Source: a virus | DNA length: 64,000 bases | Strand: one strand, 5' to 3' | Virus record (IMG/VR): IMGVR_UViG_3300032288_005212 | Coordinates: 1 to 64,000 of that record | Shown here: piece by piece, positions 1 to 64,000 of the stretch | Numbering within the stretch: position 1 is the stretch's first letter | How the letters are laid out: each line of letters opens with the position of its first letter | Notes under the pieces: model-generated | What the model saw: only the letters and a program-made list of their open reading frames with translations | The model's database searches: none | Told to the model about the DNA's origin: nothing | Made by a program: the position numbers and the translations under genes

Positions 1-877
1 CTGGTGAAGTTATAGAAGGAGATGGTGAGAAAGAATACTCTACGTTACCTGGATTATCTGTAGGAGCTGGGCTTACTCTTTTGTAAGCATAAACTATAGT
101 TGTGGTTGCTCCAGATACTCCAGGGGCTCCAGAATTATTTTTAGTAAAAGACTGAGTTCTAGATATAGAAAATGGAGTGTTATTTAATCTTTTACCAGTA
201 ATGCTATAAGTTATTTTTGCTGTAGAAGATATCATATTACTATGATCTCCTACAGTAACAAAATTTCCAGAGTCTGTTAAAGTTCCTACACTTATGCTAG
301 TACCTACTGGGGATACAGACCATGTACCTGCAGAAGTTGCTGGAGACGAGTATACTAATTCTGTTGCTCCTTCAAAGACATTTATAATAGTTCCAGATCC
401 TGCATAATCAGTTGGAGAAACATTTCCATTAGCATCAGCAGGAATATTGTGAGCTTCATTCTGTACTATTACTGTAAGAGCATCTGATCCGCTAGCTAGA
501 CCATATACCGTTATATAGTCTGACGAAATAATAGGAGAAGTATCCCCTTCATAAGCATCTACTCTAAATTGATATGCTGTATTTTTTGGGGGTATTCCAG
601 TATAGGCAGTTAGAGTATTATCTGTACTTTTAGACTGAACAGAAGCAAATCCTATTCCTACATTTCTATAGAATATATAATATGGACTAACTATATTTGT
701 TGGAGAAGCAGTTATATTAATACTACTAGGACTGGGATTACCAGCTACATCATAAATTATTGCTTGGTAATCAATTGTAGCGGTAACGGTTTTTGAAGCA
801 TTAACTATTGAGGCTGCGCTTAACCCATTAATTTTACCGCTATAATCAACATCTTCTGCTGGTCTAAAATTTGGCAT
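1..877 (-). CDS. tail tip/fibre protein, C-terminus missing (partial)
   Basis: Open reading frame running off the left edge, so only the first 292 codons are visible. The ATG at 877 has an AAGGA ribosome site 8 nt upstream and lies 29 bp after the stop of the J-like gene. The protein has Ser/Thr-rich beta-sandwich character with fibronectin/Ig-like stretches. Around residues 125-150 it carries the 'SDALTVIVQNEAHNIPAD' type of segment seen at the C-terminal end of many lambda J-like tip proteins. I infer a distal tip or central fibre protein that continues the J function as a separate gene and probably contacts the receptor. The receptor-binding end is not in the window. Confidence 0.75.
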   Translation of the reverse strand, partial: MPNFRPAEDVDYSGKINGLSAASIVNASKTVTATIDYQAIIYDVAGNPSPSSINITASPTNIVSPYYIFYRNVGIGFASVQSKSTDNTLTAYTGIPPKNTAYQFRVDAYEGDTSPIISSDYITVYGLASGSDALTVIVQNEAHNIPADANGNVSPTDYAGSGTIINVFEGATELVYSSPATSAGTWSVSPVGTSISVGTLTDSGNFVTVGDHSNMISSTAKITYSITGKRLNNTPFSISRTQSFTKNNSGAPGVSGATTTIVYAYKRVSPAPTDNPGNVEYSFSPSPSITSP

Positions 878-906
878 TTACTTATCCTTAAATTAATCCA
901 TAAAAC

Positions 907-3900
907 TTATGGGGCTGGAGAATACAGCTTTTTTGGAGTACCAACGAGAACACCATTCTCGCTAATATTAGTGTTAACTACTCTATATGCTTGAACCCAT
1001 GCATTATACCAATAATTAGCAGTTAAATTATTAATTTGATACTTATAATTACAAGAAGAAACATTTCCTGTATTTGTTAAGTGAGTACCAGATGAAGGGC
1101 TAACAAGAGAAATTTGGAATGATGATGCTGATACAGAAGAAGCTGTAAAATAGTCAAAACTTCCTGTACTATTAACATTTGGCATTAGTGGGCTACCAGT
1201 ACCTGTGGTTTTAACTCCAAATATTTTTATTTTCTCCCCATTAGAAAAATTGTGGGGATCCTGAGTAGTTATTGTAGCAGTAGTACCTACTGCCGATACT
1301 GTAGCTATCTTTATTCTTGGGTTTACTCGTGTTATATAATAAGATGTAGCTTTTGTATAATCATTATCCTGGTCAATTTCGGCAGAATCATTTACACTGT
1401 TTGAAGACCAAAAATATATAACAAAACCGTCAAGAGAGCTAGGAACTCCAACCCATTCCCACAATAAATTTATGTTTGCTGTACTATCCGGATTAACTCC
1501 TCCAGCCGGTACATCTATTCCAGGCGGTACAATTGAAACTTGGTCTGGCGTAATAGGTGTTTTATTATTATCATTAGATTTATTATAGTTTTCCATACCA
1601 TCGACTAAAGCAGTTGCTGAATCTCCAGTATTTCTACTTGGTCTCCATATGCCTCCAATATTTGGAACTTTCTCACTTATAGGTCTCATCCAATAACGAT
1701 ACGTACAACCCGGGCTAACAGTAGTATCAGTAAAACTAGTACCACTTACAGTTGCTAATTTAACTGCTTCGTACTTATATATGTCCACTTTATCCCCAAT
1801 ATCTAAATTTGTTACACTCTCGAGCTGTAATTTATCGTCTGAGCCATTATTTATCATATCTAATATTGAAGAATTAAACATACCTTGAACTATTTTAAAA
1901 TCATTCCCTGCTTTTTGTGTACCTACAGTAGTTATTGGCGTTGATAATACAAGCCTATCTATTTTTTTATTTCTTGCCCCACTCAACGCAGTTACATCTT
2001 TTATGTAAGCCATTTCATCTAAAGTCACGTTATAAAATATATCCCCTGGATTAGCTCTATTGAATGCACTATCAACAGCTGTGGAAACAGTATTAGTAAC
2101 TGCCGCAGGTAAAAACACATAAATCTTATCACCAACAGCTTGGTCTGATATAGGGTCAACAAAACCGACAGTAGAAGCAGTTACACTACTAATATCTCTT
2201 ACACTATTTCTAGTCATATTATAAAGTTTATACGACGTTGTAGGCGTCGGAGAAAATACAGAAGGAGCTATACTTACATTAGTTGTAGTTGTACCACTAG
2301 TCGTAGTATATATAGTTGGATGAGTATAGGATAATCTTTCTCTAAAAGAAGTAGCTGATGCTCCAGATACTACAAATACTGCATCTCCAGAGGTTTGGCC
2401 AGGTATACTTAATGCAGAATTTAAAAATCCTGTTAAAGTTACTTGGTTATTACTTATTTTAGATAAAATAACGCTACTTGTATTTCTTGTAGCATTGACT
2501 AATAAGTCTCCTTTAACTGCTGTTGTAAATAATCCAGTACACGTAACGCCTCTTGGGCTAGTAGTTGCACTAGCTATTCCAATAGTTGGATGAATATGTG
2601 TAGATATTGAAGAAGTAAAAACTTCATCTTTATCTATAAATACTACCATATCTGAGTCTTGTATCAAAGGACTCATGCTTGGTATAGTTACTATATTAAG
2701 TAGACCATCCGTAATCAATCTAGAATCTATTACTTCCGCAAAAGTACCTTTTGTAGTATTCATCATTAATGATTTATTGGGTACTGGCATATAATCAGGA
2801 TTATCATAGTTTAAAACGTTTGATGAATCTCCACCATACGCAGGCCCAATATAATCAAGAGAGTAGTCATAGATACTTCTGGCTTCTCTATCGCTAGCTT
2901 GATAGTATGCTATTATATCTCCACTAGCCTGTCCAGTAATAGTTGGACTAACAGTTATAGATTTTGGACTAACTATATTAGATACTTTGCTAGCTATTCT
3001 TCTAGTTCTATTTACTACTACATCACCTACTATTACATTGGAAAAAGTATCTGGCGAAGTAACGTTCAAAGTACTAGAGCTACTTCCTGTAACAACTTTA
3101 AATGTTTTTTGTTTAATTGCTCCAGACGGCTGTTTTTGCTCAAGAGTAACACCAACTACTCCTTTATAAGGATAAACAAAATTTCCAGAAGTTTGTCCAG
3201 AGCTACTTGGTGCAATTGAAATTTGAGATACCCATCTATTTTGACTATTTTTAGAATAAACTATAGAAGTAACATTACAAGCAGCAGGGCTATTAGTAGT
3301 TGTATTTACAATCTTATCGCCAATAGAGATATTTGGTTTTTCTTTAGTATTTAAAACCATCATAGATGGAGAAGACCCACTAGCTAATTTAAATCTAGTA
3401 TAGGGTAGCATATTAATTTCTACCCCGTATGGACTTAATGGCTCTCCGGGGCTCCATACACTAAGCCTATCAAAATTACTTAAAGTAATTTGATTATTTG
3501 GTACATCTATACTCTTAATATGGGCGGACCCTAATAGAGACCTTAGAGTCGATGCAGACTGTGGGCTAGCGGTTCTCCATATTTCATACTTTACAGGATT
3601 ATTTAATAATATATCTTCTTTCCACCCATGTGTTATAAATGTGCTACCAAAAGCGGTTTGATAAAATGTCTCAAATCTGTTTCTAGGCATTACTTCTTTG
3701 AGTTTTAAAGGACCAAGAAGTAAAGGTTCACTTTTTTGAGAAGAAGCACTGTCTAATGTATATATCTTAAAATAATAAATATCTGGAGGAGCATCTTGAT
3801 ACACATATTTTTGGGAAGTAGTACCACTAATAAGAATTTTACTTTGTGTGGCATTAATTACTTCTACCATATATTTCGTTCCAGAAATATACCTATCAGA

Positions 3901-6180
3901 ACTCCAAACAATTGTAATATCGTAATTTTTTCCGTCAATTTTATAGGTAAGATGACCTTCTGTTGGCGGTGGAATAAATAGTTTTAAAGGATTTGGATTA
4001 TATGAAGGAATAGGAGCATAAGCCTCTATCGCATCGTATTTATCAGGATAGTGTTGTAGTGCTGTAACTTCATACTCATATGGTCCATTCTCAACAACAG
4101 AAAGAACTTTAAATAAAGATGTATTTTCTACATCTCCTGGTTCTGTGTAACTCAAAGCCCACATATTTCCTGGGCTTGGTATCGGAGTAAGAGTCGTAGT
4201 AGGAGATAACGTTAATCTCGGAGATGCTACGGACGGTACAGTAGCTATAGAATATGAATTTAGCGTAGGTTTTAGAGTATTAGTTGTATTAGTATCTACT
4301 ACTTCGGTTTTTGCAGTAGGGGTTTGAACCCATAGAGTAACATTAGTAGAACCAGAGGGAACCGATACTGCAGAATCAACCGTAATTGAAGAAGAAGTTG
4401 CGGCAGCAACTCTACCAGCAGCACGATAAACTTGTCTATACGAATCTTTGATTTTAATTATAGATCCTGGCGTTACAACTCCCCCTTCCATACCAACTTT
4501 AAAGGATACAGTTTCTAATTCAAATTTTTCTGTAATTATTATATGTCTTCCAAGTCTTCTTGCTTGTCCGCGAGAAGTACACCCAAAACCATCTATTTCT
4601 ATCTCACGATAACCATAACGAGCAATTCCATCATAATCTTCTACATACTCAAGTTTTTCTGAATAAAGATCATCTGGATCAAGCCACTTAACTATAGCAA
4701 CAGTATGTCTTGCTTTTGTTCCAGAAGAAGAATAAGAAAAAATTCCATCAATTACGTTTGTATTGTTATACAAGTGTATTGGAGTAGAGGGTTTATCTTG
4801 AATAACTTCAATAATTCCTTGCTGAAAAAATGTTATACCTCTAAATAAAGATGCCATCCTTTGAACAACAGAATATGCTTCTTCTCTATTTGATATTAAA
4901 ATATTACAAGTAAATCTTGGCTCTTTTATTAAAGAGTTGGCAGCTGATGCAGCTACTCCTCCCAAACCGTCGGGAATACTAAAAGTGTAACTATTTGCAG
5001 GCTTACCTGCACGAGTATCGGCAACTACAGCATCACAATATTTTGCAATTTCATACAATCTCCACTTATTTAATAAAGTGGAATCAATATACTTTCCTAA
5101 CCCATATCTTGTATTTGTAATTAAATCATAAAAACACCATACCGGATTGTCTGTCCAATATCCATCCTTAAAAGTACCATCCCAAAGACCAGAATAATTT
5201 CTTTCAAGTACCTTTCCAGTTTTGTCATCACATACTACAGTATAATTACTCGGAACTTTTACTTTTAATAATTTTAAATCATAATTTCTTTTTGGTACTG
5301 ATCCATCAAAATTATTGGAATCAATAGTTAATCCAGCTAAAGCTGTATATGGATGAGAGTACTGATTACGGGTATATATAGTGTAAGATTTAAGGTACAT
5401 CTTACTATGAGCGCGATCATTCGTAGAATCATCCAAAGTTTTTGTGATTCTGAATAGAACTACGTCATCCACCTTGTTTACATAGTTTTGAAGATCATAA
5501 GGAGTAGCCCAGCCAGGAGGAAACTCTACTATGAAAGTCCAATCAAAAGGAGCAGAAGTCAATTCAATAGATTGTTGTTGCCAATCGAATCTTGTAGCCC
5601 AAGAACCACTTCCGTCAGCTTTTCTATTAACTTCTATCTTAAAACCTAAAGAAGTGCCATCTCTACCGCCAGATTCTTTGAAACGATAAACACCCTCTGG
5701 AAAAGTAAATGTAAAAGCAACAGCTTCTACTATTGGGTATGCCCCATCAGAATCATCCCGTATCTGAACTTGTTGTGTTACTGGGTTATTTAAAGTAAGC
5801 TCGTCTTGATAATTCGGAGCTTTTGCAGCGCCGATCAGACTATATTGAGATAGTGGGTTTTGATCGCTTGATCCATTTTTAAATTCAAATCTTAAGTTAG
5901 CAGAATTTATAGAGTTATTATAAGACTTTACAGCTGTTCCGTCTAAATAGATATGTTTTAATGGATCTGCTGTAGGCCATCCTTCAATTGGACCTTCACA
6001 AATAGCATCAATAATCTGACTTGTATTAAAAGTTCCCGTTTTGCCGGTAGTTGCACTATTAGATGCTCTTATTAAAGATGTTATATTGGAGTTATAATTT
6101 AAATTACTAGATGTAGACGAGTTTTGCGAACCAGAACCCGCGAAATATTGTCTTAATTTTTCCGTATCATAATTTATCAT
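907..6180 (-). CDS. J: tail tip attachment protein, lambda J-like
   Basis: A 1757-residue protein placed exactly where J sits in lambda-like tails, directly after the I-like gene. The N-terminal part carries the J hallmark 'IICDAICEGPIEGW'-type segment near residues 55-68. The C-terminal two thirds are a long series of repetitive Ser/Thr/Val-rich beta domains including fibronectin-III-like modules. In lambda, J forms the tip that binds the outer-membrane receptor. It is longer than lambda J (about 1130 residues), with the extra length in the repetitive C-terminal part. The C-terminus is a short tail before the next fibre gene rather than a long central domain. Confidence 0.88.
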   Translation of the reverse strand: MINYDTEKLRQYFAGSGSQNSSTSSNLNYNSNITSLIRASNSATTGKTGTFNTSQIIDAICEGPIEGWPTADPLKHIYLDGTAVKSYNNSINSANLRFEFKNGSSDQNPLSQYSLIGAAKAPNYQDELTLNNPVTQQVQIRDDSDGAYPIVEAVAFTFTFPEGVYRFKESGGRDGTSLGFKIEVNRKADGSGSWATRFDWQQQSIELTSAPFDWTFIVEFPPGWATPYDLQNYVNKVDDVVLFRITKTLDDSTNDRAHSKMYLKSYTIYTRNQYSHPYTALAGLTIDSNNFDGSVPKRNYDLKLLKVKVPSNYTVVCDDKTGKVLERNYSGLWDGTFKDGYWTDNPVWCFYDLITNTRYGLGKYIDSTLLNKWRLYEIAKYCDAVVADTRAGKPANSYTFSIPDGLGGVAASAANSLIKEPRFTCNILISNREEAYSVVQRMASLFRGITFFQQGIIEVIQDKPSTPIHLYNNTNVIDGIFSYSSSGTKARHTVAIVKWLDPDDLYSEKLEYVEDYDGIARYGYREIEIDGFGCTSRGQARRLGRHIIITEKFELETVSFKVGMEGGVVTPGSIIKIKDSYRQVYRAAGRVAAATSSSITVDSAVSVPSGSTNVTLWVQTPTAKTEVVDTNTTNTLKPTLNSYSIATVPSVASPRLTLSPTTTLTPIPSPGNMWALSYTEPGDVENTSLFKVLSVVENGPYEYEVTALQHYPDKYDAIEAYAPIPSYNPNPLKLFIPPPTEGHLTYKIDGKNYDITIVWSSDRYISGTKYMVEVINATQSKILISGTTSQKYVYQDAPPDIYYFKIYTLDSASSQKSEPLLLGPLKLKEVMPRNRFETFYQTAFGSTFITHGWKEDILLNNPVKYEIWRTASPQSASTLRSLLGSAHIKSIDVPNNQITLSNFDRLSVWSPGEPLSPYGVEINMLPYTRFKLASGSSPSMMVLNTKEKPNISIGDKIVNTTTNSPAACNVTSIVYSKNSQNRWVSQISIAPSSSGQTSGNFVYPYKGVVGVTLEQKQPSGAIKQKTFKVVTGSSSSTLNVTSPDTFSNVIVGDVVVNRTRRIASKVSNIVSPKSITVSPTITGQASGDIIAYYQASDREARSIYDYSLDYIGPAYGGDSSNVLNYDNPDYMPVPNKSLMMNTTKGTFAEVIDSRLITDGLLNIVTIPSMSPLIQDSDMVVFIDKDEVFTSSISTHIHPTIGIASATTSPRGVTCTGLFTTAVKGDLLVNATRNTSSVILSKISNNQVTLTGFLNSALSIPGQTSGDAVFVVSGASATSFRERLSYTHPTIYTTTSGTTTTNVSIAPSVFSPTPTTSYKLYNMTRNSVRDISSVTASTVGFVDPISDQAVGDKIYVFLPAAVTNTVSTAVDSAFNRANPGDIFYNVTLDEMAYIKDVTALSGARNKKIDRLVLSTPITTVGTQKAGNDFKIVQGMFNSSILDMINNGSDDKLQLESVTNLDIGDKVDIYKYEAVKLATVSGTSFTDTTVSPGCTYRYWMRPISEKVPNIGGIWRPSRNTGDSATALVDGMENYNKSNDNNKTPITPDQVSIVPPGIDVPAGGVNPDSTANINLLWEWVGVPSSLDGFVIYFWSSNSVNDSAEIDQDNDYTKATSYYITRVNPRIKIATVSAVGTTATITTQDPHNFSNGEKIKIFGVKTTGTGSPLMPNVNSTGSFDYFTASSVSASSFQISLVSPSSGTHLTNTGNVSSCNYKYQINNLTANYWYNAWVQAYRVVNTNISENGVLVGTPKKLYSPAP

Positions 6181-6183
6181 ATT

Positions 6184-7128
6184 TTACCTATGATTTATAT
6201 TAGAATCTATGTAAGACCCTGCTATTCTAGGTGGTTTAAATACAGGAACGGCTGTTGTAGTTCCTACTGATGTTGTATGATTTACAACTTGATAAGTTCC
6301 GCCCCCAAGAAATTTTTCGGCGTTTTCAATAATAAGTGCCCATTGCTCAGGAGTATATCCACCATCATAATTTATTTGAATATTCAAACCATCTACAGCC
6401 GCCATCGGAGTATCAATTATTAATGGAGGGCCGTAGGATAATTGTTTATCTTCAGAATATCCAGTAGCAGTGTTTTCATAAGTCCAAGCAAGTGATGGAG
6501 TTTCAATATAACTCGAAGAAAACGTGGCACTTAATACAACGCTTCCTACCATTAATCTTCCATAACCAATAGGAATTGGCATTCCTTGACCTATAATATT
6601 TTCTGTATTTGAAAGTCCAGAAGACTTCGGTCCACCTCCATCAGGCCCGTCTGGACCCGCGAGTAGTGATGCTACTCCAGCAAGAGCTAATCCGGCGCCT
6701 ATCGCCGAAATTGCTGCCAAAGCTCCAGGAACATAAGATAGGCTAACTATACTTCCTGCCAACCCAGCAAAAAATCCAGTTCCTCCTGCTACGTTAGCTA
6801 ATGCCCCCAAGGCCCAGCCTTGCCCTATACTAAATAATATAGCACCTACAATAATTAATCCAAGAGACTTTAAAAATCCAGCGCCACCAATAATTGGTAT
6901 AATATCTATTGTAGAATCTGTTTTAATTGGAACAACACAACCAGTAATCTGTTGAGCTTCCGCATCGACTAAAATATTATAGGCTCTTTGGTCTTTTATA
7001 AATTCTTCAGTAAAATCGTCAAAATTTGCCTGTAAAGCATCAATTACTTCACGAACCGTTGCGGCTTCGAATTTAAATTCGGACCCAAACTTTTCTTCTA
7101 GATGTCCGTGAAGTCGAACTGTAAGCAT
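6184..7128 (-). CDS. I: tail assembly protein, lambda I-like
   Basis: A 314-residue protein whose first about 75 residues have the ubiquitin-like 'MLTVRLHGHLEEKFG' beginning typical of lambda gpI. A very Gly/Ala-rich hydrophobic middle (about 85-165) follows, then a 'NTENIIGQGMPIPIGYGRLMVGS' type segment that is also family-typical. gpI is needed for tail-tip assembly but is thought not to stay in the virion. It overlaps the K-like gene by 31 bp and ends 3 bp before the J start, the K-I-J order of lambda. Confidence 0.88.
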   Translation of the reverse strand: MLTVRLHGHLEEKFGSEFKFEAATVREVIDALQANFDDFTEEFIKDQRAYNILVDAEAQQITGCVVPIKTDSTIDIIPIIGGAGFLKSLGLIIVGAILFSIGQGWALGALANVAGGTGFFAGLAGSIVSLSYVPGALAAISAIGAGLALAGVASLLAGPDGPDGGGPKSSGLSNTENIIGQGMPIPIGYGRLMVGSVVLSATFSSSYIETPSLAWTYENTATGYSEDKQLSYGPPLIIDTPMAAVDGLNIQINYDGGYTPEQWALIIENAEKFLGGGTYQVVNHTTSVGTTTAVPVFKPPRIAGSYIDSNINHR

Positions 7129-7484
7129 GATTCTTCCTTTGGTGTAATGTAGTAAAGTGTACTAGGTAAACTAACTACTAAGAACGGAATATTAATTCGT
7201 GTGCAACCAATTTTATCTTCTGCTGAAGGTTCACCACCAGAGGGGTGAGAGTGATATATTGTTTCTATTTCTTTTTTATATTTCAGAAAATGAAGTGGGT
7301 CAATCATCCAAGTTTCTACCTTATCTTCAGCAATATTCTCTAGCTCTACTATTTCTCCGGATTTAAGAATAAATCCACATATCTCTTCGTTTGTACCTCT
7401 TGCTTTTTCAGCAAGAGTATTAAATAGGTTTACCGTAAAGTCCAGCACTTGGAAATCCTCCGAATGGTAATGCTCTTGTGCCAA
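7098..7484 (-). CDS. K: tail assembly peptidase, lambda K N-terminal (JAMM/Mov34) domain only
   Basis: A 128-residue JAB/MPN metallopeptidase. The zinc motif is complete: Glu34 in 'EEICGF', His78 and His80 in 'YHSHPSGGEPSAED', and Asp90. Lambda K joins this domain to an NlpC/P60 cell-wall peptidase of about 100 residues; here the protein stops after the JAMM domain and no NlpC motif follows. The role is assumed to be tip assembly or processing. The start overlaps the L-like gene by 65 bp in another frame, so the true start could be a little downstream. Confidence 0.85.
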   Translation of the reverse strand: MAQEHYHSEDFQVLDFTVNLFNTLAEKARGTNEEICGFILKSGEIVELENIAEDKVETWMIDPLHFLKYKKEIETIYHSHPSGGEPSAEDKIGCTRINIPFLVVSLPSTLYYITPKEESCLQFDFTDI

Positions 7485-8463
7485 ACCTTATCTTACACGA
7501 AGTTAAGCGTTTTCCGCACACGTCTTCAGACGCTGTTGAAACAATTAAATCATCTGCATCAAAAAATTTGGATCCTGTAACTTCGGTTATAGTTACAGTT
7601 AGGTCGTTGGCAGGAGTAGCACCTCCTAAAGCTGTTCCTAAAACTTTAATAGTATTACCAACAGTATATCCTGTTCCAGGATTTGATACTGTTGCAGAAG
7701 TATATGTTCCTGCACCACTTTTTACTACAGTAAGTTTTGCTCCAGATCCAGAACCTGTTATTTTTGTTGTAGCTACTTGTGTATAAGTAGTTGCTGTACC
7801 AGTCGCAGTGCCACTTAAACTTCCAACAGTAACAGCTCCACTAACACTCCAAGTGCATGGATCAGACTTATAGGTCCAAGGGCATATATTTGCAACTATT
7901 TGTCTTCTTGGAAGCATTATTCCTTCTACATCCCAAGCAGAAGAAAGCTCAAAAGTTACTTGACCTGGTATTGATTCAGACATTCTATCAATATTATATA
8001 CATCGTCTGGAAACTTTGCTTGTGGATCGGCCGAAGGATTTCCAGCTGTAAAATTACTTGCATTTAAAAATTTTACAAATGTTCTAACTCTTCTAATTTT
8101 TGCACCAACAAGGTTTGCATAGGCTTTGCAGGCTTGAGTAAAAAATAAATCATGATTTGCAACTGTTAAAGTTGGGCGAGGAGTTTCTCCTGCTGAAGAT
8201 ACTAGTAAGCCCTCTATTTGTATTGGACGAGCTGTATAAGTAATTTCTGGATTACCCCATTTTACTTCTTGATTAATTGTGCCGTATCTTTCATTATATC
8301 CATTATGAAAATAATAATTAGTAGTAGCAATGGGCACTCCTTTTGAGGTATAATATTCTTGTAAAGGAGTAAGATCTAGTTCAAATAGTTCTATAATCGC
8401 GGATGGATTATACTTGTATATTTCATTTAATATAGATGAGTTAGATTCTTGTTGTGTAGGCAT
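7420..8463 (-). CDS. L: minor tail protein, lambda L-like, with inserted beta domain
   Basis: A 347-residue protein (lambda L is 232). Four cysteines keep the family spacing: Cys194-x8-Cys203 and Cys316-x6-Cys323, the same intervals as the [4Fe-4S] ligands of lambda gpL. The two pairs are separated by about 112 residues instead of about 22, because a Gly/Ser/Thr-rich beta domain (about 210-300) is inserted between them. It lies between M and K on the same strand, abutting M (shared base 8463). It is expected in the tail tip under the tape measure. Confidence 0.87.
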   Translation of the reverse strand: MPTQQESNSSILNEIYKYNPSAIIELFELDLTPLQEYYTSKGVPIATTNYYFHNGYNERYGTINQEVKWGNPEITYTARPIQIEGLLVSSAGETPRPTLTVANHDLFFTQACKAYANLVGAKIRRVRTFVKFLNASNFTAGNPSADPQAKFPDDVYNIDRMSESIPGQVTFELSSAWDVEGIMLPRRQIVANICPWTYKSDPCTWSVSGAVTVGSLSGTATGTATTYTQVATTKITGSGSGAKLTVVKSGAGTYTSATVSNPGTGYTVGNTIKVLGTALGGATPANDLTVTITEVTGSKFFDADDLIVSTASEDVCGKRLTSCKIRFGTRALPFGGFPSAGLYGKPI

Positions 8464-8816
8464 TACTCATAAACCCTTTCAAAAGTAGCAGTAAGTGACG
8501 CAACAGATGTAGCATTATTTCCGCTATAATTTATAGTACTTACATTCCAACTCCTGCAAATTACTTTTACTTCAGGACTTTCACCCGGAGCACCAAATGT
8601 AAATGCTGTATTGCCGCCTTTTGCCTCTAAAAAAGCCTCCATTGCTAAAATAGTACTTAGTGGACGATTTACAAATGAGAGATCCCAACTCTCATTCATA
8701 TAGTTTATTCCATCTTGAGCTCTTTGGCTATATCCATCTCCAAATCGTACTTCTCGAATACGTGGAGCGGAATTTCTAGAAAGACCTCTATCTGGTGTAT
8801 ATGCCCAATCAGCCAT
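8463..8816 (-). CDS. M: minor tail protein, lambda M-like
   Basis: A 117-residue protein with the M-family signature: 'RFGDGYSQRAQDGIN' at about residues 24-38, a 'WDLSF' strand, 'AMEAFLEAKGG' and 'FTFGAP' in the middle, and an aromatic-Glu C-terminus. In lambda, M is a tail-tip ring protein attached after the tape measure. Start and stop overlap the neighbours by one or a few bases, giving the compact H-M-L-K-I-J order. Confidence 0.88.
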   Translation of the reverse strand: MADWAYTPDRGLSRNSAPRIREVRFGDGYSQRAQDGINYMNESWDLSFVNRPLSTILAMEAFLEAKGGNTAFTFGAPGESPEVKVICRSWNVSTINYSGNNATSVASLTATFERVYE

Positions 8817-11800
8817 TATCTTCTACCTCTAAATAATAATCCGCCAGGTCTCTGCTGGTTAAATATTTCTTGTTTTACTGCATTTGAGATTGCAGTTCCA
8901 AGTCTTCTTGAGTATTCTTCTGTGTTATCTTTTGATGACGTATTTGTTGTAGCACTTCCAGATCCATCAACTGCAACGTTAATAGCAATATTATTTGTAT
9001 TTCCGCCACCATTACTCATTGTTACAGGAATTGTGCGACCATCTGGAAGAGGTACATACGCCTCTGGGCGTGATCCTTCTCCGAACATTGCAAGTTGTGG
9101 AGTTCTTGCTATTCCTCCACGAGCATATTTTTCGAGAGGCATTGGACCAGAGGAAGACATTACGCCACCTTTTTCAAAGCTAGAGCCTACGGTTCCACCT
9201 ATTTGGCTACCAATCATTGCCCCAGCAGGGCCTCCAACTGCACCACCTATGGCTCCACCTATGGCTCCTAATACTCCGCCTAAAAGCGCTTTCTTAGGAC
9301 TAGCACCTGCAGCAAGTGCGGCAGCCATTTGTGCAAATCCTGCCGCAGCTATAGTGCCTACATTTTCTGTGGCATAAGTTTGAGCATCCCCCCAAAAACT
9401 AGTTTCTTTTACTGTATTAGCAGTATTAATACTTGTTTTATCTAAAGTATCATAAGTCATTCCACCTAACTGATAGTTTTTCTGATCCCATTTTTGTGAT
9501 TCTTTAAAATAATCTATAGTTTTTGGATCACCAGTAGGTGTAGGATTAAAACCTGCTGTATAAACTCCTTGCTCATTAATACCGCTCTTAAAACCATTCA
9601 GTGTTGGGACTAAACCGCCCGCTACTGGCATAGATGTTACAGAACCTCCGCAGCAATTTGCTGTATTATTAGCAATCTCCTGCAATAAGTCAGTATGACT
9701 TTTAGCTGTTTCAGTAATAGCCTTTGTAGTAGCTTTGGTAGCTTCAATTGCTTTATCTTGTGGGGTTTTGAATACCTCAGCTATTCCGCCCATTCCAGAG
9801 GCGGTAAATAATCCAGCTATCCCTTCTTTTAATTTATTTTTTGCAGCTTCTGCAAGTCCTTCTCTTAAACTATCGCGTACTGCAGAACCAATAGCCTTAA
9901 AAGCATTCTTTCCTTCTACTATTGCATCTACGAAGGAGTCTACAGCACTATTAACAGCATTAGAGAAAATATCAGCAAGTTCTTGAGTAATCGATTTTGC
10001 ATCTTGTAGGGTTTTTAAGAAATTTTGTCCAATCGCAGTAGAAATATCCTGCCAAGAAGTCGTCATTTTTTGCGTCCAGCCAAATACAGCTTGTTGTGCT
10101 TGTATTTGCGCTGCAGTTATTTCTGATACTGCAGCTTCTGTTTCCGAACGAGTTGCGGCTGCGGCCGCTTGAGCTGCTTGCGGTAAAAGTACGGCGGCCT
10201 CTGCAAATACTCCAGGTAATGTATCTATTAATGTTTGTATATTACCTAGCTCAGCGGGATCTGTTGTTTGATTTTTTAAAGTTTGAAGTTGGCTTTTTAA
10301 TGTAATTTCTTGTATTTTTAATTGAGCGCCCATTAATTTATATTCAAGATCTATAATTCTTAGTTTCATTTCTTCTTCTTCACGAAGCAGCGCTTTTTTC
10401 TTTTCGCCAAACTCCATTTCTAGTTGAAGAGTCTGTTGAGCTGTTAATTCATACTCACCAATACCTTTATTACGAAGATTTATAGCTTTTAATTCGTTTT
10501 CTCTAATAGTTCTTTCGTTGTCTAGTATAGTAGACTTTGAAGAATTAATTTTTTCCTGAATATTTCCGGTTACATTAGCAAGGTCAATTTGGCGCTGAAT
10601 CAAATCGGCTGAAACCTGAGCAGTGGCTTCAGTATTAGCCTTATCAAGTACAGCGACTTTTAATTTATCATCAGTTATAGCCTTTTCTCTATCTAAGTTT
10701 GCTTGTGTTCTTTGTTGTACAGCAATTTGAGAGTAGTTTAAACCTTGAAGTGCTGTATAAGCATCTTTCAATGCTACAAGATTCTGTTGTGTTTCCGTAT
10801 CTTGTGGAGTAGCTGCAGATTGTTTTTGAAGATCCTTAATATCTTTAGCAAGTTCAGCCCTTAAAATGGCTAACTTAGCATTATTAAGTTTTTCTTCCAT
10901 ATTGATTGTACGAAGTTTTAGCCCATACTCTCTATTTATATTAGCTGTTTTTTGATTTTCAAATTTGCGAAAAACTTCCAATTGCTGGCGAGCAGAGAGA
11001 GCCGCCTCACCGCCTTGTTGAATATTTTGTAGTTGTAAGGAAGTTTCTTCTATACTTATCCGAGACTCAAGTATTGATTTTGAAAGATCAAGTTGTTTTT
11101 GTAGTATTGAAACAATTTCCTGCTCACCGCTCATTCTTCTTTCTAAATTAGTATAAGCTCTTTTAGCGTTTTCGATTTCCGTGCTAGCTGAAAAATTGGC
11201 TTGTTCTGTTATAAGTATACCACGTCTTGAAGCCAATTCTATTAATTTAGTTTCAGCAGCTCGTCTATCTGCGGTTTCATCTGATACTAATTTTTGTTGT
11301 TGATTTATCTCATCAGTAATATATGAAATTTCATCTGTATATATCTTATCTTGCAGCTTTTGCCTTGAATCAAAACTAGCTTTAGTTTCAAAATTAGAAA
11401 GCTTTATTAATGAATTTATATACTCTAAACTCTGTTTTTCTCTATTTAATATCTGAAGCTTTATATCCATGGCTTCTTTTATAGCAGTTTCTTGTTCTAA
11501 TCTTTTTTCTGCTTCTTCTGATAATTTTTCTGCTCTTCCAGAAGCTTTTTGTGCAATTCTCTCAATTATCTCTAATATTTTAAGTCTATCTTTTTCACCC
11601 GTTATTTGCTCTAGACCTAAACCTTGAACTTCTAGGCCTACTGATTTTAAAGCATCTTCAATTTTTTTAACGTCTTGATAAGTAAAATTTACGCGAAAGT
11701 CTACTGATTTTATTTCAGCTACCGCTCTACTAAAGGATTCGGCCCCCTTTGTCGCAGAATCTAACTCTGCTTTAGCTACATCTAAACCTAAAAATTTTGC

Positions 11801-14215
11801 CTGGTCTGGAGTTAATTTTGAAAATGCGGCAGATACGGCTGTATTAAACTGTTGAGAATCCCCAGTTTTATCTCTTTCTGCACGGGCGCTTTGTAGAGCT
11901 TTTTTTACGTCCTCTAATTTATTAATATAATTAGTATATGGAGTAGTTTGGAATAAAGTATTATAATATTGTGAAAAAGCTTGATTTGTATCTTCTACAG
12001 TTTTAACTAAATTTAAATTAGCTTGAGACATTTTATTTATATTTTCAACATATTTTACAGAAACTTTTATCGCTTCTTCTTCCGATAAATTTTTATCCTC
12101 TATATATTTAACAAGATCAGTATAACCGCCTGTTAAGTTTTTTAACTCTCTCTGAAGTAAAATATTTGCTTGTATTTGTTGATTTAAATTATCAATTGCT
12201 GCGCTACTATCTTCATTAGCTGCAGACGCTGCGTCTTTTAATTTATAAAAACTATCAGAAACTTGTGATACTATATTTGCCTGAGATTCTATCAATGCAG
12301 AAGAACTTGTAATTGATTTAGAAGAGCCAATTATGGCCTTATTAACTTCTATAGAGTTCTTTCCCAACTCTTTAGTTGCTTCTGCAGCGGTGTCTAAAGA
12401 ATCAGAATATTGTTTTGAAGCGTCAGACCTGAAAAGATTGATTAAGCCAAGTATTGCAGATTTAAGTAAATCATAAAAAAATAAAAGTTCCCCAATTATT
12501 GGTATCGCTGTAAATATACCTTTTATAGCTATTTTTGCGGCTGTCCCAAAAGATCTCCATGCTGTAGCCCCGGTGCCTAAAGATACCCCCAGAGCCTTTA
12601 CAGTACGACCTACAAAAGATAAAGTTTTTCCGGCTGCGCCAGATATTCCACCAGCTTCTGCCATTTTTTCACCAAACTCAGACGCTTTATTACCTAATTC
12701 TGATATAGACTCACTAAAAGGAGTTACGGCTCCACCAGAAGTAGCAAGCTCTTGTCTTAATTTTTTAGCATCTTCTAATGCACCTACAAATTGTTCCTTA
12801 TAGTTTTTAAAAGTCGGAGTTTCATCTAGAGAATTAATTCTCTCAGCTCCTTTTACTAAATAGTCTGTTCTTGCTTTAATAGCGTCATCGCCGCCTCCGG
12901 CTTCTGTGGCTTTTCTTTTTGCCTCTAATTCAATTATCTCTTTTAATTTATCTCTATAGATTTCTAAAGCTTTTATAGCTTCTTCTTGGTTAGGCAACAC
13001 GCTTCTAGCTGCAATAGATCTATTTAAAGTAGATTGTACTTTTGTTAGATCTTGTATTGATTCAGCTTCTTGGAATGCCAAATCTATAGCCTCGCCCCTC
13101 TTTCCAATAACTGCCTCTAGACTCCCTATACTTTCTTTTCTGTTAGCTATTTGTCTCTGTATGTTTTCACTTTCTACTTTAGCTTCTTCTGAAGTTCTTA
13201 CAGCTAAAGCAGCCGTAGCGTTAGCCATTTGAGATAAAGCTGGCAACGCTTGTCCAATTATTCCTTTCGATAGTATAGCTATTAGTCCAGCTAAAGCTAA
13301 TTTACTATCGGCTAAGAATCCAACGATTGGACCAAGTATTGAATTAAAAGCATTAAGAACAGTAGCCGCTAGTTCTTGAAGACTAGCAGATAGTCTATCA
13401 TATGGGTTTGCATCTACGCTATCTCCAATGGCACCAAACTTTTTTTCGCCTTCTTCTAGAACAGCGTTCATGAATGCTTGGCGTTTCTCAAAATTAGTCA
13501 GCTGAGAGGCTGACTTTCCCATCCTCTCTGCATATTTTTGAGTAGCTTCATCAATACGAACCATGATACCAAGTTCGTCAAGAAGTTCAGGTTCAAGTTT
13601 TGTTGCACCTTTTACAAGTCGATTCATTGAATCTTGCAAATCTCTTCCTAGAGCAATACTTGTATTTTTTGCTACAGCACCTAGCCTATCAATAGTTGCT
13701 GGGTCAAATCCGGCGGAGGTAACCATGGCAACTTGGCGCATTGAATCTTGAAGACTGATTGCATAGCCAGTAGATTCTTGCAACCCTCTTGATAAGCTAC
13801 CCATCGCAAGTCCACTAGCTGCCCCAAGAGCACTTAAACCTTGTGTAAGTTGCTCAACCTGAGCTGCTCTTTGTAAAGCGGCAAAAGCCGCAGTAGCGGC
13901 AAATAAGTTTGCAGCAAGCGTAGCATATGCGCCAACAAGTCCGGAAGATCCGCCCATTGCATCGCGCATTTTTGAGAAGTTTTTAGTGGTATTGGATGAA
14001 ACTCCTGCCGAACCCTTTAATCCTCGATCAAAGTGATTATGGGCATCACCAGCAGCTCTCGCCGCATCAGCGTTCCTTCTAGAGGCTTTGGTATTTCTAT
14101 CTTGGGCACTTGTATTATCATTGACAGCATCAGTCACTTGTTCAACTTCACGTTGAACAACCTTGACATTTTTGCCTTCTACAACTACTTCTAAAAGTAC
14201 CTTACCATCAGCCAT
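8816..14215 (-). CDS. H: tail tape measure protein
   Basis: A 1799-residue protein, the longest in the window. Long Glu/Lys/Gln-rich coiled-coil stretches (about 350-480 and 900-1300) alternate with Gly/Ala-rich hydrophobic segments (about 125-170, 300-330 and 1640-1690). The C-terminus has the common 'KGGVM...PLEKYARGG' and 'GEGSRPEAYVPLPDGRTIPV' end. Tape measure proteins set tail length and help DNA passage. At the usual rough rule of 1.5 angstrom per residue this predicts a tail of about 270 nm. It directly follows the chaperone pair, as in lambda. Confidence 0.95.
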   Translation of the reverse strand: MADGKVLLEVVVEGKNVKVVQREVEQVTDAVNDNTSAQDRNTKASRRNADAARAAGDAHNHFDRGLKGSAGVSSNTTKNFSKMRDAMGGSSGLVGAYATLAANLFAATAAFAALQRAAQVEQLTQGLSALGAASGLAMGSLSRGLQESTGYAISLQDSMRQVAMVTSAGFDPATIDRLGAVAKNTSIALGRDLQDSMNRLVKGATKLEPELLDELGIMVRIDEATQKYAERMGKSASQLTNFEKRQAFMNAVLEEGEKKFGAIGDSVDANPYDRLSASLQELAATVLNAFNSILGPIVGFLADSKLALAGLIAILSKGIIGQALPALSQMANATAALAVRTSEEAKVESENIQRQIANRKESIGSLEAVIGKRGEAIDLAFQEAESIQDLTKVQSTLNRSIAARSVLPNQEEAIKALEIYRDKLKEIIELEAKRKATEAGGGDDAIKARTDYLVKGAERINSLDETPTFKNYKEQFVGALEDAKKLRQELATSGGAVTPFSESISELGNKASEFGEKMAEAGGISGAAGKTLSFVGRTVKALGVSLGTGATAWRSFGTAAKIAIKGIFTAIPIIGELLFFYDLLKSAILGLINLFRSDASKQYSDSLDTAAEATKELGKNSIEVNKAIIGSSKSITSSSALIESQANIVSQVSDSFYKLKDAASAANEDSSAAIDNLNQQIQANILLQRELKNLTGGYTDLVKYIEDKNLSEEEAIKVSVKYVENINKMSQANLNLVKTVEDTNQAFSQYYNTLFQTTPYTNYINKLEDVKKALQSARAERDKTGDSQQFNTAVSAAFSKLTPDQAKFLGLDVAKAELDSATKGAESFSRAVAEIKSVDFRVNFTYQDVKKIEDALKSVGLEVQGLGLEQITGEKDRLKILEIIERIAQKASGRAEKLSEEAEKRLEQETAIKEAMDIKLQILNREKQSLEYINSLIKLSNFETKASFDSRQKLQDKIYTDEISYITDEINQQQKLVSDETADRRAAETKLIELASRRGILITEQANFSASTEIENAKRAYTNLERRMSGEQEIVSILQKQLDLSKSILESRISIEETSLQLQNIQQGGEAALSARQQLEVFRKFENQKTANINREYGLKLRTINMEEKLNNAKLAILRAELAKDIKDLQKQSAATPQDTETQQNLVALKDAYTALQGLNYSQIAVQQRTQANLDREKAITDDKLKVAVLDKANTEATAQVSADLIQRQIDLANVTGNIQEKINSSKSTILDNERTIRENELKAINLRNKGIGEYELTAQQTLQLEMEFGEKKKALLREEEEMKLRIIDLEYKLMGAQLKIQEITLKSQLQTLKNQTTDPAELGNIQTLIDTLPGVFAEAAVLLPQAAQAAAAATRSETEAAVSEITAAQIQAQQAVFGWTQKMTTSWQDISTAIGQNFLKTLQDAKSITQELADIFSNAVNSAVDSFVDAIVEGKNAFKAIGSAVRDSLREGLAEAAKNKLKEGIAGLFTASGMGGIAEVFKTPQDKAIEATKATTKAITETAKSHTDLLQEIANNTANCCGGSVTSMPVAGGLVPTLNGFKSGINEQGVYTAGFNPTPTGDPKTIDYFKESQKWDQKNYQLGGMTYDTLDKTSINTANTVKETSFWGDAQTYATENVGTIAAAGFAQMAAALAAGASPKKALLGGVLGAIGGAIGGAVGGPAGAMIGSQIGGTVGSSFEKGGVMSSSGPMPLEKYARGGIARTPQLAMFGEGSRPEAYVPLPDGRTIPVTMSNGGGNTNNIAINVAVDGSGSATTNTSSKDNTEEYSRRLGTAISNAVKQEIFNQQRPGGLLFRGRR

Positions 14216-14616
14216 TATTTTCTCTTTAACTTGTCGTATTCACGCTTTAAATGTTCCTGCGAACTCTTTATAGCTTGAGCGTCAAGCCTAGATAATATCT
14301 CCATTAAAAGTTCGACATTATCTATTTGATATAGTTGTATATAGATCGGAAGATTAGTAAAATCTTTTCCAATATACCCGACGTCTGGGTATACTCTATT
14401 ACCCAATCTATCATAAATATTTAGTGCATCTATTACAATTTCTGGAAAATCTTCAATACCTGGCGGGCACTTTGCCATATCTGGTTCGCGCCCCAATTGT
14501 TCTTGTATCTCCAAGTATTTACTTTTTGTCATTCCAATATCGGAATGCTTTTGCCACTCTTCAATCCTCTTCCACAGAAGCTCTTTTTGTTCCTCTTCGA
14601 AAATTGGCAAGGTCAA
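14215..14616 (-). CDS. tail assembly chaperone C-terminal part (GT frame), probably made by frameshift
   Basis: Open frame of 133 residues that lies downstream of, and overlaps by 56 bp, the G-like gene. It has no ATG in the overlap; its only start there would be TTG at 14616, with no convincing ribosome site. The position between G and the tape measure gene matches lambda gpT, which is made only as a G-T fusion. The frame is +1 relative to the G frame. I therefore read it as the C-terminal half of a frameshifted fusion of about 258 residues. It binds the tape measure during assembly and is absent from the virion, by analogy. Confidence 0.8.
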   Translation of the reverse strand: MTLPIFEEEQKELLWKRIEEWQKHSDIGMTKSKYLEIQEQLGREPDMAKCPPGIEDFPEIVIDALNIYDRLGNRVYPDVGYIGKDFTNLPIYIQLYQIDNVELLMEILSRLDAQAIKSSQEHLKREYDKLKRK

Positions 14617-14992
14617 AGACTACCTCGTTTACCCAAGTATCAAATTCACTGGAATTTTGGACTAGAATTTCCGCCTGATCGGCATCATATGGAAGAATAG
14701 TGTCTGGGTCATTGGATCCAAGATCTACTAGAAGAAGATCCTCGAGATACTTCAACTTCAATCCTTTCCAACTTTTGATGGTAGCTTCGGAAAACTCTCG
14801 AATAAATTTTTCTTCATTCAGAATTTCTTCAGGTTGGCGCGTCTTACGATCAAACTTAGTTTGTACACAACGCTTTCGAAGGGCGATTAATTCTTTTCTT
14901 GATAGGTTTGCAACTTGTACTTCAAACCCAGGGCAGCCAGGAAACTCAATCCATGCAGTTTTCGTGTCTACCATTAAATCTTGTAACTTCAT
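14561..14992 (-). CDS. G: tail assembly chaperone, lambda G-like
   Basis: A 143-residue acidic, helical protein just upstream of the tape measure gene. The ATG at 14992 follows an AGGAG site. In lambda-type tails the G protein and its rare frameshift product GT coat the tape measure protein during tail assembly. Motifs such as 'FEVQVANLSRKELIALRKRC' near the N-terminus fit the tail-chaperone fold. The zero-frame stop is 12-60 bases after candidate slippery codons. It is transcribed from the promoter at 15053-15081 or by read-through. Confidence 0.85.
   Translation of the reverse strand: MKLQDLMVDTKTAWIEFPGCPGFEVQVANLSRKELIALRKRCVQTKFDRKTRQPEEILNEEKFIREFSEATIKSWKGLKLKYLEDLLLVDLGSNDPDTILPYDADQAEILVQNSSEFDTWVNEVVFDLANFRRGTKRASVEED
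14583..14603 (-). promoter_or_regulatory. candidate +1 programmed frameshift signal
   Basis: On the minus strand the zero-frame codons here are TTT CGA AGA GGA ACA AAA AGA. A Shine-Dalgarno-like GAGG (14592-14595) ends one base plus one codon before AAA followed by A (14587-14584), so tRNA-Lys can re-pair on AAA after moving +1 and then read GAG in the T frame. This mimics the prfB layout (SD, 3 nt, slippery codon). A second candidate is TTT followed by C (14602-14599). The shift direction is +1 (or -2), unlike the -1 shift of lambda. Confidence 0.55.
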
Positions 14993-15016
14993 AATTTCTC
15001 CTATTTCAGTTAGACA

Positions 15017-15050
15017 AAAAGTCGGAGGAGAAAATCTCCCCCGACTTTTG
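15017..15050 (-). terminator. GC-rich hairpin with T tract, terminator or attenuator
   Basis: On the minus strand, AGTCGG-GGAGA and CTCC-CCGACT arms close over a 4-nt loop and are followed by TTTTTG. It lies just downstream of the promoter at 15053-15081, at about +1, and before the G gene. It could end tube-protein transcripts and at the same time attenuate the new promoter. Confidence 0.65.
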
Positions 15051-15052
15051 AC

Positions 15053-15081
15053 ATTATACCTAACACCAAGTTCTTTGTCAA
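15053..15081 (-). promoter_or_regulatory. sigma-70 promoter for tail genes
   Basis: Minus-strand TTGACA (15076-15081), exact 17-nt spacer, TATAAT (15053-15058), preceded by an A-rich tract. It points at the G/T chaperone and tape measure genes. Confidence 0.8.
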
Positions 15082-15101
15082 GAACTTTTTTTCATTAGGT
15101 C

Positions 15102-16298
15102 TTAAACGGAGTAAGTGATATAAGCTTCATCCGTACTATCAACATTTCCATTAGCTACGATACCATGGAAGTTGACTTCAAGAGTTAGCAAATCATCAAT
15201 ACCAATATTTGGAATTTCCAAGTGAGCTGTCGGAAGTGTAAGAGCTAGTCTTGGAGTAGAGCTAGTAGTACCTCCAATATTTACAGTTAATGAGTGATTA
15301 TTTCTTACAGAGGTAGTATCACTAATCAAATCGCTCCAAAGTTCTGCTGACTTAAATGCGGTTGTATCATTATCATAATAACAAGTTAAACTTCCAGAAA
15401 TAGTACGTGCACCAGTAATGTTTGCAATTGGAGCATTAACTAATCCGAGCTGCTCAGGTATAAGATAATTAATATTGTTCTCTACAGTGAAAGAACCGCC
15501 AGTTAATATAATACTATAAGTATCCCCACCGCTCTTAGCAAGAGATACTGTAGATAATCTATTACGAATAAAATTCGTAGTAGCAGATACACCTTCACTT
15601 ACTGGATTCGCTATGGCTGCGGGAGCAGAAGCGGATCTGGTAAGAGATCTAGCAAAGCCACTCCATTGTGCCGTAGCAATTCCTTCAATATCAAAATCAA
15701 TTGTTACTGAATTTACTACCATATCGGACATAGTAAAATATTCTGTATTTGTACCATCAACGAACGATACATACATCGTATTACCTGAAGGCATGGAAGA
15801 AACGTTTGATGCAGAAAAGTCAAATACGTTTGAACTGCTTGACGTAGCATTATTGATAAATGCACCCCCAATCCCGCCAGGTGAAACAAATGGGGATATT
15901 GACGGAGATGGAGAGTTTGAGGAAGAAGGTGAGCCTAAACCAACTTGTGTAGAATAAAAAGTTCTAGTAGTTGGTTGATACCCATTAGCACCCATCAATA
16001 TTGCCCACAATACCTGTTCTGGAGCAACGGCTGTAACAGGAGTTGCTCCAGTTGTTGGACGAATATAAGTGCTAAAACTCCACTCTACAGGAGCTATTGA
16101 GTCATTAAAGAGCAAACGAGCTCTTCTTGATGCGAAACCCGCTTCATTAATCGTAATTTCACTAGAGTTTGTGGATTGTGAAAAAGAAAACCCAGCAAGT
16201 ACTGGAATTTGAAACACAGAATTATCTGGACTAGCAGATGGTGTTGTAAACGCAGTTCTTACATAAACTTTTGCGTTTCTTTGAAATTGTAAGGCCAT
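15102..16298 (-). CDS. major tail tube protein
   Basis: About 398 residues, Ser/Thr-rich, with the tube-protein pattern of 'FSFSQSTNSSEITINEAG' and 'EWSFSTYIRP' near the N-terminus. It lies between the terminator-like protein and the chaperones, where lambda V sits. It is longer than lambda V (246 residues), leaving room for an additional surface domain in the second half. Two ATGs lie at 16304 and 16298. The GGAG site at 16307-16310 is only 2 nt from the first but 8 nt from the second, so I chose 16298. It probably forms the stacked rings of the tail tube. Confidence 0.85.
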   Translation of the reverse strand: MALQFQRNAKVYVRTAFTTPSASPDNSVFQIPVLAGFSFSQSTNSSEITINEAGFASRRARLLFNDSIAPVEWSFSTYIRPTTGATPVTAVAPEQVLWAILMGANGYQPTTRTFYSTQVGLGSPSSSNSPSPSISPFVSPGGIGGAFINNATSSSSNVFDFSASNVSSMPSGNTMYVSFVDGTNTEYFTMSDMVVNSVTIDFDIEGIATAQWSGFARSLTRSASAPAAIANPVSEGVSATTNFIRNRLSTVSLAKSGGDTYSIILTGGSFTVENNINYLIPEQLGLVNAPIANITGARTISGSLTCYYDNDTTAFKSAELWSDLISDTTSVRNNHSLTVNIGGTTSSTPRLALTLPTAHLEIPNIGIDDLLTLEVNFHGIVANGNVDSTDEAYITYSV

Positions 16299-16343
16299 GG
16301 GCATTTCTCCTTTAGCGAATTCCTTCGCCTCTTAACCTATTGG

Positions 16344-16796
16344 TTAATATCTAACTTCGCAAATTATTTCGCCGACACCGAGAGGCTCAAGAGCACCTTC
16401 ATCAGAATCAATACTCAAAATAGTTATTATTTGCGTACTTTGCGTATTTCCATCTTGATCGAGATACTCTAGTGAAGAATTACTTTCAATAACAGTCTCA
16501 ATGTCTTCGAATAACTTCTCTAAGGCAAAGACTGCATTCTCTTCTTGTACATAAACTCTTATGGTTAAGGTAAGAAAGCGGTCTTTATATCCCCCACCTT
16601 GATATTGGCGGGTTTCTGCTCCTGCACTCACATGGACTGCAGGAAAATCTTGTACTTCATCCCAGAACTTTAACCTTGGAAGCACATTTCCAAATAAGTT
16701 TGTCCGATAGGGGGAATTACCATCAATTAGTTTGAGTTTATCCTCGAGAGCTTTCACTATCGCCATACGTCTTGTTGTATAGTCTCTTTCAGCCAT
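16344..16796 (-). CDS. tail terminator protein candidate
   Basis: A 150-residue protein between the connector-type gene and the tube protein. It has an N-terminal helix ('MAIVKALEDKLKLID') and a beta core with 'FPAVHVSAGAETRQYQGGGYKDRFLTLTIRVYV', a pattern common in tail terminator (lambda U-like) proteins, which cap the tail and join it to the head. The assignment rests on gene position plus this pattern. It abuts the upstream gene (16797) without a gap. Confidence 0.7.
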   Translation of the reverse strand: MAERDYTTRRMAIVKALEDKLKLIDGNSPYRTNLFGNVLPRLKFWDEVQDFPAVHVSAGAETRQYQGGGYKDRFLTLTIRVYVQEENAVFALEKLFEDIETVIESNSSLEYLDQDGNTQSTQIITILSIDSDEGALEPLGVGEIICEVRY

Positions 16797-18224
16797 TTAA
16801 ACTCTCCTAGTATAAAATCTTCCGACAATAAGCTGTGTTGCGATTTCTCGAATAGATCGATCAATCAGTGTTCTTGGATCTCTTTGGGTTGAACCTTGTT
16901 TAAAACCTGGTTCGAAGGTTTGATATGGATACTTTTGATAGGTATACGCAATAGAAGGAAAACCTTGTGATGTTTGTACAACATCTGTAACAATTGCGGA
17001 TCTTGCAAATCTTCCTGTGCGATTTTCAAGGGCCGGAGTGCCCATGTTTTTGATTACCTGCATTGAAAGTCTTGCATTAATTTGCGCCTTTAGTGCATTA
17101 AGATTGAGAGTGGGTTGTTTATTTAAATCTATAGTAAATTTTTTAGTTTCTGGTTTAAAGTTTATTTCTGCTTTATTAGTAGAACTTTTACCTTTTATTA
17201 TTTTTTTATTAGAAGTTTTACTTGATAAGTTTAAATCAGTATTTATTGACTGTACCTTAGTCTTTTTATTCTTTTTTAGAGAAGAAGTAAATGATTTTAC
17301 TATTTTCTTCTTTTCTATTGTAAATCTTGAATCAGATCCAGACCATTCTAAAAAAACCTCTCGCTTTTTTGATAACGACCAGTTTTTTAATATGCTATTT
17401 AAAGTACTTTCTAATTCTTGTATAAGCTTTTTTTCGTCTGCTGCTATACTTCTATTTTTAGAGGAGGACCCCACATGAACTTTTACATTGGTATCTGATT
17501 TTAAAGCCACATATTTTATAAAAATTTCTAATCCAAGACTTTCAAGTAAGCCAGAAGCTGCTGGACCTGTAGAACTGACGTTTTGTAAAAGCTTATTTAA
17601 TGCACCGCTTATTCTTCTTTGTGCAACGCTCTCGCCCATAGAATGCTCTAGGTCAATAGCTCCTTTTAACCAGTCTTCGCTTAAATCTTTTTTGTTAGTT
17701 ACTTTTGTAGCAATTTTTTGCCATAAAGTATTTAATGAGTCCCTATATATATTTTTTATACTTTGAAAAGAGGTTGTTTCAATTTCACGACCTCTAAATC
17801 CAATTTGTTTACCTAACTTTGCGAAACGACCGCTTTTAGTTTTTATGCGACTAATAGTTACAATAAAAGATTTATTTGATTTATCCTCTACTTCTACTGT
17901 TAATCCTTTTAAACTATTATCATTTGAAGCTTGTTTATATAACTTATTTAATTCTTTTAATACTTTTTCAGCTTCCTGCTCAATAAATTTTGATATACTA
18001 TTTTTATCCTGTTCTGATAATTCGATCCAAGCAGGATACTTTACTTTTCTTTGGCCTTTTCTATCCTCAGCATACATAAAATTTAACTGATCAATATATG
18101 CTTTATGTATTATGTCTACAGAAAATATAGCTACAGTTGTTTCTCTATTGAGCTTATCTCGTAATTCTTTTTTTAGCTCTTTTAAAGCGCTATTTAAAAT
18201 TTTATCTACGCCTTTTCCACTCAT
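16797..18224 (-). CDS. tail completion/neck protein candidate
   Basis: A 475-residue, very Lys-rich protein. The C-terminal about 90 residues contain 'ENRTGRFARSAIVTDVVQTSQGFPSIAYTYQKYPYQTFEPG', which resembles the end of phage tail-completion/neck proteins. The first about 380 residues look helical and are not recognised. It sits between the head-tail connector (4-bp overlap at 18221-18224) and the terminator candidate, the slot of lambda Z or FII. It is unusually long for this role, so an added domain is likely. Confidence 0.55.
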   Translation of the reverse strand: MSGKGVDKILNSALKELKKELRDKLNRETTVAIFSVDIIHKAYIDQLNFMYAEDRKGQRKVKYPAWIELSEQDKNSISKFIEQEAEKVLKELNKLYKQASNDNSLKGLTVEVEDKSNKSFIVTISRIKTKSGRFAKLGKQIGFRGREIETTSFQSIKNIYRDSLNTLWQKIATKVTNKKDLSEDWLKGAIDLEHSMGESVAQRRISGALNKLLQNVSSTGPAASGLLESLGLEIFIKYVALKSDTNVKVHVGSSSKNRSIAADEKKLIQELESTLNSILKNWSLSKKREVFLEWSGSDSRFTIEKKKIVKSFTSSLKKNKKTKVQSINTDLNLSSKTSNKKIIKGKSSTNKAEINFKPETKKFTIDLNKQPTLNLNALKAQINARLSMQVIKNMGTPALENRTGRFARSAIVTDVVQTSQGFPSIAYTYQKYPYQTFEPGFKQGSTQRDPRTLIDRSIREIATQLIVGRFYTRRV

Positions 18225-18823
18225 ACACGATAAAGATCTAAAACTCGACGAATATGATCTGGAAAGCCAGGATCGTTTCGTACAGCAGAAACTCCAGCGC
18301 CTTCACGGCTAGCAGATCCAATACTCTGGCGCTCTTTATATTCATCCTTATGGTAGTATGTAATTAAGTCTGCGACAGCTAGTTTCAAATCATATGGAAT
18401 TGTAGTATAGCCAGCCGTATAAATTACTTTTACGGCGCCCACGCCACGAGGCCAGTCTTGATAAGAACCACTCTCAGTTGTACGAAATACGCTCTCACTC
18501 AAGCTATCAAAATACCACTCATATTTACTATTAGTACCATTTGCAAATAATTCAGTATACGCTTCCGATTGAGAAGTTCTTTCATATACACTAGTTATAT
18601 TAATTACAGGAGTCTCTGCAAGTTGGACTGTATACGTGCTCCACTGAATATCAAAAATTTCAGTCTTGCCAGGAGAAGCTACATAAACGTCAAAATCCTG
18701 CCCAGTATACGTGCGAACAAGCTTACTGACAGACGTAATTAAATACTCGAACTTATCATCGCTCGAAGTAGAATTAATACCTTCCAATAATTTGTAATCG
18801 TCTAGTGTAATTAAATTTGCCAT
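18221..18823 (-). CDS. head-tail connector, HK97 gp6/gp15-like
   Basis: A 200-residue protein starting with the adaptor-type helix pattern 'LITLDDYKLLEGINSTSSDDKFEYLITSVSKLVRTYTGQDF'. Next come a beta hairpin and 'GAVKVIYTAGYTTIPYDLKLAVADLITYYHKDE', both typical of portal-bound adaptor proteins. It is located directly downstream of the capsid gene in transcription order, as in HK97. It should form the ring below the portal. Confidence 0.82.
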   Translation of the reverse strand: MANLITLDDYKLLEGINSTSSDDKFEYLITSVSKLVRTYTGQDFDVYVASPGKTEIFDIQWSTYTVQLAETPVINITSVYERTSQSEAYTELFANGTNSKYEWYFDSLSESVFRTTESGSYQDWPRGVGAVKVIYTAGYTTIPYDLKLAVADLITYYHKDEYKERQSIGSASREGAGVSAVRNDPGFPDHIRRVLDLYRV

Positions 18824-18839
18824 AGTATTAATAGTAAAT

Positions 18840-18869
18840 ATGAGAGAGGCCTCGAAAGGCCTCTCTCAT
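18840..18869 (-). terminator. 12-bp perfect hairpin downstream of the capsid gene
   Basis: Arms 18840-18851 and 18858-18869 pair perfectly over a 6-nt loop, immediately after the capsid stop. On the minus strand only a weak T-rich stretch follows. It may be a partial terminator or an mRNA-stabilising/processing hairpin that lets capsid mRNA exceed that of downstream genes. Confidence 0.6.
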
Positions 18870-18876
18870 TGGTACC

Positions 18877-20274
18877 TTACCAGGTGCCGACAACAACTTG
18901 ACCGGCTGTGGAGAACATACGATCAAAGCCACGACGCTGCGTAGCAACCAGAACACGACGCTGGTTTTCAACGTCATAGTCCTGCTCAACCGTAACACCA
19001 CGAAGGACTGGAATAACGAAGTTACGAACGTTTACAGCAACCGCGCAAGCATTACCGTCTGTCTTTGAGGCGAACTCATCACAAACAATAACTGGAGTTG
19101 CATAGATCGAACCTACTTGACCAGTTACCTTGGTAGCAAGACCTTGGCCAACTAGATTAACATCATCGTACTCGGAATCATCAAGAAGATCGTAGTACGC
19201 ATCAAGAGATACGATAAATACGAGATCATTTGGATTACGGCCATACTTACCCATCGCCTGACGAAGGTTAAGTAGTTTAGCAGCCGTGACTTGAAGGTTA
19301 GGTGAACCAAAGTCAAATGTCTTCGAGTCATCGCGAGCCATTTCTACAAGACCGTCATAGGCATTGGCTACAATACCCGTAGAGTGACCACCAAGCAGAA
19401 TTGAATGCTCAATAGAACGTGCATGGGCGCGAACCATTGCGTCACGGATGTATGGAAGAACTGGAATAATTGCATCCTCTTCCACTTCGTTGGCAATATA
19501 AGACTTTGAAACAAGCTTAAGAGCCTGCAGAGTCTTAATACCCATCGTAATACCGTTATTTACACCAGGTGAAGCAGCGTCACGAGCCTCAAGATTACCT
19601 TTATGTGGGTTGCTAGCACCTGAACCAGCACCTGACAAGAAGTCAGCGTAGCCAGCATCTGGAAGTGTTGGAACAACCATAGAAGCAGCATTCATAGTAA
19701 TCTTACGGAACAGCGGGTCAAGAACTAACTGAAGCTGAATATCCTCTTCGATTGAAGTTGAAACTTGCAGCTGGAAAGCATCGCCAGCCGTACCCGCACC
19801 GCTAGGAACCATAACACCGGAGTCAGTGTTTGCAGCTTTCTCTATAAATTGACGGCCAATCTTCGTGTCGAGACCCTTACGAGTAATTACACCAAGAACA
19901 TAAGCGTCTTTTGCAGCTTCAATATCAAAAGCCTTCTCATCAGAGCGATTCGAGAATACACGCTTGCTCTCACGAATCTTTTGGATTTCGTCAGCTTTCT
20001 CTTTCAGCTCTGACTGAAGCTCGCTTACAACGCGAGTATAGTCAGCATCTTTTTCCGCAAGACGCTTTTCAACATCTTGCATTAGTCTTTCTGTGCCGCT
20101 CTGAACGGCAGTTATAATGCGAGCCTCGTCGGCAGCCTTTTTCGCAGCTTCTTCTTCAAGAGCTTTTTGCTTGCGAGCTTCTTCAGCTTTCTTCTCGGCA
20201 TCCTTCATAGCCATAGCCGTTGCTGTTTTTTCTACAGCTGCAGCTACGATGGCATTGATATCAATATCACTCAT
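18877..20274 (-). CDS. major capsid protein from internal start (scaffold domain + HK97 capsid)
   Basis: Same frame as the fusion. The internal ATG at 20274 (codon 188, 'MSDIDINAIV') has AGGAG at 20281-20285 with a 6-nt spacer, a stronger ribosome site than most in this window. The 465-residue product would contain the coiled-coil scaffold and the complete capsid domain but no protease. This is analogous to nested lambda C/Nu3, except that here the nested product is the capsid itself. Expected maturation is removal of the N-terminal scaffold by the protease. The cleavage site is not identified. Confidence 0.7.
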   Translation of the reverse strand: MSDIDINAIVAAAVEKTATAMAMKDAEKKAEEARKQKALEEEAAKKAADEARIITAVQSGTERLMQDVEKRLAEKDADYTRVVSELQSELKEKADEIQKIRESKRVFSNRSDEKAFDIEAAKDAYVLGVITRKGLDTKIGRQFIEKAANTDSGVMVPSGAGTAGDAFQLQVSTSIEEDIQLQLVLDPLFRKITMNAASMVVPTLPDAGYADFLSGAGSGASNPHKGNLEARDAASPGVNNGITMGIKTLQALKLVSKSYIANEVEEDAIIPVLPYIRDAMVRAHARSIEHSILLGGHSTGIVANAYDGLVEMARDDSKTFDFGSPNLQVTAAKLLNLRQAMGKYGRNPNDLVFIVSLDAYYDLLDDSEYDDVNLVGQGLATKVTGQVGSIYATPVIVCDEFASKTDGNACAVAVNVRNFVIPVLRGVTVEQDYDVENQRRVLVATQRRGFDRMFSTAGQVVVGTW

Positions 20275-20835
20275 AGTCTTCTCCTGTGCTTCGACTTCTT
20301 CTACGAAGTCAACCGATTCGTTCTGTTCGAAGGAATCTTTTAACGTTTTTTTGAACTCTTCATACTCACTGTCTGAGTTAAAAGATTTAGCTAAAGAAAA
20401 AGTTGCAGCTTGATTAGCAGGAACGGTGACTACCGACACTTCTAACAGTTCTGCGTCCTTGATCTTATATCCATCGGATTCCCTCAAGTATTCGGCGTCC
20501 TTGACTCGGAACCCGACAGAAAAAGCTCCAAGAACGCCCTCCTTAATTAATTCTCTCACGTGACCAGCAGATTTGGCAATTTTTGCTTTTAACTGCAGAC
20601 CATTATCTCCAGTACTAAGCTCTACCGCTCGTCCTATAGGCTGATTATAGTCGTGATTGAATAAAATTACAGGATTATTTAGATAGTTTTGTAAACCACC
20701 TTTTGTCCAAGCAGCCGCTTCGATAATGTCGCCTACTCTATCAGTATCAGCTGTACTAGCCATACCTCGAATAAAAACATCATCATCTTCTTCGAACGCT
20801 TTAAAGGTGGAGCCAATATGAAAAATTTTATTCAT
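18877..20835 (-). CDS. prohead protease - scaffold - major capsid fusion (HK97 fold)
   Basis: One 652-residue frame. Residues about 5-150 form a U9/S78-type prohead protease with His61 ('FNHDY'), Ser106 ('GAFSVGF') and Glu132 ('LLEVSVVTVPAN'). Residues about 155-300 are a charged coiled-coil scaffold (delta-domain-like, rich in Ala/Glu/Lys). Residues about 305-652 are an HK97-type capsid subunit ending 'FSTAGQVVVGTW'. HK97 normally has separate protease and capsid genes. An internal start (see 20274) suggests that most capsid protein is made without the protease, with the full fusion as a minor product. It lies between the small gene at 20837 and the head-tail connector. Confidence 0.88.
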   Translation of the reverse strand: MNKIFHIGSTFKAFEEDDDVFIRGMASTADTDRVGDIIEAAAWTKGGLQNYLNNPVILFNHDYNQPIGRAVELSTGDNGLQLKAKIAKSAGHVRELIKEGVLGAFSVGFRVKDAEYLRESDGYKIKDAELLEVSVVTVPANQAATFSLAKSFNSDSEYEEFKKTLKDSFEQNESVDFVEEVEAQEKTMSDIDINAIVAAAVEKTATAMAMKDAEKKAEEARKQKALEEEAAKKAADEARIITAVQSGTERLMQDVEKRLAEKDADYTRVVSELQSELKEKADEIQKIRESKRVFSNRSDEKAFDIEAAKDAYVLGVITRKGLDTKIGRQFIEKAANTDSGVMVPSGAGTAGDAFQLQVSTSIEEDIQLQLVLDPLFRKITMNAASMVVPTLPDAGYADFLSGAGSGASNPHKGNLEARDAASPGVNNGITMGIKTLQALKLVSKSYIANEVEEDAIIPVLPYIRDAMVRAHARSIEHSILLGGHSTGIVANAYDGLVEMARDDSKTFDFGSPNLQVTAAKLLNLRQAMGKYGRNPNDLVFIVSLDAYYDLLDDSEYDDVNLVGQGLATKVTGQVGSIYATPVIVCDEFASKTDGNACAVAVNVRNFVIPVLRGVTVEQDYDVENQRRVLVATQRRGFDRMFSTAGQVVVGTW

Positions 20836-20836
20836 A

Positions 20837-21091
20837 TTAAGTCCTTGTTGAAGCTATTCTCATTTTATCGAGAATTGATGCTGAAGCGACGGAGGGCTTC
20901 GGTTGGATTTCATGCCATCGATCGGCATACGCTTTTCTTATTAATCGTATGATTCTTTTAGTGCTAATAACTTTATATCTATTTCTTATTGCTTTTAACT
21001 CTTGCGGATATTTTGTTACTAGCTCGCGAAAAGGTATTTCTCTGCCTTCGGCGACATATGCGTTAAAAATTGGTTCAAATATTGCTTTCAT
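20837..21091 (-). CDS. small basic protein between portal and protease-capsid
   Basis: 84 residues, Arg/Lys-rich, with a helix 'ELKAIRNRYKVISTKRIIRLIRKAYADRW'. It overlaps the portal gene by 17 bp and ends 1 bp before the protease-capsid start. The family was not recognised. The position among head genes suggests a head-assembly or packaging helper. Confidence 0.6.
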   Translation of the reverse strand: MKAIFEPIFNAYVAEGREIPFRELVTKYPQELKAIRNRYKVISTKRIIRLIRKAYADRWHEIQPKPSVASASILDKMRIASTRT

Positions 21092-22274
21092 CTGACTGCG
21101 ACTCTGGTCGCCCTCCTAGTGAGGGATCAACTGCTGATCCCGTTATGTTTTGTGGAATTCGAAGATCGTCATGACCGTCCATAAAGTCATAATTTAATTG
21201 ATAACGAGCTTCGTTTGCAGTAATAATACCAGTATTTACAAGTGTGGCATAATATGTGGCAGCATCACTAAGTTCCGGCTGAAGTGCTGGAACTCCTGTT
21301 ATGTCTGGCTCAATCTCGTAACCAAAATATCTCTCGAGAGCTGCACACATCTTATGAAGAATAGGAAGTATAGTTTCAAGATAATAGAGACGATGATTTG
21401 GTCTAATATTAGCATTGTTGCCAGAATTAAGTAGAATAGGTGGAACACCCAAAACTTTAAGAATCTCGACTTCCGCGGATTCAATCGACGCTTCGAAGTC
21501 AAGTTCTTTAAAGTTTACATTTGTAATATTTGCTATTTCCATACCACCATCAAGAACCATCGGTCGGCGACCGCCGCCATCTGGACGATAACGAGTAACC
21601 CATGACTGAATCATGCGCTCTTTGTTTTTTTCGCTGATAACAGAGGGGGATTTGATAACGAGGCCAGGAACAGCGCCGTTCTTAAAGAAGTTATCTTGAA
21701 ACTCTCTCATCTTTGTGAGTTGCGCCATCGTGCGGCGGGCCGCTCTTAAACGGCTAGTTCCTCGATAAATGCTTTGAAAGCTATTTTCTTTGACGTGAAT
21801 GATTTCACTAGGGGTATATGTTACATTGTGTTGAAATGTAAATTCTTTTATATAGGTTTGTTCGTCTGGCTCTATTTGAACGTAGTTAGCGGGTAGATGA
21901 TACAGCGCAGTTCCATCAAAATAAGCAAATATATTACCATCTAAAATATAATCAACGATGAGGTTCCGCTTAAATGTTGAAATATCTTGGAAGGGGTTTG
22001 GTTCTTTATTAAGAAGAAGTTCAACTCTTGTACGTCTTACGTTCTTTACTACTGGATTCATTCCTTTGATGGCTTCTCCAATTCGTAATGGAATCTCCGA
22101 CGTATCATCTACAATCATGTTTACAGCACGATTTACGACTTCAAGATATTCGTAATATGCTGTATAGTTTGTTATAATTTCTCGAGAGGAGATGGGGCCT
22201 GCCCCTTCTACCATCGACACAATGTCTGGCTGGGCTGGATTTAATTTTTCTATTAGATTTCTATACCAACCCAT
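21075..22274 (-). CDS. portal protein, HK97 family
   Basis: A 399-residue portal protein. Family features: an N-terminal 'ISSREIITNYTAYYEYLEVVNRAVNMIVDDTSEIPL', a mid segment 'LPANYVQIEPDEQTYIKEF', 'IIHVKENSFQSIYRGTSRLRAARRTM', and a C-terminal 'LNYDFMDGHDDLRIPQNI' end. It forms the dodecameric DNA gate at one vertex, and sits between the HNH/terminase genes and the protease-capsid gene in the standard order. The start ATG at 22274 overlaps the HNH stop. Confidence 0.93.
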   Translation of the reverse strand: MGWYRNLIEKLNPAQPDIVSMVEGAGPISSREIITNYTAYYEYLEVVNRAVNMIVDDTSEIPLRIGEAIKGMNPVVKNVRRTRVELLLNKEPNPFQDISTFKRNLIVDYILDGNIFAYFDGTALYHLPANYVQIEPDEQTYIKEFTFQHNVTYTPSEIIHVKENSFQSIYRGTSRLRAARRTMAQLTKMREFQDNFFKNGAVPGLVIKSPSVISEKNKERMIQSWVTRYRPDGGGRRPMVLDGGMEIANITNVNFKELDFEASIESAEVEILKVLGVPPILLNSGNNANIRPNHRLYYLETILPILHKMCAALERYFGYEIEPDITGVPALQPELSDAATYYATLVNTGIITANEARYQLNYDFMDGHDDLRIPQNITGSAVDPSLGGRPESQSDESNI

Positions 22275-22623
22275 ATTTCTCTCTTTGAATTCTTACCCAA
22301 CTTTCTTGTTTCTTTGCTGTCGAAAGTTTTGGGTTTTTACCATAAATACTGTGTAGTTTCATGTGGTGAGGGTTGCAGAGAGTGACTGTCGCTTCAAATA
22401 GTTCATATTTATGTTGCTCTATAAATCGATCTCTCTCTGCAATTGCTTCTTCGTCACTTTTTACTTCACCGTTTATACGTTCCCACGCATGAACTAGCTC
22501 GCTTACGCTGTAAAAGTGATGAAAATCTAATTCTTCTGTTATTCCGCAAATCTCACAATAGCTTTTTTTCTGATAAGAAGATTTTGCGGCATCTCTTATC
22601 CACTTAATGAAATATCTTTTCAT
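22261..22623 (-). CDS. HNH endonuclease next to terminase
   Basis: 120 residues with Cys23-x2-Cys26, the 'LDFHHFYSV' metal-finger histidines (35-36) and a C-terminal 'TLCNPHHMKLHSIYG' segment. HNH proteins encoded beside terminase and portal in HK97-like phages assist DNA packaging cleavage, and I infer the same here. It is the first gene after the promoter at 22629-22657 and overlaps the portal start. Confidence 0.85.
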   Translation of the reverse strand: MKRYFIKWIRDAAKSSYQKKSYCEICGITEELDFHHFYSVSELVHAWERINGEVKSDEEAIAERDRFIEQHKYELFEATVTLCNPHHMKLHSIYGKNPKLSTAKKQESWVRIQREKYGLV

Positions 22624-22628
22624 AACGT

Positions 22629-22657
22629 ATTATAGTGAGGTATGAGGTAAAAGTCAA
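22629..22657 (-). promoter_or_regulatory. sigma-70 promoter for head genes
   Basis: Minus-strand TTGACT (22652-22657), 17-nt spacer, TATAAT (22629-22634), ahead of HNH, portal and capsid. Confidence 0.8.
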
Positions 22658-22678
22658 GAAAAATTTTTTTGCCGGTCT

Positions 22679-23959
22679 TCAAAATGTTGGCGCAGCCACT
22701 TCAAAGCTATAAAGAGCATATCTGATCGCATCTGCCATGTGGCTAGAACTGTCATGGAGTGGCTTTTCTTTTATGAGATTTGGGTTTGGGTCCCAGCGAT
22801 ACTGGTCAAGAGTTCTCAATACCTCTCCACATGATTGATCTACGATTAATTTATCATTTTCAACTAAAGATGCTACATATCCAATGCCATCAATTACAGA
22901 TTTCTTTGCATTTTCAGTAGTAATATCATAGTTTTGTGCAAAATCATAGCGCGTTTGCGCGGCAGCCGAATCAATAAAGCAATAATCCACATCACGACGC
23001 TGAATAATTTCAGATATATGGCGAGCGTGCTCTTCTGTTGTACGCTCCGCAGCATAATACTCCTCTAAACAGTAGTACTTTTCCCCATCATAGGCAAAAA
23101 CACAGAAGGCAGTTGGGTCCTTAAAGCCAATATCAATACCCGCGATAATATCCATTCCTCGAATATCAAGACTCGATAGATCCGCTACGCACTTCTCATA
23201 GTCAAAGTTCCATATCTGGCCTTGGAAAATATTAAAGTCTGCTTCGTACTCCTGAGCAAATTCGGCAGAAGACATACTTCGACGAGCTTCATCAATGTCA
23301 CTTACAGCAGCTCGAGGATTGTCCTTCCAAGTTGCTTTTATCGAAGCCCATTCGCTAAACTCATCAGTAAAGCCACGAGCGAAAAAACGGCTAAACCAAT
23401 TATTACGGCCCCGAGGAGTGGAGATAAATAAAGCTTTACTGCCCGGTTTGTCGAGTGTCGGCCGAATAGCCACGTTAAAAGCAGACTCACCATCAGCGAG
23501 TGCAGCTTCGTCAAATAGAACAAAATCATAAGAACGTCCTACTACTGAATCGATTTGATTCACTGAGCCGAGTCGTATCGTTGATCCGTTCGCCATTTCA
23601 ATTACACGATCTTTTGCGTTATCCTTTGATACCTCAAGATCAAAATGCTTTATGAGATTTCTTTGCAAATCAAAACTAATCTGGCTAAGATTATAGTTTG
23701 GTGATACAATCAATACATGAGAGTTCGGAACAAGCGAAACACACTGAGCGATGATATTTCCAATATATGTTTTTCCTTGTCGACGAGATAAAGCGCCCAC
23801 AACAAAACGATATTTTGGATTATTAAGTGCATTAATTAAGGCGATCTGAGAAGGAATAGGATCTATTCTTAATAAATCTAAATATCCAGTAATAGGTACT
23901 TTCAAAAAATCGCCCTTTAGTACTCGATCAGTTATTATATCTTTTCGGCTAATTTCCAT
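22679..23959 (-). CDS. terL: terminase large subunit
   Basis: 426 residues. ATPase: Walker A 'ALSRRQGKT' (56-64), Walker B 'VLFDE' (147-151), coupling motif 'FISTPRG' (178-184). RNase H-like nuclease: Asp276 ('IDIGFKDPT'), Asp330 ('FIDSAAA') and Asp410 ('HMADAIRY'). It pumps DNA into the prohead and cuts the concatemer. It is encoded between the small Cys-rich genes and the HNH/portal genes. A complete active-site set is present. Confidence 0.95.
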   Translation of the reverse strand: MEISRKDIITDRVLKGDFLKVPITGYLDLLRIDPIPSQIALINALNNPKYRFVVGALSRRQGKTYIGNIIAQCVSLVPNSHVLIVSPNYNLSQISFDLQRNLIKHFDLEVSKDNAKDRVIEMANGSTIRLGSVNQIDSVVGRSYDFVLFDEAALADGESAFNVAIRPTLDKPGSKALFISTPRGRNNWFSRFFARGFTDEFSEWASIKATWKDNPRAAVSDIDEARRSMSSAEFAQEYEADFNIFQGQIWNFDYEKCVADLSSLDIRGMDIIAGIDIGFKDPTAFCVFAYDGEKYYCLEEYYAAERTTEEHARHISEIIQRRDVDYCFIDSAAAQTRYDFAQNYDITTENAKKSVIDGIGYVASLVENDKLIVDQSCGEVLRTLDQYRWDPNPNLIKEKPLHDSSSHMADAIRYALYSFEVAAPTF

Positions 23960-24196
23960 TTAACACTCGCAGGGATGTAGTTTGCATCTTTCACAGATTG
24001 CAAATCCAAGAATTGACTCGTAAGGACTTAGTTGGTGTACCTCTTCAGGTACTTCAACAACTATGTTAAATTCTTGGAGGCCAAGCTGGCCTCCAATTTG
24101 AACAGTAGCATTTATTGCTTCTTCTTGAGTTGTAAACCAAAGGTGATCTTGACCTTTTAGCTTCCAAGCTCCGTTTTTTTGATAGAGGTGAAACAT
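23960..24196 (-). CDS. small protein with C-terminal Cys cluster (paralogue A)
   Basis: 78 residues ending in 'CERCKLHPCEC', a CxxCx4CxC pattern that could bind zinc. The N-terminus ('LYQKNGAWKLKGQDHLWFTTQEEAINATV') parallels the neighbour at 24157-24429, so the two are tandem paralogues. It ends right before terL. Function unknown. Confidence 0.65.
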   Translation of the reverse strand: MFHLYQKNGAWKLKGQDHLWFTTQEEAINATVQIGGQLGLQEFNIVVEVPEEVHQLSPYESILGFAICERCKLHPCEC

Positions 24197-24429
24197 TCAC
24201 AGGGCTCCAAGTTACAAATTTTACAAACATTTTTTTCAATCATGATTTCATATGGAGTAGGATCAGGCGATAGTTTTTCAAGTACTTTTTTAAGCTCCAT
24301 CACTGCTCTTAATTTTGCAGCTTCTTCCTTTGCTAGCATTCTCTCGTACACTGCTGTTACAGCTTCGAGGCTAGTGTATTTTTGAGGATATCCTCTTATT
24401 GCCCAATACTCTCCTTTTTGATAAATCAT
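24157..24429 (-). CDS. small protein with Cys cluster (paralogue B)
   Basis: 90 residues with 'CKICNLEPCEC' near the end, the same CxxCx4CxC spacing as the next gene, and a similar 'YQKGEYWAIRGYPQKYTSLEAV' N-terminus. It overlaps the neighbour by 40 bp in another frame. Function unknown; the context is packaging genes. Confidence 0.65.
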   Translation of the reverse strand: MIYQKGEYWAIRGYPQKYTSLEAVTAVYERMLAKEEAAKLRAVMELKKVLEKLSPDPTPYEIMIEKNVCKICNLEPCECFTSIKKTELGS

Positions 24430-24704
24430 GCTCTTCTCACTACTTCGGCTGCTAAAAATAAAATAGCAGATCCGCTTACAGCTAAAACAAGTTTATAAAG
24501 AGCATCAATACGCATCTTTGATTCTTTCATCACATCACGCGTATGAGTTTGAAAATCTCTTAACTCGTTAAAGATTGTTTTCCATCTTTCTTCAACAACA
24601 GCTTCATGACGATAAAAATCCTCTCGAAGAGAGCGATGCTCTCTCCATAGATCATCAAGCTGCTGTTGGGCCGACCAATCACGATCCTGAGCTCTCCGTT
24701 CCAA
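24426..24704 (-). CDS. coiled-coil protein with C-terminal membrane anchor
   Basis: 92 residues, starting at TTG 24704 with GGAGA 6 nt upstream. Residues 1-70 are a charged helix; about 71-90 ('LVLAVSGSAILFLAAEVV') form one membrane segment. This topology resembles XhlA-type lysis helpers, but the sequence alone does not prove it. It sits between the terS-like gene (26-bp overlap) and the Cys-rich pair. Confidence 0.6.
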   Translation of the reverse strand: MERRAQDRDWSAQQQLDDLWREHRSLREDFYRHEAVVEERWKTIFNELRDFQTHTRDVMKESKMRIDALYKLVLAVSGSAILFLAAEVVRRA

Positions 24705-25113
24705 GTAATTTCTCCATTAGTTTACCATAGTTTCCTTCGCCAAAGGGAGAATTTATCTGAACATTATTCTGCTGTCGAATGGTATTTTTCGGCTCTTTTC
24801 GATGATCTTCGGCAACCTTGTGTGCAAGTGCTAGGATATCAACAAGATCCTTTGAAGAATACATACCCGCTTCTCGAGCTTCCTGTAGTTTGTTCTCGAT
24901 AATTTCATCAAGCAATTCGGCGAGACGAAAACGATTACGGTAACCTTGGTCTAAATAGACCGAATTCATGTATTCTTTTACTTCCGACTTTGCAAGTATC
25001 GAGTGCACCACGTCGGGTGTAATTCCTAAACTGGAAGCGGCTTTGATTGCACATCCCGTAGAGAGATACGCATTTGCGACTTCAAGGTTTTCAGGAGCAA
25101 GTTTAACTAACAT
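24679..25113 (-). CDS. terminase small subunit candidate
   Basis: 144 residues. The first about 50 form an HTH-like unit ('EVANAYLSTGCAIKAASSLG' then 'TPDVVHSILAKSEVKEYM'), followed by 'VYLDQGYRNRFRLAELLDEIIENKL' and 'SKDLVDILALAHKVAEDH', a pattern I associate with phage small terminase proteins. It is separated from terL by three small genes, which is unusual but not unique. It would recognise packaging DNA and load the large subunit. Confidence 0.65.
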   Translation of the reverse strand: MLVKLAPENLEVANAYLSTGCAIKAASSLGITPDVVHSILAKSEVKEYMNSVYLDQGYRNRFRLAELLDEIIENKLQEAREAGMYSSKDLVDILALAHKVAEDHRKEPKNTIRQQNNVQINSPFGEGNYGKLMEKLLGTESSGS

Positions 25114-25573
25114 TTATAAAACTCGGTGGTGTTGGCCATGGCGCATCTGAAATATTAATATACGCTGGTGGGTCCGCAATTACTGGTTCTGTAATATCAC
25201 GAAGTGCTTGTCGATATATTGCGCTTTCAGTAATTTGCTCCGAAGTGAGCGGAGCATCTGGTAGTTGAGTCCAGTCTGATGCAAATAAACGTCGATCTCT
25301 TTCAAATCTTAAATCTTGTAAATAATTTACTAAATTAACTTCCCAACTAGTGCCTGTCCATGAACAATATATACTTGGAGCTGTCGGCCTACTCTGTAAT
25401 GAAGTTCCATCCCAATATCTTTGTCTAATAAAATCGCCTCTACTTAATCCTTCTAAATCATTTAGATATACAACTATATTTCCATCTTCCTGCATTCCAG
25501 GTTCAGGATTATTCATCGGTAGTGCATCTGCTATATTTATAATTTCACTATTCTTAATCACAATTATCATCAT
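25103..25573 (-). CDS. tail fibre assembly chaperone-like protein
   Basis: 156 residues. The C-terminal half has the phage tail assembly chaperone pattern 'RDRRLFASDWTQLPDAPLTS', then 'YRQALRDI' and 'WPTPP' near residue 147. It follows two fibre-like structural genes and overlaps their end by 4 bp, so it may fold or attach those fibres. It is separate from the G/T tape-measure chaperones. Confidence 0.72.
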   Translation of the reverse strand: MMIIVIKNSEIINIADALPMNNPEPGMQEDGNIVVYLNDLEGLSRGDFIRQRYWDGTSLQSRPTAPSIYCSWTGTSWEVNLVNYLQDLRFERDRRLFASDWTQLPDAPLTSEQITESAIYRQALRDITEPVIADPPAYINISDAPWPTPPSFINVS

Positions 25574-26193
25574 GGAATTGCTACCTTTGCTAATAGTAAT
25601 GTTTGATTTCTAAAATAACCATTACCAAAAATTCCTAAACTTATTACAGAACTATATCTCACTGTTGACGGACTAACCCAACTAAACCCATTAAGAAAAT
25701 ATTGTCCAGTTTGATAGGAGGACTTATTTAAACACCCGTATACAGTTTGATAATCTGTTCCTGTATAAGCAATAGAAGATGAACTACTTACATCACCTCT
25801 TAGTGTGCCAGGATCAACTACTGTTACAATTTGTAAAATAACATCTTGTCCAGATGAAAAAACACCAGAATCGAATGCAAGTTGCCCGTCTGCATTATAT
25901 ACTCTTAAACCATATGTTTGGGAAGAGGGTGACTCTGAAGAAACAGGCCTTAATATATAATAGTCTGCTATTTGAGAGAAAGTTATTTTTGACGGCGGAG
26001 AGACATTGGCATGTAAAGAATTAAGACCTCCATCAGGTTTTGCAAATATTAAATCCTTACTAGTATCTAAGCCTGTCAAACCAGTCACTGTAGTTGCAGT
26101 ACCTGAAGCTACAAGTTTATGATAAGCATATGGTTGATCGCTATCAATTTGTATGTTATTACTTGTTCCTGTTACTAATAGACCATATGCCAT
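25570..26193 (-). CDS. virion fibre-like protein
   Basis: 207 residues, Ser/Thr/Gly-rich beta protein beginning 'MAYGLLVTGTSNNIQIDSDQPYAYHKL', a beginning seen in small phage virion or fibre proteins. It shares a 'YGLRVYNADGQLAFDSG' segment (near 93-108) with 'YGLRVYNSPGTKVVFDTS' of the upstream 511-residue gene, so the two are related modules. Likely an accessory tail fibre or decoration protein. Confidence 0.6.
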   Translation of the reverse strand: MAYGLLVTGTSNNIQIDSDQPYAYHKLVASGTATTVTGLTGLDTSKDLIFAKPDGGLNSLHANVSPPSKITFSQIADYYILRPVSSESPSSQTYGLRVYNADGQLAFDSGVFSSGQDVILQIVTVVDPGTLRGDVSSSSSIAYTGTDYQTVYGCLNKSSYQTGQYFLNGFSWVSPSTVRYSSVISLGIFGNGYFRNQTLLLAKVAIP

Positions 26194-27729
26194 TTATTTA
26201 TACCTCCCAGCATAATATGTAACCGCTATAGGGCTTGTAGTTGGGTTATTAATTCTTACAAAACCTGAATTTCGTACAGGTGAGTAATATGGATTACCCG
26301 AAAGCGGTTCAGAAGGTCCATCTGCGACAAAAAATACACTAGCGGAATTAGTTGCAGTGAGACCAGCTACAGTAACATCTACGAAAGATGATGCTGCTAT
26401 AGTAGTACCAGTTGAAGCAGAGCCAGAGATTTTGCAAGTTATAAAATTTGTAACTAGCGTACTTGTGTCAAATACTACTTTCGTTCCAGGACTATTATAT
26501 ACTCGTAATCCATATGTAGCAATCTGTGGAACAGTTTGAGCTGTTGATAAATCAAAATCTACTGAATCTGTGGATCTTCGGGCATAAAAATAATAAGTAT
26601 TTCCTCTTGTAAATGCATTATTAAACGTAGATGAAGACTGCCAATTTGTTACTGAAGCTTGTGAATTGGTACCAGTAGTATTCCACCCATATTGTAAGGT
26701 ACCTCCAATTCCTGGAGCATCTAAAGTTATAGAATGTGAGACTATAGTGGGGCTTTCATTATTAAAAGTTTGTGTATCATCTACAGTAGGTTTTCCTATT
26801 CGTAAAATACTGAAAGAAGTATTTGCTCCAGCCGGACTATACCATAGACCATCTCCTCCAGAAACCGGAGTTCTTCTTACTTGAAATTTATAATCTGCTT
26901 CTGAACCCGGACTAGGTAACTCAGAAGTTCCTCCTGGAGAAAGAGTACCACTGCCTGCTGTAGTTAAAGAAATAACAACTACGTTTGTGCCAGAATCCGT
27001 TCTTAATAATCTATAAGTATTAAACGTTGTAGTTGTCCAACTTATGTTTACTGGAGAACTATTTCCACCTGTTAATTCTGTTTTTTCTACAGTAACAGTT
27101 ACGTTTAAGTTAGGGGATATAAAAGGTACATCAAAAGGACCGTTATATACTGCAAACTGGCCTTCGTTTGTTGATACACCAACACCTCGACGAGCACCTA
27201 TGTAAACCCTCTCTCCTCTATCAAGTGTTAACCTTGCGGTAGTAGTCCATCCATTTGGAGAGTACACTGGAGGAGAAACGTTTGTGGCCCAATATTCAAG
27301 GGTTCCACCAGCTCCAGATGAAGAAAGTGTTGGACTATGAAGAATTGCTGCAACTGGAGAAGTTGCAAAAGTTTGTGTAGCGCTTACCGCAGGATTTGTA
27401 ATTGCAAGTACTACAGCCGAAGAAGTTGCTGGTGATAAATACCCATTACTTCTTATACTTTCTTGGACCCAAATTGTGACCGGACTTCCAGCATTCCTCG
27501 GCCAAGTTGGTGATAAAGCCGTAGATGGGCTTATCGTTCTAATTGTCGGGTTTGCAGTTAATGTCTGCGGCTGCCCGGTTGTGTATACTGTGGAGCCTGT
27601 AGGGCTAGCCTGGTTAGTTATTCGATAAGAATACGGACTAGTAGCATCAACTACTCCCGTATACTCAACTTGAGCATTTGGAGAAGTATCTAACTTATAA
27701 AATGTTGCCCTTGTAAATGTACCAGCCAT
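26194..27729 (-). CDS. virion fibre or Ig-like repeat protein
   Basis: 511 residues built from repeating beta-sandwich stretches: three similar blocks around 'ITNPAVSATQTF', 'NLNVTVTVEKTELTG' and 'IGKPTVDDTQTF'. The C-terminal about 110 residues share the 'YGLRVYN' module with the next gene. No signal peptide or catalytic motif. By context (next to the fibre chaperone) a side fibre or surface decoration protein. Confidence 0.6.
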   Translation of the reverse strand: MAGTFTRATFYKLDTSPNAQVEYTGVVDATSPYSYRITNQASPTGSTVYTTGQPQTLTANPTIRTISPSTALSPTWPRNAGSPVTIWVQESIRSNGYLSPATSSAVVLAITNPAVSATQTFATSPVAAILHSPTLSSSGAGGTLEYWATNVSPPVYSPNGWTTTARLTLDRGERVYIGARRGVGVSTNEGQFAVYNGPFDVPFISPNLNVTVTVEKTELTGGNSSPVNISWTTTTFNTYRLLRTDSGTNVVVISLTTAGSGTLSPGGTSELPSPGSEADYKFQVRRTPVSGGDGLWYSPAGANTSFSILRIGKPTVDDTQTFNNESPTIVSHSITLDAPGIGGTLQYGWNTTGTNSQASVTNWQSSSTFNNAFTRGNTYYFYARRSTDSVDFDLSTAQTVPQIATYGLRVYNSPGTKVVFDTSTLVTNFITCKISGSASTGTTIAASSFVDVTVAGLTATNSASVFFVADGPSEPLSGNPYYSPVRNSGFVRINNPTTSPIAVTYYAGRYK

Positions 27730-27933
27730 TTATCTACACAAATTATCCAATTCGAACTGTTCAAAATCTGTTCTTTGTTTATGTTCAAGAACAAAACGAC
27801 GAATTTTTACTTCTTCAGCATGATGTTCTCTCGCTAAAAAGATCTCTTTTTGCAATTTTGCTATTTGAGAGTGTAGTTGAGAGATTTCATTAATCAAAAG
27901 AAGTAATAAAAATGCGGCTATTATTCTTACCAT
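27730..27933 (-). CDS. small signal-anchor coiled-coil protein (i-spanin-like topology)
   Basis: 67 residues: an N-terminal hydrophobic segment 'IIAAFLLLLLINEI' (residues 4-17) then a charged coiled coil to the end. This is the topology of inner-membrane spanins (Rz), but it is short and no Rz1 partner was found. It overlaps the basic gene upstream by 7 bp. Confidence 0.5.
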   Translation of the reverse strand: MVRIIAAFLLLLLINEISQLHSQIAKLQKEIFLAREHHAEEVKIRRFVLEHKQRTDFEQFELDNLCR

Positions 27934-28214
27934 TTTACTTTATTCGCCCAATAGGCAGCAGAAAGCTTGCCTTTGGCGATATTTTTTGCATGACGCGCTT
28001 TAAACGATCTCCGACGAGCTGCATACGACTTACTCTCACCCTTCTTTTTTGGTGAACCCTTGACACCTTGCTGCCCGAATCGAATTGTTTTGACCTTTGA
28101 ACCGACTTTCGCAACTACAATATGCGATTTTTTGGGATGGCTTGGCGTTCGCTTGGGTTTGTTATACCCTGATACGCCAGCTCGCTTTAATCGTGAGTCT
28201 CGCTTCTTTTTCAT
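27927..28214 (-). CDS. small highly basic protein
   Basis: 95 residues with about one third Lys/Arg. The segment 'VKTIRFGQQGVKGSPKKKGESKSYAARRRSFKARH' and the C-terminal 'KLSAAYWANKVKW' recur in many aquatic phages (recall, not searched). Probably nucleic-acid binding; perhaps packaged or acting during DNA condensation. It lies between two small membrane genes. Confidence 0.65.
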   Translation of the reverse strand: MKKKRDSRLKRAGVSGYNKPKRTPSHPKKSHIVVAKVGSKVKTIRFGQQGVKGSPKKKGESKSYAARRRSFKARHAKNIAKGKLSAAYWANKVKW

Positions 28215-28414
28215 TTTTGTAAACTAATGCCTCCGAGAAGTCCAACGAGAGCTCCGACAATTGTAGAAAAAGCTGGTCCGAGTATCTCAAAGATTTGGTC
28301 GTTGTTTACAGAGTCGCTAAAAAATCCGAAGAGAAGAGTAGCGACCATTCCGACGCATACGAGAGCAAGTGTGGAAATTGTAATAAGAAGAATGAGTTGT
28401 ATCACTCTATCCAT
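28211..28414 (-). CDS. small two-helix membrane protein (holin-like)
   Basis: 67 residues with two clear membrane helices (about 5-32 and 46-63) separated by an acidic loop, and a C-terminal Gln-Lys. Size and topology fit a class II holin, yet a better holin-endolysin pair lies at 52.4-53.4 kb. It overlaps the neighbour by 8 bp. Confidence 0.55.
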   Translation of the reverse strand: MDRVIQLILLITISTLALVCVGMVATLLFGFFSDSVNNDQIFEILGPAFSTIVGALVGLLGGISLQK

Positions 28415-28733
28415 AGTTTATTGTAGTATTTCCCTTTGTTACCGTTACTTTGTTTCCATCAATGTTAACGGACATTGGTTCTTTTGCTTCTGCGATAAGC
28501 TTTTCGATGATTGCGAGTTCTGGTCGTTCTTCATCCTTGGTGCCGGTGATACCCGCTAAAATGGAAATCATTGCCATGGTGGCAGTTGAAACAAGTCCGA
28601 TTACGGCTGGAAGAGTTTCGGGTGAAAGAAATGCGGATGAGATAACTCCTACGATTACGAGAAGTACTATCCAGGGGATTGCTGTCTTTCCGATTACTTT
28701 ACTTGTAAGTTCCTTTGCGGTTTCTTCTTTCAT
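28407..28733 (-). CDS. small membrane protein
   Basis: 108 residues. The start is set at ATG 28733 (MKEETAKEL) because GGAGGTG lies 6-7 nt upstream; the longer frame has no such site. Two hydrophobic helices (about 18-37 and 42-62) are followed by a soluble acidic/beta C-terminus. First gene after the promoter at 28756-28784. Function unknown. Confidence 0.65.
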   Translation of the reverse strand: MKEETAKELTSKVIGKTAIPWIVLLVIVGVISSAFLSPETLPAVIGLVSTATMAMISILAGITGTKDEERPELAIIEKLIAEAKEPMSVNIDGNKVTVTKGNTTINYG

Positions 28734-28755
28734 AATGGGCACCTCCATGAAGAGT

Positions 28756-28784
28756 AGTATAAAGGGTATGAAGATAAAAGTCAA
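28756..28784 (-). promoter_or_regulatory. sigma-70 promoter for the late minus-strand block
   Basis: Minus-strand TTGACT (28779-28784), 17-nt spacer, TATACT (28756-28761). The strands diverge here: plus-strand promoters begin at 28982. Confidence 0.8.
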
Positions 28785-28914
28785 GATAAAATTTTTGGAA
28801 GGGTTAATTTAGATTATTAAGCGCCTTTCGAGTTGAAAAAATCCCAAAGTTGCGCGTGAAGGTGTGCGCCCGGCTGTGTGAATATTACCAGTCTCGGAAC
28901 CGCCCCTCCCCACC

Positions 28915-28931
28915 TGGCACGCCCCTTGCAT
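28915..28931 (+). promoter_or_regulatory. sigma-54 type promoter (-24/-12), perfect match
   Basis: TGGCACG-CCCC-TTGCAT. The invariant GG (28916-28917) and GC (28928-28929) are 10 bp apart, as RpoN requires. It lies in the divergent gap before the first plus-strand gene. Activator sites are not identified. Confidence 0.65.
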
Positions 28932-28941
28932 GTTCAAAACC

Positions 28942-28957
28942 TGGCACGAAATTTTCC
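28942..28957 (+). promoter_or_regulatory. degenerate sigma-54 type site
   Basis: TGGCACG-AAAT-TTTCC, 27 bp after the perfect copy. The -24 half is perfect; the -12 GC is replaced by TC, so it is probably weak or inactive. Confidence 0.35.
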
Positions 28958-28967
28958 ACAGCAAAAT

Positions 28968-28979
28968 GGTAATATTACC
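28968..28979 (+). promoter_or_regulatory. 12-bp palindrome GGTAATATTACC abutting -35
   Basis: Perfect palindrome ending exactly 2 nt before the -35 of the promoter at 28982. Candidate operator or activator site; the same 2-nt spacing recurs at 29905, 30346, 35331 and 36787. Confidence 0.65.
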
Positions 28980-28981
28980 AC

Positions 28982-29010
28982 TTGCCTTTGCCCAAAGCCA
29001 CCACTATACT
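28982..29010 (+). promoter_or_regulatory. sigma-70 promoter for HNH gene
   Basis: TTGCCT (28982-28987), 17 nt, TATACT (29005-29010), 27 nt before the HNH start. Confidence 0.7.
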
Positions 29011-29036
29011 GTGCCCATCACATAGAGGAACACGTC

Positions 29037-29345
29037 ATGCCGAAGATCACCCAAGCCCAAGAGTATATGTGGAAGCCCGCGATGGAAGCCTACAATTCTT
29101 GCTGTGGCGGATGCGGCAGCCCGCTTGATCTGGAATACGATCACATTGTGCCCCGTTGCCTTGGCGGTTCCGATCATGTTTCTAATATTCAAATCCTGTG
29201 CCATCATTGCAACCAACACAAAGGCAAGGTAGCCTTTCCCAAGGTATCGCCCCGTATGCCTGAGATGTCGATTCCGCAGATTCTCGAGAATCGCAAGGCC
29301 TTTGTGTACTCGATCAGAACATGGAAAATTACCATTGCATCCTGA
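29037..29345 (+). CDS. HNH endonuclease
   Basis: 102 residues from ATG 29037, preceded by GAGGA and by the promoter at 28982. Metal-binding Cys23/Cys26 ('CGGCGSPL'), the 'DHIVPRCLGGSDHVSNIQILCHHCNQHKG' core (Asp35-His36, Asn50, Cys55, Cys58) and a basic end make a complete HNH fold. A free-standing homing-type or host-DNA nuclease are both possible. Its 3' end contains the next promoter. Confidence 0.88.
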   Translation: MPKITQAQEYMWKPAMEAYNSCCGGCGSPLDLEYDHIVPRCLGGSDHVSNIQILCHHCNQHKGKVAFPKVSPRMPEMSIPQILENRKAFVYSIRTWKITIAS

Positions 29346-29363
29346 TTCGACCTACCCTATACT
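29335..29363 (+). promoter_or_regulatory. sigma-70 promoter inside 3' end of HNH gene
   Basis: TTGCAT (29335-29340), 17 nt, TATACT (29358-29363). It is preceded by GGAAAATTACC, a variant of the promoter palindrome. Confidence 0.65.
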
Positions 29364-29391
29364 GACTCCACCTAAACAAGGAAACGCAAAC

Positions 29392-29613
29392 ATGAACGCA
29401 CAACAGATCCTCGACGTACTCAAAACCGGCGTGTACTTCGTCACGTTCGAGAAGGACAACGGAGAAATCCGCAGCATTAAGGGCTCGGCCCCTACTACTG
29501 CGAACATTCGCACAGATGGAATCGTTCCCATTGTGGAAGATGGAACAGGAGCATGGAAATCCTTCCGCGCTTCTGCTATGCTCACGATCGTACCCGAAAC
29601 CCTTGTACTCTAA
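29392..29613 (+). CDS. small SH3-like beta protein
   Basis: 73 residues from ATG 29392 (AAGGAAA upstream). 'ILDVLKTGVYFVTFEKDNGEIRSIKGSA' resembles the small phage beta-barrel family that includes DUF2693-type proteins (recall). No catalytic motif. First gene of a short chain of three. Confidence 0.6.
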   Translation: MNAQQILDVLKTGVYFVTFEKDNGEIRSIKGSAPTTANIRTDGIVPIVEDGTGAWKSFRASAMLTIVPETLVL

Positions 29614-29623
29614 GGAATACGCC

Positions 29624-29737
29624 ATGAACAATTGCAAATCGTTCGCCCAATACCTCGCCCTGATCGCAAACCAAAAGCAACGGCAACGGCCCGCGATCTT
29701 CTGGCCCGTACCCTCCAGCAAGAGGAAGGCGGCATGA
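29624..29737 (+). CDS. 37-residue basic peptide
   Basis: ATG 29624, ten bases after the previous stop, AAGGAA upstream. It ends in an ATGA overlap with the next start. Function unknown; kept because of the coupled arrangement. Confidence 0.45.
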   Translation: MNNCKSFAQYLALIANQKQRQRPAIFWPVPSSKRKAA

Positions 29738-29922
29738 AAGACTTTAACATGAACCCGGAACTCTATCGCAAATTCCGGGCCGATCTTCTGGGATGGTGTG
29801 CCTTTTATCGCGCATACTCTGCGAACGAATGCGCGACGGTTGGCAAGGTAGCCCACCGTGCAATCCGCCGACAGATGGCCCACCTTCGTCAATCCTACTT
29901 TGTGGGGAATATTACCTATTGA
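29734..29922 (+). CDS. 62-residue helical protein, unknown
   Basis: ATG 29734 with GAGGAAGG upstream and ATGA overlap with the previous gene. Helical, Arg/Ala-rich ('YRKFRADLLGWCAFYRAYSANECATVG'). Its last codons run into the palindrome at 29905. Function unknown. Confidence 0.6.
   Translation: MKDFNMNPELYRKFRADLLGWCAFYRAYSANECATVGKVAHRAIRRQMAHLRQSYFVGNITY
29905..29916 (+). promoter_or_regulatory. promoter palindrome (GGGAATATTACC)
   Basis: One change from the perfect palindrome, ending 2 nt before the -35 at 29919. It lies within the 3' end of the preceding gene. Confidence 0.55.
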
Positions 29923-29948
29923 CGAGATGCCTGGCCGTATGTCATAAT
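29919..29948 (+). promoter_or_regulatory. sigma-70 promoter
   Basis: TTGACG, 18 nt, CATAAT (29943-29948). It reads into the regulatory gap with the sigma-54 site and composite element 1. Confidence 0.6.
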
Positions 29949-29979
29949 GGTGGCAACGGCCAGGGCCGCGCCGAAAACC

Positions 29980-29996
29980 TGGCACGCTTATTGCAT
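29980..29996 (+). promoter_or_regulatory. sigma-54 type promoter, perfect match
   Basis: TGGCACG-CTTA-TTGCAT with GG (29981-29982) and GC (29993-29994) 10 bp apart. The predicted start, about 12 nt on, falls in the CCTAGG of composite element 1. Confidence 0.65.
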
Positions 29997-30003
29997 CAGT
30001 TGA

Positions 30004-30031
30004 CCTAGGGCCAAGATGCGAATCATTCTCA
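30004..30031 (+). promoter_or_regulatory. composite element copy 1: CCTAGG-N7-TGCGAATCATTCTCA
   Basis: CCTAGG 30004-30009; 15-mer 30017-30031 matching the 7-1-7 Fur-box pattern (TGATAAT-N-ATTATCA) at most positions. See finding for the seven-copy comparison. Confidence 0.7.
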
Positions 30032-30107
30032 TTTAGGCCTGGTCCGCGCCGATTTTACCACACTAAAATATGCGCTGTCAATACCTCAAGAATGTGAACA
30101 AATACCA

Positions 30108-30136
30108 TTGCAATTCGAGTCTTCCTCTGTCATACT
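30108..30136 (+). promoter_or_regulatory. sigma-70 promoter
   Basis: TTGCAA (30108-30113), 17 nt, CATACT (30131-30136). Flanks resemble the promoter at 29335, including AATACCA just upstream. Confidence 0.65.
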
Positions 30137-30161
30137 GATCCCACCAGATAGAGGAAAACAT

Positions 30162-30350
30162 ATGTCACACGTAGCCTTTGAACTTCGCAACGAACGCAGC
30201 AACATAGACTGGGCCGTATATATCGACGGCAAACACTGGAAAACCTTTCCGGGCGATCGCCACCTTGCAGAATACAAGGTCAAGGAAATGTGCAAGCGGA
30301 AGACCGCCGAGACTGGCCGTCGTTGGGATGTGGTCGCTGTCCACTGGTAA
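30162..30350 (+). CDS. 62-residue protein, unknown
   Basis: ATG 30162 behind GAGGAAAA. A mixed alpha/beta, charged protein ('DWAVYIDGKHWKTFPGD...WDVVAVHW'). Its stop codon lies inside the palindrome at 30346-30357, so coding and control DNA overlap. Function unknown. Confidence 0.65.
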   Translation: MSHVAFELRNERSNIDWAVYIDGKHWKTFPGDRHLAEYKVKEMCKRKTAETGRRWDVVAVHW

Positions 30351-30357
30351 TATTACC
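30346..30357 (+). promoter_or_regulatory. 12-bp palindrome GGTAATATTACC abutting -35
   Basis: Perfect palindrome, 2 nt before TTGACG at 30360, overlapping the stop codon of the preceding gene. Confidence 0.65.
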
Positions 30358-30359
30358 GC

Positions 30360-30388
30360 TTGACGGCGAGCGATTGATCCGCCATACT
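30360..30388 (+). promoter_or_regulatory. sigma-70 promoter
   Basis: TTGACG, 17 nt, CATACT (30383-30388). Drives the 79-residue gene and those after it. Confidence 0.7.
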
Positions 30389-30415
30389 GTGCCCATGTTC
30401 AACGGAGATCAGACA

Positions 30416-30655
30416 ATGCAAAACGAAATCCGCGCTGCACAATTCCAAGCCGCACAAGCCAGCTTGGCCGCCTTTGACTGCTACCGCACTGCGAAGCGTG
30501 AGATCATCAAGGGAGATCGCCAGATCGGCCAGCTCTGGAGCCGGTGGGGCGATATGCTGATGGCGATCAACGCGAAGGCGAACGATGACATTCGTTTTCT
30601 GGAATGGGCGCAAAGCATGGAAGAAGCCTACGTTGACGGGTACTATGGGGAGTGA
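30416..30655 (+). CDS. 79-residue helical protein, unknown
   Basis: ATG 30416 with GGAGAT upstream. Ala-rich helical N-terminus then 'KGDRQIGQLWSRWGDMLMAINAKANDDIRFLEWAQSM'. Unknown function; first of three closely spaced genes. Confidence 0.65.
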   Translation: MQNEIRAAQFQAAQASLAAFDCYRTAKREIIKGDRQIGQLWSRWGDMLMAINAKANDDIRFLEWAQSMEEAYVDGYYGE

Positions 30656-30657
30656 TT

Positions 30658-30849
30658 ATGAGAATCGGAAAACTGCCGAACCGCGGCATAGTTGACAAAC
30701 TACTAGTAATAGTTCAAGGCCTGGCAACAGTGGCGGATGGCCTAATCATGATCGGCAGCTTCGGATTCTATGGTTCGATGATGTCGATGGATATTTCACG
30801 GTATCGTGCATGGCGCATGATTCAGAGAGGCAGAAAAAATGCAGTGTGA
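30658..30849 (+). CDS. 63-residue protein with one membrane-like segment
   Basis: ATG 30658, two bases after the previous stop, GGGGAGTG upstream. Hydrophobic segment about residues 18-42, basic ends. It overlaps the next start by 11 bp. Unknown. Confidence 0.6.
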   Translation: MRIGKLPNRGIVDKLLVIVQGLATVADGLIMIGSFGFYGSMMSMDISRYRAWRMIQRGRKNAV

Positions 30850-31036
30850 ACACCAGTTCAAACCCGGAAAGATTGTAATCGGCACGCCAACAAATGGTAG
30901 CAGTTACAATCCGAAAATGTGGGGCCGTGGCGAAGGCATCTGGCTCGATGGTCGAAAGGCCAGGCTAGTTCCATGCGAAAAGTGTGCCAAGTGTGGTAAG
31001 ACTCTTGTAGACCATAATTTGTACTACGGCTGGTAA
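30839..31036 (+). CDS. small zinc-ribbon-like protein
   Basis: 65 residues: 'CEHQF' at the start and 'PCEKCAKCGKTLVDHNLYYGW' at the end provide CxxH and CxxCxxC pairs. Probably a zinc-stabilised small regulator or adaptor. It ends just before the sigma-54 site at 31040. Confidence 0.6.
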   Translation: MQCEHQFKPGKIVIGTPTNGSSYNPKMWGRGEGIWLDGRKARLVPCEKCAKCGKTLVDHNLYYGW

Positions 31037-31039
31037 ATC

Positions 31040-31056
31040 TGGCACGCGTCTTGCAG
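31040..31056 (+). promoter_or_regulatory. sigma-54 type promoter, perfect match
   Basis: TGGCACG-CGTC-TTGCAG, GG (31041-31042) and GC (31053-31054) 10 bp apart. CCTAGG of composite copy 2 begins 12 nt after the GC, within 1 nt of the same phase as at 29980. Confidence 0.65.
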
Positions 31057-31064
31057 GGCGAGGC

Positions 31065-31092
31065 CCTAGGTAGTTGTTGCGAATTATTCTCA
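31065..31092 (+). promoter_or_regulatory. composite element copy 2
   Basis: CCTAGG 31065-31070, 7 nt, TGCGAATTATTCTCA 31078-31092. Confidence 0.7.
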
Positions 31093-31122
31093 TTTAGCGC
31101 GCTTGACAAAAAGGCGCGCTTC

Positions 31123-31150
31123 GCGCCAACGCGTGCAAAATCAAGAGTAA
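31123..31150 (+). repeat. intergenic repeat B copy 1 (GCGCCA...GTGCAAAATCAA)
   Basis: GCGCCA, 4 nt, then GTGCAAAATCAAGAGTAA. Shared with 32115, 33944 and three copies near 37.0 kb. Confidence 0.6.
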
Positions 31151-31178
31151 ATTTTATGTACTAAGTCACAAATAATTC

Positions 31179-31208
31179 TTGACTCCTGGGATTGTCAGTC
31201 TGTATAAT
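31179..31208 (+). promoter_or_regulatory. sigma-70 promoter
   Basis: TTGACT (31179-31184), 18 nt, TATAAT (31203-31208), in the ATTCTTGACT context also seen in the minus-strand promoters. Confidence 0.75.
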
Positions 31209-31236
31209 GGCGACTTCAGCAATGGAGATCGAAACG

Positions 31237-31461
31237 ATGCATCACTACACTGAAACTCTGGAATCTGGCAACTGGCTCATCGAACTCAGCCCGACCACTG
31301 AATACGGGTATTTTGAGAATCAAAAAACCGGCAGCGGTGGCGGCCTTTGGTTTGAAGGAAACGAGCTGGTAGACTATGATGGTGTTCTGTCGCTGCCAGT
31401 AGCAGTTGCAAGCGCGCTCACTGGCGCTGGATATGTACTCGGAGAGGAGTTTTTTGCGTGA
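31237..31461 (+). CDS. 74-residue protein, unknown
   Basis: ATG 31237 chosen because GGAGAT is 7 nt upstream and earlier starts lie too near the -10. Beta-rich ('TESGNWLIEL...GLWFEGNELVDYDG'). It overlaps the next (GTG) start by 4 bp. Unknown. Confidence 0.62.
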   Translation: MHHYTETLESGNWLIELSPTTEYGYFENQKTGSGGGLWFEGNELVDYDGVLSLPVAVASALTGAGYVLGEEFFA

Positions 31462-31859
31462 AACTGGTTATCAGTAAAAAGTTCCCGAGAGCCGTTCGGA
31501 GAATAATCCGAGCGGCTATCGCTGCAAGTAATGCACACGCTCCGATGAACGTGAGAACTCTTATTGTAAAACCTACAAAAGGTCACGATTATCACGGACT
31601 AGCGAAAGAAAACGAAGGTGTGGCGATTATTGAAATCTGCCATACTGAGCCCGATTATCTCGATACTGTATTTCATGAATGCTACCATATTTATCAATAC
31701 TCGCAGGGTATTGTAAAATCAGAATATAATGGATTTAAATGGCGCGGTGTTTATATTCCGCTGTTTCTTTACAATATGTTTCATTCGTTTGTGCCTTTTG
31801 AAATATCAGCAAAGGCATATGCTAAGAAAATGTGCAAAAAGGTGGAGGCATTGCAATGA
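31458..31859 (+). CDS. zinc metallopeptidase-like protein (HExxH)
   Basis: 133 residues, GTG start at 31458 (GGAGAGGAG upstream). His73-Glu74-x2-His77 in 'VFHECYHIYQY' is a zincin motif. A downstream 'FEISAKAYAKK' offers the third ligand in the usual place for small SprT/Wss-like folds. Substrate unknown; a host-directed protease or an anti-defence role are both speculative. A second, related enzyme lies at 36234. Confidence 0.7.
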   Translation: MKLVISKKFPRAVRRIIRAAIAASNAHAPMNVRTLIVKPTKGHDYHGLAKENEGVAIIEICHTEPDYLDTVFHECYHIYQYSQGIVKSEYNGFKWRGVYIPLFLYNMFHSFVPFEISAKAYAKKMCKKVEALQ

Positions 31860-32065
31860 TTCGAATTACTGCAGCATATGGGCGCAATTACTATTCCGCT
31901 GAAATTGTGCGTCAAGATTGGGAAAGCGATAAAGACTTTCGAATGATTGACGGCGGCGGATATATTAATCGCTCCGATTGGCTAAAATATAATAAAGGGT
32001 TGGATAGCATTGTGTTTTCTAATGGTGTGGTATTAATGCACCTTGAGCATGGTGTACTTCCATGA
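31856..32065 (+). CDS. 69-residue protein, unknown
   Basis: ATG 31856 overlapping the previous stop, GGTGGAGG upstream. Tyr/Asp-rich beta protein. Unknown function. Confidence 0.6.
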   Translation: MIRITAAYGRNYYSAEIVRQDWESDKDFRMIDGGGYINRSDWLKYNKGLDSIVFSNGVVLMHLEHGVLP

Positions 32066-32073
32066 TGGAGGTA

Positions 32074-32101
32074 CCTAGGTGCCAAATGAGAATAATTCTC
32101 A
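32074..32101 (+). promoter_or_regulatory. composite element copy 3, most symmetric
   Basis: CCTAGG 32074-32079, 7 nt, TGAGAATAATTCTCA 32087-32101. With its flanks (32084-32104) the 15-mer is a perfect 10-1-10 inverted repeat. Confidence 0.72.
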
Positions 32102-32114
32102 TTTGGCTGTCACT

Positions 32115-32144
32115 GCGCCAAATAGCGTGCAAAATCAAGAGTAA
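32115..32144 (+). repeat. intergenic repeat B copy 2
   Basis: GCGCCA, 6 nt, GTGCAAAATCAAGAGTAA; just upstream of the promoter at 32155. Confidence 0.6.
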
Positions 32145-32154
32145 AAATTCACAC

Positions 32155-32182
32155 TTGAACCTGGGCGGTGAGATGCTATACT
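32155..32182 (+). promoter_or_regulatory. sigma-70 promoter
   Basis: TTGAAC (32155-32160), 16 nt, TATACT (32177-32182), before the 78-residue gene. Confidence 0.65.
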
Positions 32183-32210
32183 GCTCAAGTCTAAACCGGA
32201 GAGCCAAACC

Positions 32211-32447
32211 ATGATGACTCGCTCGCAACACGCCGAACTCGCCGCAGAAGTCGCTGAGGCCGTAGTAAAGCCCACGCAAACCGTCGGGCAGGTGGCAGAG
32301 CATATTTTTAATGCGGCTGAAGTCATGCGGAACATTATGCTTGATTCCGCAAACATGACGCAGCAGGAACTGCACGGGCATATCCAGTTTGCAACCGAAT
32401 TGCAACGTGCATATGTACGTCGCGCAACTATGCTGGGGATACTCTGA
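32211..32447 (+). CDS. 78-residue helical protein, unknown
   Basis: Ala/Glu-rich, fully helical ('AELAAEVAEAVVKPTQTVGQ' then an amphipathic helix). Starts at ATGATG 32211 after GGAGAG. Its TGA overlaps the next ATG (TGATG). Unknown. Confidence 0.62.
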   Translation: MMTRSQHAELAAEVAEAVVKPTQTVGQVAEHIFNAAEVMRNIMLDSANMTQQELHGHIQFATELQRAYVRRATMLGIL

Positions 32448-32545
32448 TGCTGTATAATCTCGGCACACTGGTAATGCTTTTTACTGGCATACTAGTCTCG
32501 GGGTATGTTGCTATAAAAATGCTCGAACACTACTTTGGAGAGTAA
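32447..32545 (+). CDS. 32-residue membrane peptide
   Basis: ATG 32447 in a TGATG overlap. One membrane helix ('LGTLVMLFTGILVSGYVAI', residues about 5-23). It is followed 3 bp later by the next start. Small phage membrane peptides of this kind are often lysis or exclusion modulators, but no function can be read here. Confidence 0.5.
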   Translation: MLYNLGTLVMLFTGILVSGYVAIKMLEHYFGE

Positions 32546-32548
32546 AAC

Positions 32549-32998
32549 ATGAATTTTTCGATGACGATTGAGAATGCTACGGTTTCGACTGTCGTTCGGA
32601 ACGAATACGAAATTATTCGGCATATCGAAGCCTGCTTTCTCGCGGCTGGATATGACTCCGATACTTTTGCTGAGTATCTGGCACACTATCTGGAGCTTTA
32701 TCATGAGATGACGGTACTTCCGGAAAAAGAGTACACGCAGGCGCTCGCCGAAGCTCGGGAGGAAGCCTATGATGAAGGTTTCGATGATGCTACTGCCGAA
32801 AAAAAGGAAGAGGCAGAATATGCCTGCAATTGCCCGATGTGCAAAGATCCCGTCGCCTATGATGCGGGCTGGAATGATGGATTCCAAGGCGAAGAAAATC
32901 TCGACGAAGATATGGCAAAAATTCCCGCCTATATGGTAGGATACGAGAATGGAAAGATCGACCGAGAAAAAGGCCGCTACAATGGCGAAGCAATCTGA
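32549..32998 (+). CDS. 149-residue acidic protein, unknown
   Basis: Start ATG 32549 (GGAGAG upstream). Acidic; 'CNCPMCKD' (about 92-99) gives a small Cys cluster, and two repeated motifs 'YDEGFDDA', 'YDAGWNDGFQGE' and 'VGYENGKID' suggest short helical repeats. Unknown function. Confidence 0.65.
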   Translation: MNFSMTIENATVSTVVRNEYEIIRHIEACFLAAGYDSDTFAEYLAHYLELYHEMTVLPEKEYTQALAEAREEAYDEGFDDATAEKKEEAEYACNCPMCKDPVAYDAGWNDGFQGEENLDEDMAKIPAYMVGYENGKIDREKGRYNGEAI

Positions 32999-33009
32999 GG
33001 AGTAATGAT

Positions 33010-33213
33010 ATGATCATCACGCGTATGTCGATTTTCTCTGGCAAGATTCACTCTTGGGATATTCCGGTAACGGAAGAGCAGATCGATCGCTGGCAGCGCG
33101 GTTGTCTGATTCAGAATGCGATGCCGCACTTGACTGCGGATCAGCGAGAGTTTATTATGACGGGCACCACTCCTGATGAGTGGAATCAAATGTTTGGGGA
33201 GGATGCAGCCTAA
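33010..33213 (+). CDS. 67-residue conserved phage protein
   Basis: The pattern 'WDIPVTEEQIDRWQRGCLIQNAMPHLTADQREFI', then a 'TPDEWNQMFG' end, is shared by many unrelated phages (recall). Start ATG 33010 with GGAGTAATG-type spacing. TAATG overlap with the next gene. Function unknown. Confidence 0.7.
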   Translation: MIITRMSIFSGKIHSWDIPVTEEQIDRWQRGCLIQNAMPHLTADQREFIMTGTTPDEWNQMFGEDAA

Positions 33214-33437
33214 TGCACGCTTTTCAAATGAACTACGGTACAGTGGATATGGGAATGAATAAATATACACGGGCCGCGATTGCTTTGGGCGCTACCGTCG
33301 AGGACGGTATAAACTGGACGTGGGCAAATCATTTTGCCACGCGAGAGCTGGCTCAGGAATTTATCAATATGTTTCCTGAGATGGAAACACGCGGCATCTA
33401 TACTGATAGCCCGGGCTTTTCTGTGAGGTTTCGATGA
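33213..33437 (+). CDS. 74-residue protein, unknown
   Basis: ATG 33213 overlaps the previous TAA; it ends in an ATGA overlap with the next gene. Mixed alpha/beta, aromatic-rich. Unknown. Confidence 0.6.
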   Translation: MHAFQMNYGTVDMGMNKYTRAAIALGATVEDGINWTWANHFATRELAQEFINMFPEMETRGIYTDSPGFSVRFR

Positions 33438-33535
33438 AAAATCCTGTAGCAAAGTTTAGCCGCCAGGTCAACCGATCGGCGGTTCAGCGGGATCGTAAAA
33501 AAGCCGCAAAGCGCGGATATAGGAAACACAAATGA
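33434..33535 (+). CDS. 33-residue basic protein
   Basis: 'MKNPVAKFSRQVNRSAVQRD' then Lys/Arg-rich to the end. This short basic family is common in phages (I recall it as DUF7230, unverified). ATGA overlaps on both sides fix its frame. Possibly ribosome- or nucleic-acid-binding. Confidence 0.68.
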   Translation: MKNPVAKFSRQVNRSAVQRDRKKAAKRGYRKHK

Positions 33536-33867
33536 GAAACACAAAAAACTATCTTGCACTCGGGCACGATATTGAAGAAAACTTTTTCTTTATAAAGATT
33601 GGGTTATCTGATGACCCCGAAGAACGTGTATCTAAACTCAGAATGAAACTGCTACACGTTTGGGAAAACATATGGATATCTGATGGCGACTACTCTTGCA
33701 CAGTAGAAGCTTTTTTCTTAAAAACTATGGGTTACTCTCATTATACTTATAGTAACCATAAATTTTCAGGGTCATCCGATTGCATTGGAAGATTTAAAAC
33801 AAAAGAAGAAGCTTTATTCATTGGCAGGCAAATGGTAAAGTTTATTTTATCCCTTCAATATGACTAG
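33532..33867 (+). CDS. GIY-YIG/T5orf172-like protein
   Basis: 111 residues. 'FFFIKIGLSDDPEERVSKLR' near 18-37 and 'VEAFFLKTMGY' near 62-72 resemble the core of T5orf172/GIY-YIG-type domains, but the paired Tyr motif is not clear, so catalytic activity is uncertain. Lower GC than its neighbours, suggesting separate acquisition. Last gene before composite copies 4 and 5. Confidence 0.5.
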   Translation: MRNTKNYLALGHDIEENFFFIKIGLSDDPEERVSKLRMKLLHVWENIWISDGDYSCTVEAFFLKTMGYSHYTYSNHKFSGSSDCIGRFKTKEEALFIGRQMVKFILSLQYD

Positions 33868-33877
33868 GGCAGAAGGC

Positions 33878-33909
33878 CCGATGCGACCCATTCGCATCGG
33901 CGACCTAGG
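33878..33909 (+). promoter_or_regulatory. 9-bp hairpin followed by 12-bp palindrome around CCTAGG
   Basis: Arms 33878-33886 and 33892-33900 pair over 5 nt. Directly after it, CGACCTAGGTCG is a perfect palindrome holding the CCTAGG of composite copy 4. No T tract, so not a standard terminator. Confidence 0.5.
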
Positions 33910-33931
33910 TCGTTGTTGAGAATCATTCTTA
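33904..33931 (+). promoter_or_regulatory. composite element copy 4
   Basis: CCTAGG 33904-33909, 7 nt, TGAGAATCATTCTTA 33917-33931. Confidence 0.68.
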
Positions 33932-33943
33932 TTTCCGCGCGGA

Positions 33944-33970
33944 GCGCCAATTATAGCGTGCAAAATCAAC
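33944..33970 (+). repeat. intergenic repeat B copy 3
   Basis: GCGCCA, 8 nt, GTGCAAAATCAA, between composite copies 4 and 5. Confidence 0.55.
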
Positions 33971-34012
33971 GGCGTCAAGTGTAAATGTGTGTAATATTGC
34001 ACAAACTCCAAA

Positions 34013-34040
34013 TGAGTCTGGTTCTCATCTCGCACCTAGG
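34013..34040 (-). promoter_or_regulatory. composite element copy 5, inverted
   Basis: Degenerate 15-mer TGAGTCTGGTTCTCA 34013-34027, 7 nt, CCTAGG 34035-34040: same gap as the others but in opposite orientation. The 295-nt gap around it (33868-34162) holds no gene. Confidence 0.55.
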
Positions 34041-34267
34041 GCGCGCCCCTGGCGCTTGTCAATAGGAAATATTTCACATTCCTGGGGGTGGATCTGCGGG
34101 CGGGGAGGCCTCATAATAGCGGCTTCTGGTGAGGGTTCACCGGAAACCGAAAGGGGAAGTCAATGGCAATATTCACACAAATTCGGAATGCGCTGCGGTC
34201 ATTCTTTCGGGTACAATGTGAAACATCGGTGGGGCAGTGTGCTTCACCCAAATCGGAGAGTAAAACT

Positions 34268-34579
34268 ATGTCGCTCTACACTGAGTCGATGGTGTCGGAA
34301 CTGATGGCTCGCGCGAGCTGGTCGTATGATGACGCGGTTGCGTTCGCTGAGAAGCATTCCAGCGTGTCGGTACGTTCGGTTATCAGCAAAATCAAGTCTC
34401 TGAAGCTGGACTACACCGCGAAGCCGAAAGCTGCGACGGCGAAGACTGACAAGGTGCGGAAGTCGGAGATCGTGGGCGAGATCGCACTCGCGCTCGGTAT
34501 TCAGGCTGACGCAATCTCGGGCCTTGCCAAGGCTGACGCCGCTTGCCTTCGCGTTCTTCTGGCGAAGGTTGCGGGCTAA
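34268..34579 (+). CDS. small HTH-like DNA-binding protein (paralogue 1)
   Basis: 103 residues from ATG 34268 (GGAGAG upstream); an in-frame ATG at 34163 (GGGGAAG upstream) would add 35 residues. Residues about 1-45 ('SMVSELMARASWSYDDAVAFAEKHSSVSVRSVISKIKSL') form a three-helix HTH-like unit with the recognition helix in 'SVRSVISKIKSL'. The C-terminus ('KSEIVGEIALALGIQADAISGLAKADA') repeats in the genes at 37226 and 37734. I infer a sequence-specific regulator. Target unknown. Confidence 0.65.
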   Translation: MSLYTESMVSELMARASWSYDDAVAFAEKHSSVSVRSVISKIKSLKLDYTAKPKAATAKTDKVRKSEIVGEIALALGIQADAISGLAKADAACLRVLLAKVAG

Positions 34580-34779
34580 TGGTTCGGGTCGCTGCCATCT
34601 TGGGAACCGGGGCAATGTGCATTGCCCCCTTTTTCATCGACACGCTTCCTGGCAAATTGTGTGCCATATGCGGCCTGTTACTTTTGACAATACAGGCACT
34701 TGATCTGCGCGCTTACAATCTGGTACTCTTAAATCTGGTCGGCATTGCTGGCTACACTTTTTCAAGCATGGGAGCCTAG
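34579..34779 (+). CDS. small membrane protein, conserved phage type
   Basis: 66 residues, TAATG overlap with the previous gene. Two hydrophobic segments (about 2-18 and 23-42) plus a third weak one; pattern 'ILGTGAMCIAPFFIDTLPGK' recurs in phages (recall). Unknown role, perhaps envelope remodelling. Confidence 0.62.
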   Translation: MVRVAAILGTGAMCIAPFFIDTLPGKLCAICGLLLLTIQALDLRAYNLVLLNLVGIAGYTFSSMGA

Positions 34780-34782
34780 AAT

Positions 34783-35259
34783 ATGTACCGCTCGATTTTT
34801 GATCTCGATGGGACTGTAATCGATTCCACACACCGCCACGCTACGCTGCCTGATGGGTCGCTTGATCTGGCACATTGGATTGAAAATTCCACGCCTGAGA
34901 AAATCGCTGCGGACTCTTTGCTGCCGCTTGCCGATTATATGCGGATGTTCTTCCCGCATCACGAGGTGCTGGTATGCACTGCCCGCGTGATGGGGGAAGC
35001 CGATTACGAATTTTTGTTCGATAACGGATTGCAGGCTGATGCGATTCTTTCGCGCCCTGCTGGCAACCGTCTGCCGGATGGGTTCCTTAAGGAAATGCTG
35101 CTGCGCGATCATGCAACACGCCGCGGCCTTACTTGGGTGGAATTTGTAAAAAATACCACGATCTTCGATGACAACGCTTCTGTGCTTGACACGCTCGGAC
35201 GGGTTGGAATTCGGACGATCTGCGCCCGCACTCTTAACCGGGTGCTGGCGGAGGACTGA
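34783..35259 (+). CDS. HAD-family phosphatase-like protein
   Basis: 158 residues. Motif I Asp7-x-Asp9 in 'FDLDGTVID', motif II Thr in 'LVCTARV', and motif III/IV 'TTIFDDNASVL' are intact. Polynucleotide 3'-phosphatase or nucleotidase activity is possible; specificity cannot be read. It sits between the membrane gene (3 bp) and composite copy 6. Confidence 0.75.
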   Translation: MYRSIFDLDGTVIDSTHRHATLPDGSLDLAHWIENSTPEKIAADSLLPLADYMRMFFPHHEVLVCTARVMGEADYEFLFDNGLQADAILSRPAGNRLPDGFLKEMLLRDHATRRGLTWVEFVKNTTIFDDNASVLDTLGRVGIRTICARTLNRVLAED

Positions 35260-35273
35260 CACCGACCAGGTGC

Positions 35274-35307
35274 TGCGAATGGTTCTCATTCGCATTGCCG
35301 CCCTAGG
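35274..35307 (-). promoter_or_regulatory. composite element copy 6, inverted and stretched
   Basis: TGCGAATGGTTCTCA 35274-35288, 13 nt (not 7), CCTAGG 35302-35307, followed by GTCGCCGACC. Confidence 0.5.
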
Positions 35308-35330
35308 TCGCCGACCTGGGCGTGTCAATA

Positions 35331-35342
35331 GGAAATAATACC
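35331..35342 (+). promoter_or_regulatory. promoter palindrome variant (GGAAATAATACC)
   Basis: Ends 2 nt before the -35 at 35345, as in the other copies. Confidence 0.55.
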
Positions 35343-35344
35343 GC

Positions 35345-35372
35345 TTAACTGGGATGTGCATCATGGTATACT
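35345..35372 (+). promoter_or_regulatory. sigma-70 promoter for exonuclease gene
   Basis: TTAACT, 16 nt, TATACT (35367-35372). Confidence 0.6.
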
Positions 35373-35405
35373 CCACGTCCCAACTACTGCTCGGGAGAGC
35401 ATTTC

Positions 35406-36125
35406 ATGGCTAAAAAGCAATTCTATCTGATCATCGATACCGAAACGACAATCGATGAAAAAGTCGCAGATTTCGGTGCCGTTATCGTTGATCGGAAAGG
35501 CCGCATTGCTGCCCAATGTGGAATTCTCATTAATGGCATTTACAATGATCGGGAAAACCATCCGCTCTTTTATAATGAATACTCGGGCGACCTTTGGAAA
35601 AAGTCGAGCCTTGATAAGCGATATAATAACTATTCGGCAATGCTCGCCAACGGTTCCCGTATGCTCGCATCAATTCCTGCGATTAATACTTGGCTCGCAA
35701 AAGCGGCAAACAAGTTTAATCCCACACTGACCGCATATAATCTGGCATTCGATCTCGGTAAATGCGTCAATACTGGAATTGATCTTTCCTATTTCGAGAA
35801 TCGGTTTTGCCTTTGGCACGCTGCATTTAATAAATGGGCGCATACTAAAAACTATCGCAATTTCGCTCTACAAATGCACGCTTTTAATGCTCCGACTAAA
35901 TTGCAAAATATGTCGTTTAAAACGAATGCGGAAACAATGGCACGTTTTATTACTAATTCGCCCGATATGCCTGATGAACCGCATACCGCACTCGAAGACG
36001 CAATCTATTATGAATTGCCAATTCTGAAACGATTAATCGAAACGACAGAGCGTAATGTATTTATGAATCCCGAGCCTTTTGACTGGCGCAAGGTTCAGGT
36101 CAAAGATTGGTTTACCGCTAAATAG
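35406..36125 (+). CDS. DnaQ/RNase T-like 3'-5' exonuclease
   Basis: 239 residues with DEDD-type motifs: Asp11-x-Glu13 in 'IIDTETT', 'LTAYNLAFDLGKC' (ExoII) and 'PHTALEDAIYYELPIL' (ExoIII, H..ED type). A stand-alone proofreading-like or RNA-trimming exonuclease. No polymerase domain is attached. It is the largest gene of the plus-strand block and has its own promoter. Confidence 0.82.
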   Translation: MAKKQFYLIIDTETTIDEKVADFGAVIVDRKGRIAAQCGILINGIYNDRENHPLFYNEYSGDLWKKSSLDKRYNNYSAMLANGSRMLASIPAINTWLAKAANKFNPTLTAYNLAFDLGKCVNTGIDLSYFENRFCLWHAAFNKWAHTKNYRNFALQMHAFNAPTKLQNMSFKTNAETMARFITNSPDMPDEPHTALEDAIYYELPILKRLIETTERNVFMNPEPFDWRKVQVKDWFTAK

Positions 36126-36132
36126 GTGACAT

Positions 36133-36237
36133 ATGACAGAATTGGAAACTTTGAAAATGCGAATGGAAATTATTCGGACGGTTTGTCCGATTCTTTCCCT
36201 CATCCTTCAATTGATAATTCTGGGGCGTTTGATATGA
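36133..36237 (+). CDS. 34-residue membrane peptide
   Basis: ATG 36133 behind AGGTGA, 7 nt after the exonuclease stop. A charged N-terminus then one hydrophobic helix ('TVCPILSLILQLIILGRLI', residues about 16-34). ATGA overlap with the metallopeptidase gene sets both frames. Unknown function. Confidence 0.55.
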   Translation: MTELETLKMRMEIIRTVCPILSLILQLIILGRLI

Positions 36238-36644
36238 AAATATCTAAATCCTTTCGCAATTCGCAACGCAAAATAATCGAGGCGGCTGTTAAAAATAGCC
36301 GCCTTGATTTGAATCTGCCCGATCTGCGCGATATTAAAGTAAAATCGAATAAATCAAAATCGCTCGACGGTTGGGCTGATGTTTCAAATGGGTATGCGGT
36401 AATTTCAATTAATCGCCGATTAAAAGGCGCGGAATTGTTTTGCTGCGTTGCACATGAAATGGTACACGTTAGCCAATTACTATCCGGCCGCCTTGTAACT
36501 GCCGCTCCGAATCTTTTTATCTGGAATGGAAAGGTTACGCGATTAACGGAGGAAAAAATGGCTAAAATGAATCCCGCAAAATATCGGGCATTGCCTTGGG
36601 AGCGGGAAGCATATTATTATGGCGATTCTTTTTTGGGAGATTAA
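36234..36644 (+). CDS. zinc metallopeptidase-like protein (HExxH), second copy
   Basis: 136 residues from ATG 36234 (coupled); a longer frame from GTG 36126 is less likely because it erases the 34-residue gene with its good ribosome site. His74-Glu75-x2-His78 in 'CVAHEMVHVSQLL' and 'WEREAYYYGD' as probable third-ligand segment. Same overall layout as the protein at 31458, so the two are related enzymes. Substrate unknown. Confidence 0.7.
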   Translation: MKISKSFRNSQRKIIEAAVKNSRLDLNLPDLRDIKVKSNKSKSLDGWADVSNGYAVISINRRLKGAELFCCVAHEMVHVSQLLSGRLVTAAPNLFIWNGKVTRLTEEKMAKMNPAKYRALPWEREAYYYGDSFLGD

Positions 36645-36647
36645 AAC

Positions 36648-36794
36648 ATGGGACCGTGGCTTGTTTTGTTTGTCGGTTTGATTTATTTAATTATTGCGGC
36701 GGATTTTGCCTTTCGGAATAATAACTGGTGGATGGCATCCGTTTATTTTGGATATGCGTTTGCCAATGTGGGGCTTTTTCAAATAGGGAAATAA
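36648..36794 (+). CDS. 48-residue membrane protein, conserved phage type
   Basis: ATG 36648 after GGGAGA. 'MGPWLVLFVGLIYLIIAADF' plus a second hydrophobic segment; homologous-looking proteins are common in phages (recall). Its stop lies in the palindrome at 36787. Confidence 0.62.
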   Translation: MGPWLVLFVGLIYLIIAADFAFRNNNWWMASVYFGYAFANVGLFQIGK

Positions 36795-36798
36795 TACC
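36787..36798 (+). promoter_or_regulatory. promoter palindrome variant with TTGACG 2 nt on
   Basis: GGAAATAATACC, 2 nt, TTGACG (36801-36806). The -10 position is occupied by the CCTAGG of composite copy 7 rather than a good TATAAT, so this may be a promoter occluded or replaced by the element. Confidence 0.45.
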
Positions 36799-36822
36799 GC
36801 TTGACGCCAGGAGGGCGCGGGC

Positions 36823-36850
36823 CCTAGGTAGATGATGCGAATCATTCTCA
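36823..36850 (+). promoter_or_regulatory. composite element copy 7
   Basis: CCTAGG 36823-36828, 7 nt, TGCGAATCATTCTCA 36836-36850; the 15-mer is identical to copy 1. Gap 36795-37225 has no gene: it holds this element, three repeat B copies and a promoter. Confidence 0.7.
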
Positions 36851-36915
36851 TCTCGCTCCTAGCTTGCGCCTAGCAAGAACCATGCCAACATTTGTGGGAA
36901 TAATGCCAGCGCTTC

Positions 36916-36947
36916 GCGCCAGCCAGAGTGGGAAATCAATGTCAAGT
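36916..36947 (+). repeat. intergenic repeat B copy 4
   Basis: GCGCCA, 6 nt, GTGGGAAATCAATGTCAAGT. First of three spaced 81 and 73 bp apart. Confidence 0.6.
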
Positions 36948-36992
36948 TGCGTACGTGCAATTTTATTGGGAATTTTTCACATACTTGTCTCC

Positions 36993-37028
36993 GCGCCAGC
37001 GTACCACAGTGCGAAATCAATGTCAAGT
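36993..37028 (+). repeat. intergenic repeat B copy 5
   Basis: GCGCCA, 10 nt, GTGCGAAATCAATGTCAAGT. Confidence 0.6.
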
Positions 37029-37067
37029 AAGAAAGACAAAGAACATATGTGAATTTTTCTCAGGTCT

Positions 37068-37104
37068 GCGCCATTATACGAGTGCGAAATCAATAATGTC
37101 AAGT
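37068..37104 (+). repeat. intergenic repeat B copy 6
   Basis: GCGCCA, 8 nt, GTGCGAAATCAA, then an extra TAA before TGTCAAGT. Confidence 0.6.
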
Positions 37105-37148
37105 AATTTCCACACAGAATAAATGTGAATATTACAGCAGTCTTCCGC

Positions 37149-37177
37149 TTGCGTTTTCTCCTGCCAGCCTTCATAAT
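37149..37177 (+). promoter_or_regulatory. sigma-70 promoter
   Basis: TTGCGT, 17 nt, CATAAT (37172-37177), before HTH paralogue 2. Confidence 0.6.
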
Positions 37178-37225
37178 ACTCTTGTTGTTGAGGCAGTCCC
37201 TAGTTCAAATTCAATGGAGAAATAT

Positions 37226-37522
37226 ATGAGTGCTTATTCTAATTCGATGGTCACCGAGCTCTGCGCCTCCGCGCACACTTATGAAAGCGCAGCAGCTTTT
37301 GCTAGCAAGCACAATCTGTCGACGCGCAGTGTTGTGAGCAAGATCAAGTCGCTTGGCCTGGACTATAGGAAAAAAGAAGTAGTTTCTGTTAGCCAGACGC
37401 GGATTCGGAAGGCTGACGTGGTTGCAGAGATTGCCGCCCGGCTTTCGCTTGACAGCGAAAAGTTGGCGGGGCTGGGGAAAGCGGACGCTGCTAGTTTGCA
37501 GCAGCTTTTGAAAGCTATTTAA
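37226..37522 (+). CDS. small HTH-like DNA-binding protein (paralogue 2)
   Basis: 98 residues; ATG 37226 preferred over 37214 because GGAGA lies about 5 nt upstream. 'SNSMVTELCASAHTYESAAAFASKHNLSTRSVVSKIKSLGLDY' matches paralogue 1 closely, and 'RKADVVAEIAARLSLDSEKLAGLGKADA' matches its C-terminus. Own promoter and terminator, so a single-gene unit, as expected for a regulator. Confidence 0.68.
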   Translation: MSAYSNSMVTELCASAHTYESAAAFASKHNLSTRSVVSKIKSLGLDYRKKEVVSVSQTRIRKADVVAEIAARLSLDSEKLAGLGKADAASLQQLLKAI

Positions 37523-37525
37523 AGC

Positions 37526-37553
37526 AAAAGCCGGCATTTGCCGGCTTTTTTTA
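37526..37553 (+). terminator. rho-independent terminator
   Basis: AAAAGCCGGC, 4-nt loop, GCCGGCTTTT followed by more T residues; right after HTH paralogue 2. Confidence 0.85.
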
Positions 37554-37679
37554 TATTTGTCCACTTTTGGCAAAAAAACTTGACTTTTTTGGGCTAGAAA
37601 GCCCGCCACCGAGTTGCAATCCGTTTTCCCCCAGCTACCCCTCTTCGAGGGAAAATTCTGAATACCTATTCGAAAAAAC

Positions 37680-37708
37680 TTGACTTTTTTTGCTCATGAT
37701 GATATAAT
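37680..37708 (+). promoter_or_regulatory. sigma-70 promoter
   Basis: TTGACT, 17 nt, TATAAT (37703-37708). The same A-tract plus TTGACTTTTTT occurs exactly 100 bp upstream (TTGACT 37580-37585) but without a -10. Confidence 0.8.
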
Positions 37709-37733
37709 ATATACTTTTTTGGAGGGTCTAAAA

Positions 37734-38033
37734 ATGTATACAGAAGATGAAGTAACTATTCTACAGCAATATCCGAGTCTTTCCGTGGAAGAACTGGCAG
37801 CTCAGCTGGGACGCAGTGAGAGATCAATTATTGGAAAGCTGAGTCGCCTGGGAATTTATCAGCGAAAAACCTATGTGAGCAAAACTGGTTCACCACCCAT
37901 TAGCAAACTGGAAATTGTGGCTGAGATAGAGTCTGCATTGCAGATGAAGCTTGAAGGGCTAGAAAAGAGTCCAAAAGGTGTATTGCTTTCTTTGCGAGAT
38001 AAACTGAGCGGCGGGGCATTTCCAAATTGCTAG
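37734..38033 (+). CDS. small HTH-like DNA-binding protein (paralogue 3)
   Basis: 99 residues, ATG 37734 with GGAGGG upstream. 'DEVTILQQYPSLSVEELAAQLGRSERSIIGKLSRLGIY' is an HTH with recognition helix 'SERSIIGKLSRL'. The C-terminal 'SKLEIVAEIESALQMKLEGLEKSPKG' parallels the other two paralogues. Last gene of the plus-strand block, followed by a strong terminator. Confidence 0.72.
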   Translation: MYTEDEVTILQQYPSLSVEELAAQLGRSERSIIGKLSRLGIYQRKTYVSKTGSPPISKLEIVAEIESALQMKLEGLEKSPKGVLLSLRDKLSGGAFPNC

Positions 38034-38061
38034 GAGAAGCTCCTTCGAAGGGAGAAAAAGT

Positions 38062-38093
38062 AAAGGGAAGCTTAGTTGCTTCCCTTTTTTATT
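38062..38093. terminator. bidirectional terminator
   Basis: AAAGGGAAGC (38062-38071), 6-nt loop, GCTTCCCTTT (38078-38087) then TTTATT. A runs on the other side give a T tract for minus-strand transcripts, so it can end both the HTH gene and the structured minus-strand unit. Confidence 0.82.
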
Positions 38094-38468
38094 AGTCCAT
38101 GAAAGTCGCATTAGTGTAAAAGTTACAGGCAAAATTAGCCCCTTCAGTAGAAGCAAGCCAAGTAGTTATTTAACGAAGATTAACTACTTGGCAATTGATT
38201 TAAACAAGTCAATGTTAAGAATACGCTGCTTAGAGTTAGTTCTTAATGTTCTATTTGATTTAGTTACAGTCGAAAAAAGATTAAACGACGAAGAACAATA
38301 AGTTGTGTCATTCACGGGACCGGGAGTCAAACTCCACCCTGAAACAGGGTACCCTCCGTGTGACCCGGTCCCGTTATAGGACACTAACTATTGTAACTTC
38401 TACTGTATAATTTTTTTCTCCGTCGGATTAGAACAATAAGAAGTTTCTGTTTTAGCTTCTCAAAAACA
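38094..38468 (-). ncRNA. candidate structured non-coding transcript
   Basis: Bounded by a minus-strand promoter (38475-38503) and the terminator at 38062-38093. No convincing gene: the only frame over 60 codons (GTG 38384) has no ribosome site and runs through the hairpins. Structures: a branched fold at 38315-38373, whose outer 8-10 bp arms enclose ACCCTG-AAA-CAGGGT and GGAG/CTCC hairpins; a 7-bp TTAAGAA inverted repeat (38215-38221/38240-38246); and a 12-bp perfect inverted repeat (38157-38168/38181-38192). Function unknown; a regulatory RNA or decoy is possible. Confidence 0.5.
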
Positions 38469-38474
38469 TGAGAT

Positions 38475-38503
38475 ATAATATCATTTCGAGAGCAAAAAGT
38501 CAA
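38475..38503 (-). promoter_or_regulatory. sigma-70 promoter for the structured transcript
   Basis: Minus-strand TTGACT (38498-38503), 17 nt, TATTAT (38475-38480), with AAAGTTC upstream as in the other strong minus promoters. Confidence 0.75.
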
Positions 38504-38525
38504 GAACTTTTTTTCTGATGTATGA

Positions 38526-38556
38526 CAATAAAAAAGGGCCTTCAAAGAGACCCTTA
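38526..38556 (-). terminator. terminator of the 143-residue gene
   Basis: Minus-strand AAGGGTC...GGCCCTT hairpin followed by TTTTATT, overlapping the stop codon region. Confidence 0.75.
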
Positions 38557-38985
38557 TTCAACAACCTCATACACTGGTTCTACATAGTCAGCGCACTTCG
38601 GCGCAATCTTAGGAAAGTCGGGAGGATTATTCACTACCCTTTTCTCTCTTTCTGCAGGCTCATTCGGGCCAAGTGCAATTTCTGGAAACAGTTCTAATTG
38701 AATGGGCGAAGGCCCATAGCTGATATGTCGAAAGTATTTAATCGGCTTAGAACCAAATGGATGCTCTAAAGTTTCAGGAAATATATCAGGCTGAAGTACA
38801 TAATATGCAATTCTTTCAGGATATGTCCATCTAGTCCAATTTCCAAGCTCCGGAAAGTTTCTACGAACCCAGGAAGTAGATACTTCAGCTTCTTTCAATC
38901 CACCTCGATATAGTTTCTCAACTATTTCTGCTTGCTCAACAGTCCATGTATCATAAATTCTTTTAATAATATTCAAAACGACCAC
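38554..38985 (-). CDS. 143-residue protein, unknown
   Basis: N-terminal about 45 residues are helical with 'WTVEQAEIVEKLYRGGLKEAEVSTSWVRRNFPELG', an HTH-like look. The rest is Pro-rich and acidic. Not recognised. Ends in its own terminator. Confidence 0.6.
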   Translation of the reverse strand: MVVLNIIKRIYDTWTVEQAEIVEKLYRGGLKEAEVSTSWVRRNFPELGNWTRWTYPERIAYYVLQPDIFPETLEHPFGSKPIKYFRHISYGPSPIQLELFPEIALGPNEPAEREKRVVNNPPDFPKIAPKCADYVEPVYEVVE

Positions 38986-39096
38986 TCCGCTTCATATGTA
39001 TATTTTAAAAAAGAAAACTGCAACGTAAAAAAGAAAATTCCCGTTAGCTTTTCATATTGTACTACAACAGTGGGAATTAAATATATTTTACCGCTC

Positions 39097-39309
39097 TTAA
39101 CTCGTCTTCGATACAGCAAACTTTTCTGCACCCGAAATGCCCAGACCCGCGATCGTAATGTACATAACGCCTTCAAAAATGAATTTTTCGACATTGTAAC
39201 CTCCAAAAAGGTTTGCTAGAAACCCGATACAAATAAGTACAGAACAAGCAAAAGTAACCAAACGCTTCGAAGAAAGGTGCCCATCATTATCTTGAAAAAA
39301 CCCATTCAT
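39097..39309 (-). CDS. small two-helix membrane protein
   Basis: 70 residues with hydrophobic segments about 17-34 and 43-61. A charged 'QDNDGHLSSKRL' N-terminus resembles small phage membrane proteins related to holins. It overlaps the basic gene upstream by 4 bp. Gap 38986-39096 holds nothing I recognise. Confidence 0.6.
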   Translation of the reverse strand: MNGFFQDNDGHLSSKRLVTFACSVLICIGFLANLFGGYNVEKFIFEGVMYITIAGLGISGAEKFAVSKTS

Positions 39310-39566
39310 CTCCGTCTCCTTTTTAGCGTTGCTCGATTCGTACGTTTGTTATACTTGTACGAACTAGCAGAACGCCCTGATGCTTTTCCGGCGCGCGCCT
39401 TCGCGCGAGCAGCGGGAGTCATCGCATTTCTCTTCTTTCCTTTCGCAGTGAGCTTTGTTCCTCGCAGAACACCAGCTTTATTTAAAAAAGCGTAAGCTGC
39501 GCTCTTGGCGTTTTTCACGCCTTTGGCACGAAGTTGCCTCGTTAATCTCTCGACTATGGCAGGCAT
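39306..39566 (-). CDS. small highly basic protein
   Basis: 86 residues, nearly 40 percent Lys/Arg in the second half, ending in a run of arginines. 'KSAAYAFLNKAGVLRGTKLTAKGKKRNAMTPAARAKARAG' resembles basic proteins of aquatic phages. Presumed nucleic-acid binding. Confidence 0.62.
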   Translation of the reverse strand: MPAIVERLTRQLRAKGVKNAKSAAYAFLNKAGVLRGTKLTAKGKKRNAMTPAARAKARAGKASGRSASSYKYNKRTNRATLKRRRR

Positions 39567-39650
39567 TTATTTCTTCTTTTTCTTACGCTTTTTTTCTTCT
39601 TTATGAGGTTTGCCTTCGTCGTGACGCTCTTTTCTCTTTTTACCGGCCAT
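39567..39650 (-). CDS. 27-residue lysine-rich microprotein
   Basis: 'MAGKKRKERHDEGKPHKEEK' then Lys/Arg only. ATG 39650 with AAGGAGA 7 nt upstream, a textbook ribosome site, and it abuts the next gene. Probably real though tiny. Confidence 0.55.
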   Translation of the reverse strand: MAGKKRKERHDEGKPHKEEKKRKKKKK

Positions 39651-39683
39651 TCTAATTCTCCTTCGCTTTGGCTTTTATTAGCC

Positions 39684-39709
39684 ACAAAAAAAGCCTCACG
39701 AAGAGGCTT
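39684..39709 (-). terminator. rho-independent terminator
   Basis: Minus-strand AAGCCTC, 5-nt loop, GAGGCTT and a run of T. Ends the transcript started at 40193-40221. Confidence 0.82.
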
Positions 39710-40186
39710 GAAGATGAAATCTTCCGAGGATGCGAGGGGGGAACAGCCTAAGTGTGGTCTTACGTTCGCCCCCCTCGCTGGGGAAAAGGGGAGAGGTTTC
39801 TAACGAACCACCTCTCTAAAACGTGTTGCCTAGGACTGTAATGGAATACACTAGGACTGTCCATCAGAAGAAATTAGATAACCCATCTTCTTTCTTCCTA
39901 CGGCCTCGAGGGCGCTGCTTTTTTGATACGGAAAGTTGTAAACCGGCGTTTTTTCAAAACTGCAAAAATAAGACAGTTCACGCAATGTCAATTCGGCGTT
40001 TATACAAAACTGCAAAAGGAACAAGGGATTTCTGTTCAATTGTATCTCCGTCGAGATAGCACCCTGGTATGAGTTAAAATATAAGGCGAATATCCGGTTT
40101 AATATTCATTAATCTTTTATCTCTTAACTGGAAGAGGCCCTAACAACCTTTTTAACTCAATTCGAACTCCCTTTCTCTCACAACAT
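39710..40186 (-). ncRNA. candidate structured non-coding transcript and possible origin region
   Basis: About 480 nt between the promoter at 40193-40221 and the terminator at 39684-39709 with no credible gene (a TTG-started 62-codon frame lacks a ribosome site). Contents: a near-perfect 13-bp hairpin with one bulge (39732-39744/39774-39788); a 7-bp hairpin around 39791-39816; CTAGGACTGT twice (39830, 39851); and two 24-nt repeats with 2 mismatches, 50 bp apart (39944-39967, 39994-40017). Either a structured RNA or an iteron-bearing control region. Confidence 0.5.
39944..40017. repeat. pair of 24-nt direct repeats, 50-bp period
   Basis: Units 39944-39967 and 39994-40017 begin CGGCGTTT and end CAAAACTGCAAAA; only two bases differ. 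Iteron-like. Confidence 0.65.
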
Positions 40187-40192
40187 GGGAAT

Positions 40193-40221
40193 ATTATAAG
40201 GGTTGGGAGTTCAAAAGTCAA
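40193..40221 (-). promoter_or_regulatory. sigma-70 promoter for the second structured transcript
   Basis: Minus-strand TTGACT (40216-40221), 17 nt, TATAAT (40193-40198), AAAGTTC upstream. Confidence 0.8.
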
Positions 40222-40259
40222 GAACTTTTTTTGGCCTGGTGACTTGAAAATTAAAAGAG

Positions 40260-40970
40260 TTAACTCCTTGTATTTTTAAGAAAAAGCCGATCACTCTTCT
40301 CTCCTTCAATAACATTTTCAACTACAAAACTTTCAAGAAGTTTCTCTACTCCGTTGTTTACACCTCTTCGACTATCAAATATAATTATAGCATTTTTAGC
40401 TGCATTATTCTTGATAAAAGAAATATATTCATCACAGGGGTAATGAAACCCCATTGAAAGAAGTGAAAGAAACAGTGTAAATTCAAATTTTGGAACTTCT
40501 TCCTTTTGAGGATTGCAGATTCTTACATTTGCATTTACATTACTTAAAATAAAAGATTTAGTACTTTCCAGGTTTGCATAGCCTGCTCCTTTTGAAGCAA
40601 AACCATGGTTACGATTATCAGTATCTTCTACATCAATTAGTACAATTTCAGAAGTAAGTTCTTCTGTAAGAAGAAGTAGTTCGATTATTCCATTGCCTGG
40701 ACCAATCGAAACTATTTTATTTAAACATTCTTTATTAAGAAATGCTTTTAGCTCCTTTACTTCAGTACTAATTTCTGAGACAAGTTCTTGAATATAAGAT
40801 TTAGTAAGATTATTATTATTTAAAAAATTTACAATACCTTGTTTATCTCCATAATTAAACCAGTTATGAAGAGCAGCACCACCGCCAAGGCGTAAAAAAG
40901 ACCCAGTTCTTTGAATAACTAGATCAGCTAGAAACTCTGGATTGACCGGCAGTTTTATTTCCGACAGCAT
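40260..40970 (-). CDS. class I SAM-methyltransferase-like protein
   Basis: 236 residues. The motif I-like segment 'KIVSIGPGNGIIELLLLTEE' (about 84-103) and 'SEIVLIDVEDTDN' (about 107-119) give a Rossmann-type SAM fold. 'FTLFLSLLSMGFHYPCDEYISFI' occupies the place where a methyl acceptor pocket would form. Substrate unknown. It overlaps the lipoprotein gene by 16 bp. Confidence 0.6.
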   Translation of the reverse strand: MLSEIKLPVNPEFLADLVIQRTGSFLRLGGGAALHNWFNYGDKQGIVNFLNNNNLTKSYIQELVSEISTEVKELKAFLNKECLNKIVSIGPGNGIIELLLLTEELTSEIVLIDVEDTDNRNHGFASKGAGYANLESTKSFILSNVNANVRICNPQKEEVPKFEFTLFLSLLSMGFHYPCDEYISFIKNNAAKNAIIIFDSRRGVNNGVEKLLESFVVENVIEGEKSDRLFLKNTRS

Positions 40971-41194
40971 TTTTCAGCCATCCGACTGACAGCTTCAACA
41001 GCATCATTTGATGTTGTGTTCGCTTCGACGGCGAGAGCTTTTGCTTCAACGGCGAGAGCCTTTGCTTCTTCGGCAACAACTCGCGCATCAAGAGCAGCAG
41101 CCATCGCCTGCTTGCTTTCCGTAATCTCTACCGTTGGTCCTTCCGTGGTGCAGCCTACCAAAGTGAGTGCCGCTACTAGTGCAAAATACTTCAT
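40955..41194 (-). CDS. OprI/Lpp-like outer membrane lipoprotein
   Basis: 79 residues. Signal peptide with lipobox 'LTLVGC' (Cys15), an Ala-zipper helix (about 28-70) containing a tandem 'EAKALAV' repeat, and a C-terminus 'RMAEKCCRK'. This matches in length and ending Pseudomonas OprI and E. coli Lpp, whose last Lys is linked to peptidoglycan. Two Cys before the Arg-Lys are unusual. AAGGAG lies 5 nt before ATG 41194. Possible roles: envelope change after infection, or an o-spanin-like part. Confidence 0.72.
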   Translation of the reverse strand: MKYFALVAALTLVGCTTEGPTVEITESKQAMAAALDARVVAEEAKALAVEAKALAVEANTTSNDAVEAVSRMAEKCCRK

Positions 41195-41337
41195 TCATAC
41201 TCCTTTTCAATTATCTTAGCCGTTAGCTCTATTGCATATTCATGCGAAAGAGCAAATTGCTTTACAAGTTCATTTACAATATCATCAAAAGGTTCGTGCC
41301 ACATCTCGAGCACTACAGCTTCAATTTCTGGATTCAT
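41191..41337 (-). CDS. 48-residue acidic protein, unknown
   Basis: ATG 41337 overlaps the upstream stop (ATGA) and its own stop overlaps the lipoprotein start, so three genes are translationally chained. Helical and acidic. Unknown. Confidence 0.55.
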   Translation of the reverse strand: MNPEIEAVVLEMWHEPFDDIVNELVKQFALSHEYAIELTAKIIEKEYE

Positions 41338-41600
41338 CGTCCAATATCTTTTATATTCTCTCTGCTAATAACCTGGTAAGCACCTTTGTTATAAGCAATC
41401 GCAACAGTGTACTTCGAACTCACTTCCTTTTGATAAGAAAGATCCTTAGGCTCCACATATTTTCCAATAGGTGCAGAAGGAATCTTGCTCTCTGCTTTGC
41501 GATTACTAGAGACTTGCAGAGGAACAAACGGAGCTCGAGGCTTCCTTGCCCGAGCAGTTTTACGACGCTTTGAAGGCATCGGATTTACATAGACCATCAT
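41334..41600 (-). CDS. basic protein, unknown
   Basis: 88 residues (81 if started at the second Met-Pro, 41579). N-terminal Arg/Lys-rich tail, C-terminal beta/helix unit 'YTVAIAYNKGAYQVISRENIKDIG'. Related in style to the other small basic proteins. Start overlaps the previous stop. Confidence 0.55.
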   Translation of the reverse strand: MMVYVNPMPSKRRKTARARKPRAPFVPLQVSSNRKAESKIPSAPIGKYVEPKDLSYQKEVSSKYTVAIAYNKGAYQVISRENIKDIGR

Positions 41601-41746
41601 CGGCCTTGACCTCGATACGCTTTGTAAGACCTCCTCTGTGTTTTATTCATTGAAGAAGTCTTAACCATCGCAGGGTTGCCGCTGACAGCGGTCTTCTTCG
41701 GTGGATTAGTTTTAGTCTTCTGATTACCAGTACCAATTCTTGCCAT
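41597..41746 (-). CDS. 49-residue basic protein
   Basis: ATG 41746, 2 bp after the upstream stop; TGATG overlap with the next gene. Thr/Lys/Arg-rich and probably unstructured. Unknown. Confidence 0.5.
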   Translation of the reverse strand: MARIGTGNQKTKTNPPKKTAVSGNPAMVKTSSMNKTQRRSYKAYRGQGR

Positions 41747-41748
41747 TT

Positions 41749-42276
41749 TTAGTCCCAAAGATTACGATAATATTTACCAAACAAACGAAAACCATTCTGA
41801 GCGCGAAGCTCTCGTTTTGAGTCATACGGCTGATCGTCTTCCACAATATGTTCAAAAGCGTAGATCATTTCGTTCAGAATCCAGTCCCAACGATAGAAAT
41901 GATAAACGTCTGTATCCCAGTCATTTTCTTTTGGAGGAGCATACGTGCTACGAATATATTCGGGCACATCCTCATCATCCGTGTAGGGCGCTCCGTGCTT
42001 TGTATCTCGAAGTTGTTTCAACATTGGAAGAATGATCGGAGCGAGAGTCGAGTCCATTCCCCAGGTATCGTACTTATCAATACGAACACTCACACGACGC
42101 TTTTCAAAAAACTTTAGACGAGCCGTGCCAATCTTATCTACCAGCTTACCAAGTCGAGTACAAGCAAACTTCTCCCCAATCTCAAAACGCCGGTCTTCCG
42201 AAAGAAAGAAAAAAACGCTATCAATCAACTGATACGGGCCGTACCAGTTCGTATACTTTCGAATTACGACTTTCAT
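41749..42276 (-). CDS. conserved phage protein of unknown function
   Basis: 175 residues with strongly conserved phage patterns: 'YTNWYGPYQL' at the start, 'VRIDKYDTWGMDSTLAPIILPMLKQLRDTKHGAP', 'DDEDVPEYIRSTYAPPKENDWDTD' and a Trp-rich 'FYRWDWILNEMIYAFE'. Such proteins occur across many phages (recall). No enzymatic motif known to me. Confidence 0.72.
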   Translation of the reverse strand: MKVVIRKYTNWYGPYQLIDSVFFFLSEDRRFEIGEKFACTRLGKLVDKIGTARLKFFEKRRVSVRIDKYDTWGMDSTLAPIILPMLKQLRDTKHGAPYTDDEDVPEYIRSTYAPPKENDWDTDVYHFYRWDWILNEMIYAFEHIVEDDQPYDSKRELRAQNGFRLFGKYYRNLWD

Positions 42277-42394
42277 TGATTTGCCTCTTTAGATCACGAA
42301 TTTCGTCAGCAGCAAGAAACATAATTCCTGCGTAGATAGACATATTTGCCATACGAAGAAGTTTTTCTCCGTACTCTTCGAGTTTACTCTCCAT
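42221..42394 (-). CDS. 57-residue helical protein
   Basis: ATG 42394 chosen (GAGGTGG upstream); the longer frame would need TTG. 'MESKLEEYGEKLLRMANMSIYAG', then 'LAADEIRDLKRQI' recalls small phage ead/Ea-like helper proteins. Overlaps both neighbours. Unknown role. Confidence 0.55.
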   Translation of the reverse strand: MESKLEEYGEKLLRMANMSIYAGIMFLAADEIRDLKRQINESRNSKVYELVRPVSVD

Positions 42395-42638
42395 GATCCA
42401 CCTCAAAACAAATATCCGTTTTGTCCAGATAGATACGAGTAACCACTTTATTTACATCAGGAAGCATAGTTCCAACAGCAATAAAAGGGCCGCCAGAAGG
42501 ATCTACAAAACCGAGTTCGTTGTAGTTGACAGTTTCTTGTCCTTCCTTACCGCCAAAACGAAAGTAGCTACCACCCTTCATTACATAATGGTCACCTTCA
42601 GCATCAAAGGTAATTATTTCGCCATAACGATTTCGCAT
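42384..42638 (-). CDS. 84-residue beta protein, unknown
   Basis: First gene after the promoter at 42662. Beta-rich ('GDHYVMKGGSYFRFGGKEG', 'GGPFIAVGTMLPDVNKVV'). Stop overlaps the next start. Unknown. Confidence 0.6.
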   Translation of the reverse strand: MRNRYGEIITFDAEGDHYVMKGGSYFRFGGKEGQETVNYNELGFVDPSGGPFIAVGTMLPDVNKVVTRIYLDKTDICFEVDHGE

Positions 42639-42661
42639 ACATTCTCTCCCGTAAAGAAGAT

Positions 42662-42690
42662 ATTATAAGGCTTTTTTAGTTGCAAGTCAA
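42662..42690 (-). promoter_or_regulatory. sigma-70 promoter
   Basis: Minus-strand TTGACT (42685-42690), 17 nt, TATAAT (42662-42667). Confidence 0.8.
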
Positions 42691-42693
42691 GAA

Positions 42694-42954
42694 CTATTTT
42701 TCCCACCACTCGTAGACAGAGTTTGCAGTACGAAAACGCACATAATTTCTCACTTCGAGCAGTATCTCTTCAATTGGCGAAGTCTGCCAGGCAAGGTTTT
42801 TTCCAATTGAAAGAGGGCCTACTCGCATACAGACCCCCACTCGAGGACTTGCGTGATATTGAATACACTCCTCTCGATTTTCGTACCATATAGCAGCAGA
42901 AAGCGGGCCACTAGAGCCCGCTCCATCACCAACCCTCTTCAGAAAGTAGGCCAT
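42694..42954 (-). CDS. small protein, paralogue of 43481-43750
   Basis: 86 residues from ATG 42954. 'FLKRVGDGAGSSGPLSAAIW', 'SPRVGVCMRVGPL', 'VRNYVRFRTANSVYEWWEK' match the 89-residue protein at 43481 almost segment by segment. Duplication in place. Function unknown; the ending 'FRT.NS.YEWW' is a good family tag. Confidence 0.62.
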   Translation of the reverse strand: MAYFLKRVGDGAGSSGPLSAAIWYENREECIQYHASPRVGVCMRVGPLSIGKNLAWQTSPIEEILLEVRNYVRFRTANSVYEWWEK

Positions 42955-43123
42955 CTTTCCACTCCTGAAACTGACGAGGAGACATATAGAACTCCAGTAC
43001 AGTTTCAAGTGCCGCAAGAAGTCGATGGTCGTTCTCTTTTATTACGTCATCATAGGCTTGAGCAAGCTCATTTCGAATAAGAGTAGCAATTTGCTCGTGC
43101 TCAATATCAATTTCAAATTTCAT
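42926..43123 (-). CDS. 65-residue acidic helical protein
   Basis: 'MKFEIDIEHEQIATLIRNEL' then a helix to 'EWKDGLLSEEGW'. ATGA overlap with the upstream membrane gene. Unknown, but of a type common in T4-like phages. Confidence 0.58.
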   Translation of the reverse strand: MKFEIDIEHEQIATLIRNELAQAYDDVIKENDHRLLAALETVLEFYMSPRQFQEWKDGLLSEEGW

Positions 43124-43278
43124 AGTGAACTCCAGTGTGAAAAGAAAAAATTAGCAATAATAAAAAGATTAGTAATCACTGATTGAACAATGAGAAAAGT
43201 ACGAATCCAAGCAACTTTATCTGCTTCGGAATCGCTACCTACTTTCTCTCCGAGAGCTTTTGCCCACAGTGACCACAT
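43120..43278 (-). CDS. 52-residue membrane protein
   Basis: ATG 43278; stop overlaps the next ATG. C-terminal hydrophobic helix (about 27-46). Resembles small phage proteins with a Trp-rich amphipathic start ('MWSLWAKALGEKVG'). Unknown. Confidence 0.52.
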   Translation of the reverse strand: MWSLWAKALGEKVGSDSEADKVAWIRTFLIVQSVITNLFIIANFFFSHWSSL

Positions 43279-43280
43279 TT

Positions 43281-43484
43281 TCATTCTTCGTCTTCGACTA
43301 CAAAGTGAATTTCAGAACCTAACGCAGCTTGAAAAGCTGACTCAATATATGCCGTATCTTCGACATATTCCCAGCTATCATCCTTTTCAATATGCTTGAT
43401 CCACTCTCCATCAGGACCACGCTCAAAAGTTCCGTTTTCTGTTTCCATCGTGTAAAAACGTCTTTCATAAATTGCAGTAATCAT
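43281..43484 (-). CDS. 67-residue acidic protein, unknown
   Basis: ATG 43484 in ATGA overlap with the upstream stop (GGTGGGAG upstream). Asp/Glu-rich C-terminus. Unknown. Confidence 0.55.
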   Translation of the reverse strand: MITAIYERRFYTMETENGTFERGPDGEWIKHIEKDDSWEYVEDTAYIESAFQAALGSEIHFVVEDEE

Positions 43485-43750
43485 ATATGCTCCCACCACT
43501 CGTATATTGAGTTGCTTGTTCGAAATCGAACGTAGTTTTCAGACTCTTCGAGAATCTCTGTAATCAGAGATGTTTGCCACCAATCCTGGTAACTATAGGT
43601 TCGTCCACCAATTGAACCCACTCGCATAGCAACGCCCACTACGGGGCGCGCTCCATGAGAGAGCTTAACTTGTCCATTTTCTAACCAAAGTGCAAGAGAC
43701 ATTCCACCACTGTCGCCAGCCCCATCACTTTCTCGTCGAAGATTATACAT
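43481..43750 (-). CDS. small protein, paralogue of 42694-42954
   Basis: 89 residues with 'DGAGDSGGMSLALW', 'PVVGVAMRVGSIGG', 'ENYVRFRTSNSIYEWWEHI'. See paralogue. Overlaps neighbours at both ends. Unknown. Confidence 0.62.
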   Translation of the reverse strand: MYNLRRESDGAGDSGGMSLALWLENGQVKLSHGARPVVGVAMRVGSIGGRTYSYQDWWQTSLITEILEESENYVRFRTSNSIYEWWEHI

Positions 43751-44021
43751 TCTGTTCCTCTATACTATTGTGCAGGTCAAGATAGCCTGCGCACTGTGCT
43801 TGAGCATATGCTTCTGGCCCAAAGCCAAAGGTATCATACAGCACGCCACGATAAGTTCGATTTTCAACTAGTTCTGCTTTATGTATTCTTCGTACAACTG
43901 CACAAAATGCTTTTAGTTGATCCTCTTTTGAAAGAGAATTCCAAAATTCCTCTTGTTCTGCTTCTAGTGACTCCATTGCTTCCTTAAAGATTTTACTAAA
44001 TTCTTCCAAAGCTTCAAGCAT
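43743..44021 (-). CDS. conserved small protein, paralogue of 47824-48105
   Basis: 92 residues from ATG 44021 (GAGGTG 8 nt upstream). 'EFWNSLSKEDQLKAFCAVVRRIHKAELVENRTYRGVLYDTFGFG' and 'GYLDLHN' are shared with the second copy. The family occurs in several aquatic phages (recall). Unknown role. Confidence 0.65.
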   Translation of the reverse strand: MLEALEEFSKIFKEAMESLEAEQEEFWNSLSKEDQLKAFCAVVRRIHKAELVENRTYRGVLYDTFGFGPEAYAQAQCAGYLDLHNSIEEQNV

Positions 44022-44346
44022 GATTGTCGCACCTCGTTTTGAGCCAACCACCTTTTACGAAATTTTGCCCAGGTGATCCACAGATTTCACAAACATTATT
44101 GCTCATGCACTCTGCCATTCCAATCGCACCTTCGATGAATTCGTCAGCATAATGAGAATAAACTCGAAGTCCACCAAACTTTTCTTTGATTTGAACAACT
44201 TCGAATACGCCATCAAGCGGAGTGCGAGCTACATGACAATTAATCGTATGCAAAAGATTTTTAATCAAAGAATGCCATCCTTTTCCTACTGCAAAAATGC
44301 AATCATGTGATAGAATATCTTCATATTTTTCTCGAAGATCGTTCAT
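44014..44346 (-). CDS. conserved phage protein with zinc-finger C-terminus
   Basis: 110 residues from ATG 44346 (ATGA overlap). 'GWHSLIKNLLHTI', 'VVQIKEKFGGLRVYSHY' and 'CEICGSPGQNFVKGGWLKTRCDNHA' form a pattern widespread in phages (recall); CxxC plus CxNH suggests zinc binding. Unknown function. Confidence 0.68.
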   Translation of the reverse strand: MNDLREKYEDILSHDCIFAVGKGWHSLIKNLLHTINCHVARTPLDGVFEVVQIKEKFGGLRVYSHYADEFIEGAIGMAECMSNNVCEICGSPGQNFVKGGWLKTRCDNHA

Positions 44347-44543
44347 TTTTTCTTTTCCCACGCCCAGTTATCTGTTGCCCAATCAAGTATACAATCATTA
44401 AATGAATACTCTCCGTCCCCATACTTTCGGCACATCGCCTTATGCCAGAATGGAAAATAGTCACGACGAATATCTTCTTCGGTGACAGTTACAATATGAC
44501 CATCACCATATTCATCGTATGCGTCATATTGAAAATATCTCAT
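44343..44543 (-). CDS. 66-residue acidic protein, unknown
   Basis: Asp/Tyr/Trp-rich, 'GHIVTVTEEDIRRDYFPFWHKAM'. Overlaps both neighbours by 4 bp. Unknown but phage-like. Confidence 0.6.
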   Translation of the reverse strand: MRYFQYDAYDEYGDGHIVTVTEEDIRRDYFPFWHKAMCRKYGDGEYSFNDCILDWATDNWAWEKKK

Positions 44544-44758
44544 TCGTCACCATCCCATTCAATACCGTTATTATAACACCATTCTTTAATAATGTCAATG
44601 CTTTTTTGCGCCTGGGCCTCTTCTGCATCCCAAGTTTCTTGAGTGTAGTTATCTCCGCCACAACCACAGTCACAGCCAAAACGCACAGCCATACGAGTAG
44701 GACTCCAGAGAGCTTGCTCGTAGTTTGAAAACATATACTTGAGTTCAGAAAATTTCAT
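44540..44758 (-). CDS. 72-residue protein with Cys cluster
   Basis: 'FGCDCGCGGDNYTQETWDAEE' carries CxCxC. The promoter at 44570-44598 lies inside this gene. Unknown. Confidence 0.58.
   Translation of the reverse strand: MKFSELKYMFSNYEQALWSPTRMAVRFGCDCGCGGDNYTQETWDAEEAQAQKSIDIIKEWCYNNGIEWDGDE
44570..44598 (-). promoter_or_regulatory. sigma-70 promoter inside a gene
   Basis: Minus-strand TTGACA (44593-44598), 17 nt, TATAAT (44570-44575); near-perfect consensus embedded in the 72-residue gene. Confidence 0.7.
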
Positions 44759-45002
44759 TTCTTTTTTGCAGCCTTATTTGCCTATTTAAGTCTTCCCAAA
44801 GATTGATAGCTTCTTCTCGCGTATCTGCAGTTATATTTATACCACATTCATCATCCAAGTCAGGACATCGAATAGTCCAACACCAGTTCGACTGGGGAGC
44901 TTCTGCGTTTGAAATATAAGTTTTGGTTCCATCTTCTTCAAGAACCCATGCTTCGCCAGTAGGCTCTGGCTTAAATATAGTACCACATACAGGACATTTC
45001 AT
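44745..45002 (-). CDS. Lar-like zinc-ribbon protein
   Basis: 85 residues: 'MKCPVCGTIF', 'CWTIRCPDLDDECG', and 'TREEAINLWEDLNR', the CPxCG...C..C...eeAi.lWN order of Lar-type restriction-alleviation proteins. Function by this resemblance: easing host restriction. The spacing between Cys pairs is longer than usual, so confidence is moderate. Confidence 0.58.
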   Translation of the reverse strand: MKCPVCGTIFKPEPTGEAWVLEEDGTKTYISNAEAPQSNWCWTIRCPDLDDECGINITADTREEAINLWEDLNRQIRLQKRNEIF

Positions 45003-45196
45003 TTTTTAACTCCAAAGTGTTCCTTTATCTCATCACCAATAATATCAAGACCGTAGTCATCTACATGAACATCAATACATTCCTGAATAATCAACTGTAC
45101 GAAATATTCAAGCTCATCATCAGTAAACACCCAAGCAGGAGCAGAGATGTTCTCTACAATGGCTTCCAGAGCCAGGTCTCTAATTCGTATATTCAT
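44999..45196 (-). CDS. small conserved phage protein (EKFAELI family, copy A)
   Basis: 65 residues: 'MNIRIRDLALEAIVENISAP', 'LEYFVQLIIQEC' and 'IKEHFGVKK'. The same pattern returns at 46226 and 46762. Unknown function, common in phages. Confidence 0.62.
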   Translation of the reverse strand: MNIRIRDLALEAIVENISAPAWVFTDDELEYFVQLIIQECIDVHVDDYGLDIIGDEIKEHFGVKK

Positions 45197-45197
45197 G

Positions 45198-45437
45198 CTA
45201 GTCTCTCATCCAAGGTCTTGGAGCATACGCTGCCATCATTATTTCACGCATTAGCATATTTTCTTTTCGCAACTCTTCCACTTCTTTTTTCAGAGCTGCG
45301 TACTCACACGTTTGATGATGCGTCTTTGCATTTACGTTAAATTTGCAATGAGGGCACCACTGAGCATGAGTGAATATGTCAAAACACTCACAGAGATCTA
45401 TCGGAGAAAAGCACGTTCCGCAGACTTCACGATTCAT
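45198..45437 (-). CDS. small zinc-finger protein with coiled coil
   Basis: 79 residues from ATG 45437 (AAGGAG upstream). Cys pairs 'CGTCFSPIDLCEC' and 'CPHCKFNVNAKTHHQTC', then a coiled coil 'ALKKEVEELRKENMLMREIM'. Unknown. Confidence 0.58.
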   Translation of the reverse strand: MNREVCGTCFSPIDLCECFDIFTHAQWCPHCKFNVNAKTHHQTCEYAALKKEVEELRKENMLMREIMMAAYAPRPWMRD

Positions 45438-45717
45438 GTTTACTCCTTGCGCGAATGGCGGCAGCTTTAATGTCAAGAAGCTCGACACCTTCTTCACCAC
45501 CAATGTATCCCCATATAGCGTCGCGGCGGTGTTCTTCATCTGGCTCTACCAACTTCGCACACGCTTCCCGCTCATGCGCTGCGATGAGGGCGGCAAACTT
45601 CTCTAGCTGTACTATACCCATCATCCAGACTGTGTTCTGAGATGGCAGTGCAACTTCTGCGTAAGGCTCTTCTGAGATAGCCTTTCGTGCCATCTCAATT
45701 AGATTAAGACGATTCAT
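45427..45717 (-). CDS. small conserved phage protein (ERFAALVAAHEREACA family, copy A)
   Basis: 96 residues from ATG 45717. 'MNRLNLIEMARKA' start, 'LEKFAALIAAHEREACAKLV', end 'AAAIRARSKHES'. Near-repeat of the next gene upstream (45704). Unknown. Confidence 0.62.
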   Translation of the reverse strand: MNRLNLIEMARKAISEEPYAEVALPSQNTVWMMGIVQLEKFAALIAAHEREACAKLVEPDEEHRRDAIWGYIGGEEGVELLDIKAAAIRARSKHES

Positions 45718-45964
45718 GTTTACTCCTTGCGCGCATGGAGTCATAAATAACTTGTACTGGAGACTCACGTATGGCGGCGGCAACCTCTGATAACGTTAAA
45801 TAGTGTTCAGCGAGGATGCTATCTTCGCATACTCGTGCACACGCTTCTCGCTCATGCGCTGCGACAAGGGCGGCGAAGCGTTCAAGAAATGCAATATCAC
45901 TTGAAGACATCGCCCAAGTGAAATTGACTTCACGTGCCATGCGGATGATATCATCACGATTCAT
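45704..45964 (-). CDS. small conserved phage protein (same family, copy B)
   Basis: 86 residues from ATG 45964. 'MNRDDIIRMAREVNFTWAMS', 'LERFAALVAAHEREACARVCED', end 'RARSKHESS'. Tandem duplicate. Unknown. Confidence 0.62.
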   Translation of the reverse strand: MNRDDIIRMAREVNFTWAMSSSDIAFLERFAALVAAHEREACARVCEDSILAEHYLTLSEVAAAIRESPVQVIYDSMRARSKHESS

Positions 45965-46229
45965 GTTGCCACCAGGTGATTTTTCCATGAACTTTTTCAT
46001 ACTCGGCGATCAACTCTTCGTATGGCATGACTTCTTCTGTTTCAAAGGTGTCCAGCCAGTTTGTCAGATTGCCCCAGTCTTGCCGATGCATCATGCTCAA
46101 CGCATACTCCTCTGGGTACTCTGAGTCTGTGCCGTAGATGTCGATGCGACCAGTGGCCCAACAGTCGCCGTGTTTCTCGGTCCAGTCAAGAGATACAGGT
46201 CCCATCCAGTTGGTGCTATAGTGGATCAT
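45954..46229 (-). CDS. conserved phage protein, unknown
   Basis: 91 residues: 'NWMGPVSLDWTEKHGDCWATGRIDIYG', 'WGNLTNWLDTFETEEVMPYEEL'. A Trp-rich pattern seen in many phages (recall). Unknown role. Confidence 0.62.
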   Translation of the reverse strand: MIHYSTNWMGPVSLDWTEKHGDCWATGRIDIYGTDSEYPEEYALSMMHRQDWGNLTNWLDTFETEEVMPYEELIAEYEKVHGKITWWQHES

Positions 46230-46429
46230 CGCTTGAGTCCAAAACGATTGACTTTGAGCCAGTCTAATTGACTAACCGCTTCATCATGTCCATGCCATGA
46301 CAAATTATCCTGACATTCCCGAATCAATAACTCGGCGAATTTTTCAACATCCATCATTGCTGGAACTATACTGTCTCCCCACTCACCTGCACCTGCCTGC
46401 AGGGCAAGTTCTCTAATTCGTTCGTTCAT
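46226..46429 (-). CDS. EKFAELI family, copy B
   Basis: 67 residues from ATG 46429: 'MNERIRELALQAGAGEWG', 'VEKFAELLIRECQDN'. Lacks the HFGV ending of copy A. Unknown. Confidence 0.58.
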   Translation of the reverse strand: MNERIRELALQAGAGEWGDSIVPAMMDVEKFAELLIRECQDNLSWHGHDEAVSQLDWLKVNRFGLKR

Positions 46430-46626
46430 ACCCGTTTCACCTGCCAGCAATGACTGCGACCTTTGACACCGTCATCATATTGTAACTCCAAGTCGCCCCA
46501 GAAGGACTCTGGTCCATCGTAGTGACGAATCTGACGAATCACTGTGGCTTCCATTTTTGCGGGACCCACATATACACGATCCCCCGCCTGAAATGGTGCA
46601 GGCTTCTGAACGATATCATTCTCCAT
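46426..46626 (-). CDS. 66-residue SH3-like protein
   Basis: ATG 46626 (AAAGGGTG upstream). 'FQAGDRVYVGPAKMEATVIRQIRHYDG' is an SH3/KOW-like beta start. Overlaps both neighbours. Unknown. Confidence 0.55.
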   Translation of the reverse strand: MENDIVQKPAPFQAGDRVYVGPAKMEATVIRQIRHYDGPESFWGDLELQYDDGVKGRSHCWQVKRV

Positions 46627-46762
46627 AATATACACCCTTTGGTAGATCAGGTCGATACTTCCACAGCCAAAAGTCTGCCATGGGCATATGCCTGCTGGGA
46701 AAGTACCAGACTTTTCGATAGCCCAGACTCTGCATGAATTTGTCAAAGTACCAGCGTATCAT
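46616..46762 (-). CDS. 48-residue aromatic-rich protein
   Basis: ATG 46762 in TGATG overlap with the upstream gene; stop overlaps the next start. Trp/Tyr/Arg-rich ('MIRWYFDKFMQSLGYRKVWY'). Unknown. Confidence 0.5.
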   Translation of the reverse strand: MIRWYFDKFMQSLGYRKVWYFPSRHMPMADFWLWKYRPDLPKGVYYGE

Positions 46763-46965
46763 CACTCAATACCAAAGTGTTCTCGCCAAGCAGCAGCAAT
46801 ATGGCGATTATAGAGTTCGTTGTCAACCAAAGCATTTGCACACTCCGAAATAATCAGACGAGCAAACTGCTCTAGTTCTGCATCGTAGAACTGCCACACA
46901 GGCGGAACGTGCTTTCGTGTGCCTGCGGCGTCTTCAGCAAGTTTACGCAAGAGCACATCATTCAT
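46762..46965 (-). CDS. EKFAELI family, copy C
   Basis: 67 residues: 'LEQFARLIISECANAL' and 'AAAWREHFGIE'. Unknown. Confidence 0.6.
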   Translation of the reverse strand: MNDVLLRKLAEDAAGTRKHVPPVWQFYDAELEQFARLIISECANALVDNELYNRHIAAAWREHFGIE

Positions 46966-46966
46966 T

Positions 46967-47209
46967 TCAGTATGCTCCCCAGTCCCCGCCGCTCAGTGCG
47001 GCTTCAACTCTTGTGACGATATAGCCGTCATTGCTGTAGTCGTGGATGTACCTTAGCAACTCCTCCAACTCCGCGATGCGGGCGCGGAGGTAGGCGATTT
47101 CTTCCGTGATGCTTTCCTGATCTCCAATGGTCAGACGAATATCACCCAAGCCGAGATGGAAGTCTTTATGATGCCGCCGCATCTCAAACATCGATTCAAT
47201 GTCCATCAT
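46967..47209 (-). CDS. coiled-coil protein, paralogue of next
   Basis: 80 residues, coiled coil 'EIAYLRARIAELEELLRYI' then 'VEAALSGGDWGAY'. It shares the leucine-zipper plus 'ALSGG' end with the gene at 47206. Unknown. Confidence 0.55.
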   Translation of the reverse strand: MMDIESMFEMRRHHKDFHLGLGDIRLTIGDQESITEEIAYLRARIAELEELLRYIHDYSNDGYIVTRVEAALSGGDWGAY

Positions 47210-47463
47210 TCCCTCCCGCCGCTCAGGGCGGCTTTAGCGTTGCGGTATGTAGCCGATCCGAATCCGAGAGCGCGCCATGTTTTGTACTCGCTTTCTCCGT
47301 AGTCGCGTATATTATCTCTGAGAAACCAATACTCCATGTTATCTACTGCGCCGCGAAGAGCAGCCTCCAACTCCGCGATGCGGCGGTCCTTCGCAGCGTT
47401 CTCCGCGCGGAGGCGTTCAAGCTCAGCGGTTTGCTCTTGAGCGATATCGTCATCATGATTCAT
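47206..47463 (-). CDS. coiled-coil protein
   Basis: 85 residues from ATG 47463: 'QTAELERLRAENAAKDRRIAELEAALRG' zipper, 'KAALSGGRE' end. Regions around it are richer in GC than neighbours. Unknown. Confidence 0.57.
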   Translation of the reverse strand: MNHDDDIAQEQTAELERLRAENAAKDRRIAELEAALRGAVDNMEYWFLRDNIRDYGESEYKTWRALGFGSATYRNAKAALSGGRE

Positions 47464-47653
47464 GTTTAATTCTCGCAAGAACATTTAGAAGTTCAAATTC
47501 GCCATACGTCAAACTAAAATGCTTATCGTCAATAGTTACGTCAAACCCTTCGCCATTGTTCCACTCAGTAACTTCCATGAAAGAGTGATCTTTTGCCAAA
47601 TGGCAGTACTCTTTCAAGGGTGCGAATACAGCTTTACGATTATAGAATTCCAT
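47453..47653 (-). CDS. 66-residue protein, unknown
   Basis: ATG 47653 with GGAGG upstream; a longer frame without a ribosome site was not used. Mixed alpha/beta 'FDVTIDDKHFSLTYGEFELLNVLA'. Unknown. Confidence 0.55.
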   Translation of the reverse strand: MEFYNRKAVFAPLKEYCHLAKDHSFMEVTEWNNGEGFDVTIDDKHFSLTYGEFELLNVLARIKHES

Positions 47654-47837
47654 CGTCATCCTCCAGGCAATATCCAATGCCAATATCAACGTAAGTTTGA
47701 CCATTTTCATTATAGCGACGAACATTATAATTACCACGATAATGGTAACTACGAACGCCGTCACTAATCAAAATCTCTACGTCTCCAATATCAGCTTGGA
47801 GAAGTTGAAGTTCACTAATCATATCACTGATTTTCAT
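47640..47837 (-). CDS. 65-residue conserved small protein
   Basis: 'MKISDMISELQLLQADIGDVEIL', 'YVDIGIGYCLEDDDGIL': the pattern of small phage proteins that begin with a helix followed by a beta hairpin. Unknown. Confidence 0.58.
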   Translation of the reverse strand: MKISDMISELQLLQADIGDVEILISDGVRSYHYRGNYNVRRYNENGQTYVDIGIGYCLEDDDGIL

Positions 47838-48105
47838 TTATCACCATTGCATTATGCATTTCAAGAAAGCCCGCATCCATTGCACGAACATAGGAATTGA
47901 AATCAAACTCAAATACGTCGTAAAGAATGTGACGGTAAGTTCCTTTTACTACAAACTCTCCGTCACAAATCCGTCGCACTACGGCGCAAAATACATCAAG
48001 TTGTTGCTCTTTTGAAAGCGAACTCCAAGTTTCCTCTTCTCGAGCACGATATACTTTTCGAGCCTGTTCAAAAGCTCCCCGAAGTTCTTCAATCACTTCT
48101 TTCAT
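47824..48105 (-). CDS. conserved small protein, paralogue of 43743-44021
   Basis: 93 residues: 'TWSSLSKEQQLDVFCAVVRRICDGEFVVKGTYRHILYDVFEFD', 'GFLEMHNAM'. First gene behind the promoter at 48129. Unknown. Confidence 0.65.
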   Translation of the reverse strand: MKEVIEELRGAFEQARKVYRAREEETWSSLSKEQQLDVFCAVVRRICDGEFVVKGTYRHILYDVFEFDFNSYVRAMDAGFLEMHNAMVINENQ

Positions 48106-48128
48106 CTGTAACTTTCCAAAGAAGAATT

Positions 48129-48157
48129 ATTATAGTGCATAAAACTAAAAAAGTCAA
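48129..48157 (-). promoter_or_regulatory. sigma-70 promoter
   Basis: Minus-strand TTGACT (48152-48157), 17 nt, TATAAT (48129-48134). Confidence 0.78.
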
Positions 48158-48429
48158 CATTCATTCAGTCGTGCTTCTGCATAAAGAGCGGCGTATGCAA
48201 TGAGATCTTCGCAACTATCAACGTGCCCTTTTTCTCTCTGCCTATCTCGTACCATTTTGAGTAGCGCAAGAATCAACATACCTTCAGCTTCGGTTAAATC
48301 TCTACCCGTAATTGCGTTAAAGGCCGCAATAGTGCGGCCCATGCTACGCTCTCCACTAGGAGAATCATACTGAAGCCCTCTTTCGGAAAGAAGGCACAGT
48401 GCGTTTTCTAGCAATGTTTCAACTTTCAT
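48154..48429 (-). CDS. DUF6378-like phage protein
   Basis: 91 residues from ATG 48429. 'LSERGLQYDSPSGERSMGRTIAAFNAITGRDLTEAEGMLILALLKMVRDRQ' and 'DSCEDLIAYAALYAEAR' fit the family recalled as DUF6378. Unknown role. Confidence 0.62.
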   Translation of the reverse strand: MKVETLLENALCLLSERGLQYDSPSGERSMGRTIAAFNAITGRDLTEAEGMLILALLKMVRDRQREKGHVDSCEDLIAYAALYAEARLNEC

Positions 48430-48607
48430 GGCCAATCTCAAACATTTCATCAATGTTAAGCATTACGGATGCTACGATTGCATCAGTAATAGCTTCCATG
48501 CTTGGCTGATCGTTATGCTTATAAGCACGGCGATAGCCTGCCGTTACTCCGGCAGCGATAGCGTCTTCAATAAGATCACGAAGTGCGGTCGGTCGAATTT
48601 GCATCAT
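48419..48607 (-). CDS. 62-residue helical protein, unknown
   Basis: Helical, 'LRDLIEDAIAAGVTAGYRRAYKHND'. The start may be at the second Met. Overlaps neighbours. Unknown; a type common in T4-like phages. Confidence 0.58.
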   Translation of the reverse strand: MMQIRPTALRDLIEDAIAAGVTAGYRRAYKHNDQPSMEAITDAIVASVMLNIDEMFEIGHES

Positions 48608-48854
48608 TTTTAATAAACCTCAGTTTTTGTTCGGGCTTCCAGTTTTTGAGATAGTCTGACATTTCATCAAACTGTCGAATATATTCGGCAGTAGTAACTT
48701 CTCGAGTAGAAGTAATAAGTTCATCAAGATGAGTTTGTCCAAACTCTTCTACTTCTTCGCAGGTTACATAGTCTTTTGCATACTCTGCTTTTTCACATTC
48801 AATCGCATAAGCGTGACGAAAAATCTGTACAGTTTCAACAATATAAAGTGGCAT
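48576..48854 (-). CDS. 92-residue conserved small protein
   Basis: 'MPLYIVETVQIFRHAYAIECEKAEYAKDYV', acidic; similar small proteins accompany tRNA genes in other phages (recall). Unknown. Confidence 0.6.
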   Translation of the reverse strand: MPLYIVETVQIFRHAYAIECEKAEYAKDYVTCEEVEEFGQTHLDELITSTREVTTAEYIRQFDEMSDYLKNWKPEQKLRFIKNDANSTDRTS

Positions 48855-48876
48855 AATGGCCTCCTTGTGTAAAAAT

Positions 48877-48951
<75 letters not shown>

Positions 48952-48992
48952 AGTTGCTGCTCAATTTACCCTCGGAGTAGCAAACGAGAATA

Positions 48993-49076
48993 TGGTACCG
49001 ATGAGAAGACTCGAACTTCCACAACTTACGTCACTAGAACCTAAATCTAGCGTGTCTACCATTCCACCACATCGGC
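48993..49076 (-). tRNA. tRNA-Leu (TAG)
   Basis: Type II tRNA on the minus strand: acceptor GCCGATG/CATCGGT, anticodon stem CTAGA/TCTAG with loop TTTAGGT, long variable arm, T loop TTCGAGT, CCA encoded. Confidence 0.92.
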
Positions 49077-49185
49077 AAGTACGGTTTTTATCTGCATCAC
49101 ACTCTCGGGTTACCCGTGCCGCAACTTAATCGGATGAAGGTAACTTGCCTCATGGCAGACCGGACAGCAACCGAAAACCGGTAAT
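49077..49185. other. untranslated gap between tRNA-Leu and methyltransferase-like gene
   Basis: Holds a small CGGG-TTA-CCCG hairpin near 49105 and a GGCAAGT/ACTTGCC inverted repeat (49074-49080, 49143-49149). No T-arm motif, so not a third tRNA here. Nothing else recognised. Confidence 0.4.
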
Positions 49186-49845
49186 TTAACTTAACGAAGA
49201 ATTAGTCAAATACTTATTTTGAATAGGAAATTTAAGTGGCTCAGCACTGAGTCTTTTAGCTATTACATAAATAGAACACTCAGAACTTGCTTGAAACCTT
49301 GCTGTTGGATGCACTTCAGAAGAATTTGATCCATTAGTTACTATCATAAGCTCTATTTTCCAGTTATTTTGAGTGTACAAATCATGGTAAAAAGTAGGCT
49401 GTATACAATAAAACCCATGATTTAACATCGTTAATGGGGGAGTATGAAAAATGACTCCACCAGGTTTAACAGCATTTGCTGCATTAATCGTAGCCTGCCA
49501 AATATTGGCACAATGTTCAGTAGTACCACAGTCTAAAACTATATCGTACTTTCCAAAATCTTGGGGTTGATTTAGGTCAAAAATTTCTTCTCTACCACGA
49601 CTAGCTACAATATCAACATATCGTATTGTATTAATACCCAACTTCCTGAATACTTCGTCTGTCTCTGGCAATCTGTGGTGTCTTCCATGCCATCTACCAA
49701 AATCAGTTTCTGCAGTAGTTTGAAAGCCTGTAATAGTTTTAAGCTCATCCTGTGACATAACCATGTCTGGATATGACAAAGATAGCAATGAATCGCAGGG
49801 CATAAATTTTTTGATATTGCTAAGCCCTAATGCATTAATTCCCAT
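49186..49845 (-). CDS. class I SAM-methyltransferase-like protein
   Basis: 219 residues. 'YDIVLDCGTTEHCANIWQATINAANAVKPGGVIFHTPPLTMLNHGFY' (about 100-146) is the post-motif region of small-molecule/sugar methyltransferases. A GxGxG motif I is not obvious upstream, so activity is uncertain. It lies between tRNA genes, away from the glycan genes it would best fit. Confidence 0.55.
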   Translation of the reverse strand: MGINALGLSNIKKFMPCDSLLSLSYPDMVMSQDELKTITGFQTTAETDFGRWHGRHHRLPETDEVFRKLGINTIRYVDIVASRGREEIFDLNQPQDFGKYDIVLDCGTTEHCANIWQATINAANAVKPGGVIFHTPPLTMLNHGFYCIQPTFYHDLYTQNNWKIELMIVTNGSNSSEVHPTARFQASSECSIYVIAKRLSAEPLKFPIQNKYLTNSSLS

Positions 49846-49861
49846 AATTATTACCTGTTTA

Positions 49862-49935
49862 TGGAGCCCACACTCGGAATCGAACCAAGGATAGATGATT
49901 ACAAATCAACTGTTATACCATTTAACTATGCGGGC
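49862..49935 (-). tRNA. tRNA-Thr (TGT)
   Basis: Minus strand: acceptor GCCCGCA/TGTGGGC, anticodon loop TTTGTAA, T arm GGTTCGATT, CCA encoded. One mismatch in the anticodon stem. Confidence 0.88.
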
Positions 49936-49944
49936 AGAAAATAT

Positions 49945-49973
49945 ATTATCAATCCTGGCGAGTAAAAAGTCAA
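49945..49973 (-). promoter_or_regulatory. sigma-70 promoter for the tRNA-Thr
   Basis: Minus-strand TTGACT (49968-49973), 17 nt, GATAAT (49945-49950). Predicted start about 3 nt before the tRNA 5' end. Confidence 0.7.
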
Positions 49974-50113
49974 GAATTTTGTGGCCCTGTAGCAACAAAT
50001 TTTCTACCGCCTTTATGTTCTCGCATAATTGATCGTTGATTTGCTTCGATTTTTTCGAGCAGGTTTGAAATTTTGCGAAGCGTAAAAAGAACTTCTTTCG
50101 CCCAAGTAATCAT
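49970..50113 (-). CDS. 47-residue basic helical protein
   Basis: ATG 50113 in ATGA overlap with the MazG-like stop. 'ITWAKEVLFTLRKISNLLEKIEANQRSI'. Its last codons coincide with the tRNA promoter. Unknown. Confidence 0.5.
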   Translation of the reverse strand: MITWAKEVLFTLRKISNLLEKIEANQRSIMREHKGGRKFVATGPQNS

Positions 50114-50496
50114 AAATCACCTTTTGCACGATTTTCGCTACGAGCGACTTCAAATCCGTCAGGATAGCGAGCTTGTAGCTTTTCTACATTCATTTTTACG
50201 ATCTCTTCAAGATTAACTGAAAGAGCGTTGGCAGCATTGGCGAGATACCAACATATATCTCCCAACTCACGTAGCATATGATAATGAACGTCAGCATTAT
50301 ATTCTTTTCCTTGAAAAATAATTTTCTTTACAATTTCAGAGAATTCACCGCTCTCGCTAGCCAGTCCAACACTTGCCGTCAGCAAGAGTGGGACATTCAC
50401 GTTCAGCGTAACAATGCGATCAATAAACTCACTCAGTCCTTTTGATTCCGCACTCGTTGTATACTTTACAAACTTCTGATATTCATTTAAATCCAC
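50110..50496 (-). CDS. mazG: MazG-like nucleotide pyrophosphohydrolase
   Basis: 128 residues, GTG start at 50496. 'GLASESGEFSEIVKK' (EExxE-type helix) and 'ELGDICWYLANAANAL' (ExxD helix) are the metal-binding motifs of MazG-like enzymes, which hydrolyse non-canonical or excess nucleoside triphosphates. It overlaps ThyX by 10 bp; the pair belongs to nucleotide metabolism during infection. Confidence 0.88.
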   Translation of the reverse strand: MDLNEYQKFVKYTTSAESKGLSEFIDRIVTLNVNVPLLLTASVGLASESGEFSEIVKKIIFQGKEYNADVHYHMLRELGDICWYLANAANALSVNLEEIVKMNVEKLQARYPDGFEVARSENRAKGDL

Positions 50497-51107
50497 AGTT
50501 CAATTCCTTTTTCTTCCAAAGCGCGTTTACAGTCTTGAGCAACTTTCATATGCTCACGTTGAGTACCGTTTCCAGTACGAGTTTCAATATAATGCATCCA
50601 GGAACGTAGTGTTCCATTCATATAAATGCGCGAGAGTGTCATTCCTTCTGGAAGAACTGCTCGAGCCTGCTCTTTTGCAATTCCGTTGCTTAGCGCCCAT
50701 TCATACATTTCACGAGCAACATCACTTACTTCTTTTTGGCGCTCTTCCCACTCAGTCACAAGGCTAGACATTCCATCAATTGGAAGACTATTTTGACGAT
50801 TCTTCGTATCTTGAAGACGCGCTTCACGAGTAACAAACTCTTCTTTTACTTCCGCGTAACGCTGGCTAAACTCTTGAAAAGTAAAAGAGCGATGACGAAG
50901 AATTTGTCGAGCAATATCTCTCGTAGTTGTAATTTCAAGACAAGCATTTACCATCTCAAATGGAGAAAAATGTTTGTTTCGAATCAAATATTTAATCAGT
51001 TGCGGAGCAGTAGTCATATTATACTGATTTGCAGGGTTTGATACCCTCGCACAGTATGCAACTGTTTCCATTGCTCCAGGTGTAATCCATACTACTTTTA
51101 CTGTCAT
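50487..51107 (-). CDS. thyX: flavin-dependent thymidylate synthase
   Basis: 206 residues with the ThyX signature 'RHRSFTFQEFSQR' (71-83) and 'PEGMTLSRIYMNGTLRSWMHYIETR' near 153-177. It makes dTMP from dUMP with FAD, NADPH and methylene-tetrahydrofolate, supplying DNA synthesis. First gene after the minus promoter at 51137-51166. Confidence 0.95.
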   Translation of the reverse strand: MTVKVVWITPGAMETVAYCARVSNPANQYNMTTAPQLIKYLIRNKHFSPFEMVNACLEITTTRDIARQILRHRSFTFQEFSQRYAEVKEEFVTREARLQDTKNRQNSLPIDGMSSLVTEWEERQKEVSDVAREMYEWALSNGIAKEQARAVLPEGMTLSRIYMNGTLRSWMHYIETRTGNGTQREHMKVAQDCKRALEEKGIELWI

Positions 51108-51136
51108 ATTTTTCTCTCCTTAGTGGAATTTCACAT

Positions 51137-51166
51137 ATTATATCACTTATCTATGTAAAAAGTCAA
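51137..51166 (-). promoter_or_regulatory. sigma-70 promoter for thyX
   Basis: Minus-strand TTGACT (51161-51166), 18 nt, TATAAT (51137-51142). Divergent from the phoH promoter. Confidence 0.78.
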
Positions 51167-51188
51167 GGTTTATTTTTCGAAGTACCAA

Positions 51189-51206
51189 TTAAAAAATAGT
51201 GCTTGA
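51189..51206 (+). repeat. 18-bp direct repeat flanking phoH, left copy
   Basis: TTAAAAAATAGTGCTTGA, identical to 51927-51944. It overlaps the -35 of the phoH promoter. Confidence 0.75.
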
Positions 51207-51231
51207 CATAGTGTTCTAAACTTGTTACAAT
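51203..51231 (+). promoter_or_regulatory. sigma-70 promoter for phoH
   Basis: TTGACA (51203-51208), 17 nt, TACAAT (51226-51231). Confidence 0.8.
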
Positions 51232-51251
51232 ATTAAAATAAGGAGTACTAA

Positions 51252-51944
51252 ATGGCAAAACATTATCAGCCTCAGCATTTTCAGCCAAAGTCATTCTCCC
51301 CAATAACAAGAAACCAGAGAAAAGTATTTGAGTACTTTCCACATAATCATCTTGTATTGCACGGAATGGCTGGAACTGGAAAATCATTTCTTTCACTCTA
51401 TCTATCTCTTCAAGCAGTTCTTGCTAAAAAATCACCGTATTTTAAAGTTATTGTGGTACGCAGTGCAGTGCCAACTCGAGATATTGGATTTTTACCTGGT
51501 TCGCTAAAAGAAAAAATAGAGGCGTATGAAGAACCCTATAAAATAATTGTTGATGAAATTTTTGGTCGTGGAGATGCCTATGGTATTCTCAAAAATAAAG
51601 GACAGATTGAATTTGTTACTACCTCCTATCTTCGAGGCGTGACTCTCGACGATTGCATTGTAATAGTAGATGAATTTCAAAACTGTACTTTCCAAGAATT
51701 AGATACTATTATAACGCGTATAGGCGAAAATGGCAAGATAATTTTCTGCGGAGACTATCGTCAAAGTGATCTTGACAAGAGTCGAGAGCGTAGAGGAATG
51801 ATGAAATTTCTTGACATTCTCGAAAAAATGTACGAATTTGAGTTTGTAGAATTTGAAGCAGAAGATATTGTTCGAAGCGGCCTCGTAAAGTCCTACATTA
51901 TAGCTAAGTCGGAACTTGAAGACCACTTAAAAAATAGTGCTTGA
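51252..51944 (+). CDS. phoH: PhoH-like ATPase
   Basis: 230 residues: Walker A 'GMAGTGKS' (38-45), 'VRSAVPTRDIGFLPG' (69-83), Walker B 'VIVDEFQN' (137-144) and a 'GDYRQSDLD' sensor-type segment near 175. PhoH ATPases are frequent in aquatic phages; an RNA-related role is suspected but unproven. The gene is flanked by identical 18-bp repeats, the second of which encodes its last codons and the next promoter. Confidence 0.93.
   Translation: MAKHYQPQHFQPKSFSPITRNQRKVFEYFPHNHLVLHGMAGTGKSFLSLYLSLQAVLAKKSPYFKVIVVRSAVPTRDIGFLPGSLKEKIEAYEEPYKIIVDEIFGRGDAYGILKNKGQIEFVTTSYLRGVTLDDCIVIVDEFQNCTFQELDTIITRIGENGKIIFCGDYRQSDLDKSRERRGMMKFLDILEKMYEFEFVEFEAEDIVRSGLVKSYIIAKSELEDHLKNSA
51927..51944 (+). repeat. 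18-bp direct repeat flanking phoH, right copy
   Basis: Same 18 bases as 51189-51206, 738 bp apart; codes for the last residues and stop of phoH. Confidence 0.75.
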
Positions 51945-51969
51945 TTTTTTAGTTCACTCCTGTTATAAT
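51941..51969 (+). promoter_or_regulatory. sigma-70 promoter for hsp20
   Basis: TTGATT (51941-51946), 17 nt, TATAAT (51964-51969); overlaps the phoH stop. Confidence 0.75.
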
Positions 51970-51974
51970 ATATG

Positions 51975-52041
51975 ACAGTGTGAGGGTCTGCCCACACTGT
52001 TATAATAACGCTACCGAAAGGGGCAGCATAAGGAGAAACTT
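51975..52041 (+). promoter_or_regulatory. structured 5' leader of hsp20
   Basis: An 8-bp perfect hairpin (51975-51982/51993-52000) is followed by a smaller stem with a GAAA-containing loop (52010-52027), then AGGAGA (52031-52036) and ATG 52042. The SD itself is unpaired in these stems, so a classic thermometer is not shown. Confidence 0.5.
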
Positions 52042-52413
52042 ATGAAACTTGATACTTTTTTTGTCGGCTTCGACAATTTTGCACGAAATATTCCCGTTAC
52101 CGACTATCCACGTTACAATACATTAAAAACTGATGACGATGGATATCTGCTTCAAGTAGCTCTTCCAGGCTGGGAGCCTGAGCACGTTGAAGTATCCCTT
52201 CATAAAGGTGTACTTACAATTAAGGGTGAGAAGCAGCCAGAGAATGAGAATCTTCAGTGGATTCATAAAGGCATCTCTACTAAGAGCTTTGAGCGCAACT
52301 TTAAATTGGACACTGATCTCGAAGTGAAATCTGCAAAATTTCATAATGGTATGCTAGAGGTATATTTACAATATTCCTTTAACAGTAAGCCTATCAAGAT
52401 CGAGGTACACTAA
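52042..52413 (+). CDS. Hsp20 small heat-shock protein
   Basis: 123 residues, alpha-crystallin domain about 30-115: 'DGYLLQVALPGWEPEHVEVSLHKGVLTIKGEK', 'SFERNFKLDTDLEV', 'FHNGMLEVYL'. Probable holdase for virion proteins or the host during stress. Ends with a strong terminator, so a single-gene unit. Confidence 0.92.
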   Translation: MKLDTFFVGFDNFARNIPVTDYPRYNTLKTDDDGYLLQVALPGWEPEHVEVSLHKGVLTIKGEKQPENENLQWIHKGISTKSFERNFKLDTDLEVKSAKFHNGMLEVYLQYSFNSKPIKIEVH

Positions 52414-52419
52414 AAAGCT

Positions 52420-52448
52420 AGGCCGCCTACGGGGCGGCCTTGTTCTTA
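52420..52448 (+). terminator. rho-independent terminator
   Basis: AGGCCGCC, 5-nt loop, GGCGGCCT followed by TGTTCTT. Confidence 0.82.
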
Positions 52449-52468
52449 TTGTACATTGGAATAAACCA

Positions 52469-52831
52469 ATGCTACTACCTATAATTGGAGGAGTTGTTGA
52501 GCTAGGGAAAACCTGGCTAGAAGGTAAGAATACAAAAATAAAAGCAAAGGCTGAAGCCGAGGCTACAGTTCTTGTTAAATCAGCTGAAAGTGAGGCAAAC
52601 TGGGAAACTATAATGGCCCAAAATAGTGCTTCTTCTTGGAAAGATGAGTGGATTACAATTCTTTTTAGCATTCCTATGATACTATGTTTCTTTCCCAGCA
52701 CTGTTCAATATGTTAGAGATGGTTTTGCCGCTCTTGAAGGTATGCCGGACTGGTATCAGTATACTCTTTCAATAATTGTTGCGGCTTCATTTGGCGTTCG
52801 TTCTGCAATAGGATTTATGAAGAAAAAATGA
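52469..52831 (+). CDS. holin, three-helix type
   Basis: 120 residues: an amphipathic N-terminus 'MLLPIIGGVVELGKTWLEG', a charged helix rich in Ala/Glu, then two strong membrane helices (about 67-85 and 98-116) and a Lys-rich end. Resembles the GTA/3TM holin family. It directly precedes the endolysin, which supports the role of opening the inner membrane. Confidence 0.75.
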   Translation: MLLPIIGGVVELGKTWLEGKNTKIKAKAEAEATVLVKSAESEANWETIMAQNSASSWKDEWITILFSIPMILCFFPSTVQYVRDGFAALEGMPDWYQYTLSIIVAASFGVRSAIGFMKKK

Positions 52832-52959
52832 AAGAAGTAAGCCTGATAGTAGATTCTACATCAAGAAAGTGGCGTAAAAAGTTAAAAAAGATTAGAAAAA
52901 CCAAACAACGGCGCTACGATAGGGAGCTAGTGAATGGATTATCAAAAATTAAAAGATGA
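52828..52959 (+). CDS. 43-residue basic protein between holin and endolysin
   Basis: ATG 52828 in ATGA overlap with the holin stop. Very Lys/Arg-rich; 26-bp overlap with the endolysin start. Probably real because of the coupling. Unknown. Confidence 0.5.
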   Translation: MKEVSLIVDSTSRKWRKKLKKIRKTKQRRYDRELVNGLSKIKR

Positions 52960-53377
52960 GTTATCAGTAGATGAAGGATATAGAAATGAAATATATCTAG
53001 ATCATCTTGGGTACCCAACAATAGGTATTGGACATTTAATTTTAAAAAGCGATCCAGAATACGGAAAGCCCGTAGGTACTTTAGTAAGTGGAGAAAGAAT
53101 AACTGAACTATTTATAGCTGATGTTGAAAATTCAATAAAAGACGCTAAAAAATTATTTTCAAACTTTGATACTTGTTCTGACGACATCCAAAGAGTTTTA
53201 GTAAATATGATGTTTAATCTTGGGTATACAAGGTTTTCAAAATTTAAAAAATTTAAAGCCGCAATAGAAGCTAGGAATTGGAAGCAGGCAGCAATAGAAG
53301 GTGCCGATTCTTTATGGTATAAACAAGTGCCTAATAGAGCACGCAGATTAATGGAAAGATTAAAAAATGGAGTATAA
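52934..53377 (+). CDS. endolysin, T4-type lysozyme (GH24)
   Basis: 147 residues with Glu14-x8-Asp23-x5-Thr29, the exact catalytic spacing of T4 lysozyme ('DEGYRNEIYLDHLGYPTIGIGH'). No signal peptide, so it needs the holin. The C-terminal 'NRARRLMERLKNG' is also family-typical. Cuts peptidoglycan at lysis. Confidence 0.94.
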   Translation: MDYQKLKDELSVDEGYRNEIYLDHLGYPTIGIGHLILKSDPEYGKPVGTLVSGERITELFIADVENSIKDAKKLFSNFDTCSDDIQRVLVNMMFNLGYTRFSKFKKFKAAIEARNWKQAAIEGADSLWYKQVPNRARRLMERLKNGV

Positions 53378-53981
53378 AATACCCCACAAACACAGAAACA
53401 AAAAATTTGTTCTTTGTGCAACTGGACCTTCTCTTACCCCTGAAGTAGTAGAAACTATCAGAAAGTATAAAACTGAGGATCACGTTATTTTTGGAATAAA
53501 TGACAGTTATCGAATAATTGATTTCCTAGATGAACACTATGCTTGTGATGAAAAATGGTGGAGCACTTGGGGTAAAGACTTTAGAGAAAAATATCCATAT
53601 CTTTCTGCGTGGGCTTATGGAGATAACGCAGCAGAATATGGTGTAAAAGTTGTAAAAGGATTTCATAATCCAGGACTTAGTTTACGTCAAGATAAACTTC
53701 ATTATGGCTCAAATTCAGGATATCAAGCATTAAATATTGCATTTTTAATGGGGGGTAGAAAGTTCATCCTTGTTGGCTACAATATGAGAAGAGTTGAGCA
53801 TAAAAGCCACTTTTTCGGAGACCACGTAGGAATGAATAATACCAGCCCATACGACATATTTATAAAAAATTATAGCACAATACAAGGATCTATAAAAGAA
53901 CTCATAGTAAACTGTACAGAAAACTCTGCTTTAAATTGTTTTAGAATGGGAAATTTGGAAGAGGAACTTCAGCGTGATTAA
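53367..53981 (+). CDS. MptE/DUF115-like protein, possible glycosyltransferase
   Basis: 204 residues. 'FVLCATGPSLTPEVVETI' (Rossmann start with GPSL), 'DHVIFGINDSYRIIDFL' and 'NSGYQALNIAFLMGGRKFILVGYNM' are typical of DUF115 and related sugar-transferase-like folds. First gene of the glycan chain; 11-bp overlap with the endolysin. Substrate unknown. Confidence 0.65.
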   Translation: MEYKIPHKHRNKKFVLCATGPSLTPEVVETIRKYKTEDHVIFGINDSYRIIDFLDEHYACDEKWWSTWGKDFREKYPYLSAWAYGDNAAEYGVKVVKGFHNPGLSLRQDKLHYGSNSGYQALNIAFLMGGRKFILVGYNMRRVEHKSHFFGDHVGMNNTSPYDIFIKNYSTIQGSIKELIVNCTENSALNCFRMGNLEEELQRD

Positions 53982-54603
53982 AATTTTTGTAGGCACTTCT
54001 CAGAATGGGGAGGATGCTTTAGCAGAAAAAACTTTAGAATACTCTTTAAGAAAACATAGTTCTGAAGAGCTGGAAGTTATATTTATGCGAAATAATGACT
54101 CGTATATGGGCTATTTCAATAACTCCACCTGGGCCACTCCATTCACCAACCTTCGCTGGACAATCCCGGAGTATTGTGGATTTACTGGACGAGCCATTTA
54201 TATGGATGTGGATCAACTCAACCTTCGAGATATTTCAGAACTTTATCATATTGATCTTCAAGGAAAACCATTTGCCTCTAGAGAAGATAGATTATGTGTT
54301 ATGGTCATTGACTGTGAAGCAATGCAGCCGTTGCTGCAGCCAGTACCAGTCATTAAAAATACTCCAAACTACGGTAATAGTATTTACTGGGATATTGTGA
54401 AAAAAAGCCATCATTTTGATCCTCGCTGGAACTGTCTCGATGGGGAGGATCGTCCTATTTCAGATATATGGCATCTTCATTTTACCTCTATGCCAACACA
54501 GCCCTGGAAACCTGCTTGGTTTCGCGGAATGCCAAGACCACATTGGAGACAGGATTTAGTTGACCTATGGGAAAAATATAAAATAGAAGCCCATGCACGA
54601 TGA
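53974..54603 (+). CDS. GT8-like glycosyltransferase
   Basis: 209 residues with Asp78-x-Asp80 in 'RAIYMDVDQLNLRDISELY', the DxD and following pattern of glycogenin/GT8 enzymes, and a 'PISDIWHLHFTSMPTQPWKP' C-terminal segment. Transfers a sugar from a nucleotide-sugar donor; acceptor unknown. Ends ATGA with the next gene. Confidence 0.75.
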   Translation: MIKIFVGTSQNGEDALAEKTLEYSLRKHSSEELEVIFMRNNDSYMGYFNNSTWATPFTNLRWTIPEYCGFTGRAIYMDVDQLNLRDISELYHIDLQGKPFASREDRLCVMVIDCEAMQPLLQPVPVIKNTPNYGNSIYWDIVKKSHHFDPRWNCLDGEDRPISDIWHLHFTSMPTQPWKPAWFRGMPRPHWRQDLVDLWEKYKIEAHAR

Positions 54604-55277
54604 AAATTAGTATTCTTCTTACAACCCACAATAGAGAGCAAGAAGCAATTTATTGTATATCTAATCTGCTTGAACAAATAACCAATCATATAGAAGTTAT
54701 ATTGTTAGACGATTATCATATTTATAATCCAAACTTAAATACTTTTTGCAATGAAAATTCTATACAGTATGTCCATACGGGTATACAAAAGAATGGACAA
54801 TACTTATGGAGAATGCCTGGGTATGCTTTAAATATTGGGGCAAAACTTGCTGGTGCTGATTATTTAATCATAGGTAATTGTGAAATATTACATACAGATA
54901 AAGATTGTATAAATAAAATGTATGAGTTTAAAGATTCTGTATCCAGCCCTATTGTTCTTCGACAAAAAGAAAAAGGTAACTTTGAGTCTTTTAATTTAAT
55001 GCCTAATCGTTTTCCATTTTTTTGGGGGCTACCAAAACATATGTACATAGATATAGGCGGATTTGACGAAGATTTTACAGGAACAGCTTTTGATGATGCG
55101 GATTTTTCTGATCGAATTTTAAGTATGTTAAAGTTTACTGAAATAGATTCAAAAGTTATACATTTGTGGAATCCTGATGTTGGTGGGGGCGATCGATGGG
55201 TGCATAATAAAAATCTTTATGAGACCCGCAAAGGGATTATAAAAAGAAATGTTGATAGAGAGTGGGGAGTTTTATGA
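54600..55277 (+). CDS. GT2-like glycosyltransferase
   Basis: 225 residues: 'MKISILLTTHNREQEAIYCI' start, 'GADYLIIGNCEI' in place of the DxD, 'DIGGFDEDFTGTAFDDADFSDRIL' (about 153-176), the acceptor-side motif of GT2/GT7-C type enzymes. Coupled to both neighbours. Confidence 0.78.
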   Translation: MKISILLTTHNREQEAIYCISNLLEQITNHIEVILLDDYHIYNPNLNTFCNENSIQYVHTGIQKNGQYLWRMPGYALNIGAKLAGADYLIIGNCEILHTDKDCINKMYEFKDSVSSPIVLRQKEKGNFESFNLMPNRFPFFWGLPKHMYIDIGGFDEDFTGTAFDDADFSDRILSMLKFTEIDSKVIHLWNPDVGGGDRWVHNKNLYETRKGIIKRNVDREWGVL

Positions 55278-56053
55278 AATTTATATGTTTCGCACAGTTA
55301 AGAAATGAGCTAGAGAATGGAAATTTAGAGTTGTGGCTTCAACAACAGACTTCTCTATGCGATAAGATTTATGTGTACGATCAAAACTCAACCGATGGAA
55401 GCAAAGATTTATATAAAAAATATAAAAATCTTGAAGTAATCTACTCAGATAAAAATGATTTTGGAAATGAGATAGTTTGTAAACACCAGTTACTTCAACT
55501 ACTGCAGAAAAATGAAGGCTATGATAATATCATTTTTTGGATAGACGGCGATACTTTTATTGATACAACTTTTGATAGACAAAATATAGAAAATATTTTT
55601 GCACAAACCGAATTAACACACTTACGCTTACGACACTATAATCTATGGAGAAGCGATACATTTTATAGAACAGATGGAAAATATCATAACTTATATAGAA
55701 ATGGAGTAGTTGCTTTATGGAAAAACTCTCCTGATTTAAGTTTTAATCCTCGTTCTGGACTTCATACACAAGTAGCCCCAGATAGGTTAAATAGTCAAAA
55801 TAACCATGGATTAATTGAAACCTCACTGATTCATCGTGGGTTTGCAACTGATTTTCAAATAATTAAAAGATATAAAACATATAAAAGTTTTGGTCAAACC
55901 GGATATAGATTAGAAATGCTATTAGATGAACAAAATTTATCTGTTACACAACTTGATATAAATTTGGTCCCAACATTTATACCAAAAAATTTAGACAGCC
56001 CCATAGGTAAAGAGTTAATTTTAGAAAAATATAGGAGAGGGTGCTTAGAATGA
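55274..56053 (+). CDS. GT2-like glycosyltransferase (DGD type)
   Basis: 259 residues from ATG 55274 (ATGA overlap; a GTG at 55262 adds four residues). 'DKIYVYDQNSTDGSKDLYKKY' and Asp91-Gly-Asp93 in 'FWIDGDTFI' give the nucleotide-sugar and metal sites. The rest resembles small bacterial LPS transferases. Confidence 0.7.
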   Translation: MKFICFAQLRNELENGNLELWLQQQTSLCDKIYVYDQNSTDGSKDLYKKYKNLEVIYSDKNDFGNEIVCKHQLLQLLQKNEGYDNIIFWIDGDTFIDTTFDRQNIENIFAQTELTHLRLRHYNLWRSDTFYRTDGKYHNLYRNGVVALWKNSPDLSFNPRSGLHTQVAPDRLNSQNNHGLIETSLIHRGFATDFQIIKRYKTYKSFGQTGYRLEMLLDEQNLSVTQLDINLVPTFIPKNLDSPIGKELILEKYRRGCLE

Positions 56054-56628
56054 GCGATTTTTGGGAAAATAAACACAGACTAGAAGACTCGTATTGGCTA
56101 ACTGGATCCGGTGTTGATACTTATTCTTTTTATCATAATATTAATTGGGAATTTTTTAAGGGTAAAAAAATACTAGAGATAGGTATCGGTACTGGAAAAT
56201 TTTTAAATCAGTGTAATAATAATTTTTTATTGTATGCTTCTGATATATCTACTATAGCTTTAAATAAAATAAACCATTTAGTAATTAATTCTTATTTATC
56301 TAAAAATATAAAGCAGTGCCCAGAAGTAGATTTAGCAATTTGTCATTTAGTTTTTCAACATAACAATATATCAGAAGTAGAAAGAATAATAAATGATGTT
56401 AACTTAACTACAACTGGTATATTTAGCTTTCAATATGCTGAGTGTACAGATTTTAAATTAGCAAAAGAGAAAGATCCCAATATGGTACTAAATGAAACTC
56501 ATTTTTTTCACTCTTACGAAGATATTGAAAATGCCATAAACAATAGCAATAAAAAATTATTACAACATCATGGTAGAGTTAAAGTTAGTACGGGTATACA
56601 TTGGAATATTTGTAGAGTGTGCATATGA
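56050..56628 (+). CDS. class I SAM methyltransferase
   Basis: 192 residues from ATG 56050. Motif I 'KILEIGIGTGKFLNQC' (about 38-53), motif II 'LYASDISTIALNKI', motif IV-like 'PEVDLAICHLVFQHNNISEVERII'. Context suggests methylation of a sugar. ATGA overlaps on both sides. Confidence 0.78.
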   Translation: MSDFWENKHRLEDSYWLTGSGVDTYSFYHNINWEFFKGKKILEIGIGTGKFLNQCNNNFLLYASDISTIALNKINHLVINSYLSKNIKQCPEVDLAICHLVFQHNNISEVERIINDVNLTTTGIFSFQYAECTDFKLAKEKDPNMVLNETHFFHSYEDIENAINNSNKKLLQHHGRVKVSTGIHWNICRVCI

Positions 56629-57347
56629 AAAATATAGAAGTCATATCCCTAATCTTTAAGTCTGTAGACTATTTAGATTTTATTGTTAATCAATTAAAAA
56701 CAAACTGTAAAGCCGAAGGATGGGACGTAGGAGTACGCATTGTAGCTAATGATGCCAATGAAAAAGTTTTACATAGATTAAAAGATAGCGATATACCTTA
56801 TTCTATTTATAATGATCCATATCCAGATCAATATTACTTAAATAGAGTTTATAGATGCTGGAATTTTGCCGGTAAAAGTTCCGAGTATGATAACATATGT
56901 TTTGTAAATTCCGATATGGCGTTTAGCACTAATTGGCTAACTAACTTGCTAAAATTTCATGATGGAAAAAATATACCTACTAGCAGATTGGTTGAAAGCG
57001 GAAAAATGTTAAGTGGTATGCACGGCATTAGCTATGACTGTGGCAAACACCCTAAAATCTTTGATGCATCAAAGTGGGAATCTTATGCTGAAGAAATCAA
57101 AGAAAATACTTGCCACAACGGTGGACTTTATATGCCATGTATATTTGAAAAATCAAGGTTTATAGAGAGCGGAATGTACCCTGAGGGAAACATATACGTT
57201 GATGGGGTTGGAACCTGTAACGGTAGAAAAATTTGTAGTGGCGATAGATGGTTTTTTAATAATTTAGAACAAAACTTTGGGATGAAACATATTACTGTGT
57301 TTAATTCTTTAGTGTATCATATACAGGAAGGTGAAATGGATGATTAA
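56625..57347 (+). CDS. glycosyltransferase-like protein
   Basis: 240 residues from ATG 56625. 'ICFVNSDMAFSTNWLTNLLKF' (DxD-like SDM) and 'RKICSGDRWFFNNLEQNF' match the neighbour at 57925 in layout ('CPIATDHAFYTNWLANLL', 'GDTDFFDRC'), so the two are paralogues of a GT2-like fold. Confidence 0.7.
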   Translation: MKNIEVISLIFKSVDYLDFIVNQLKTNCKAEGWDVGVRIVANDANEKVLHRLKDSDIPYSIYNDPYPDQYYLNRVYRCWNFAGKSSEYDNICFVNSDMAFSTNWLTNLLKFHDGKNIPTSRLVESGKMLSGMHGISYDCGKHPKIFDASKWESYAEEIKENTCHNGGLYMPCIFEKSRFIESGMYPEGNIYVDGVGTCNGRKICSGDRWFFNNLEQNFGMKHITVFNSLVYHIQEGEMDD

Positions 57348-57924
57348 GTCAAACTGGGATGGAAGCAAAACTTTATCAATAGACGGAACCGGTAGTCTTG
57401 CATCTGTGGACTGTAAAGTCGCACAAAACCTACATAAATTTATAGTTGATAATATCATAACAGAAGGTGCTATAATAGACTTTGGAGCAGGCCAAGGTTA
57501 TTTTCAAAAATACTTTGAAGAAAATACTAATTTTGATGTGTGGTCTATCGAAGGTTATTCTGGATTGGATTTTAAAGCAAATAAAGATAAGTGGTTGCTC
57601 AGTAATCTCGGGACAAAGTTGACTCAGGAATATCACAAAAAATTTGACTTAGTAGTTTCTTTTGAATGTATAGAGCACATCCATAAAACAGAGCAAGAAG
57701 TATTTTGGGAAAATGTATTTTTATGCTCTAATAAAGCTTTAATAGGAATACATACAGAAAATGAGGAACATGACGCCCATTGCTTTATAAGAAACACTGA
57801 TTGGTGGGTGAATTTTTTTGAATCAAAAGGCTATAAGTACAAAATTCTTGGGCATTCTAAAGATTATTGGCCAGTTTGGCCAGAAGCACAGTGTTCTTTA
57901 TTTGCATACTTAGAGGTACAATAA
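57340..57924 (+). CDS. class I SAM methyltransferase
   Basis: 194 residues from ATG 57340 (AGGAAGG upstream; GTG 57331 possible). Motif I 'IIDFGAGQGYFQKYF' , acidic loop 'VWSIEGYSG', 'FDLVVSFECIEHIHKTEQEVF' motif IV. Likely methylates a sugar made by this cluster. Confidence 0.78.
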   Translation: MIKSNWDGSKTLSIDGTGSLASVDCKVAQNLHKFIVDNIITEGAIIDFGAGQGYFQKYFEENTNFDVWSIEGYSGLDFKANKDKWLLSNLGTKLTQEYHKKFDLVVSFECIEHIHKTEQEVFWENVFLCSNKALIGIHTENEEHDAHCFIRNTDWWVNFFESKGYKYKILGHSKDYWPVWPEAQCSLFAYLEVQ

Positions 57925-58695
57925 GTGAAAAAGGTAGCTTTATACTGTCAAGTCGGCTCTGCAATTGATATGTTAGATTTTAGCATAAATAATGCTATAA
58001 AAAATTCTGGCCTATCGAAGGAAGATTATGATATAATTTTTATATGCTGGAAAACTTCTGCGGAAGTTTATAGCTGGTTACATAAAAACAGTCATCACTA
58101 TGAAGAAATGGACTATGATGAAGGAAAGGGGTTTTTATGGAACCTGTACAAAGGCTGGAATTTTGGATATGAAGTTGGTTATAAGTATTCAGATACAGTG
58201 TGCCCTATAGCTACTGACCACGCTTTTTATACTAATTGGTTAGCAAATTTATTAAAGCATCGACAAAATAATAGAATAGTTAATTGCAAGTTGATAGAAC
58301 CAGGCACCTTACCTTCTTTACACACAACTAAAAATTTTGGATTAACTACTAATACCGATTTTAAAGAGGAAGAATTTTTAAAATTTTGTTCTACGATAAG
58401 TCAAGATAAATTAATTTTTGAGGATAATCTAGAGCCTTATTGGAAAAATAGAGGTGTAGGTGGTTCATACGGACATAGGCTTGATGCTATGCCATTTATA
58501 TGTCCAAAAGATGTTTGGGAAAGATTTGGGCCAATGCTACAAACAAAAAATTCTCATAGCGTAACAGGAGATACGGATTTTTTTGATAGGTGCAAAGCGG
58601 GTGGCGTAGAGGTAACTAAATCTTTAGATGCAATTAGTTATCATTGCGGCGGTATAGAGACAAAAAGAAATATGTCTAATAATATTTACACTTGA
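57925..58695 (+). CDS. glycosyltransferase-like protein
   Basis: 256 residues, GTG start directly after the previous stop. Paralogue of the gene at 56625 (see there). A long insert around 150-190 replaces the central part. Confidence 0.68.
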   Translation: MKKVALYCQVGSAIDMLDFSINNAIKNSGLSKEDYDIIFICWKTSAEVYSWLHKNSHHYEEMDYDEGKGFLWNLYKGWNFGYEVGYKYSDTVCPIATDHAFYTNWLANLLKHRQNNRIVNCKLIEPGTLPSLHTTKNFGLTTNTDFKEEEFLKFCSTISQDKLIFEDNLEPYWKNRGVGGSYGHRLDAMPFICPKDVWERFGPMLQTKNSHSVTGDTDFFDRCKAGGVEVTKSLDAISYHCGGIETKRNMSNNIYT

Positions 58696-58702
58696 GGCTA
58701 TT

Positions 58703-59500
58703 ATGATAAAAATAGGTATAATAGGTTTAGGCGTAATAGGTTCGGCGTGTAAGTACGGTTTTGAAAAGCTAGGGCATACAGTATTAGTGCACGATATAAA
58801 ACTCCAAACTAAATTGGAGGATTTAATTATCTGCGATATTATATATGTATGTGTTCCCACCCCCTCAGATTACTTGGGTAATTGCAATACGTCTATAGTG
58901 GAACAAGTAGTATATGCTTTAAAAAATTTAAATTACCAGAATATAGTTGCTATAAAATCTACGGTTAAACCAACTACAACACAGAAACTTATTGATGACA
59001 CTAATTTATCTATTTGTTTTGTTCCAGAGTTTTTAAGAGAAAGATGCGCTATAGCCGATTTCACGGAAAACCACGACTTATTAGCAATTGGAACAGAAGA
59101 TAACGATGTATTCAATAGAGTAAAAGAATGTCATGGATTTTTTCCAAGGAATATTATAAAGTTAACCCCAACAGAAGCAGAAATATTAAAGTACTACTCT
59201 AACACCTTTAATGCCTTAAAAGTTATTTTTGCTAATGAGATGTATGAAGTCTGTAAAAAAATAGGCGCTAACTACACAAAAGTTAAAGATACTTATATTT
59301 TACGAAATACTACTAAAGATATGTATTTAGATGTGAATGATAATTTTAGAGGCTACGCTGGAGTATGTCTACCAAAAGATACAAAAGCACTCAGTATGTT
59401 TATTAAGGATCTCGGCCTAGACTTAAAATTGTTTGAAACTTTAGAGCAAGAAAATGAGAAATTTAAAAAGACAGTGTTTGATGGTATGAGGCTAGAATGA
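58703..59500 (+). CDS. UDP-sugar 6-dehydrogenase-like protein, short form
   Basis: 265 residues. NAD site 'IGIIGLGVIGSA' (4-15), 'VPTPSD', 'VPEFLRER' (108-115), 'EAEILKYYSNTFNALKVIFANEM' (158-180) and catalytic Cys222 in 'GYAGVCLPKD'. Usual enzymes have 390-450 residues; the C-terminal substrate-binding domain is missing. Either a compact active form or one that acts with a partner. Confidence 0.75.
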   Translation: MIKIGIIGLGVIGSACKYGFEKLGHTVLVHDIKLQTKLEDLIICDIIYVCVPTPSDYLGNCNTSIVEQVVYALKNLNYQNIVAIKSTVKPTTTQKLIDDTNLSICFVPEFLRERCAIADFTENHDLLAIGTEDNDVFNRVKECHGFFPRNIIKLTPTEAEILKYYSNTFNALKVIFANEMYEVCKKIGANYTKVKDTYILRNTTKDMYLDVNDNFRGYAGVCLPKDTKALSMFIKDLGLDLKLFETLEQENEKFKKTVFDGMRLE

Positions 59501-60525
59501 AAAAAGTTCTGTTAACTGGTAGTGAAGGATTTATTGGTTCTTATATATGTAATGAATTATTGGATTACAACTATGTTGTAGTTGGGGTTGATAACTATTC
59601 TAAATATGGAAAAATTATTAGGCCACATAATTCCCATAAAAACTTTAAATTATATAATGAAGATATACTGTCTAGCAATTTCCTAAAAATAGTTAACAAT
59701 GAAAAACCGGATATTATTATAGCTGGGGCAGCTATGATAGGCGGAATTTCCTATTTTCATAAATATGCTTATGACCTGTTAGCTACAAATGAAAGAATAC
59801 TAGCACAAACTTTTGATGCCGCAATATGTGGGCATAAAGAAGGCTGGCTCGAAAGAATAATTGTTATGTCTAGTTCTATGGTTTTTGAAGAGACGTCAAT
59901 TTATCCTACCCCAGAAACAGAAATAAAGAAATGTCCCCCGCCTTCCTCTACTTATGGGTTTCAGAAGCTGGCATCCGAATATTTTGCAAAAGGGGCGTTT
60001 GAGCAATACGGATTACCTTATACAATACTTAGGCCTTTTAATTGTGTTGGTATTGGAGAGGAAGATTCAATATCAGAACATGAGGTTACATCTGGTAATA
60101 TTAAATTATTGATGTCGCACGTTCTCCCAGATTTAGTTAATAAAATATTAAAAAAACAGTACCCATTACACATATTAGGAGACGGAGGCCAGGTTAGGTG
60201 TTACACTAATGGTGTAGACCTAGCAAGAGGCGTTAGGCTCGCTATTGAGTCTGATAAAGCCATAAATAATGATTTTAATTTATCTACAGAAGTATCTACT
60301 AGCGTCCTAGAATTGGCGGAGTTAATTTGGGAATTGATTAATCCAGAAAAACCTTTTAAATATGTTTCTGACGCTGCTTTTGATTATGATGTTCAAAAAA
60401 GAATTCCAGACGTAAGCAAGGCTAGAGATATTTTAAATTTTGAGGCTAAAGTTTCCTTGGAGGAATCCGTTATAGAAGTTATAAATTATATGAGTAAGAA
60501 GCATGAAAGAAATACAGTTATGTAA
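59497..60525 (+). CDS. NAD-dependent sugar epimerase/dehydratase (SDR)
   Basis: 342 residues. 'LLTGSEGFIGSYICNEL' (6-22), Ser125-127, Tyr153-x3-Lys157 in 'STYGFQK', 'LRPFNCVGIGEED' and a C-terminal 'FKYVSDAAFDYDVQKRIPDVSKA' segment. Typical of nucleotide-sugar epimerases. ATGA overlap before, 23-bp overlap after. Confidence 0.88.
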   Translation: MKKVLLTGSEGFIGSYICNELLDYNYVVVGVDNYSKYGKIIRPHNSHKNFKLYNEDILSSNFLKIVNNEKPDIIIAGAAMIGGISYFHKYAYDLLATNERILAQTFDAAICGHKEGWLERIIVMSSSMVFEETSIYPTPETEIKKCPPPSSTYGFQKLASEYFAKGAFEQYGLPYTILRPFNCVGIGEEDSISEHEVTSGNIKLLMSHVLPDLVNKILKKQYPLHILGDGGQVRCYTNGVDLARGVRLAIESDKAINNDFNLSTEVSTSVLELAELIWELINPEKPFKYVSDAAFDYDVQKRIPDVSKARDILNFEAKVSLEESVIEVINYMSKKHERNTVM

Positions 60526-61162
60526 ATCAAAAATAAACGCTATAGACCTATACAGTATATACTGTCAAGTTGATACAGAAGGTAAATGGGCAGACGGCTG
60601 GAATAAATTTTTGAATGCTAAATCAGGGGAATGGCACGGCCACTATAAACTTTTAGCTTATTTATCAACTTTTTTTAGCCCAGGAGACACTTTATTAGAT
60701 ATAGGAACATTAACAGGAGCGTCTAGTCTAGCGCTGTCTTTTAACGAAACTGTAAAAGTTTATTCTTTTGATCTTGCCAAGCAAACTTTTCATTCAGGAA
60801 ACCCTGGTGATAGTAGGTACATTTATGAATCAGATGAGCAAGTGTTAGCAAAAAATACAAGAGAAAATATTACCTATATTGTAGGAGATTGTCTACAACA
60901 TGGTAAATTATTACTAAACTCATCTTTAATATACGTCGATATAGACCATAGCGGAGAAATAGAGGCCAATATTTTGAATTTCTTGCACAGTAATAATTGG
61001 AGAGGTATAGTAATATTAGATGATATTTATTGGACAACTATGCAACCTCTTTGGAGCAGTATTCCTGAAAAAATGAAACTAGACATTAGTATCTACGGCA
61101 ATGGCAAGGACGGAACAGGGCTCATTAACTTTGGAAATATTTATTCGGTGACCTATGAATAA
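60503..61162 (+). CDS. SAM-dependent methyltransferase-like protein
   Basis: 219 residues. 'FSPGDTLLDIGTLTGASSLALSF' (about 57-79) and 'SLIYVDIDHSGEIEANILNFLHSNNWRGIVILDDIYW' resemble CmcI/TylF-type O-methyltransferases of sugar-containing natural products. Metal-binding DD pair 'ILDDIYW' present. Confidence 0.72.
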   Translation: MKEIQLCKSKINAIDLYSIYCQVDTEGKWADGWNKFLNAKSGEWHGHYKLLAYLSTFFSPGDTLLDIGTLTGASSLALSFNETVKVYSFDLAKQTFHSGNPGDSRYIYESDEQVLAKNTRENITYIVGDCLQHGKLLLNSSLIYVDIDHSGEIEANILNFLHSNNWRGIVILDDIYWTTMQPLWSSIPEKMKLDISIYGNGKDGTGLINFGNIYSVTYE

Positions 61163-61511
61163 TATAAGCTATCTAATAGAACAAATAATATTAAATTCTA
61201 TACAAGAATATGACGGTACTTACGACTCTGACAATTCTTTTAAAGAACTAGTTTCGATAGGCGAATTGGTAGATAGATTGTCCATAGTAAATTTTAAACT
61301 TTATAAATTAAAAGATGAAGTAATGATGAGACCAGAGGATACGAACTTTAAAGCGTGGGCGTCCACAGAAGATGTAAAATTAGTTATTGAAAGGTCAAGA
61401 CTAAAAAAGTGCATAGATGAGAAATTAATTTTTATGATACACAAAATTTATAATAATGATTTTTTGGCAGGCTTTAACTCCGAAGTTAAAAAATACGGTA
61501 ATCAAATATGA
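61155..61511 (+). CDS. helical protein of the glycan cluster (DUF6165-like)
   Basis: 118 residues. 'SIGELVDRLSIVNFKLYKLKDEV' followed by a charged helix pair is the pattern I recall for DUF6165-type proteins next to glycosyltransferases. Unknown biochemical role, perhaps an adaptor. Confidence 0.55.
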   Translation: MNNISYLIEQIILNSIQEYDGTYDSDNSFKELVSIGELVDRLSIVNFKLYKLKDEVMMRPEDTNFKAWASTEDVKLVIERSRLKKCIDEKLIFMIHKIYNNDFLAGFNSEVKKYGNQI

Positions 61512-62533
61512 AGTGCTTAGTTATATTGGGGACTAGACCCGAAGCAATAAGGTTATACCATACTATAAAAGAACTTAATCCTTACAAAATATTTTGGACA
61601 GGCCAAAATTTTTCCAAGAATTTAAGTACAGATATTATTCAAGATCCTAGATTTGATAATATTTATAAAGATATGGTATTGTCTTCTATAGAAGAAACAG
61701 ATTTTTTTCAACAATTTACAAAAATGTTGTTAAATATCGATAGTTTTATAAAACAATGTAGCCCAGACAAAATTTTAATTCTAGGAGATACTAACTCTAG
61801 TTTAGCCGCTGCTTTAGCTGCTAAAAAGAATGATATTCCGTTATACCATATGGAAGCTGGGAATAGATGTTATAACCCCAAATCTCCGGAAGAGATTAAT
61901 AGGAGAATGATAGATAGTATCGCTGACGTACATTTATGCTATACTAAATTCGCTAAACAAAACTTATTAAATGAAGGTGTGCCGCTAAATAAAATTCATG
62001 TAATTGGTAACCCAATGGCCGAGTTTCCAGAACTCCATTCATATGATACAAAAGAAAAAAGTCAGGTACTGGTTACTTTACATAGAAAAGAGAATGAAGA
62101 GTATTTACCGAATTTACTTAATTTTTTTAATAGTTTAAATTCTAAAGTCAAAGTTAAATTAGTATTACATCCAAGATATTATAAATTTTTTACTGAAAAA
62201 TTTACCGATGTGGTTCCAAGCGTAAACTTTTCTGATTTTGTAAAGTTACAGCAAGAGTCGAGCTTAATAATAACAGATTCTGGTACCGTATGTGAAGAAG
62301 CCGCTATTCTTAAAAAACCTTGCCTAATAATAAGAGAAACAACAGAGAGACCAGAACTTTTAGAGTTAGGTAGCACAATTTTGGGGGATATAAAAAACAC
62401 AGATAATCTATTAAGCAGCTCAGACGCTTTATTAAATTTAACACGAGACTGGGACTTACCAGATGAGTACAAGTATCAAAAAGTTTCTAAGAAAGTAAAA
62501 ACTATTCTATTAAGTAAGCAAAACTATATATGA
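61508..62533 (+). CDS. UDP-N-acetylglucosamine 2-epimerase-like protein
   Basis: 341 residues. 'LVILGTRPEAIRL' start, 'ILILGDTNSSLAAALAA', 'HMEAGNRCYNPKSPEEINRRMID' (catalytic region) and 'ITDSGTVCEEAAILKKPCLIIRETTERPE' all match WecB/WbjD-type enzymes. Interconverts UDP-GlcNAc-type sugars at C2. It could act with the dehydratase at 63261. Confidence 0.9.
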   Translation: MKCLVILGTRPEAIRLYHTIKELNPYKIFWTGQNFSKNLSTDIIQDPRFDNIYKDMVLSSIEETDFFQQFTKMLLNIDSFIKQCSPDKILILGDTNSSLAAALAAKKNDIPLYHMEAGNRCYNPKSPEEINRRMIDSIADVHLCYTKFAKQNLLNEGVPLNKIHVIGNPMAEFPELHSYDTKEKSQVLVTLHRKENEEYLPNLLNFFNSLNSKVKVKLVLHPRYYKFFTEKFTDVVPSVNFSDFVKLQQESSLIITDSGTVCEEAAILKKPCLIIRETTERPELLELGSTILGDIKNTDNLLSSSDALLNLTRDWDLPDEYKYQKVSKKVKTILLSKQNYI

Positions 62534-63249
62534 TAAATTTACAAAAGTTAAGCCTAGAAGAACTTAGAGATAGTTTTACAACCTCTTACCCATTTAATTA
62601 TTTGGTTCTGGATAATTTTCTTGAGGAGAAAATAGCGGACAGCATATTAAACGATTTAAATACTGATGACTATTCGACTTGGGATAAGAGAGCCGATGCT
62701 GGAGTACAAGTAAAAGATCGTTCCAATTGGAAGAATGATGCGGATGTGCCGCAGTCTACAAGAAATTTAATTCAGTACTTAAACTCAGGAGATTTTTTAC
62801 GGTGGCTATCAGAAGCCACAGGCATTCAAGGAATTATTCCAGACCCGTATCTTACCGGAGGAGGGTTTAATAAAATTAATAGGGGCGGCACTCTTGCTAT
62901 ACACGCTGACGGTAATTGGCATGATTTGATGGCAGTACACCGCAGGCTTAATTTAATTATATACCTAAATAAAAATTGGTTGCCAGAATGGGGCGGCAAT
63001 CTTGAGCTATGGTCTAATAAAGATAGTAGGCCAGATAAATGTGAAAAAGAAATTGAGCCTTATTTTAATAGGCTGGTATTATTTAAAACTGATGATTACA
63101 GTTTTCATGGCCACCCAAAGCAACTAAACTGCCCAGAAAATGTTTCAAGAAAATCTTTGATATTGTATTATTATACAAGCACCAGACCCAGTACAGAAGT
63201 TGAGTCTTTAGAGAATAAGCACAGAGCTATATTTCATAAATCCGTATAA
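62530..63249 (+). CDS. Fe(II)/2-oxoglutarate dioxygenase
   Basis: 239 residues. Iron ligands His125-x-Asp127 ('IHADGNWH') and His193 or His195, Arg207 for 2-oxoglutarate, with 'RRLNLIIYLNKNWLPEWGGNLELW' between. Common in marine phages. In this setting it may hydroxylate a sugar or a virion protein; substrate unknown. Confidence 0.85.
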   Translation: MINLQKLSLEELRDSFTTSYPFNYLVLDNFLEEKIADSILNDLNTDDYSTWDKRADAGVQVKDRSNWKNDADVPQSTRNLIQYLNSGDFLRWLSEATGIQGIIPDPYLTGGGFNKINRGGTLAIHADGNWHDLMAVHRRLNLIIYLNKNWLPEWGGNLELWSNKDSRPDKCEKEIEPYFNRLVLFKTDDYSFHGHPKQLNCPENVSRKSLILYYYTSTRPSTEVESLENKHRAIFHKSV

Positions 63250-63260
63250 GAGGAAAAATA

Positions 63261-64000
63261 ATGTTTAATAATTCTACTGTATTAATAACTGGCGGCACTG
63301 GTTCTTGGGGTCAAACACTAACCACAAAATTAATTGAACTATATAGCCCTAAAAAAATTATTATATTTTCTAGGGGAGAATTACAACAAGTATTAATGCA
63401 AAGAAAGTTTAATAATCCTATTATCCAATATATAATAGGAGACGTAAGAGACTATGAAGCTATAAAATTTGCTACACTTGGCGTAGATTATGTTTTTCAC
63501 CTGGCTGCATTGAAACACGTTCCAATATGTGAAAATCAACCACAAGAAGCTATAAAAACTAATATAACAGGCACTACAAATGTTATCAATGCAGCAATAC
63601 TTAATAAAGTAAAAAAAGTAATAGATGTATCTACAGATAAAGCAGTAGACCCTATTAATTTATATGGTATGACAAAGGCTGTAGGAGAAAAAGCAATAAT
63701 TCAAGCAAACGACCTCAGCTCGCATACAAAATTTGTATGCGTGCGCGGAGGAAACGTAATGGGATCAAACGGTAGTGTGATTCCATTTTTCATAGAGCAG
63801 ATTAAATCTGGCGGACCAATTACTATCACAGACTCCAATATGACTAGATTTTTCTTAACTTTAAATGAAGCTATTGGATTATTATTTAAAGCAGCAGAAG
63901 ATAGCATTGGAGGAGAAACATTTGTTATGAAAATGCCTTCTTGCTACATAGAAGATATCGCGTCTATCCTAATGCAAAAATACGGTATAGTGCCTATAAA
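63261..64000 (+). CDS. UDP-GlcNAc 4,6-dehydratase-like protein (PseB/CapE/FlaA1 type), partial
   Basis: First 246 residues; cut by the right edge. AGAGGA lies upstream of ATG 63261. NAD site 'VLITGGTGSWGQTL' (7-20), 'DYVFHLAALKHVPICENQPQEAIKTNITGT', 'VSTDKAVDPINLYGMTKAVGEK' with Tyr-x3-Lys. Inverting dehydratases of this kind start pseudaminic acid and UDP-L-FucNAc/QuiNAc pathways. Confidence 0.9.
   Translation, partial: MFNNSTVLITGGTGSWGQTLTTKLIELYSPKKIIIFSRGELQQVLMQRKFNNPIIQYIIGDVRDYEAIKFATLGVDYVFHLAALKHVPICENQPQEAIKTNITGTTNVINAAILNKVKKVIDVSTDKAVDPINLYGMTKAVGEKAIIQANDLSSHTKFVCVRGGNVMGSNGSVIPFFIEQIKSGGPITITDSNMTRFFLTLNEAIGLLFKAAEDSIGGETFVMKMPSCYIEDIASILMQKYGIVPI

Follow-up and report, generated by a model that had tools for sequence, protein, structure and literature searches.

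Predicted sigma-54 sites and the T5 terminal repeat

The terminal repeat of phage T5 is the DNA that is injected first, and it carries the pre-early genes. All three classes of T5 genes are reportedly transcribed by sigma-70 polymerase (PMC7472727). The DnaA boxes and palindromes of the injection stop signal have already been published, together with the proposal that host components at this signal block second-step transfer (PMC13250531). So far, sigma-70 has been the factor to which T5 transcription is ascribed, and the open-access papers searched describe neither sigma-54 sites in T5-like phages nor phage arrays of RpoN sites.

Sigma-54 (RpoN) polymerase forms a stable closed complex on a -24/-12 element and does not start transcription without an activator. 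In E. coli, sigma-54 is bound at no fewer than 135 places in a transcriptionally inactive state, with more than 250 sites estimated; these silent sites occur in any orientation and largely within host genes, where bound sigma-54 has no roadblock effect (PMC4591121). The phage sites considered here share with bacterial sigma-54 promoters the TGGCACG-N4-TTGC core, the exact spacing and the flanking preferences, but differ in their mixed orientation, tandem and face-to-face pairs, arrays and absence of a known activator site. Like the silent E. coli sites, they occur in any orientation and may be bound without transcription, whereas they lie mostly in gene gaps, are optimal and are often clustered.

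Genome context of the locus

The window is a stretch of 64,000 nucleotides (positions 1 to 64,000 of the 106,084-bp virus record IMGVR_UViG_3300032288_005212) that encodes a T5-type terminase large subunit (22679-23959; 49% identical, at 98% coverage, to those of Vibrio T5-like phages). On its + strand, a left-end element, AGTCTCGGAACCGCCCC (28890-28906), corresponds to the left end of the T5 genome (T5 28-42), whose form AGTCTGCTAACCGCC starts at nucleotide 28; most relatives carry TNACCGCCCC, usually preceded by AGTCT, at the matching position. The element likely marks the start of the terminal-repeat (first-step-transfer, pre-early) region. Since it is common to the relatives and T5, the DNA from about 28.86 kb onward is equated with the T5 terminal repeat, a position that depends on the left-end element because the repeat itself is not visible in a single-copy assembly. 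The assignment of the sites to a phage early region agrees with what is seen in relatives with known hosts. With the T5 terminal repeat and stop signal (AY543070) the locus shares genome position, Fur-like repeats and the left-end element. LexA- and DnaA-box-like sites are present in T5 as well, but no exact sigma-54 site, and its gene classes are reported to be sigma-70 dependent.

The region begins with a small HNH endonuclease gene (29037-29345), followed behind sites 2 and 3 by genes of unassigned function for 62 aa (30162-30350) and 74 aa (31237-31461). Further along lie genes for an exonuclease-like protein (35406-36125; its PHROGs hit, a DNA polymerase exonuclease subunit, is weak at E=0.004) and for a 98-aa protein (37226-37522; paralogue at 34268-34579), all five genes being on the + strand. 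No RNA families were detected in the region. A scan of pre-early proteins in the window recognised neither A1 nor A2, and no A1-sized ORF is present there, so that only relatedness to T5 is claimed, not family membership of the Demerecviridae type.

Predicted sigma-54 recognition sites in the window and its relatives

A pattern scan confirmed the three copies of TGGCACG-N4-TTGC and the degenerate fourth that a sequence-only reading of this DNA had reported. All are on the + strand: site 1 (TGGCACGCCCCTTGC, 28915-28929) lies 8 bp past the left-end element and is followed after 27 bp by the degenerate tandem copy, which has one mismatch (TGGCACGAAATTTTC, 28942-28956), while sites 2 (TGGCACGCTTATTGC) and 3 (TGGCACGCGTCTTGC) occupy 29980-29994 and 31040-31054. 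The GG-to-GC distance in these sites is 10 bp, as required for a sigma-54 (RpoN) promoter. The three exact copies, within 28915-31054, have no further exact counterpart anywhere in the 106,084-bp record, on either strand, and the reversed pattern does not occur in it at all. Weaker matches on the - strand comprise a one-mismatch site, TGGCATGGTTCTTGC (36873-36887), adjoining a Fur-like element (36823-36852), and TGGCACACAATTTGC at 34652, inside a gene. As had been claimed, the four + strand copies all lie outside called genes, in gaps between small + strand genes, and read in the gene direction; the distance from predicted +1 to the next gene start is 69-171 bp over all four and 96-171 bp for the three exact sites. 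A chance origin was judged very unlikely, and the figures bear this out, with about 0.008 exact matches expected in the 11.4-kb region and a probability of at least three of about 1e-7 under a first-order Markov model.

Relatives were found in viral contigs through two proteins of the region (37226-37522 and 35406-36125, the latter yielding 80 relatives); because they were chosen by protein, the loci are not selected for the motif. The 104 related loci (1.32 Mb) contain 54 exact motifs versus none for the reversed pattern, a control that preserves composition but not base order, and neither the N3 nor the N5 spacing variant has a match in the same loci. Among the larger related records, which were checked whole, seven of 15 contain exact sites. 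The flanks outside the search pattern also fit the sigma-54 consensus, the 37 independent sites having A at -3 in 27 cases, a pyrimidine at -1 in 32 and W at +1 in 28. On this sequence evidence the motif is a real, selected element, of which the host sigma-54 (RpoN) holoenzyme is likely the best candidate ligand.

Cultured T5-like phages

Conservation extends to cultured T5-like phages of Vibrio, Aeromonas and Pectobacterium, with five exact sites in VCPH, three each in vB_ValS_X1 and PG07, two each in VF16 and pVp-1, and one each in Kronos, Ceto, IW18, phi 3, AhSzq-1 and My1. Across the whole records searched, every exact site falls within the terminal repeat or its counterpart, and a site appears twice in records containing both terminal repeats. 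The Vibrio phages vB_ValS_X1, PG07, VF16, pVp-1, Kronos and VCPH, some of whose sites stand in tandem or face to face, carry the A1/A2/dmp pre-early genes, unlike the window, where A1 and A2 were not recognised. The exact motif is absent from T5, from the Klebsiella, Enterobacter and Proteus relatives, and from Aeromonas phage TS3.

The terminal repeats of 15 cultured T5-like phages also hold 51 Fur-like sites (control 0), 19 LexA-like sites (control 0) and 60 DnaA boxes (control 1), and the sigma-54 site at the Vibrio stop signal is conserved next to DnaA and LexA boxes. These neighbours would suit a host-protein landing pad, in which sigma-54 and the Fur-, LexA- and DnaA-box-like sites would help to halt the entering DNA or to keep the terminal repeat compact, with pre-early proteins later bringing about release, in line with the published transfer-block proposal (PMC13250531). 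Such a pad is improbable as the explanation of the motif: the window sites are spread over 2 kb of pre-early genes and not confined to one stop region, the window region contains no LexA or DnaA boxes, and arrays also occur in unrelated phages not known for two-step entry.

Tandem pairs, face-to-face pairs and arrays

In the relatives, 26 of 63 clusters are multiple, with at least two sites in a 60-bp span. Within such clusters, tandem sites are spaced 25-29 bp apart, face-to-face sites are offset by 18-23 bp (gap 3-8 bp) and a few sites stand back to back; these arrangements recur in separate lineages. A pattern scan for the face-to-face form, which is motif-selected and whose phages are thus not a random sample, returned 94 viral stretches, versus none for the reversed-pattern control and four matches in 257 Gb of bacterial and archaeal genomes, the 94 and the four being raw counts from collections that differ in make-up. 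The dominant gap lengths are 4, 3 and 7. The four genome-contig matches could not be assigned as viral; one of them, L252, is probably bacterial because it has a norB-like gene.

Arrays are present in L166, L245, L227, L163 and L193, reaching 8-12 sites in unrelated phages; L166 has eight exact alternating sites in 180 bp. Whole records show that the sites are mostly clustered at one place per genome. Among the array carriers are a T5-like phage, a relative of Caulobacter phage RW and, together with L201, a further tailed phage whose terminase is of a different kind. For one array phage, the cultured relatives Caulobacter phage RW, Roseobacter phage CRP-901 and MW202545 lack the motif.

Face-to-face dyads with a favoured gap of 3-4 bp, tandem arrays and nearby DnaA boxes resemble operators or iterons, and the motif could accordingly belong to another protein, of the phage iteron or repressor type or from the host, whose operator resembles a sigma-54 element. 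This is improbable, given that the same 11 bases and N4 gap in unrelated phages point to one conserved host ligand and that the flanks match sigma-54 too; moreover, the dyad is nearly absent from bacterial genomes, and seven phage records contain no sigma-54-like DNA-binding domain.

CCTAGG elements and sigma-70 type promoters

All eight CCTAGG copies of the record fall within 30.0-39.8 kb. CCTAGG is part of a composite element, CCTAGG-N10-GAATNATTCTCA, of which the window has five copies with a constant N10. Those with a Fur-box-like palindrome at 30004-30034 and 31065-31095 (+ strand) lie just 3' of sites 2 and 3, and a + strand copy at 32074-32104, with the perfect palindrome AAATGAGAATAATTCTCATTT, is one of three without a sigma-54 site. 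The 7-1-7 palindrome TGAGAATNATTCTCA, the form of a Fur box, is found in the window as a predicted site. The sequence-only reading had CCTAGG begin 11 and 12 nt after the -12 GC at sites 2 and 3, at the expected start point, and had counted this constant phase as support for sigma-54 promoters. The distances are correct (11 and 12 nt after the G, 10 and 11 after the C), but a role of CCTAGG as a sigma-54 start-point element is rejected. Its phase is weak evidence, because CCTAGG belongs to a repeated element of its own, three of whose five copies lack a sigma-54 site, and the site at 28915 has no CCTAGG. Pattern scans of viral contigs for the motif with CCTAGG (30 matches) and for CCTAGG with the Fur-like palindrome (one match, L001, which appeared unrelated) were both near the estimated chance level and were set aside.

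Several sigma-70 type promoters are predicted around these elements. On the + strand, TTGCCT-N17-TATACT (28982-29010), 3' of site 1, precedes the HNH gene, and TTGACT-N18-TATAAT (31179-31208) serves the gene behind site 3, so that the genes behind sites 1 and 3 have predicted sigma-70 type promoters of their own; TTGACG-N18-CATAAT (29919-29948) lies 5' of site 2 and is aimed at it. The antisense promoter TTGACA-N18-TAAAAT (30052-30081, - strand) has its -10 end 18 bp from the Fur-like palindrome. Among independent Fur-like palindromes, 27% have a strong antisense sigma-70 promoter just upstream, versus 8% in shifted controls, and the palindrome often lies exactly 11 bp past the -10. Immediately downstream of sigma-70 promoters, sigma-54 sites are no more frequent than in the control (8% versus 13%), so that a local repressor role is not indicated and the idea that they are repressor-type operators on these promoters is unsupported.

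Possible promoters or docking sites

The reading of the motif as an RpoN promoter stands as regards a selected motif, sigma-54-like flanks and early DNA, but is at odds with the mixed orientation, face-to-face pairs and arrays in relatives. True sigma-54 promoters, at which RpoN polymerase and a host enhancer-binding protein would give pre-early genes or short antisense RNAs a second start, linked to stress, in addition to the sigma-70 promoters, are possible but somewhat doubtful. Consensus and spacing are perfect, all three exact window sites lie in the gene direction 96-171 bp from genes, several divergent-region sites in Vibrio phages read toward pre-early genes, and a face-to-face pair, with its non-overlapping divergent starts, could form a compact two-way promoter. 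Yet by a hand count from gene tables only about 11 of the 21 exact sites in cultured phages point to a gene start no more than 800 bp away, against about 10 that do not, L056 has its four exact sites all antisense and none toward a gene start, the conserved Vibrio stop-signal site is directed into gene 3' ends, and arrays of 8-12 sites cannot all be promoters.

Control by an activator, as first proposed, finds no backing in these records and is further weakened by the sigma-70 type promoters of the genes behind sites 1 and 3 and by the reported sigma-70 dependence of T5. The Sigma54_activat domain is absent from the window record and 17 others (18 records), and searches of the phage records yielded neither an activator nor a sigma-54 domain of phage origin. 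An activator supplied by the host could still act at these sites. A search for upstream enhancer-binding sites showed no enrichment of known activator sites (NtrC-like 3/78 and IHF-like 3/78, control 0, too few to interpret), and the three window sites have no upstream 7-mer in common.

Optimal sites in any orientation, together with arrays, fit docking or trapping better than promoters, and the three co-directional window sites fit promoters equally well. The motif copies are tentatively regarded, with slightly less than even confidence, as orientation-free docking sites that hold host sigma-54 polymerase and have been selected in the first-step-transfer DNA of T5-like phages. Because its closed complex needs an activator, the host enzyme would be held on phage DNA, whether entering or replicating, by optimal sites placed irrespective of strand and doubled in tandem or face to face. 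The bound enzyme would occupy the gaps between pre-early genes, and sigma-54 polymerase would be drawn off host genes as phage copies accumulate. Trapping would need replicated DNA, since three sites per incoming genome cannot titrate the enzyme when E. coli itself has an estimated total of more than 250 (PMC4591121). Docking is opposed by the window itself, which has only three sites, all directed toward genes at a distance of 96-171 bp. A subset of the sites, the three of the window among them, may also act as promoters.

Implications for T5-like phages

Because the conserved arrangements cannot all be gene switches, a T5-like phage probably uses, traps or parks host sigma-54 protein. A broader proposal, rather unlikely as it stands, is that the arrays of optimal RpoN sites in many unrelated phages are purpose-built traps for the host sigma-54 polymerase, which is kept there in silent complexes, and that in T5-like phages these sites are one part of a Fur/LexA/DnaA/RpoN landing pad on first-entering DNA, governing entry, pre-early shut-off or host takeover. 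The conserved sigma-54 sites lie in exactly the DNA concerned in the first-step-transfer stop and the pre-early shut-off of T5. Since the sites occur in phages of genetically workable hosts, such as Vibrio campbellii/harveyi BAA-1116, a role of RpoN is directly testable. Face-to-face and alternating RpoN arrays in unrelated phages would represent a DNA-based handling of a host sigma factor in place of an anti-sigma protein.

The pre-early gaps of the window contain five copies of a composite element in which CCTAGG is followed, after 10 nt, by a Fur-box-like palindrome (palindromes at 30015-30033, 31076-31094, 32085-32103, 33915-33933 and 36834-36852). All eight CCTAGG sites of the record fall within 30.0-39.8 kb, and the remaining 96 kb contains none. 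Fur-box-like repeats with a period of 35 bp also occupy the injection-stop-signal region of T5 (L139, 9552-9710) and of its Klebsiella, Vibrio and Pectobacterium relatives (L140, 11608-11696; L144, 9051-9139; L146, 12187-12333).

The palindrome GGTAATATTACC (28968, 29905 and 30346) directly adjoins, on the upstream side, the -35 of pre-early promoters of the sigma-70 type and is a possible operator for a regulator. Among three small pre-early proteins (34268-34579, 37226-37522 and 37734-38033), two share the motif RSVxSKIKSLxLDY, and the remaining one is similar to GcrA and to regulators of the D5-like kind. The terminal repeats within L139-L156, a set that includes cultured T5-like phages, carry 19 LexA-box-like CTGTATATTTATACAG palindromes, compared with 0 in the control, and DnaA boxes adjoin them. 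Viral loci L163, L166, L193, L201, L227 and L245 carry sigma-54 site arrays, many of them with alternating strand; the phages belong to several lineages, and some of these are not related to T5.

A strong antisense sigma-70 promoter of the TTGACA-N16/18-TAWAAT type is located at 30052-30081 on the minus strand of the window, and viral loci L035, L036, L056, L065, L068, L074 and L103 likewise pair such a promoter with a Fur-like palindrome. Such promoters precede 12 of 45 independent Fur-like palindromes, against 8% in shifted-position controls, with the palindrome frequently exactly 11 bp downstream of the -10. Judged from sequence, this pairing looks like Fur-controlled antisense transcription.

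Follow-up and report, generated by a model that had tools for sequence, protein, structure and literature searches.

In bacteriophage T5, which enters the cell via the ferrichrome receptor FhuA, DNA entry stops after about 8% of the genome, and the mechanism of this arrest is a decades-old question. The T5 stop signal consists of repeats, palindromes and DnaA boxes, and its mechanism is described as poorly understood (2026 paper, PMC13250531). The injection-stop region of T5 (iss; left terminal repeat, AY543070 9140-10149) is a non-coding stretch at the terminal-repeat end of the pre-early DNA, and it contains an array of Fur-like boxes at 9554, 9589, 9612, 9658 and 9693. Proteobacterial Fur boxes are described either as a 7-1-7 palindrome, TGATAATNATTATCA, or as overlapping 6-6-1-6 arrays. 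The literature that we searched contains no report linking Fur to T5-like phages.

Here we report an array of seven composite DNA elements in a T5-like phage, located in a window of 64,000 nucleotides that comprises positions 1 to 64,000 of the 106,084-bp virus record IMGVR_UViG_3300032288_005212. Each element joins the palindromic site CCTAGG to a 15-mer at a distance of exactly 7 nt. Comparison with bacterial and phage genomes supports the identification of the 15-mer as a predicted Fur box, and we propose, with moderate confidence, that host Fur occupies these boxes as the DNA enters, restrains the pre-early promoters and possibly contributes to the transfer pause.

Genomic context of the elements

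The block at 28.9-38.3 kb is the pre-early DNA of a T5-like phage, the part transferred in the first step, and it is probably a terminal repeat. It encodes a homologue of the T5 deoxynucleoside-5'-monophosphatase Dmp (Table 1), a search for which matched 900 phage records, mostly from hosts of T5-like phages. The block adjoins the terminase/portal side of the genome (terminase at 22.7-24.0 kb), and the same phage encodes a T5-like polymerase as well as a D5 homologue at 71.3 kb. It is present once in the record, and many related contigs end within it. Among its small DNA-binding proteins, the one at 37214 is a remote member of phrog_1725, the family to which T5 A2 itself belongs (E 4e-52); its paralogue at 34268 has no direct family match of its own. 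In contrast to T5, the phage has no recognisable A1 (no tblastn match in the 106-kb record at E 0.01), and its A2-like proteins are only remotely related. The exonuclease at 35406, used as a query, retrieved no relatives from the viral scan or the phage collection; homologues are nonetheless encoded by the relatives L013, L018, L023 and L159. A nucleotide search of the block against phages returned a single 78-bp match, and Rfam detected tRNAs only.

Table 1. Genes, promoters and composite elements of the pre-early block (window coordinates)
Feature	Position	Strand	Evidence or remark
Sigma54 promoter TGGCACGCCCCTTGCA, perfect	28915..28930	+	-24/-12 pattern; near presumed genome terminus, without composite element
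Sigma54 promoter TGGCACGCTTATTGCA, perfect	29980..29995	+	-24/-12 pattern
Element 1: CCTAGG-N7-TGCGAATCATTCTCA	30004..30031	+	pattern match
Sigma54 promoter TGGCACGCGTCTTGCA, perfect	31040..31055	+	-24/-12 pattern
Element 2: CCTAGG-N7-TGCGAATTATTCTCA	31065..31092	+	pattern match
Element 3: CCTAGG-N7-TGAGAATAATTCTCA	32074..32101	+	within 27-bp perfect palindrome 32081-32107
Element 4: weak 15-mer-N7-CCTAGG (33904)-N7-TGAGAATCATTCTTA	33882..33931	+	35-bp repeat, CCTAGG central
Element 5: inverted, 7-nt gap, far half degenerate	34013..34040	-	
Small DNA-binding protein, paralogue of 37214-37522	34268..34579	+	50% identical to the 37214 protein
T5 Dmp homologue	34783..35259	+	tblastn to T5 left terminal repeat, E 4e-15; pre-early marker
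Element 6: inverted, two overlapping 15-mers (35274, 13-nt gap; 35280, 7-nt gap)	35274..35307	-	6-bp shift; compare Fur 6-6-1-6 array
Non-coding stretch: element 7 and three GTGCRAAATCAA-type repeats	36645..37213		synteny with L159 and L018
Element 7: CCTAGG-N7-TGCGAATCATTCTCA-N7-CCTAGC	36823..36863	+	in 570-bp non-coding, injection-stop-like stretch
A2-like small DNA-binding protein, remote	37214..37522	+	phrog_1725, E 1.7e-4
D5/GcrA-like HTH protein	37734..38033	+	phrog_323 (D5-like), E 5e-8; Pfam GcrA, E 7e-6

Structure and spacing of the composite elements

Each of the seven CCTAGG sites within 30004-36850 is separated from a 15-mer by exactly 7 nt. The pattern CCTAGG-N7-TGNGAATNATTCTCA, with up to 3 mismatches, matches the window 8 times, whereas shuffles predict 0.02 matches, and the reversed control pattern has 0. 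The first-pass annotation had suggested scanning the whole genome and relatives for the composite; across the 106,084-bp record we found no match outside the window. CCTAGG occurs eight times in the whole record, seven of them within elements and the remaining one at 39829, and the 15-mer (at most 1 mismatch) occupies 8 positions in the 9.45-kb block versus 0 in the remaining ~97 kb (shuffle mean 0.03).

Distances from an exact CCTAGG to a 15-mer (at most 3 mismatches, within 40 nt) were 7 nt in eight cases, 13 nt in one and 23 nt in one. This count bears out the 7-nt gap initially described for the CCTAGG-N7-15mer copies, including the inverted one at 34013. The same annotation had assigned the seven elements to seven intergenic gaps; the elements do number seven, but they lie in six gaps, because those at 33904 and 34013 share one. 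The element at 35274 is indeed inverted, but it is no 13-nt exception, since an overlapping weak copy at 35280-35294, in a register shifted by 6 bp, keeps the exact 7-nt distance. Two 15-mers flank the CCTAGG at 33904, each 7 nt away (a weak one at 33882 and one at 33917), and the 15-mer at 36836 likewise lies between CCTAGG and CCTAGC, each at 7 nt, which makes the lattice symmetric, with a period of 35 bp. The earlier proposal of two side-by-side sites at a fixed spacing is supported.

An ungapped alignment of the seven elements and one close relative has the invariant core CCTAGG-N7-TG(A/C)GAA, and the elements at 34013 and 35274 have degenerate far half-sites. The relative in question is L240, the closest one (84% DNA identity at the element region); a relaxed pattern detected the composite in this phage, whereas the exact CCTAGG-N7-15mer has 0 matches in other viral contigs. 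In L240 CCTAGG and the near half-site are kept, but the far half-site has changed from ATTCTCA to ATTCCTG; this decay speaks against the complete Fur box being under strict selection at that site. CCTAGG-N7-TGMGAA could be one bipartite site of a single host or phage factor, with the resemblance to Fur secondary, as the invariant columns, mainly CCTAGG and TG.GAA, and the retention of CCTAGG in L240 would suggest; we consider this improbable, given that relatives and T5 have conserved, at corresponding positions, complete palindromes that lack CCTAGG.

Identification of the 15-mer as a predicted Fur box

At least 118 bacterial stretches contain the exact flanked 21-mer AAATGAGAATNATTCTCATTT, most of the copies lying between genes. 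Pfam analysis of 20 neighbouring genes identified four TonB-dependent receptors, as well as FeoB, a ferritin-like protein, ZnuA and an ECF sigma factor; about 8 of the 20 neighbours are metal-related as an uncontrolled raw count, and some sites adjoin genes unrelated to iron. The better phage copies have 2-3 mismatches to the 7-1-7 sequence, a proteobacterial consensus that may not be that of the host, while the relative L012 carries TGAGAATGATTATCA and the T5 dmp coding region an exact TGATAATCATTATCA. The half-site variants TGAGAAT, TGCGAAT and TGATAAT and the 6-bp overlapping registers are likewise as in Fur arrays. The occurrence of the exact 21-mer upstream of bacterial iron genes supports the original Fur-box assignment, and the 15-mer with its flanks is a well-supported predicted Fur-binding site. 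The phage boxes differ from proteobacterial ones in their location in pre-early gaps of a lytic-type phage, in the fixed second site, and in neighbouring genes that have no known iron function.

A search of the record with PF01475 gave 0 matches, and a phage-encoded Fur was rejected. The binders initially considered were host Fur, another host factor and a phage repressor; a binder encoded by one of the three HTH genes of the phage is conceivable, because the 37214 protein falls weakly in the A2 family, the 34268 protein is its paralogue and the third HTH protein resembles D5. One of the A2-like proteins or the D5/GcrA-like protein at 37734 could bind the palindrome and/or CCTAGG as an operator, regulating pre-early genes or releasing the injection stop, by analogy with A2 in T5. 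Both protein types occur in T5 as well as in the window phage, repeated operators are common for phage repressors, and constraint on the element is strongest in its CCTAGG-proximal half. We nevertheless regard such an operator array as unlikely: the flanked 15-mer cannot be told apart from the Fur boxes of iron genes in bacteria, homology to A2 is remote (and not direct for 34268), and the HTH types concerned do not have the Fur fold.

CCTAGG accompanies bacterial Fur boxes in one chance case among ~118 loci, and the site is nearly private to the window phage.

Promoters around the elements

TGGCACG-N4-TTGCW has three perfect matches, every one in the block, and none elsewhere in the 106 kb. 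The sigma54 promoter upstream of element 1 would start transcription at ~30006, within CCTAGG and with the box at +12, and that upstream of element 2 at ~31066, on CCTAGG. On the minus strand, sigma70 promoters have predicted starts at 30045 (element 1) and at 33943 (element 4; TTGACG-17-TATAAT), and a sigma54-like match lies beside element 7 at 36872-36887. The 32074 element has no strong promoter starting nearby. The first-pass annotation had noted neither the two sigma54 promoters (29980 and 31040) nor those for sigma70 on the minus strand, and it had missed that the block is pre-early DNA as in T5.

Predicted starts lie 8-15 bp from a box twice in the window and in L012, L013 and L240, against a chance background of 1.1% for box placement at +10 to +19. 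Perfect TGGCACGN4TTGCA promoters are also found in the pre-early regions of Vibrio, Aeromonas and uncultured T5-like phages; known sigma54 promoters, however, have neither CCTAGG at the start nor a Fur box at about +12. In the window the boxes are downstream of the sigma54 starts, whereas in several Vibrio and Aeromonas phages they precede the sigma54 promoters, so no single promoter geometry holds. CCTAGG might itself serve as a sigma70 -10 element, with TTGAC(A/G) located 15-16 nt upstream of three copies, but CTAGGT is a poor -10 and four copies lack such a -35.

Stable RNA folding at 32074 (z -4.1) and 35274 (z -3.4), and a 27-bp palindrome in L013 with TTTT after it on the minus strand, would fit a role as terminators or processing sites of leader or antisense RNAs. 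That the palindromes act in this way is highly improbable, as the TGC...TCA copies have a C-U mismatch in the stem and it is sequence, not pairing, that is conserved across phages. An RNA hairpin as the common function was rejected, five of the seven copies folding no better than shuffles.

Conservation across T5-like phages

The 15-mer (at most 1 mismatch) is present in 11 of 12 T5-like records, VF16 having none within 1 mismatch, and where terminal repeats are annotated all copies fall inside them; in five other phages the count is 0-2 per phage. The box is confined to pre-early or terminal-repeat DNA in T5-like phages of several hosts. The initial remark that no phage was known to have such an array needs correcting, as T5 and EPS7 carry Fur-like arrays in the injection-stop region. 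A box precedes the first HTH gene also in L012, L159, L195, L198 and L223, lies between Dmp and the exonuclease also in L013, and precedes the second HTH gene also in L018 and L159.

We take 36645-37213 as the positional counterpart of the T5 iss. Both lie on the same side of the terminase, share the Dmp gene as a marker and have repeats and palindromes at the inner end of the terminal repeat (a probable one in the window phage), with boxes followed by short repeats (GTGCRAATCCGACA in T5, GTGCRAAATCAA in the window phage). In contrast to T5, the boxes of the window phage are distributed over six gaps across 7 kb and paired with CCTAGG, and DnaA boxes (TTATCCACA), a feature of the T5 iss, are absent from the window.

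The same DNA of relatives carries perfect parS, LexA, DnaA or sigma54 sites. In L159 a perfect parS, TGTTNCACGTGNAACA, known from the ParB-parS systems of bacterial chromosomes, replaces CCTAGG, likewise 7 nt from the Fur box; in L018 the spacing is 9 nt, and no parS was found in the window phage. Such an assortment of perfect sites for several host regulators, confined to pre-early DNA that is present twice per genome where repeats are annotated, could also act as a decoy that titrates Fur (and LexA, DnaA or ParB in relatives), derepressing host iron uptake or disturbing chromosome control. This too seems improbable, since seven sites per single incoming genome are few relative to the Fur molecules generally present in a cell, and a decoy needs neither the fixed 7-nt pairing with CCTAGG nor placement at promoters.

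Proposed function and implications

We infer the function of the boxes as follows. The elements would be host Fur boxes in promoter-bearing pre-early gaps, each 7 nt from a second palindromic site. Once the first 8-10% of the genome is in the cell, Fe2+-Fur, as dimers or as longer arrays in 6-bp steps, would fill the boxes, and a second factor on CCTAGG would adjoin the box-bound Fur. At several sites the boxes lie at about +12 to +15 from predicted sigma54 or minus-strand sigma70 starts. Fur bound there would therefore obstruct early elongation, and pre-early or antisense transcription would be restrained according to the iron state of the host. The same occupancy in the injection-stop-like stretch may add to the DNA-transfer pause. 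A protein bound inside the cell does not alone explain halted DNA entry.

The region may serve as a hub for host chromosome-binding proteins, the set of which would vary by phage lineage: Fur, DnaA and LexA in enterobacterial phages, with sigma54 also in Vibrio and Aeromonas phages, Fur and ParB in some uncultured phages, and Fur with CCTAGG in the window phage. As a tentative generalization, which we put below even odds, the pre-early and injection-stop DNA of T5-like phages would be a landing pad of sites for abundant host proteins (Fur, DnaA, LexA, ParB, sigma54-RNA polymerase), on which host Fur and a lineage-specific partner at fixed spacing set the pause between first- and second-step transfer and couple it to the host iron state.

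Reading the palindromes as Fur boxes, together with the LexA, parS and sigma54 sites in the same DNA of relatives, puts names to specific host proteins and makes the T5 stop question testable by single-gene deletions in E. coli K-12. The Fur-like sites in the T5 iss provide a concrete candidate for a host protein acting on incoming phage DNA; if true, phage entry would be tied to the iron status of the host.

Composite elements and their spacing

The CCTAGG-N7-TGNGAATNATTCTCA array described in the first-pass annotation was found at its reported places in the window, with eight matches at up to three mismatches versus 0.02 expected from shuffles, and the 106,084-bp record holds none beyond these. 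The hexamer CCTAGG occurs eight times in the whole record, seven of them within composite elements, and the 15-mer (at most one mismatch) has eight positions in the 9.45-kb plus-strand block at ~28.9-38.3 kb and none in the remaining ~97 kb. Among exact CCTAGG/15-mer pairs no more than 40 nt apart, the gap is 7 nt in 8 of 10. The copy at 35274 had been taken for a spacing exception; however, a second, overlapping and weaker 15-mer at 35280 sits in the 7-nt register. The two are shifted by 6 bp, and the hexamer step of arrays bound by Fur, the host ferric uptake regulator, is likewise 6 bp.

CCTAGG at 33904 is flanked on both sides by a 15-mer, and the 15-mer at 36836 has CCTAGG on one side and CCTAGC on the other, each 7 nt away. 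These two-sided flanks make the layout symmetric, with a period of 35 bp. The seven elements themselves stand, but they occupy six intergenic gaps instead of the seven claimed, since those at 33904 and 34013 share one. When one close relative is aligned without gaps to all seven copies, CCTAGG and TG(A/C)GAA are invariant, and the far half of the 15-mer palindrome is looser.

The 15-mer as a candidate Fur box

We scanned bacteria, one genome per species, for AAATGAGAATNATTCTCATTT and found at least 118 stretches; among the first 80, the sites are mostly intergenic and directly ahead of an open frame. Four of 20 neighboring proteins tested are TonB-dependent receptors, and others include FeoB, a ferritin-like protein, ZnuA and an ECF sigma factor. 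By sequence, judged against bacteria at large, the 15-mer is a Fur box. Since the phage record contains no Fur gene of its own, host Fur is the natural candidate binder.

The block as a T5-like pre-early region

The DNA polymerase and portal share 43% and 38% identity, respectively, with those of T5-like phages, and by protein similarity the phage is T5-like. The block adjoins the terminase/portal side and has a raised G+C content (0.43-0.51 versus about 0.38-0.41 on both flanks). It encodes a homologue of Dmp (E 4e-15; 900 phage records match), which in T5 is the first gene of the left terminal repeat. The small helix-turn-helix (HTH) protein at 37214 weakly matches the T5 A2 family phrog_1725 (E 1.7e-4; T5 A2 itself, E 4e-52) and has a paralogue at 34268 (50% identity). 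The protein at 37734 resembles D5, and a D5 homologue lies at 71.3 kb. The whole record thus has Dmp, remote A2-like and D5 proteins but no detectable T5 A1 homologue. From the T5-like affiliation, the terminase side and the Dmp, A2-like and D5-like proteins, the block is assigned as the pre-early, first-step-transfer region. It is likely present twice per genome, as in T5, because many related contigs have an end within its counterpart. Elsewhere, the window carries a low-G+C run of sugar genes at 52.0-63.2 kb (sialyltransferase, UDP-glucose dehydrogenase, epimerase, glycosyltransferase-like).

Fur-like boxes in T5-like relatives

Related phage records (L numbers) were collected with HTH, Dmp and terminase proteins as queries. 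They have the box in gaps where the window phage also has it: ahead of the first HTH gene in L012, L159, L195, L198 and L223, ahead of the second in L018 and L159, and, as a 27-bp perfect palindrome, between Dmp and exonuclease in L013. Of 12 T5-like genome records, 11 contain 15-mers with at most one mismatch. In T5, PR1 and phi 3, whose terminal repeats are annotated, every such 15-mer is inside the repeats; in records lacking that annotation they are near dmp/A1/A2 or at record ends. In the comparison phages T4, N4, P1, lambda and KVP40 the count per genome is 0-2. On these comparisons, the Fur-like box is a trait of pre-early DNA in T5-like phages. At the compared site the closest relative, L240 (84% DNA identity), still has the sigma54 promoter, CCTAGG at its spacing and the near half-site, but not the far half of the 15-mer, so the full palindrome is not strictly kept there. 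CCTAGG is absent from the more distant relatives compared.

The motif TGAGAAYNAGTCTCATTACCGCCCCC occupies bases 20-34 of Vibrio phage VF16, near its genome end as predicted with PhageTerm, and a degenerate form occurs in the window near 28.88-28.92 kb. Where ends are known, the conserved motif TGAGAATGAGTCTCATTACCGCCCCC is accompanied by a Fur-like palindrome ~20-45 bp from the DNA terminus.

Positions of sequence features in the window and in related phage records
Feature	Window	Related records	Remarks
Repeats GTGCRAAATCAA	31133, 32127, 33958, 36928, 37009, 37082		Downstream of composite elements, three after the last
Strong sigma70 promoters against gene direction	30057-30081, 33955-33978, 37078-37102 (minus strand)	L012, L013	Several with GGCGC-type discriminator
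Promoter-upstream repeat GGTAATATTACCGCTTGACG, five copies	28968, 29905, 30346, 35331, 36787		Ahead of TTGACR-like -35 boxes
Perfect sigma54 promoters	28915, 29980, 31040	L013, L017, L018, L148-L153	
LexA-type and DnaA boxes		L024 6213 and 9411; L025 5640 and 9780; L145, L147-L153	Pre-early/terminal-repeat DNA
parS (ParB) sites		L015 11182, L016 11306 (one mismatch), L018 11327, L020 11778, L148 9799 and 11912, L159 2546, L195 362, L198 474	
Conserved genome-end motif TGAGAATGAGTCTCATTACCGCCCCC	28878-28915	L149 12690-12710; L014-L016, L020, L159, L165, L189	

Other host-protein sites in pre-early DNA

All three perfect sigma54 promoters of the record are in the block. T5-like phages of Vibrio, Aeromonas and uncultured hosts also have such promoters, concentrated in their pre-early regions, but T5 and EPS7 do not, and the position of the box relative to them varies between phage groups. 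Several Vibrio and Aeromonas phages have DnaA boxes close downstream of them. In named T5-like phages, LexA-type boxes CTGTATANNNATACAG are found only in pre-early/terminal-repeat DNA, and a control pattern had no matches. The parS sequence TGTTNCACGTGNAACA is present in eight records (one with a mismatch), always within pre-early DNA, versus zero for the control; the sites sometimes adjoin Fur boxes. In L159, parS and a Fur box are separated by exactly 7 nt within the gap ahead of the second HTH gene, and the syntenic gap of the window phage holds CCTAGG-N7-box; L018 has a spacing of 9 nt. The one exact example, L159, suggests that the Fur box is paired with a lineage-specific second site.

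Injection stop signal and proposed role

According to a recent paper (PMC13250531), how the second step of DNA transfer works is still poorly understood, and the stop signal is marked by repeats, inverted repeats, palindromes and DnaA boxes. Within the annotated T5 injection stop signal (9140-10149) we found a Fur-like array at 9554, 9589, 9612, 9658 and 9693, with 6-bp overlapping registers; similar arrays, often with 35-bp intervals, occur in EPS7 and in Klebsiella and Pectobacterium phages. The 36836 box is in a non-coding stretch ahead of the inner end of the block, and this stretch is the counterpart of the signal. The window repeats GTGCRAAATCAA resemble the T5 repeat GTGCRAATCCGACA (T5 9750-9975).

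The elements at 30004 and 31065 are downstream of a sigma54 promoter whose predicted start is inside CCTAGG, so that the box begins at +12 or +13. For strong sigma70 promoters on the minus strand, the predicted start lies 13-15 bp away from the box at 30017 and at 33917; in L012, L013 and L240 this distance is 8-15 bp. Those in the window, L012 and L013 possibly yield antisense RNAs. On the best reading, the boxes would be host-Fur operators of pre-early promoters, at which bound repressor would block early elongation from nearby promoters, and the box in the stretch resembling the injection stop signal may have a share in the DNA-transfer pause.
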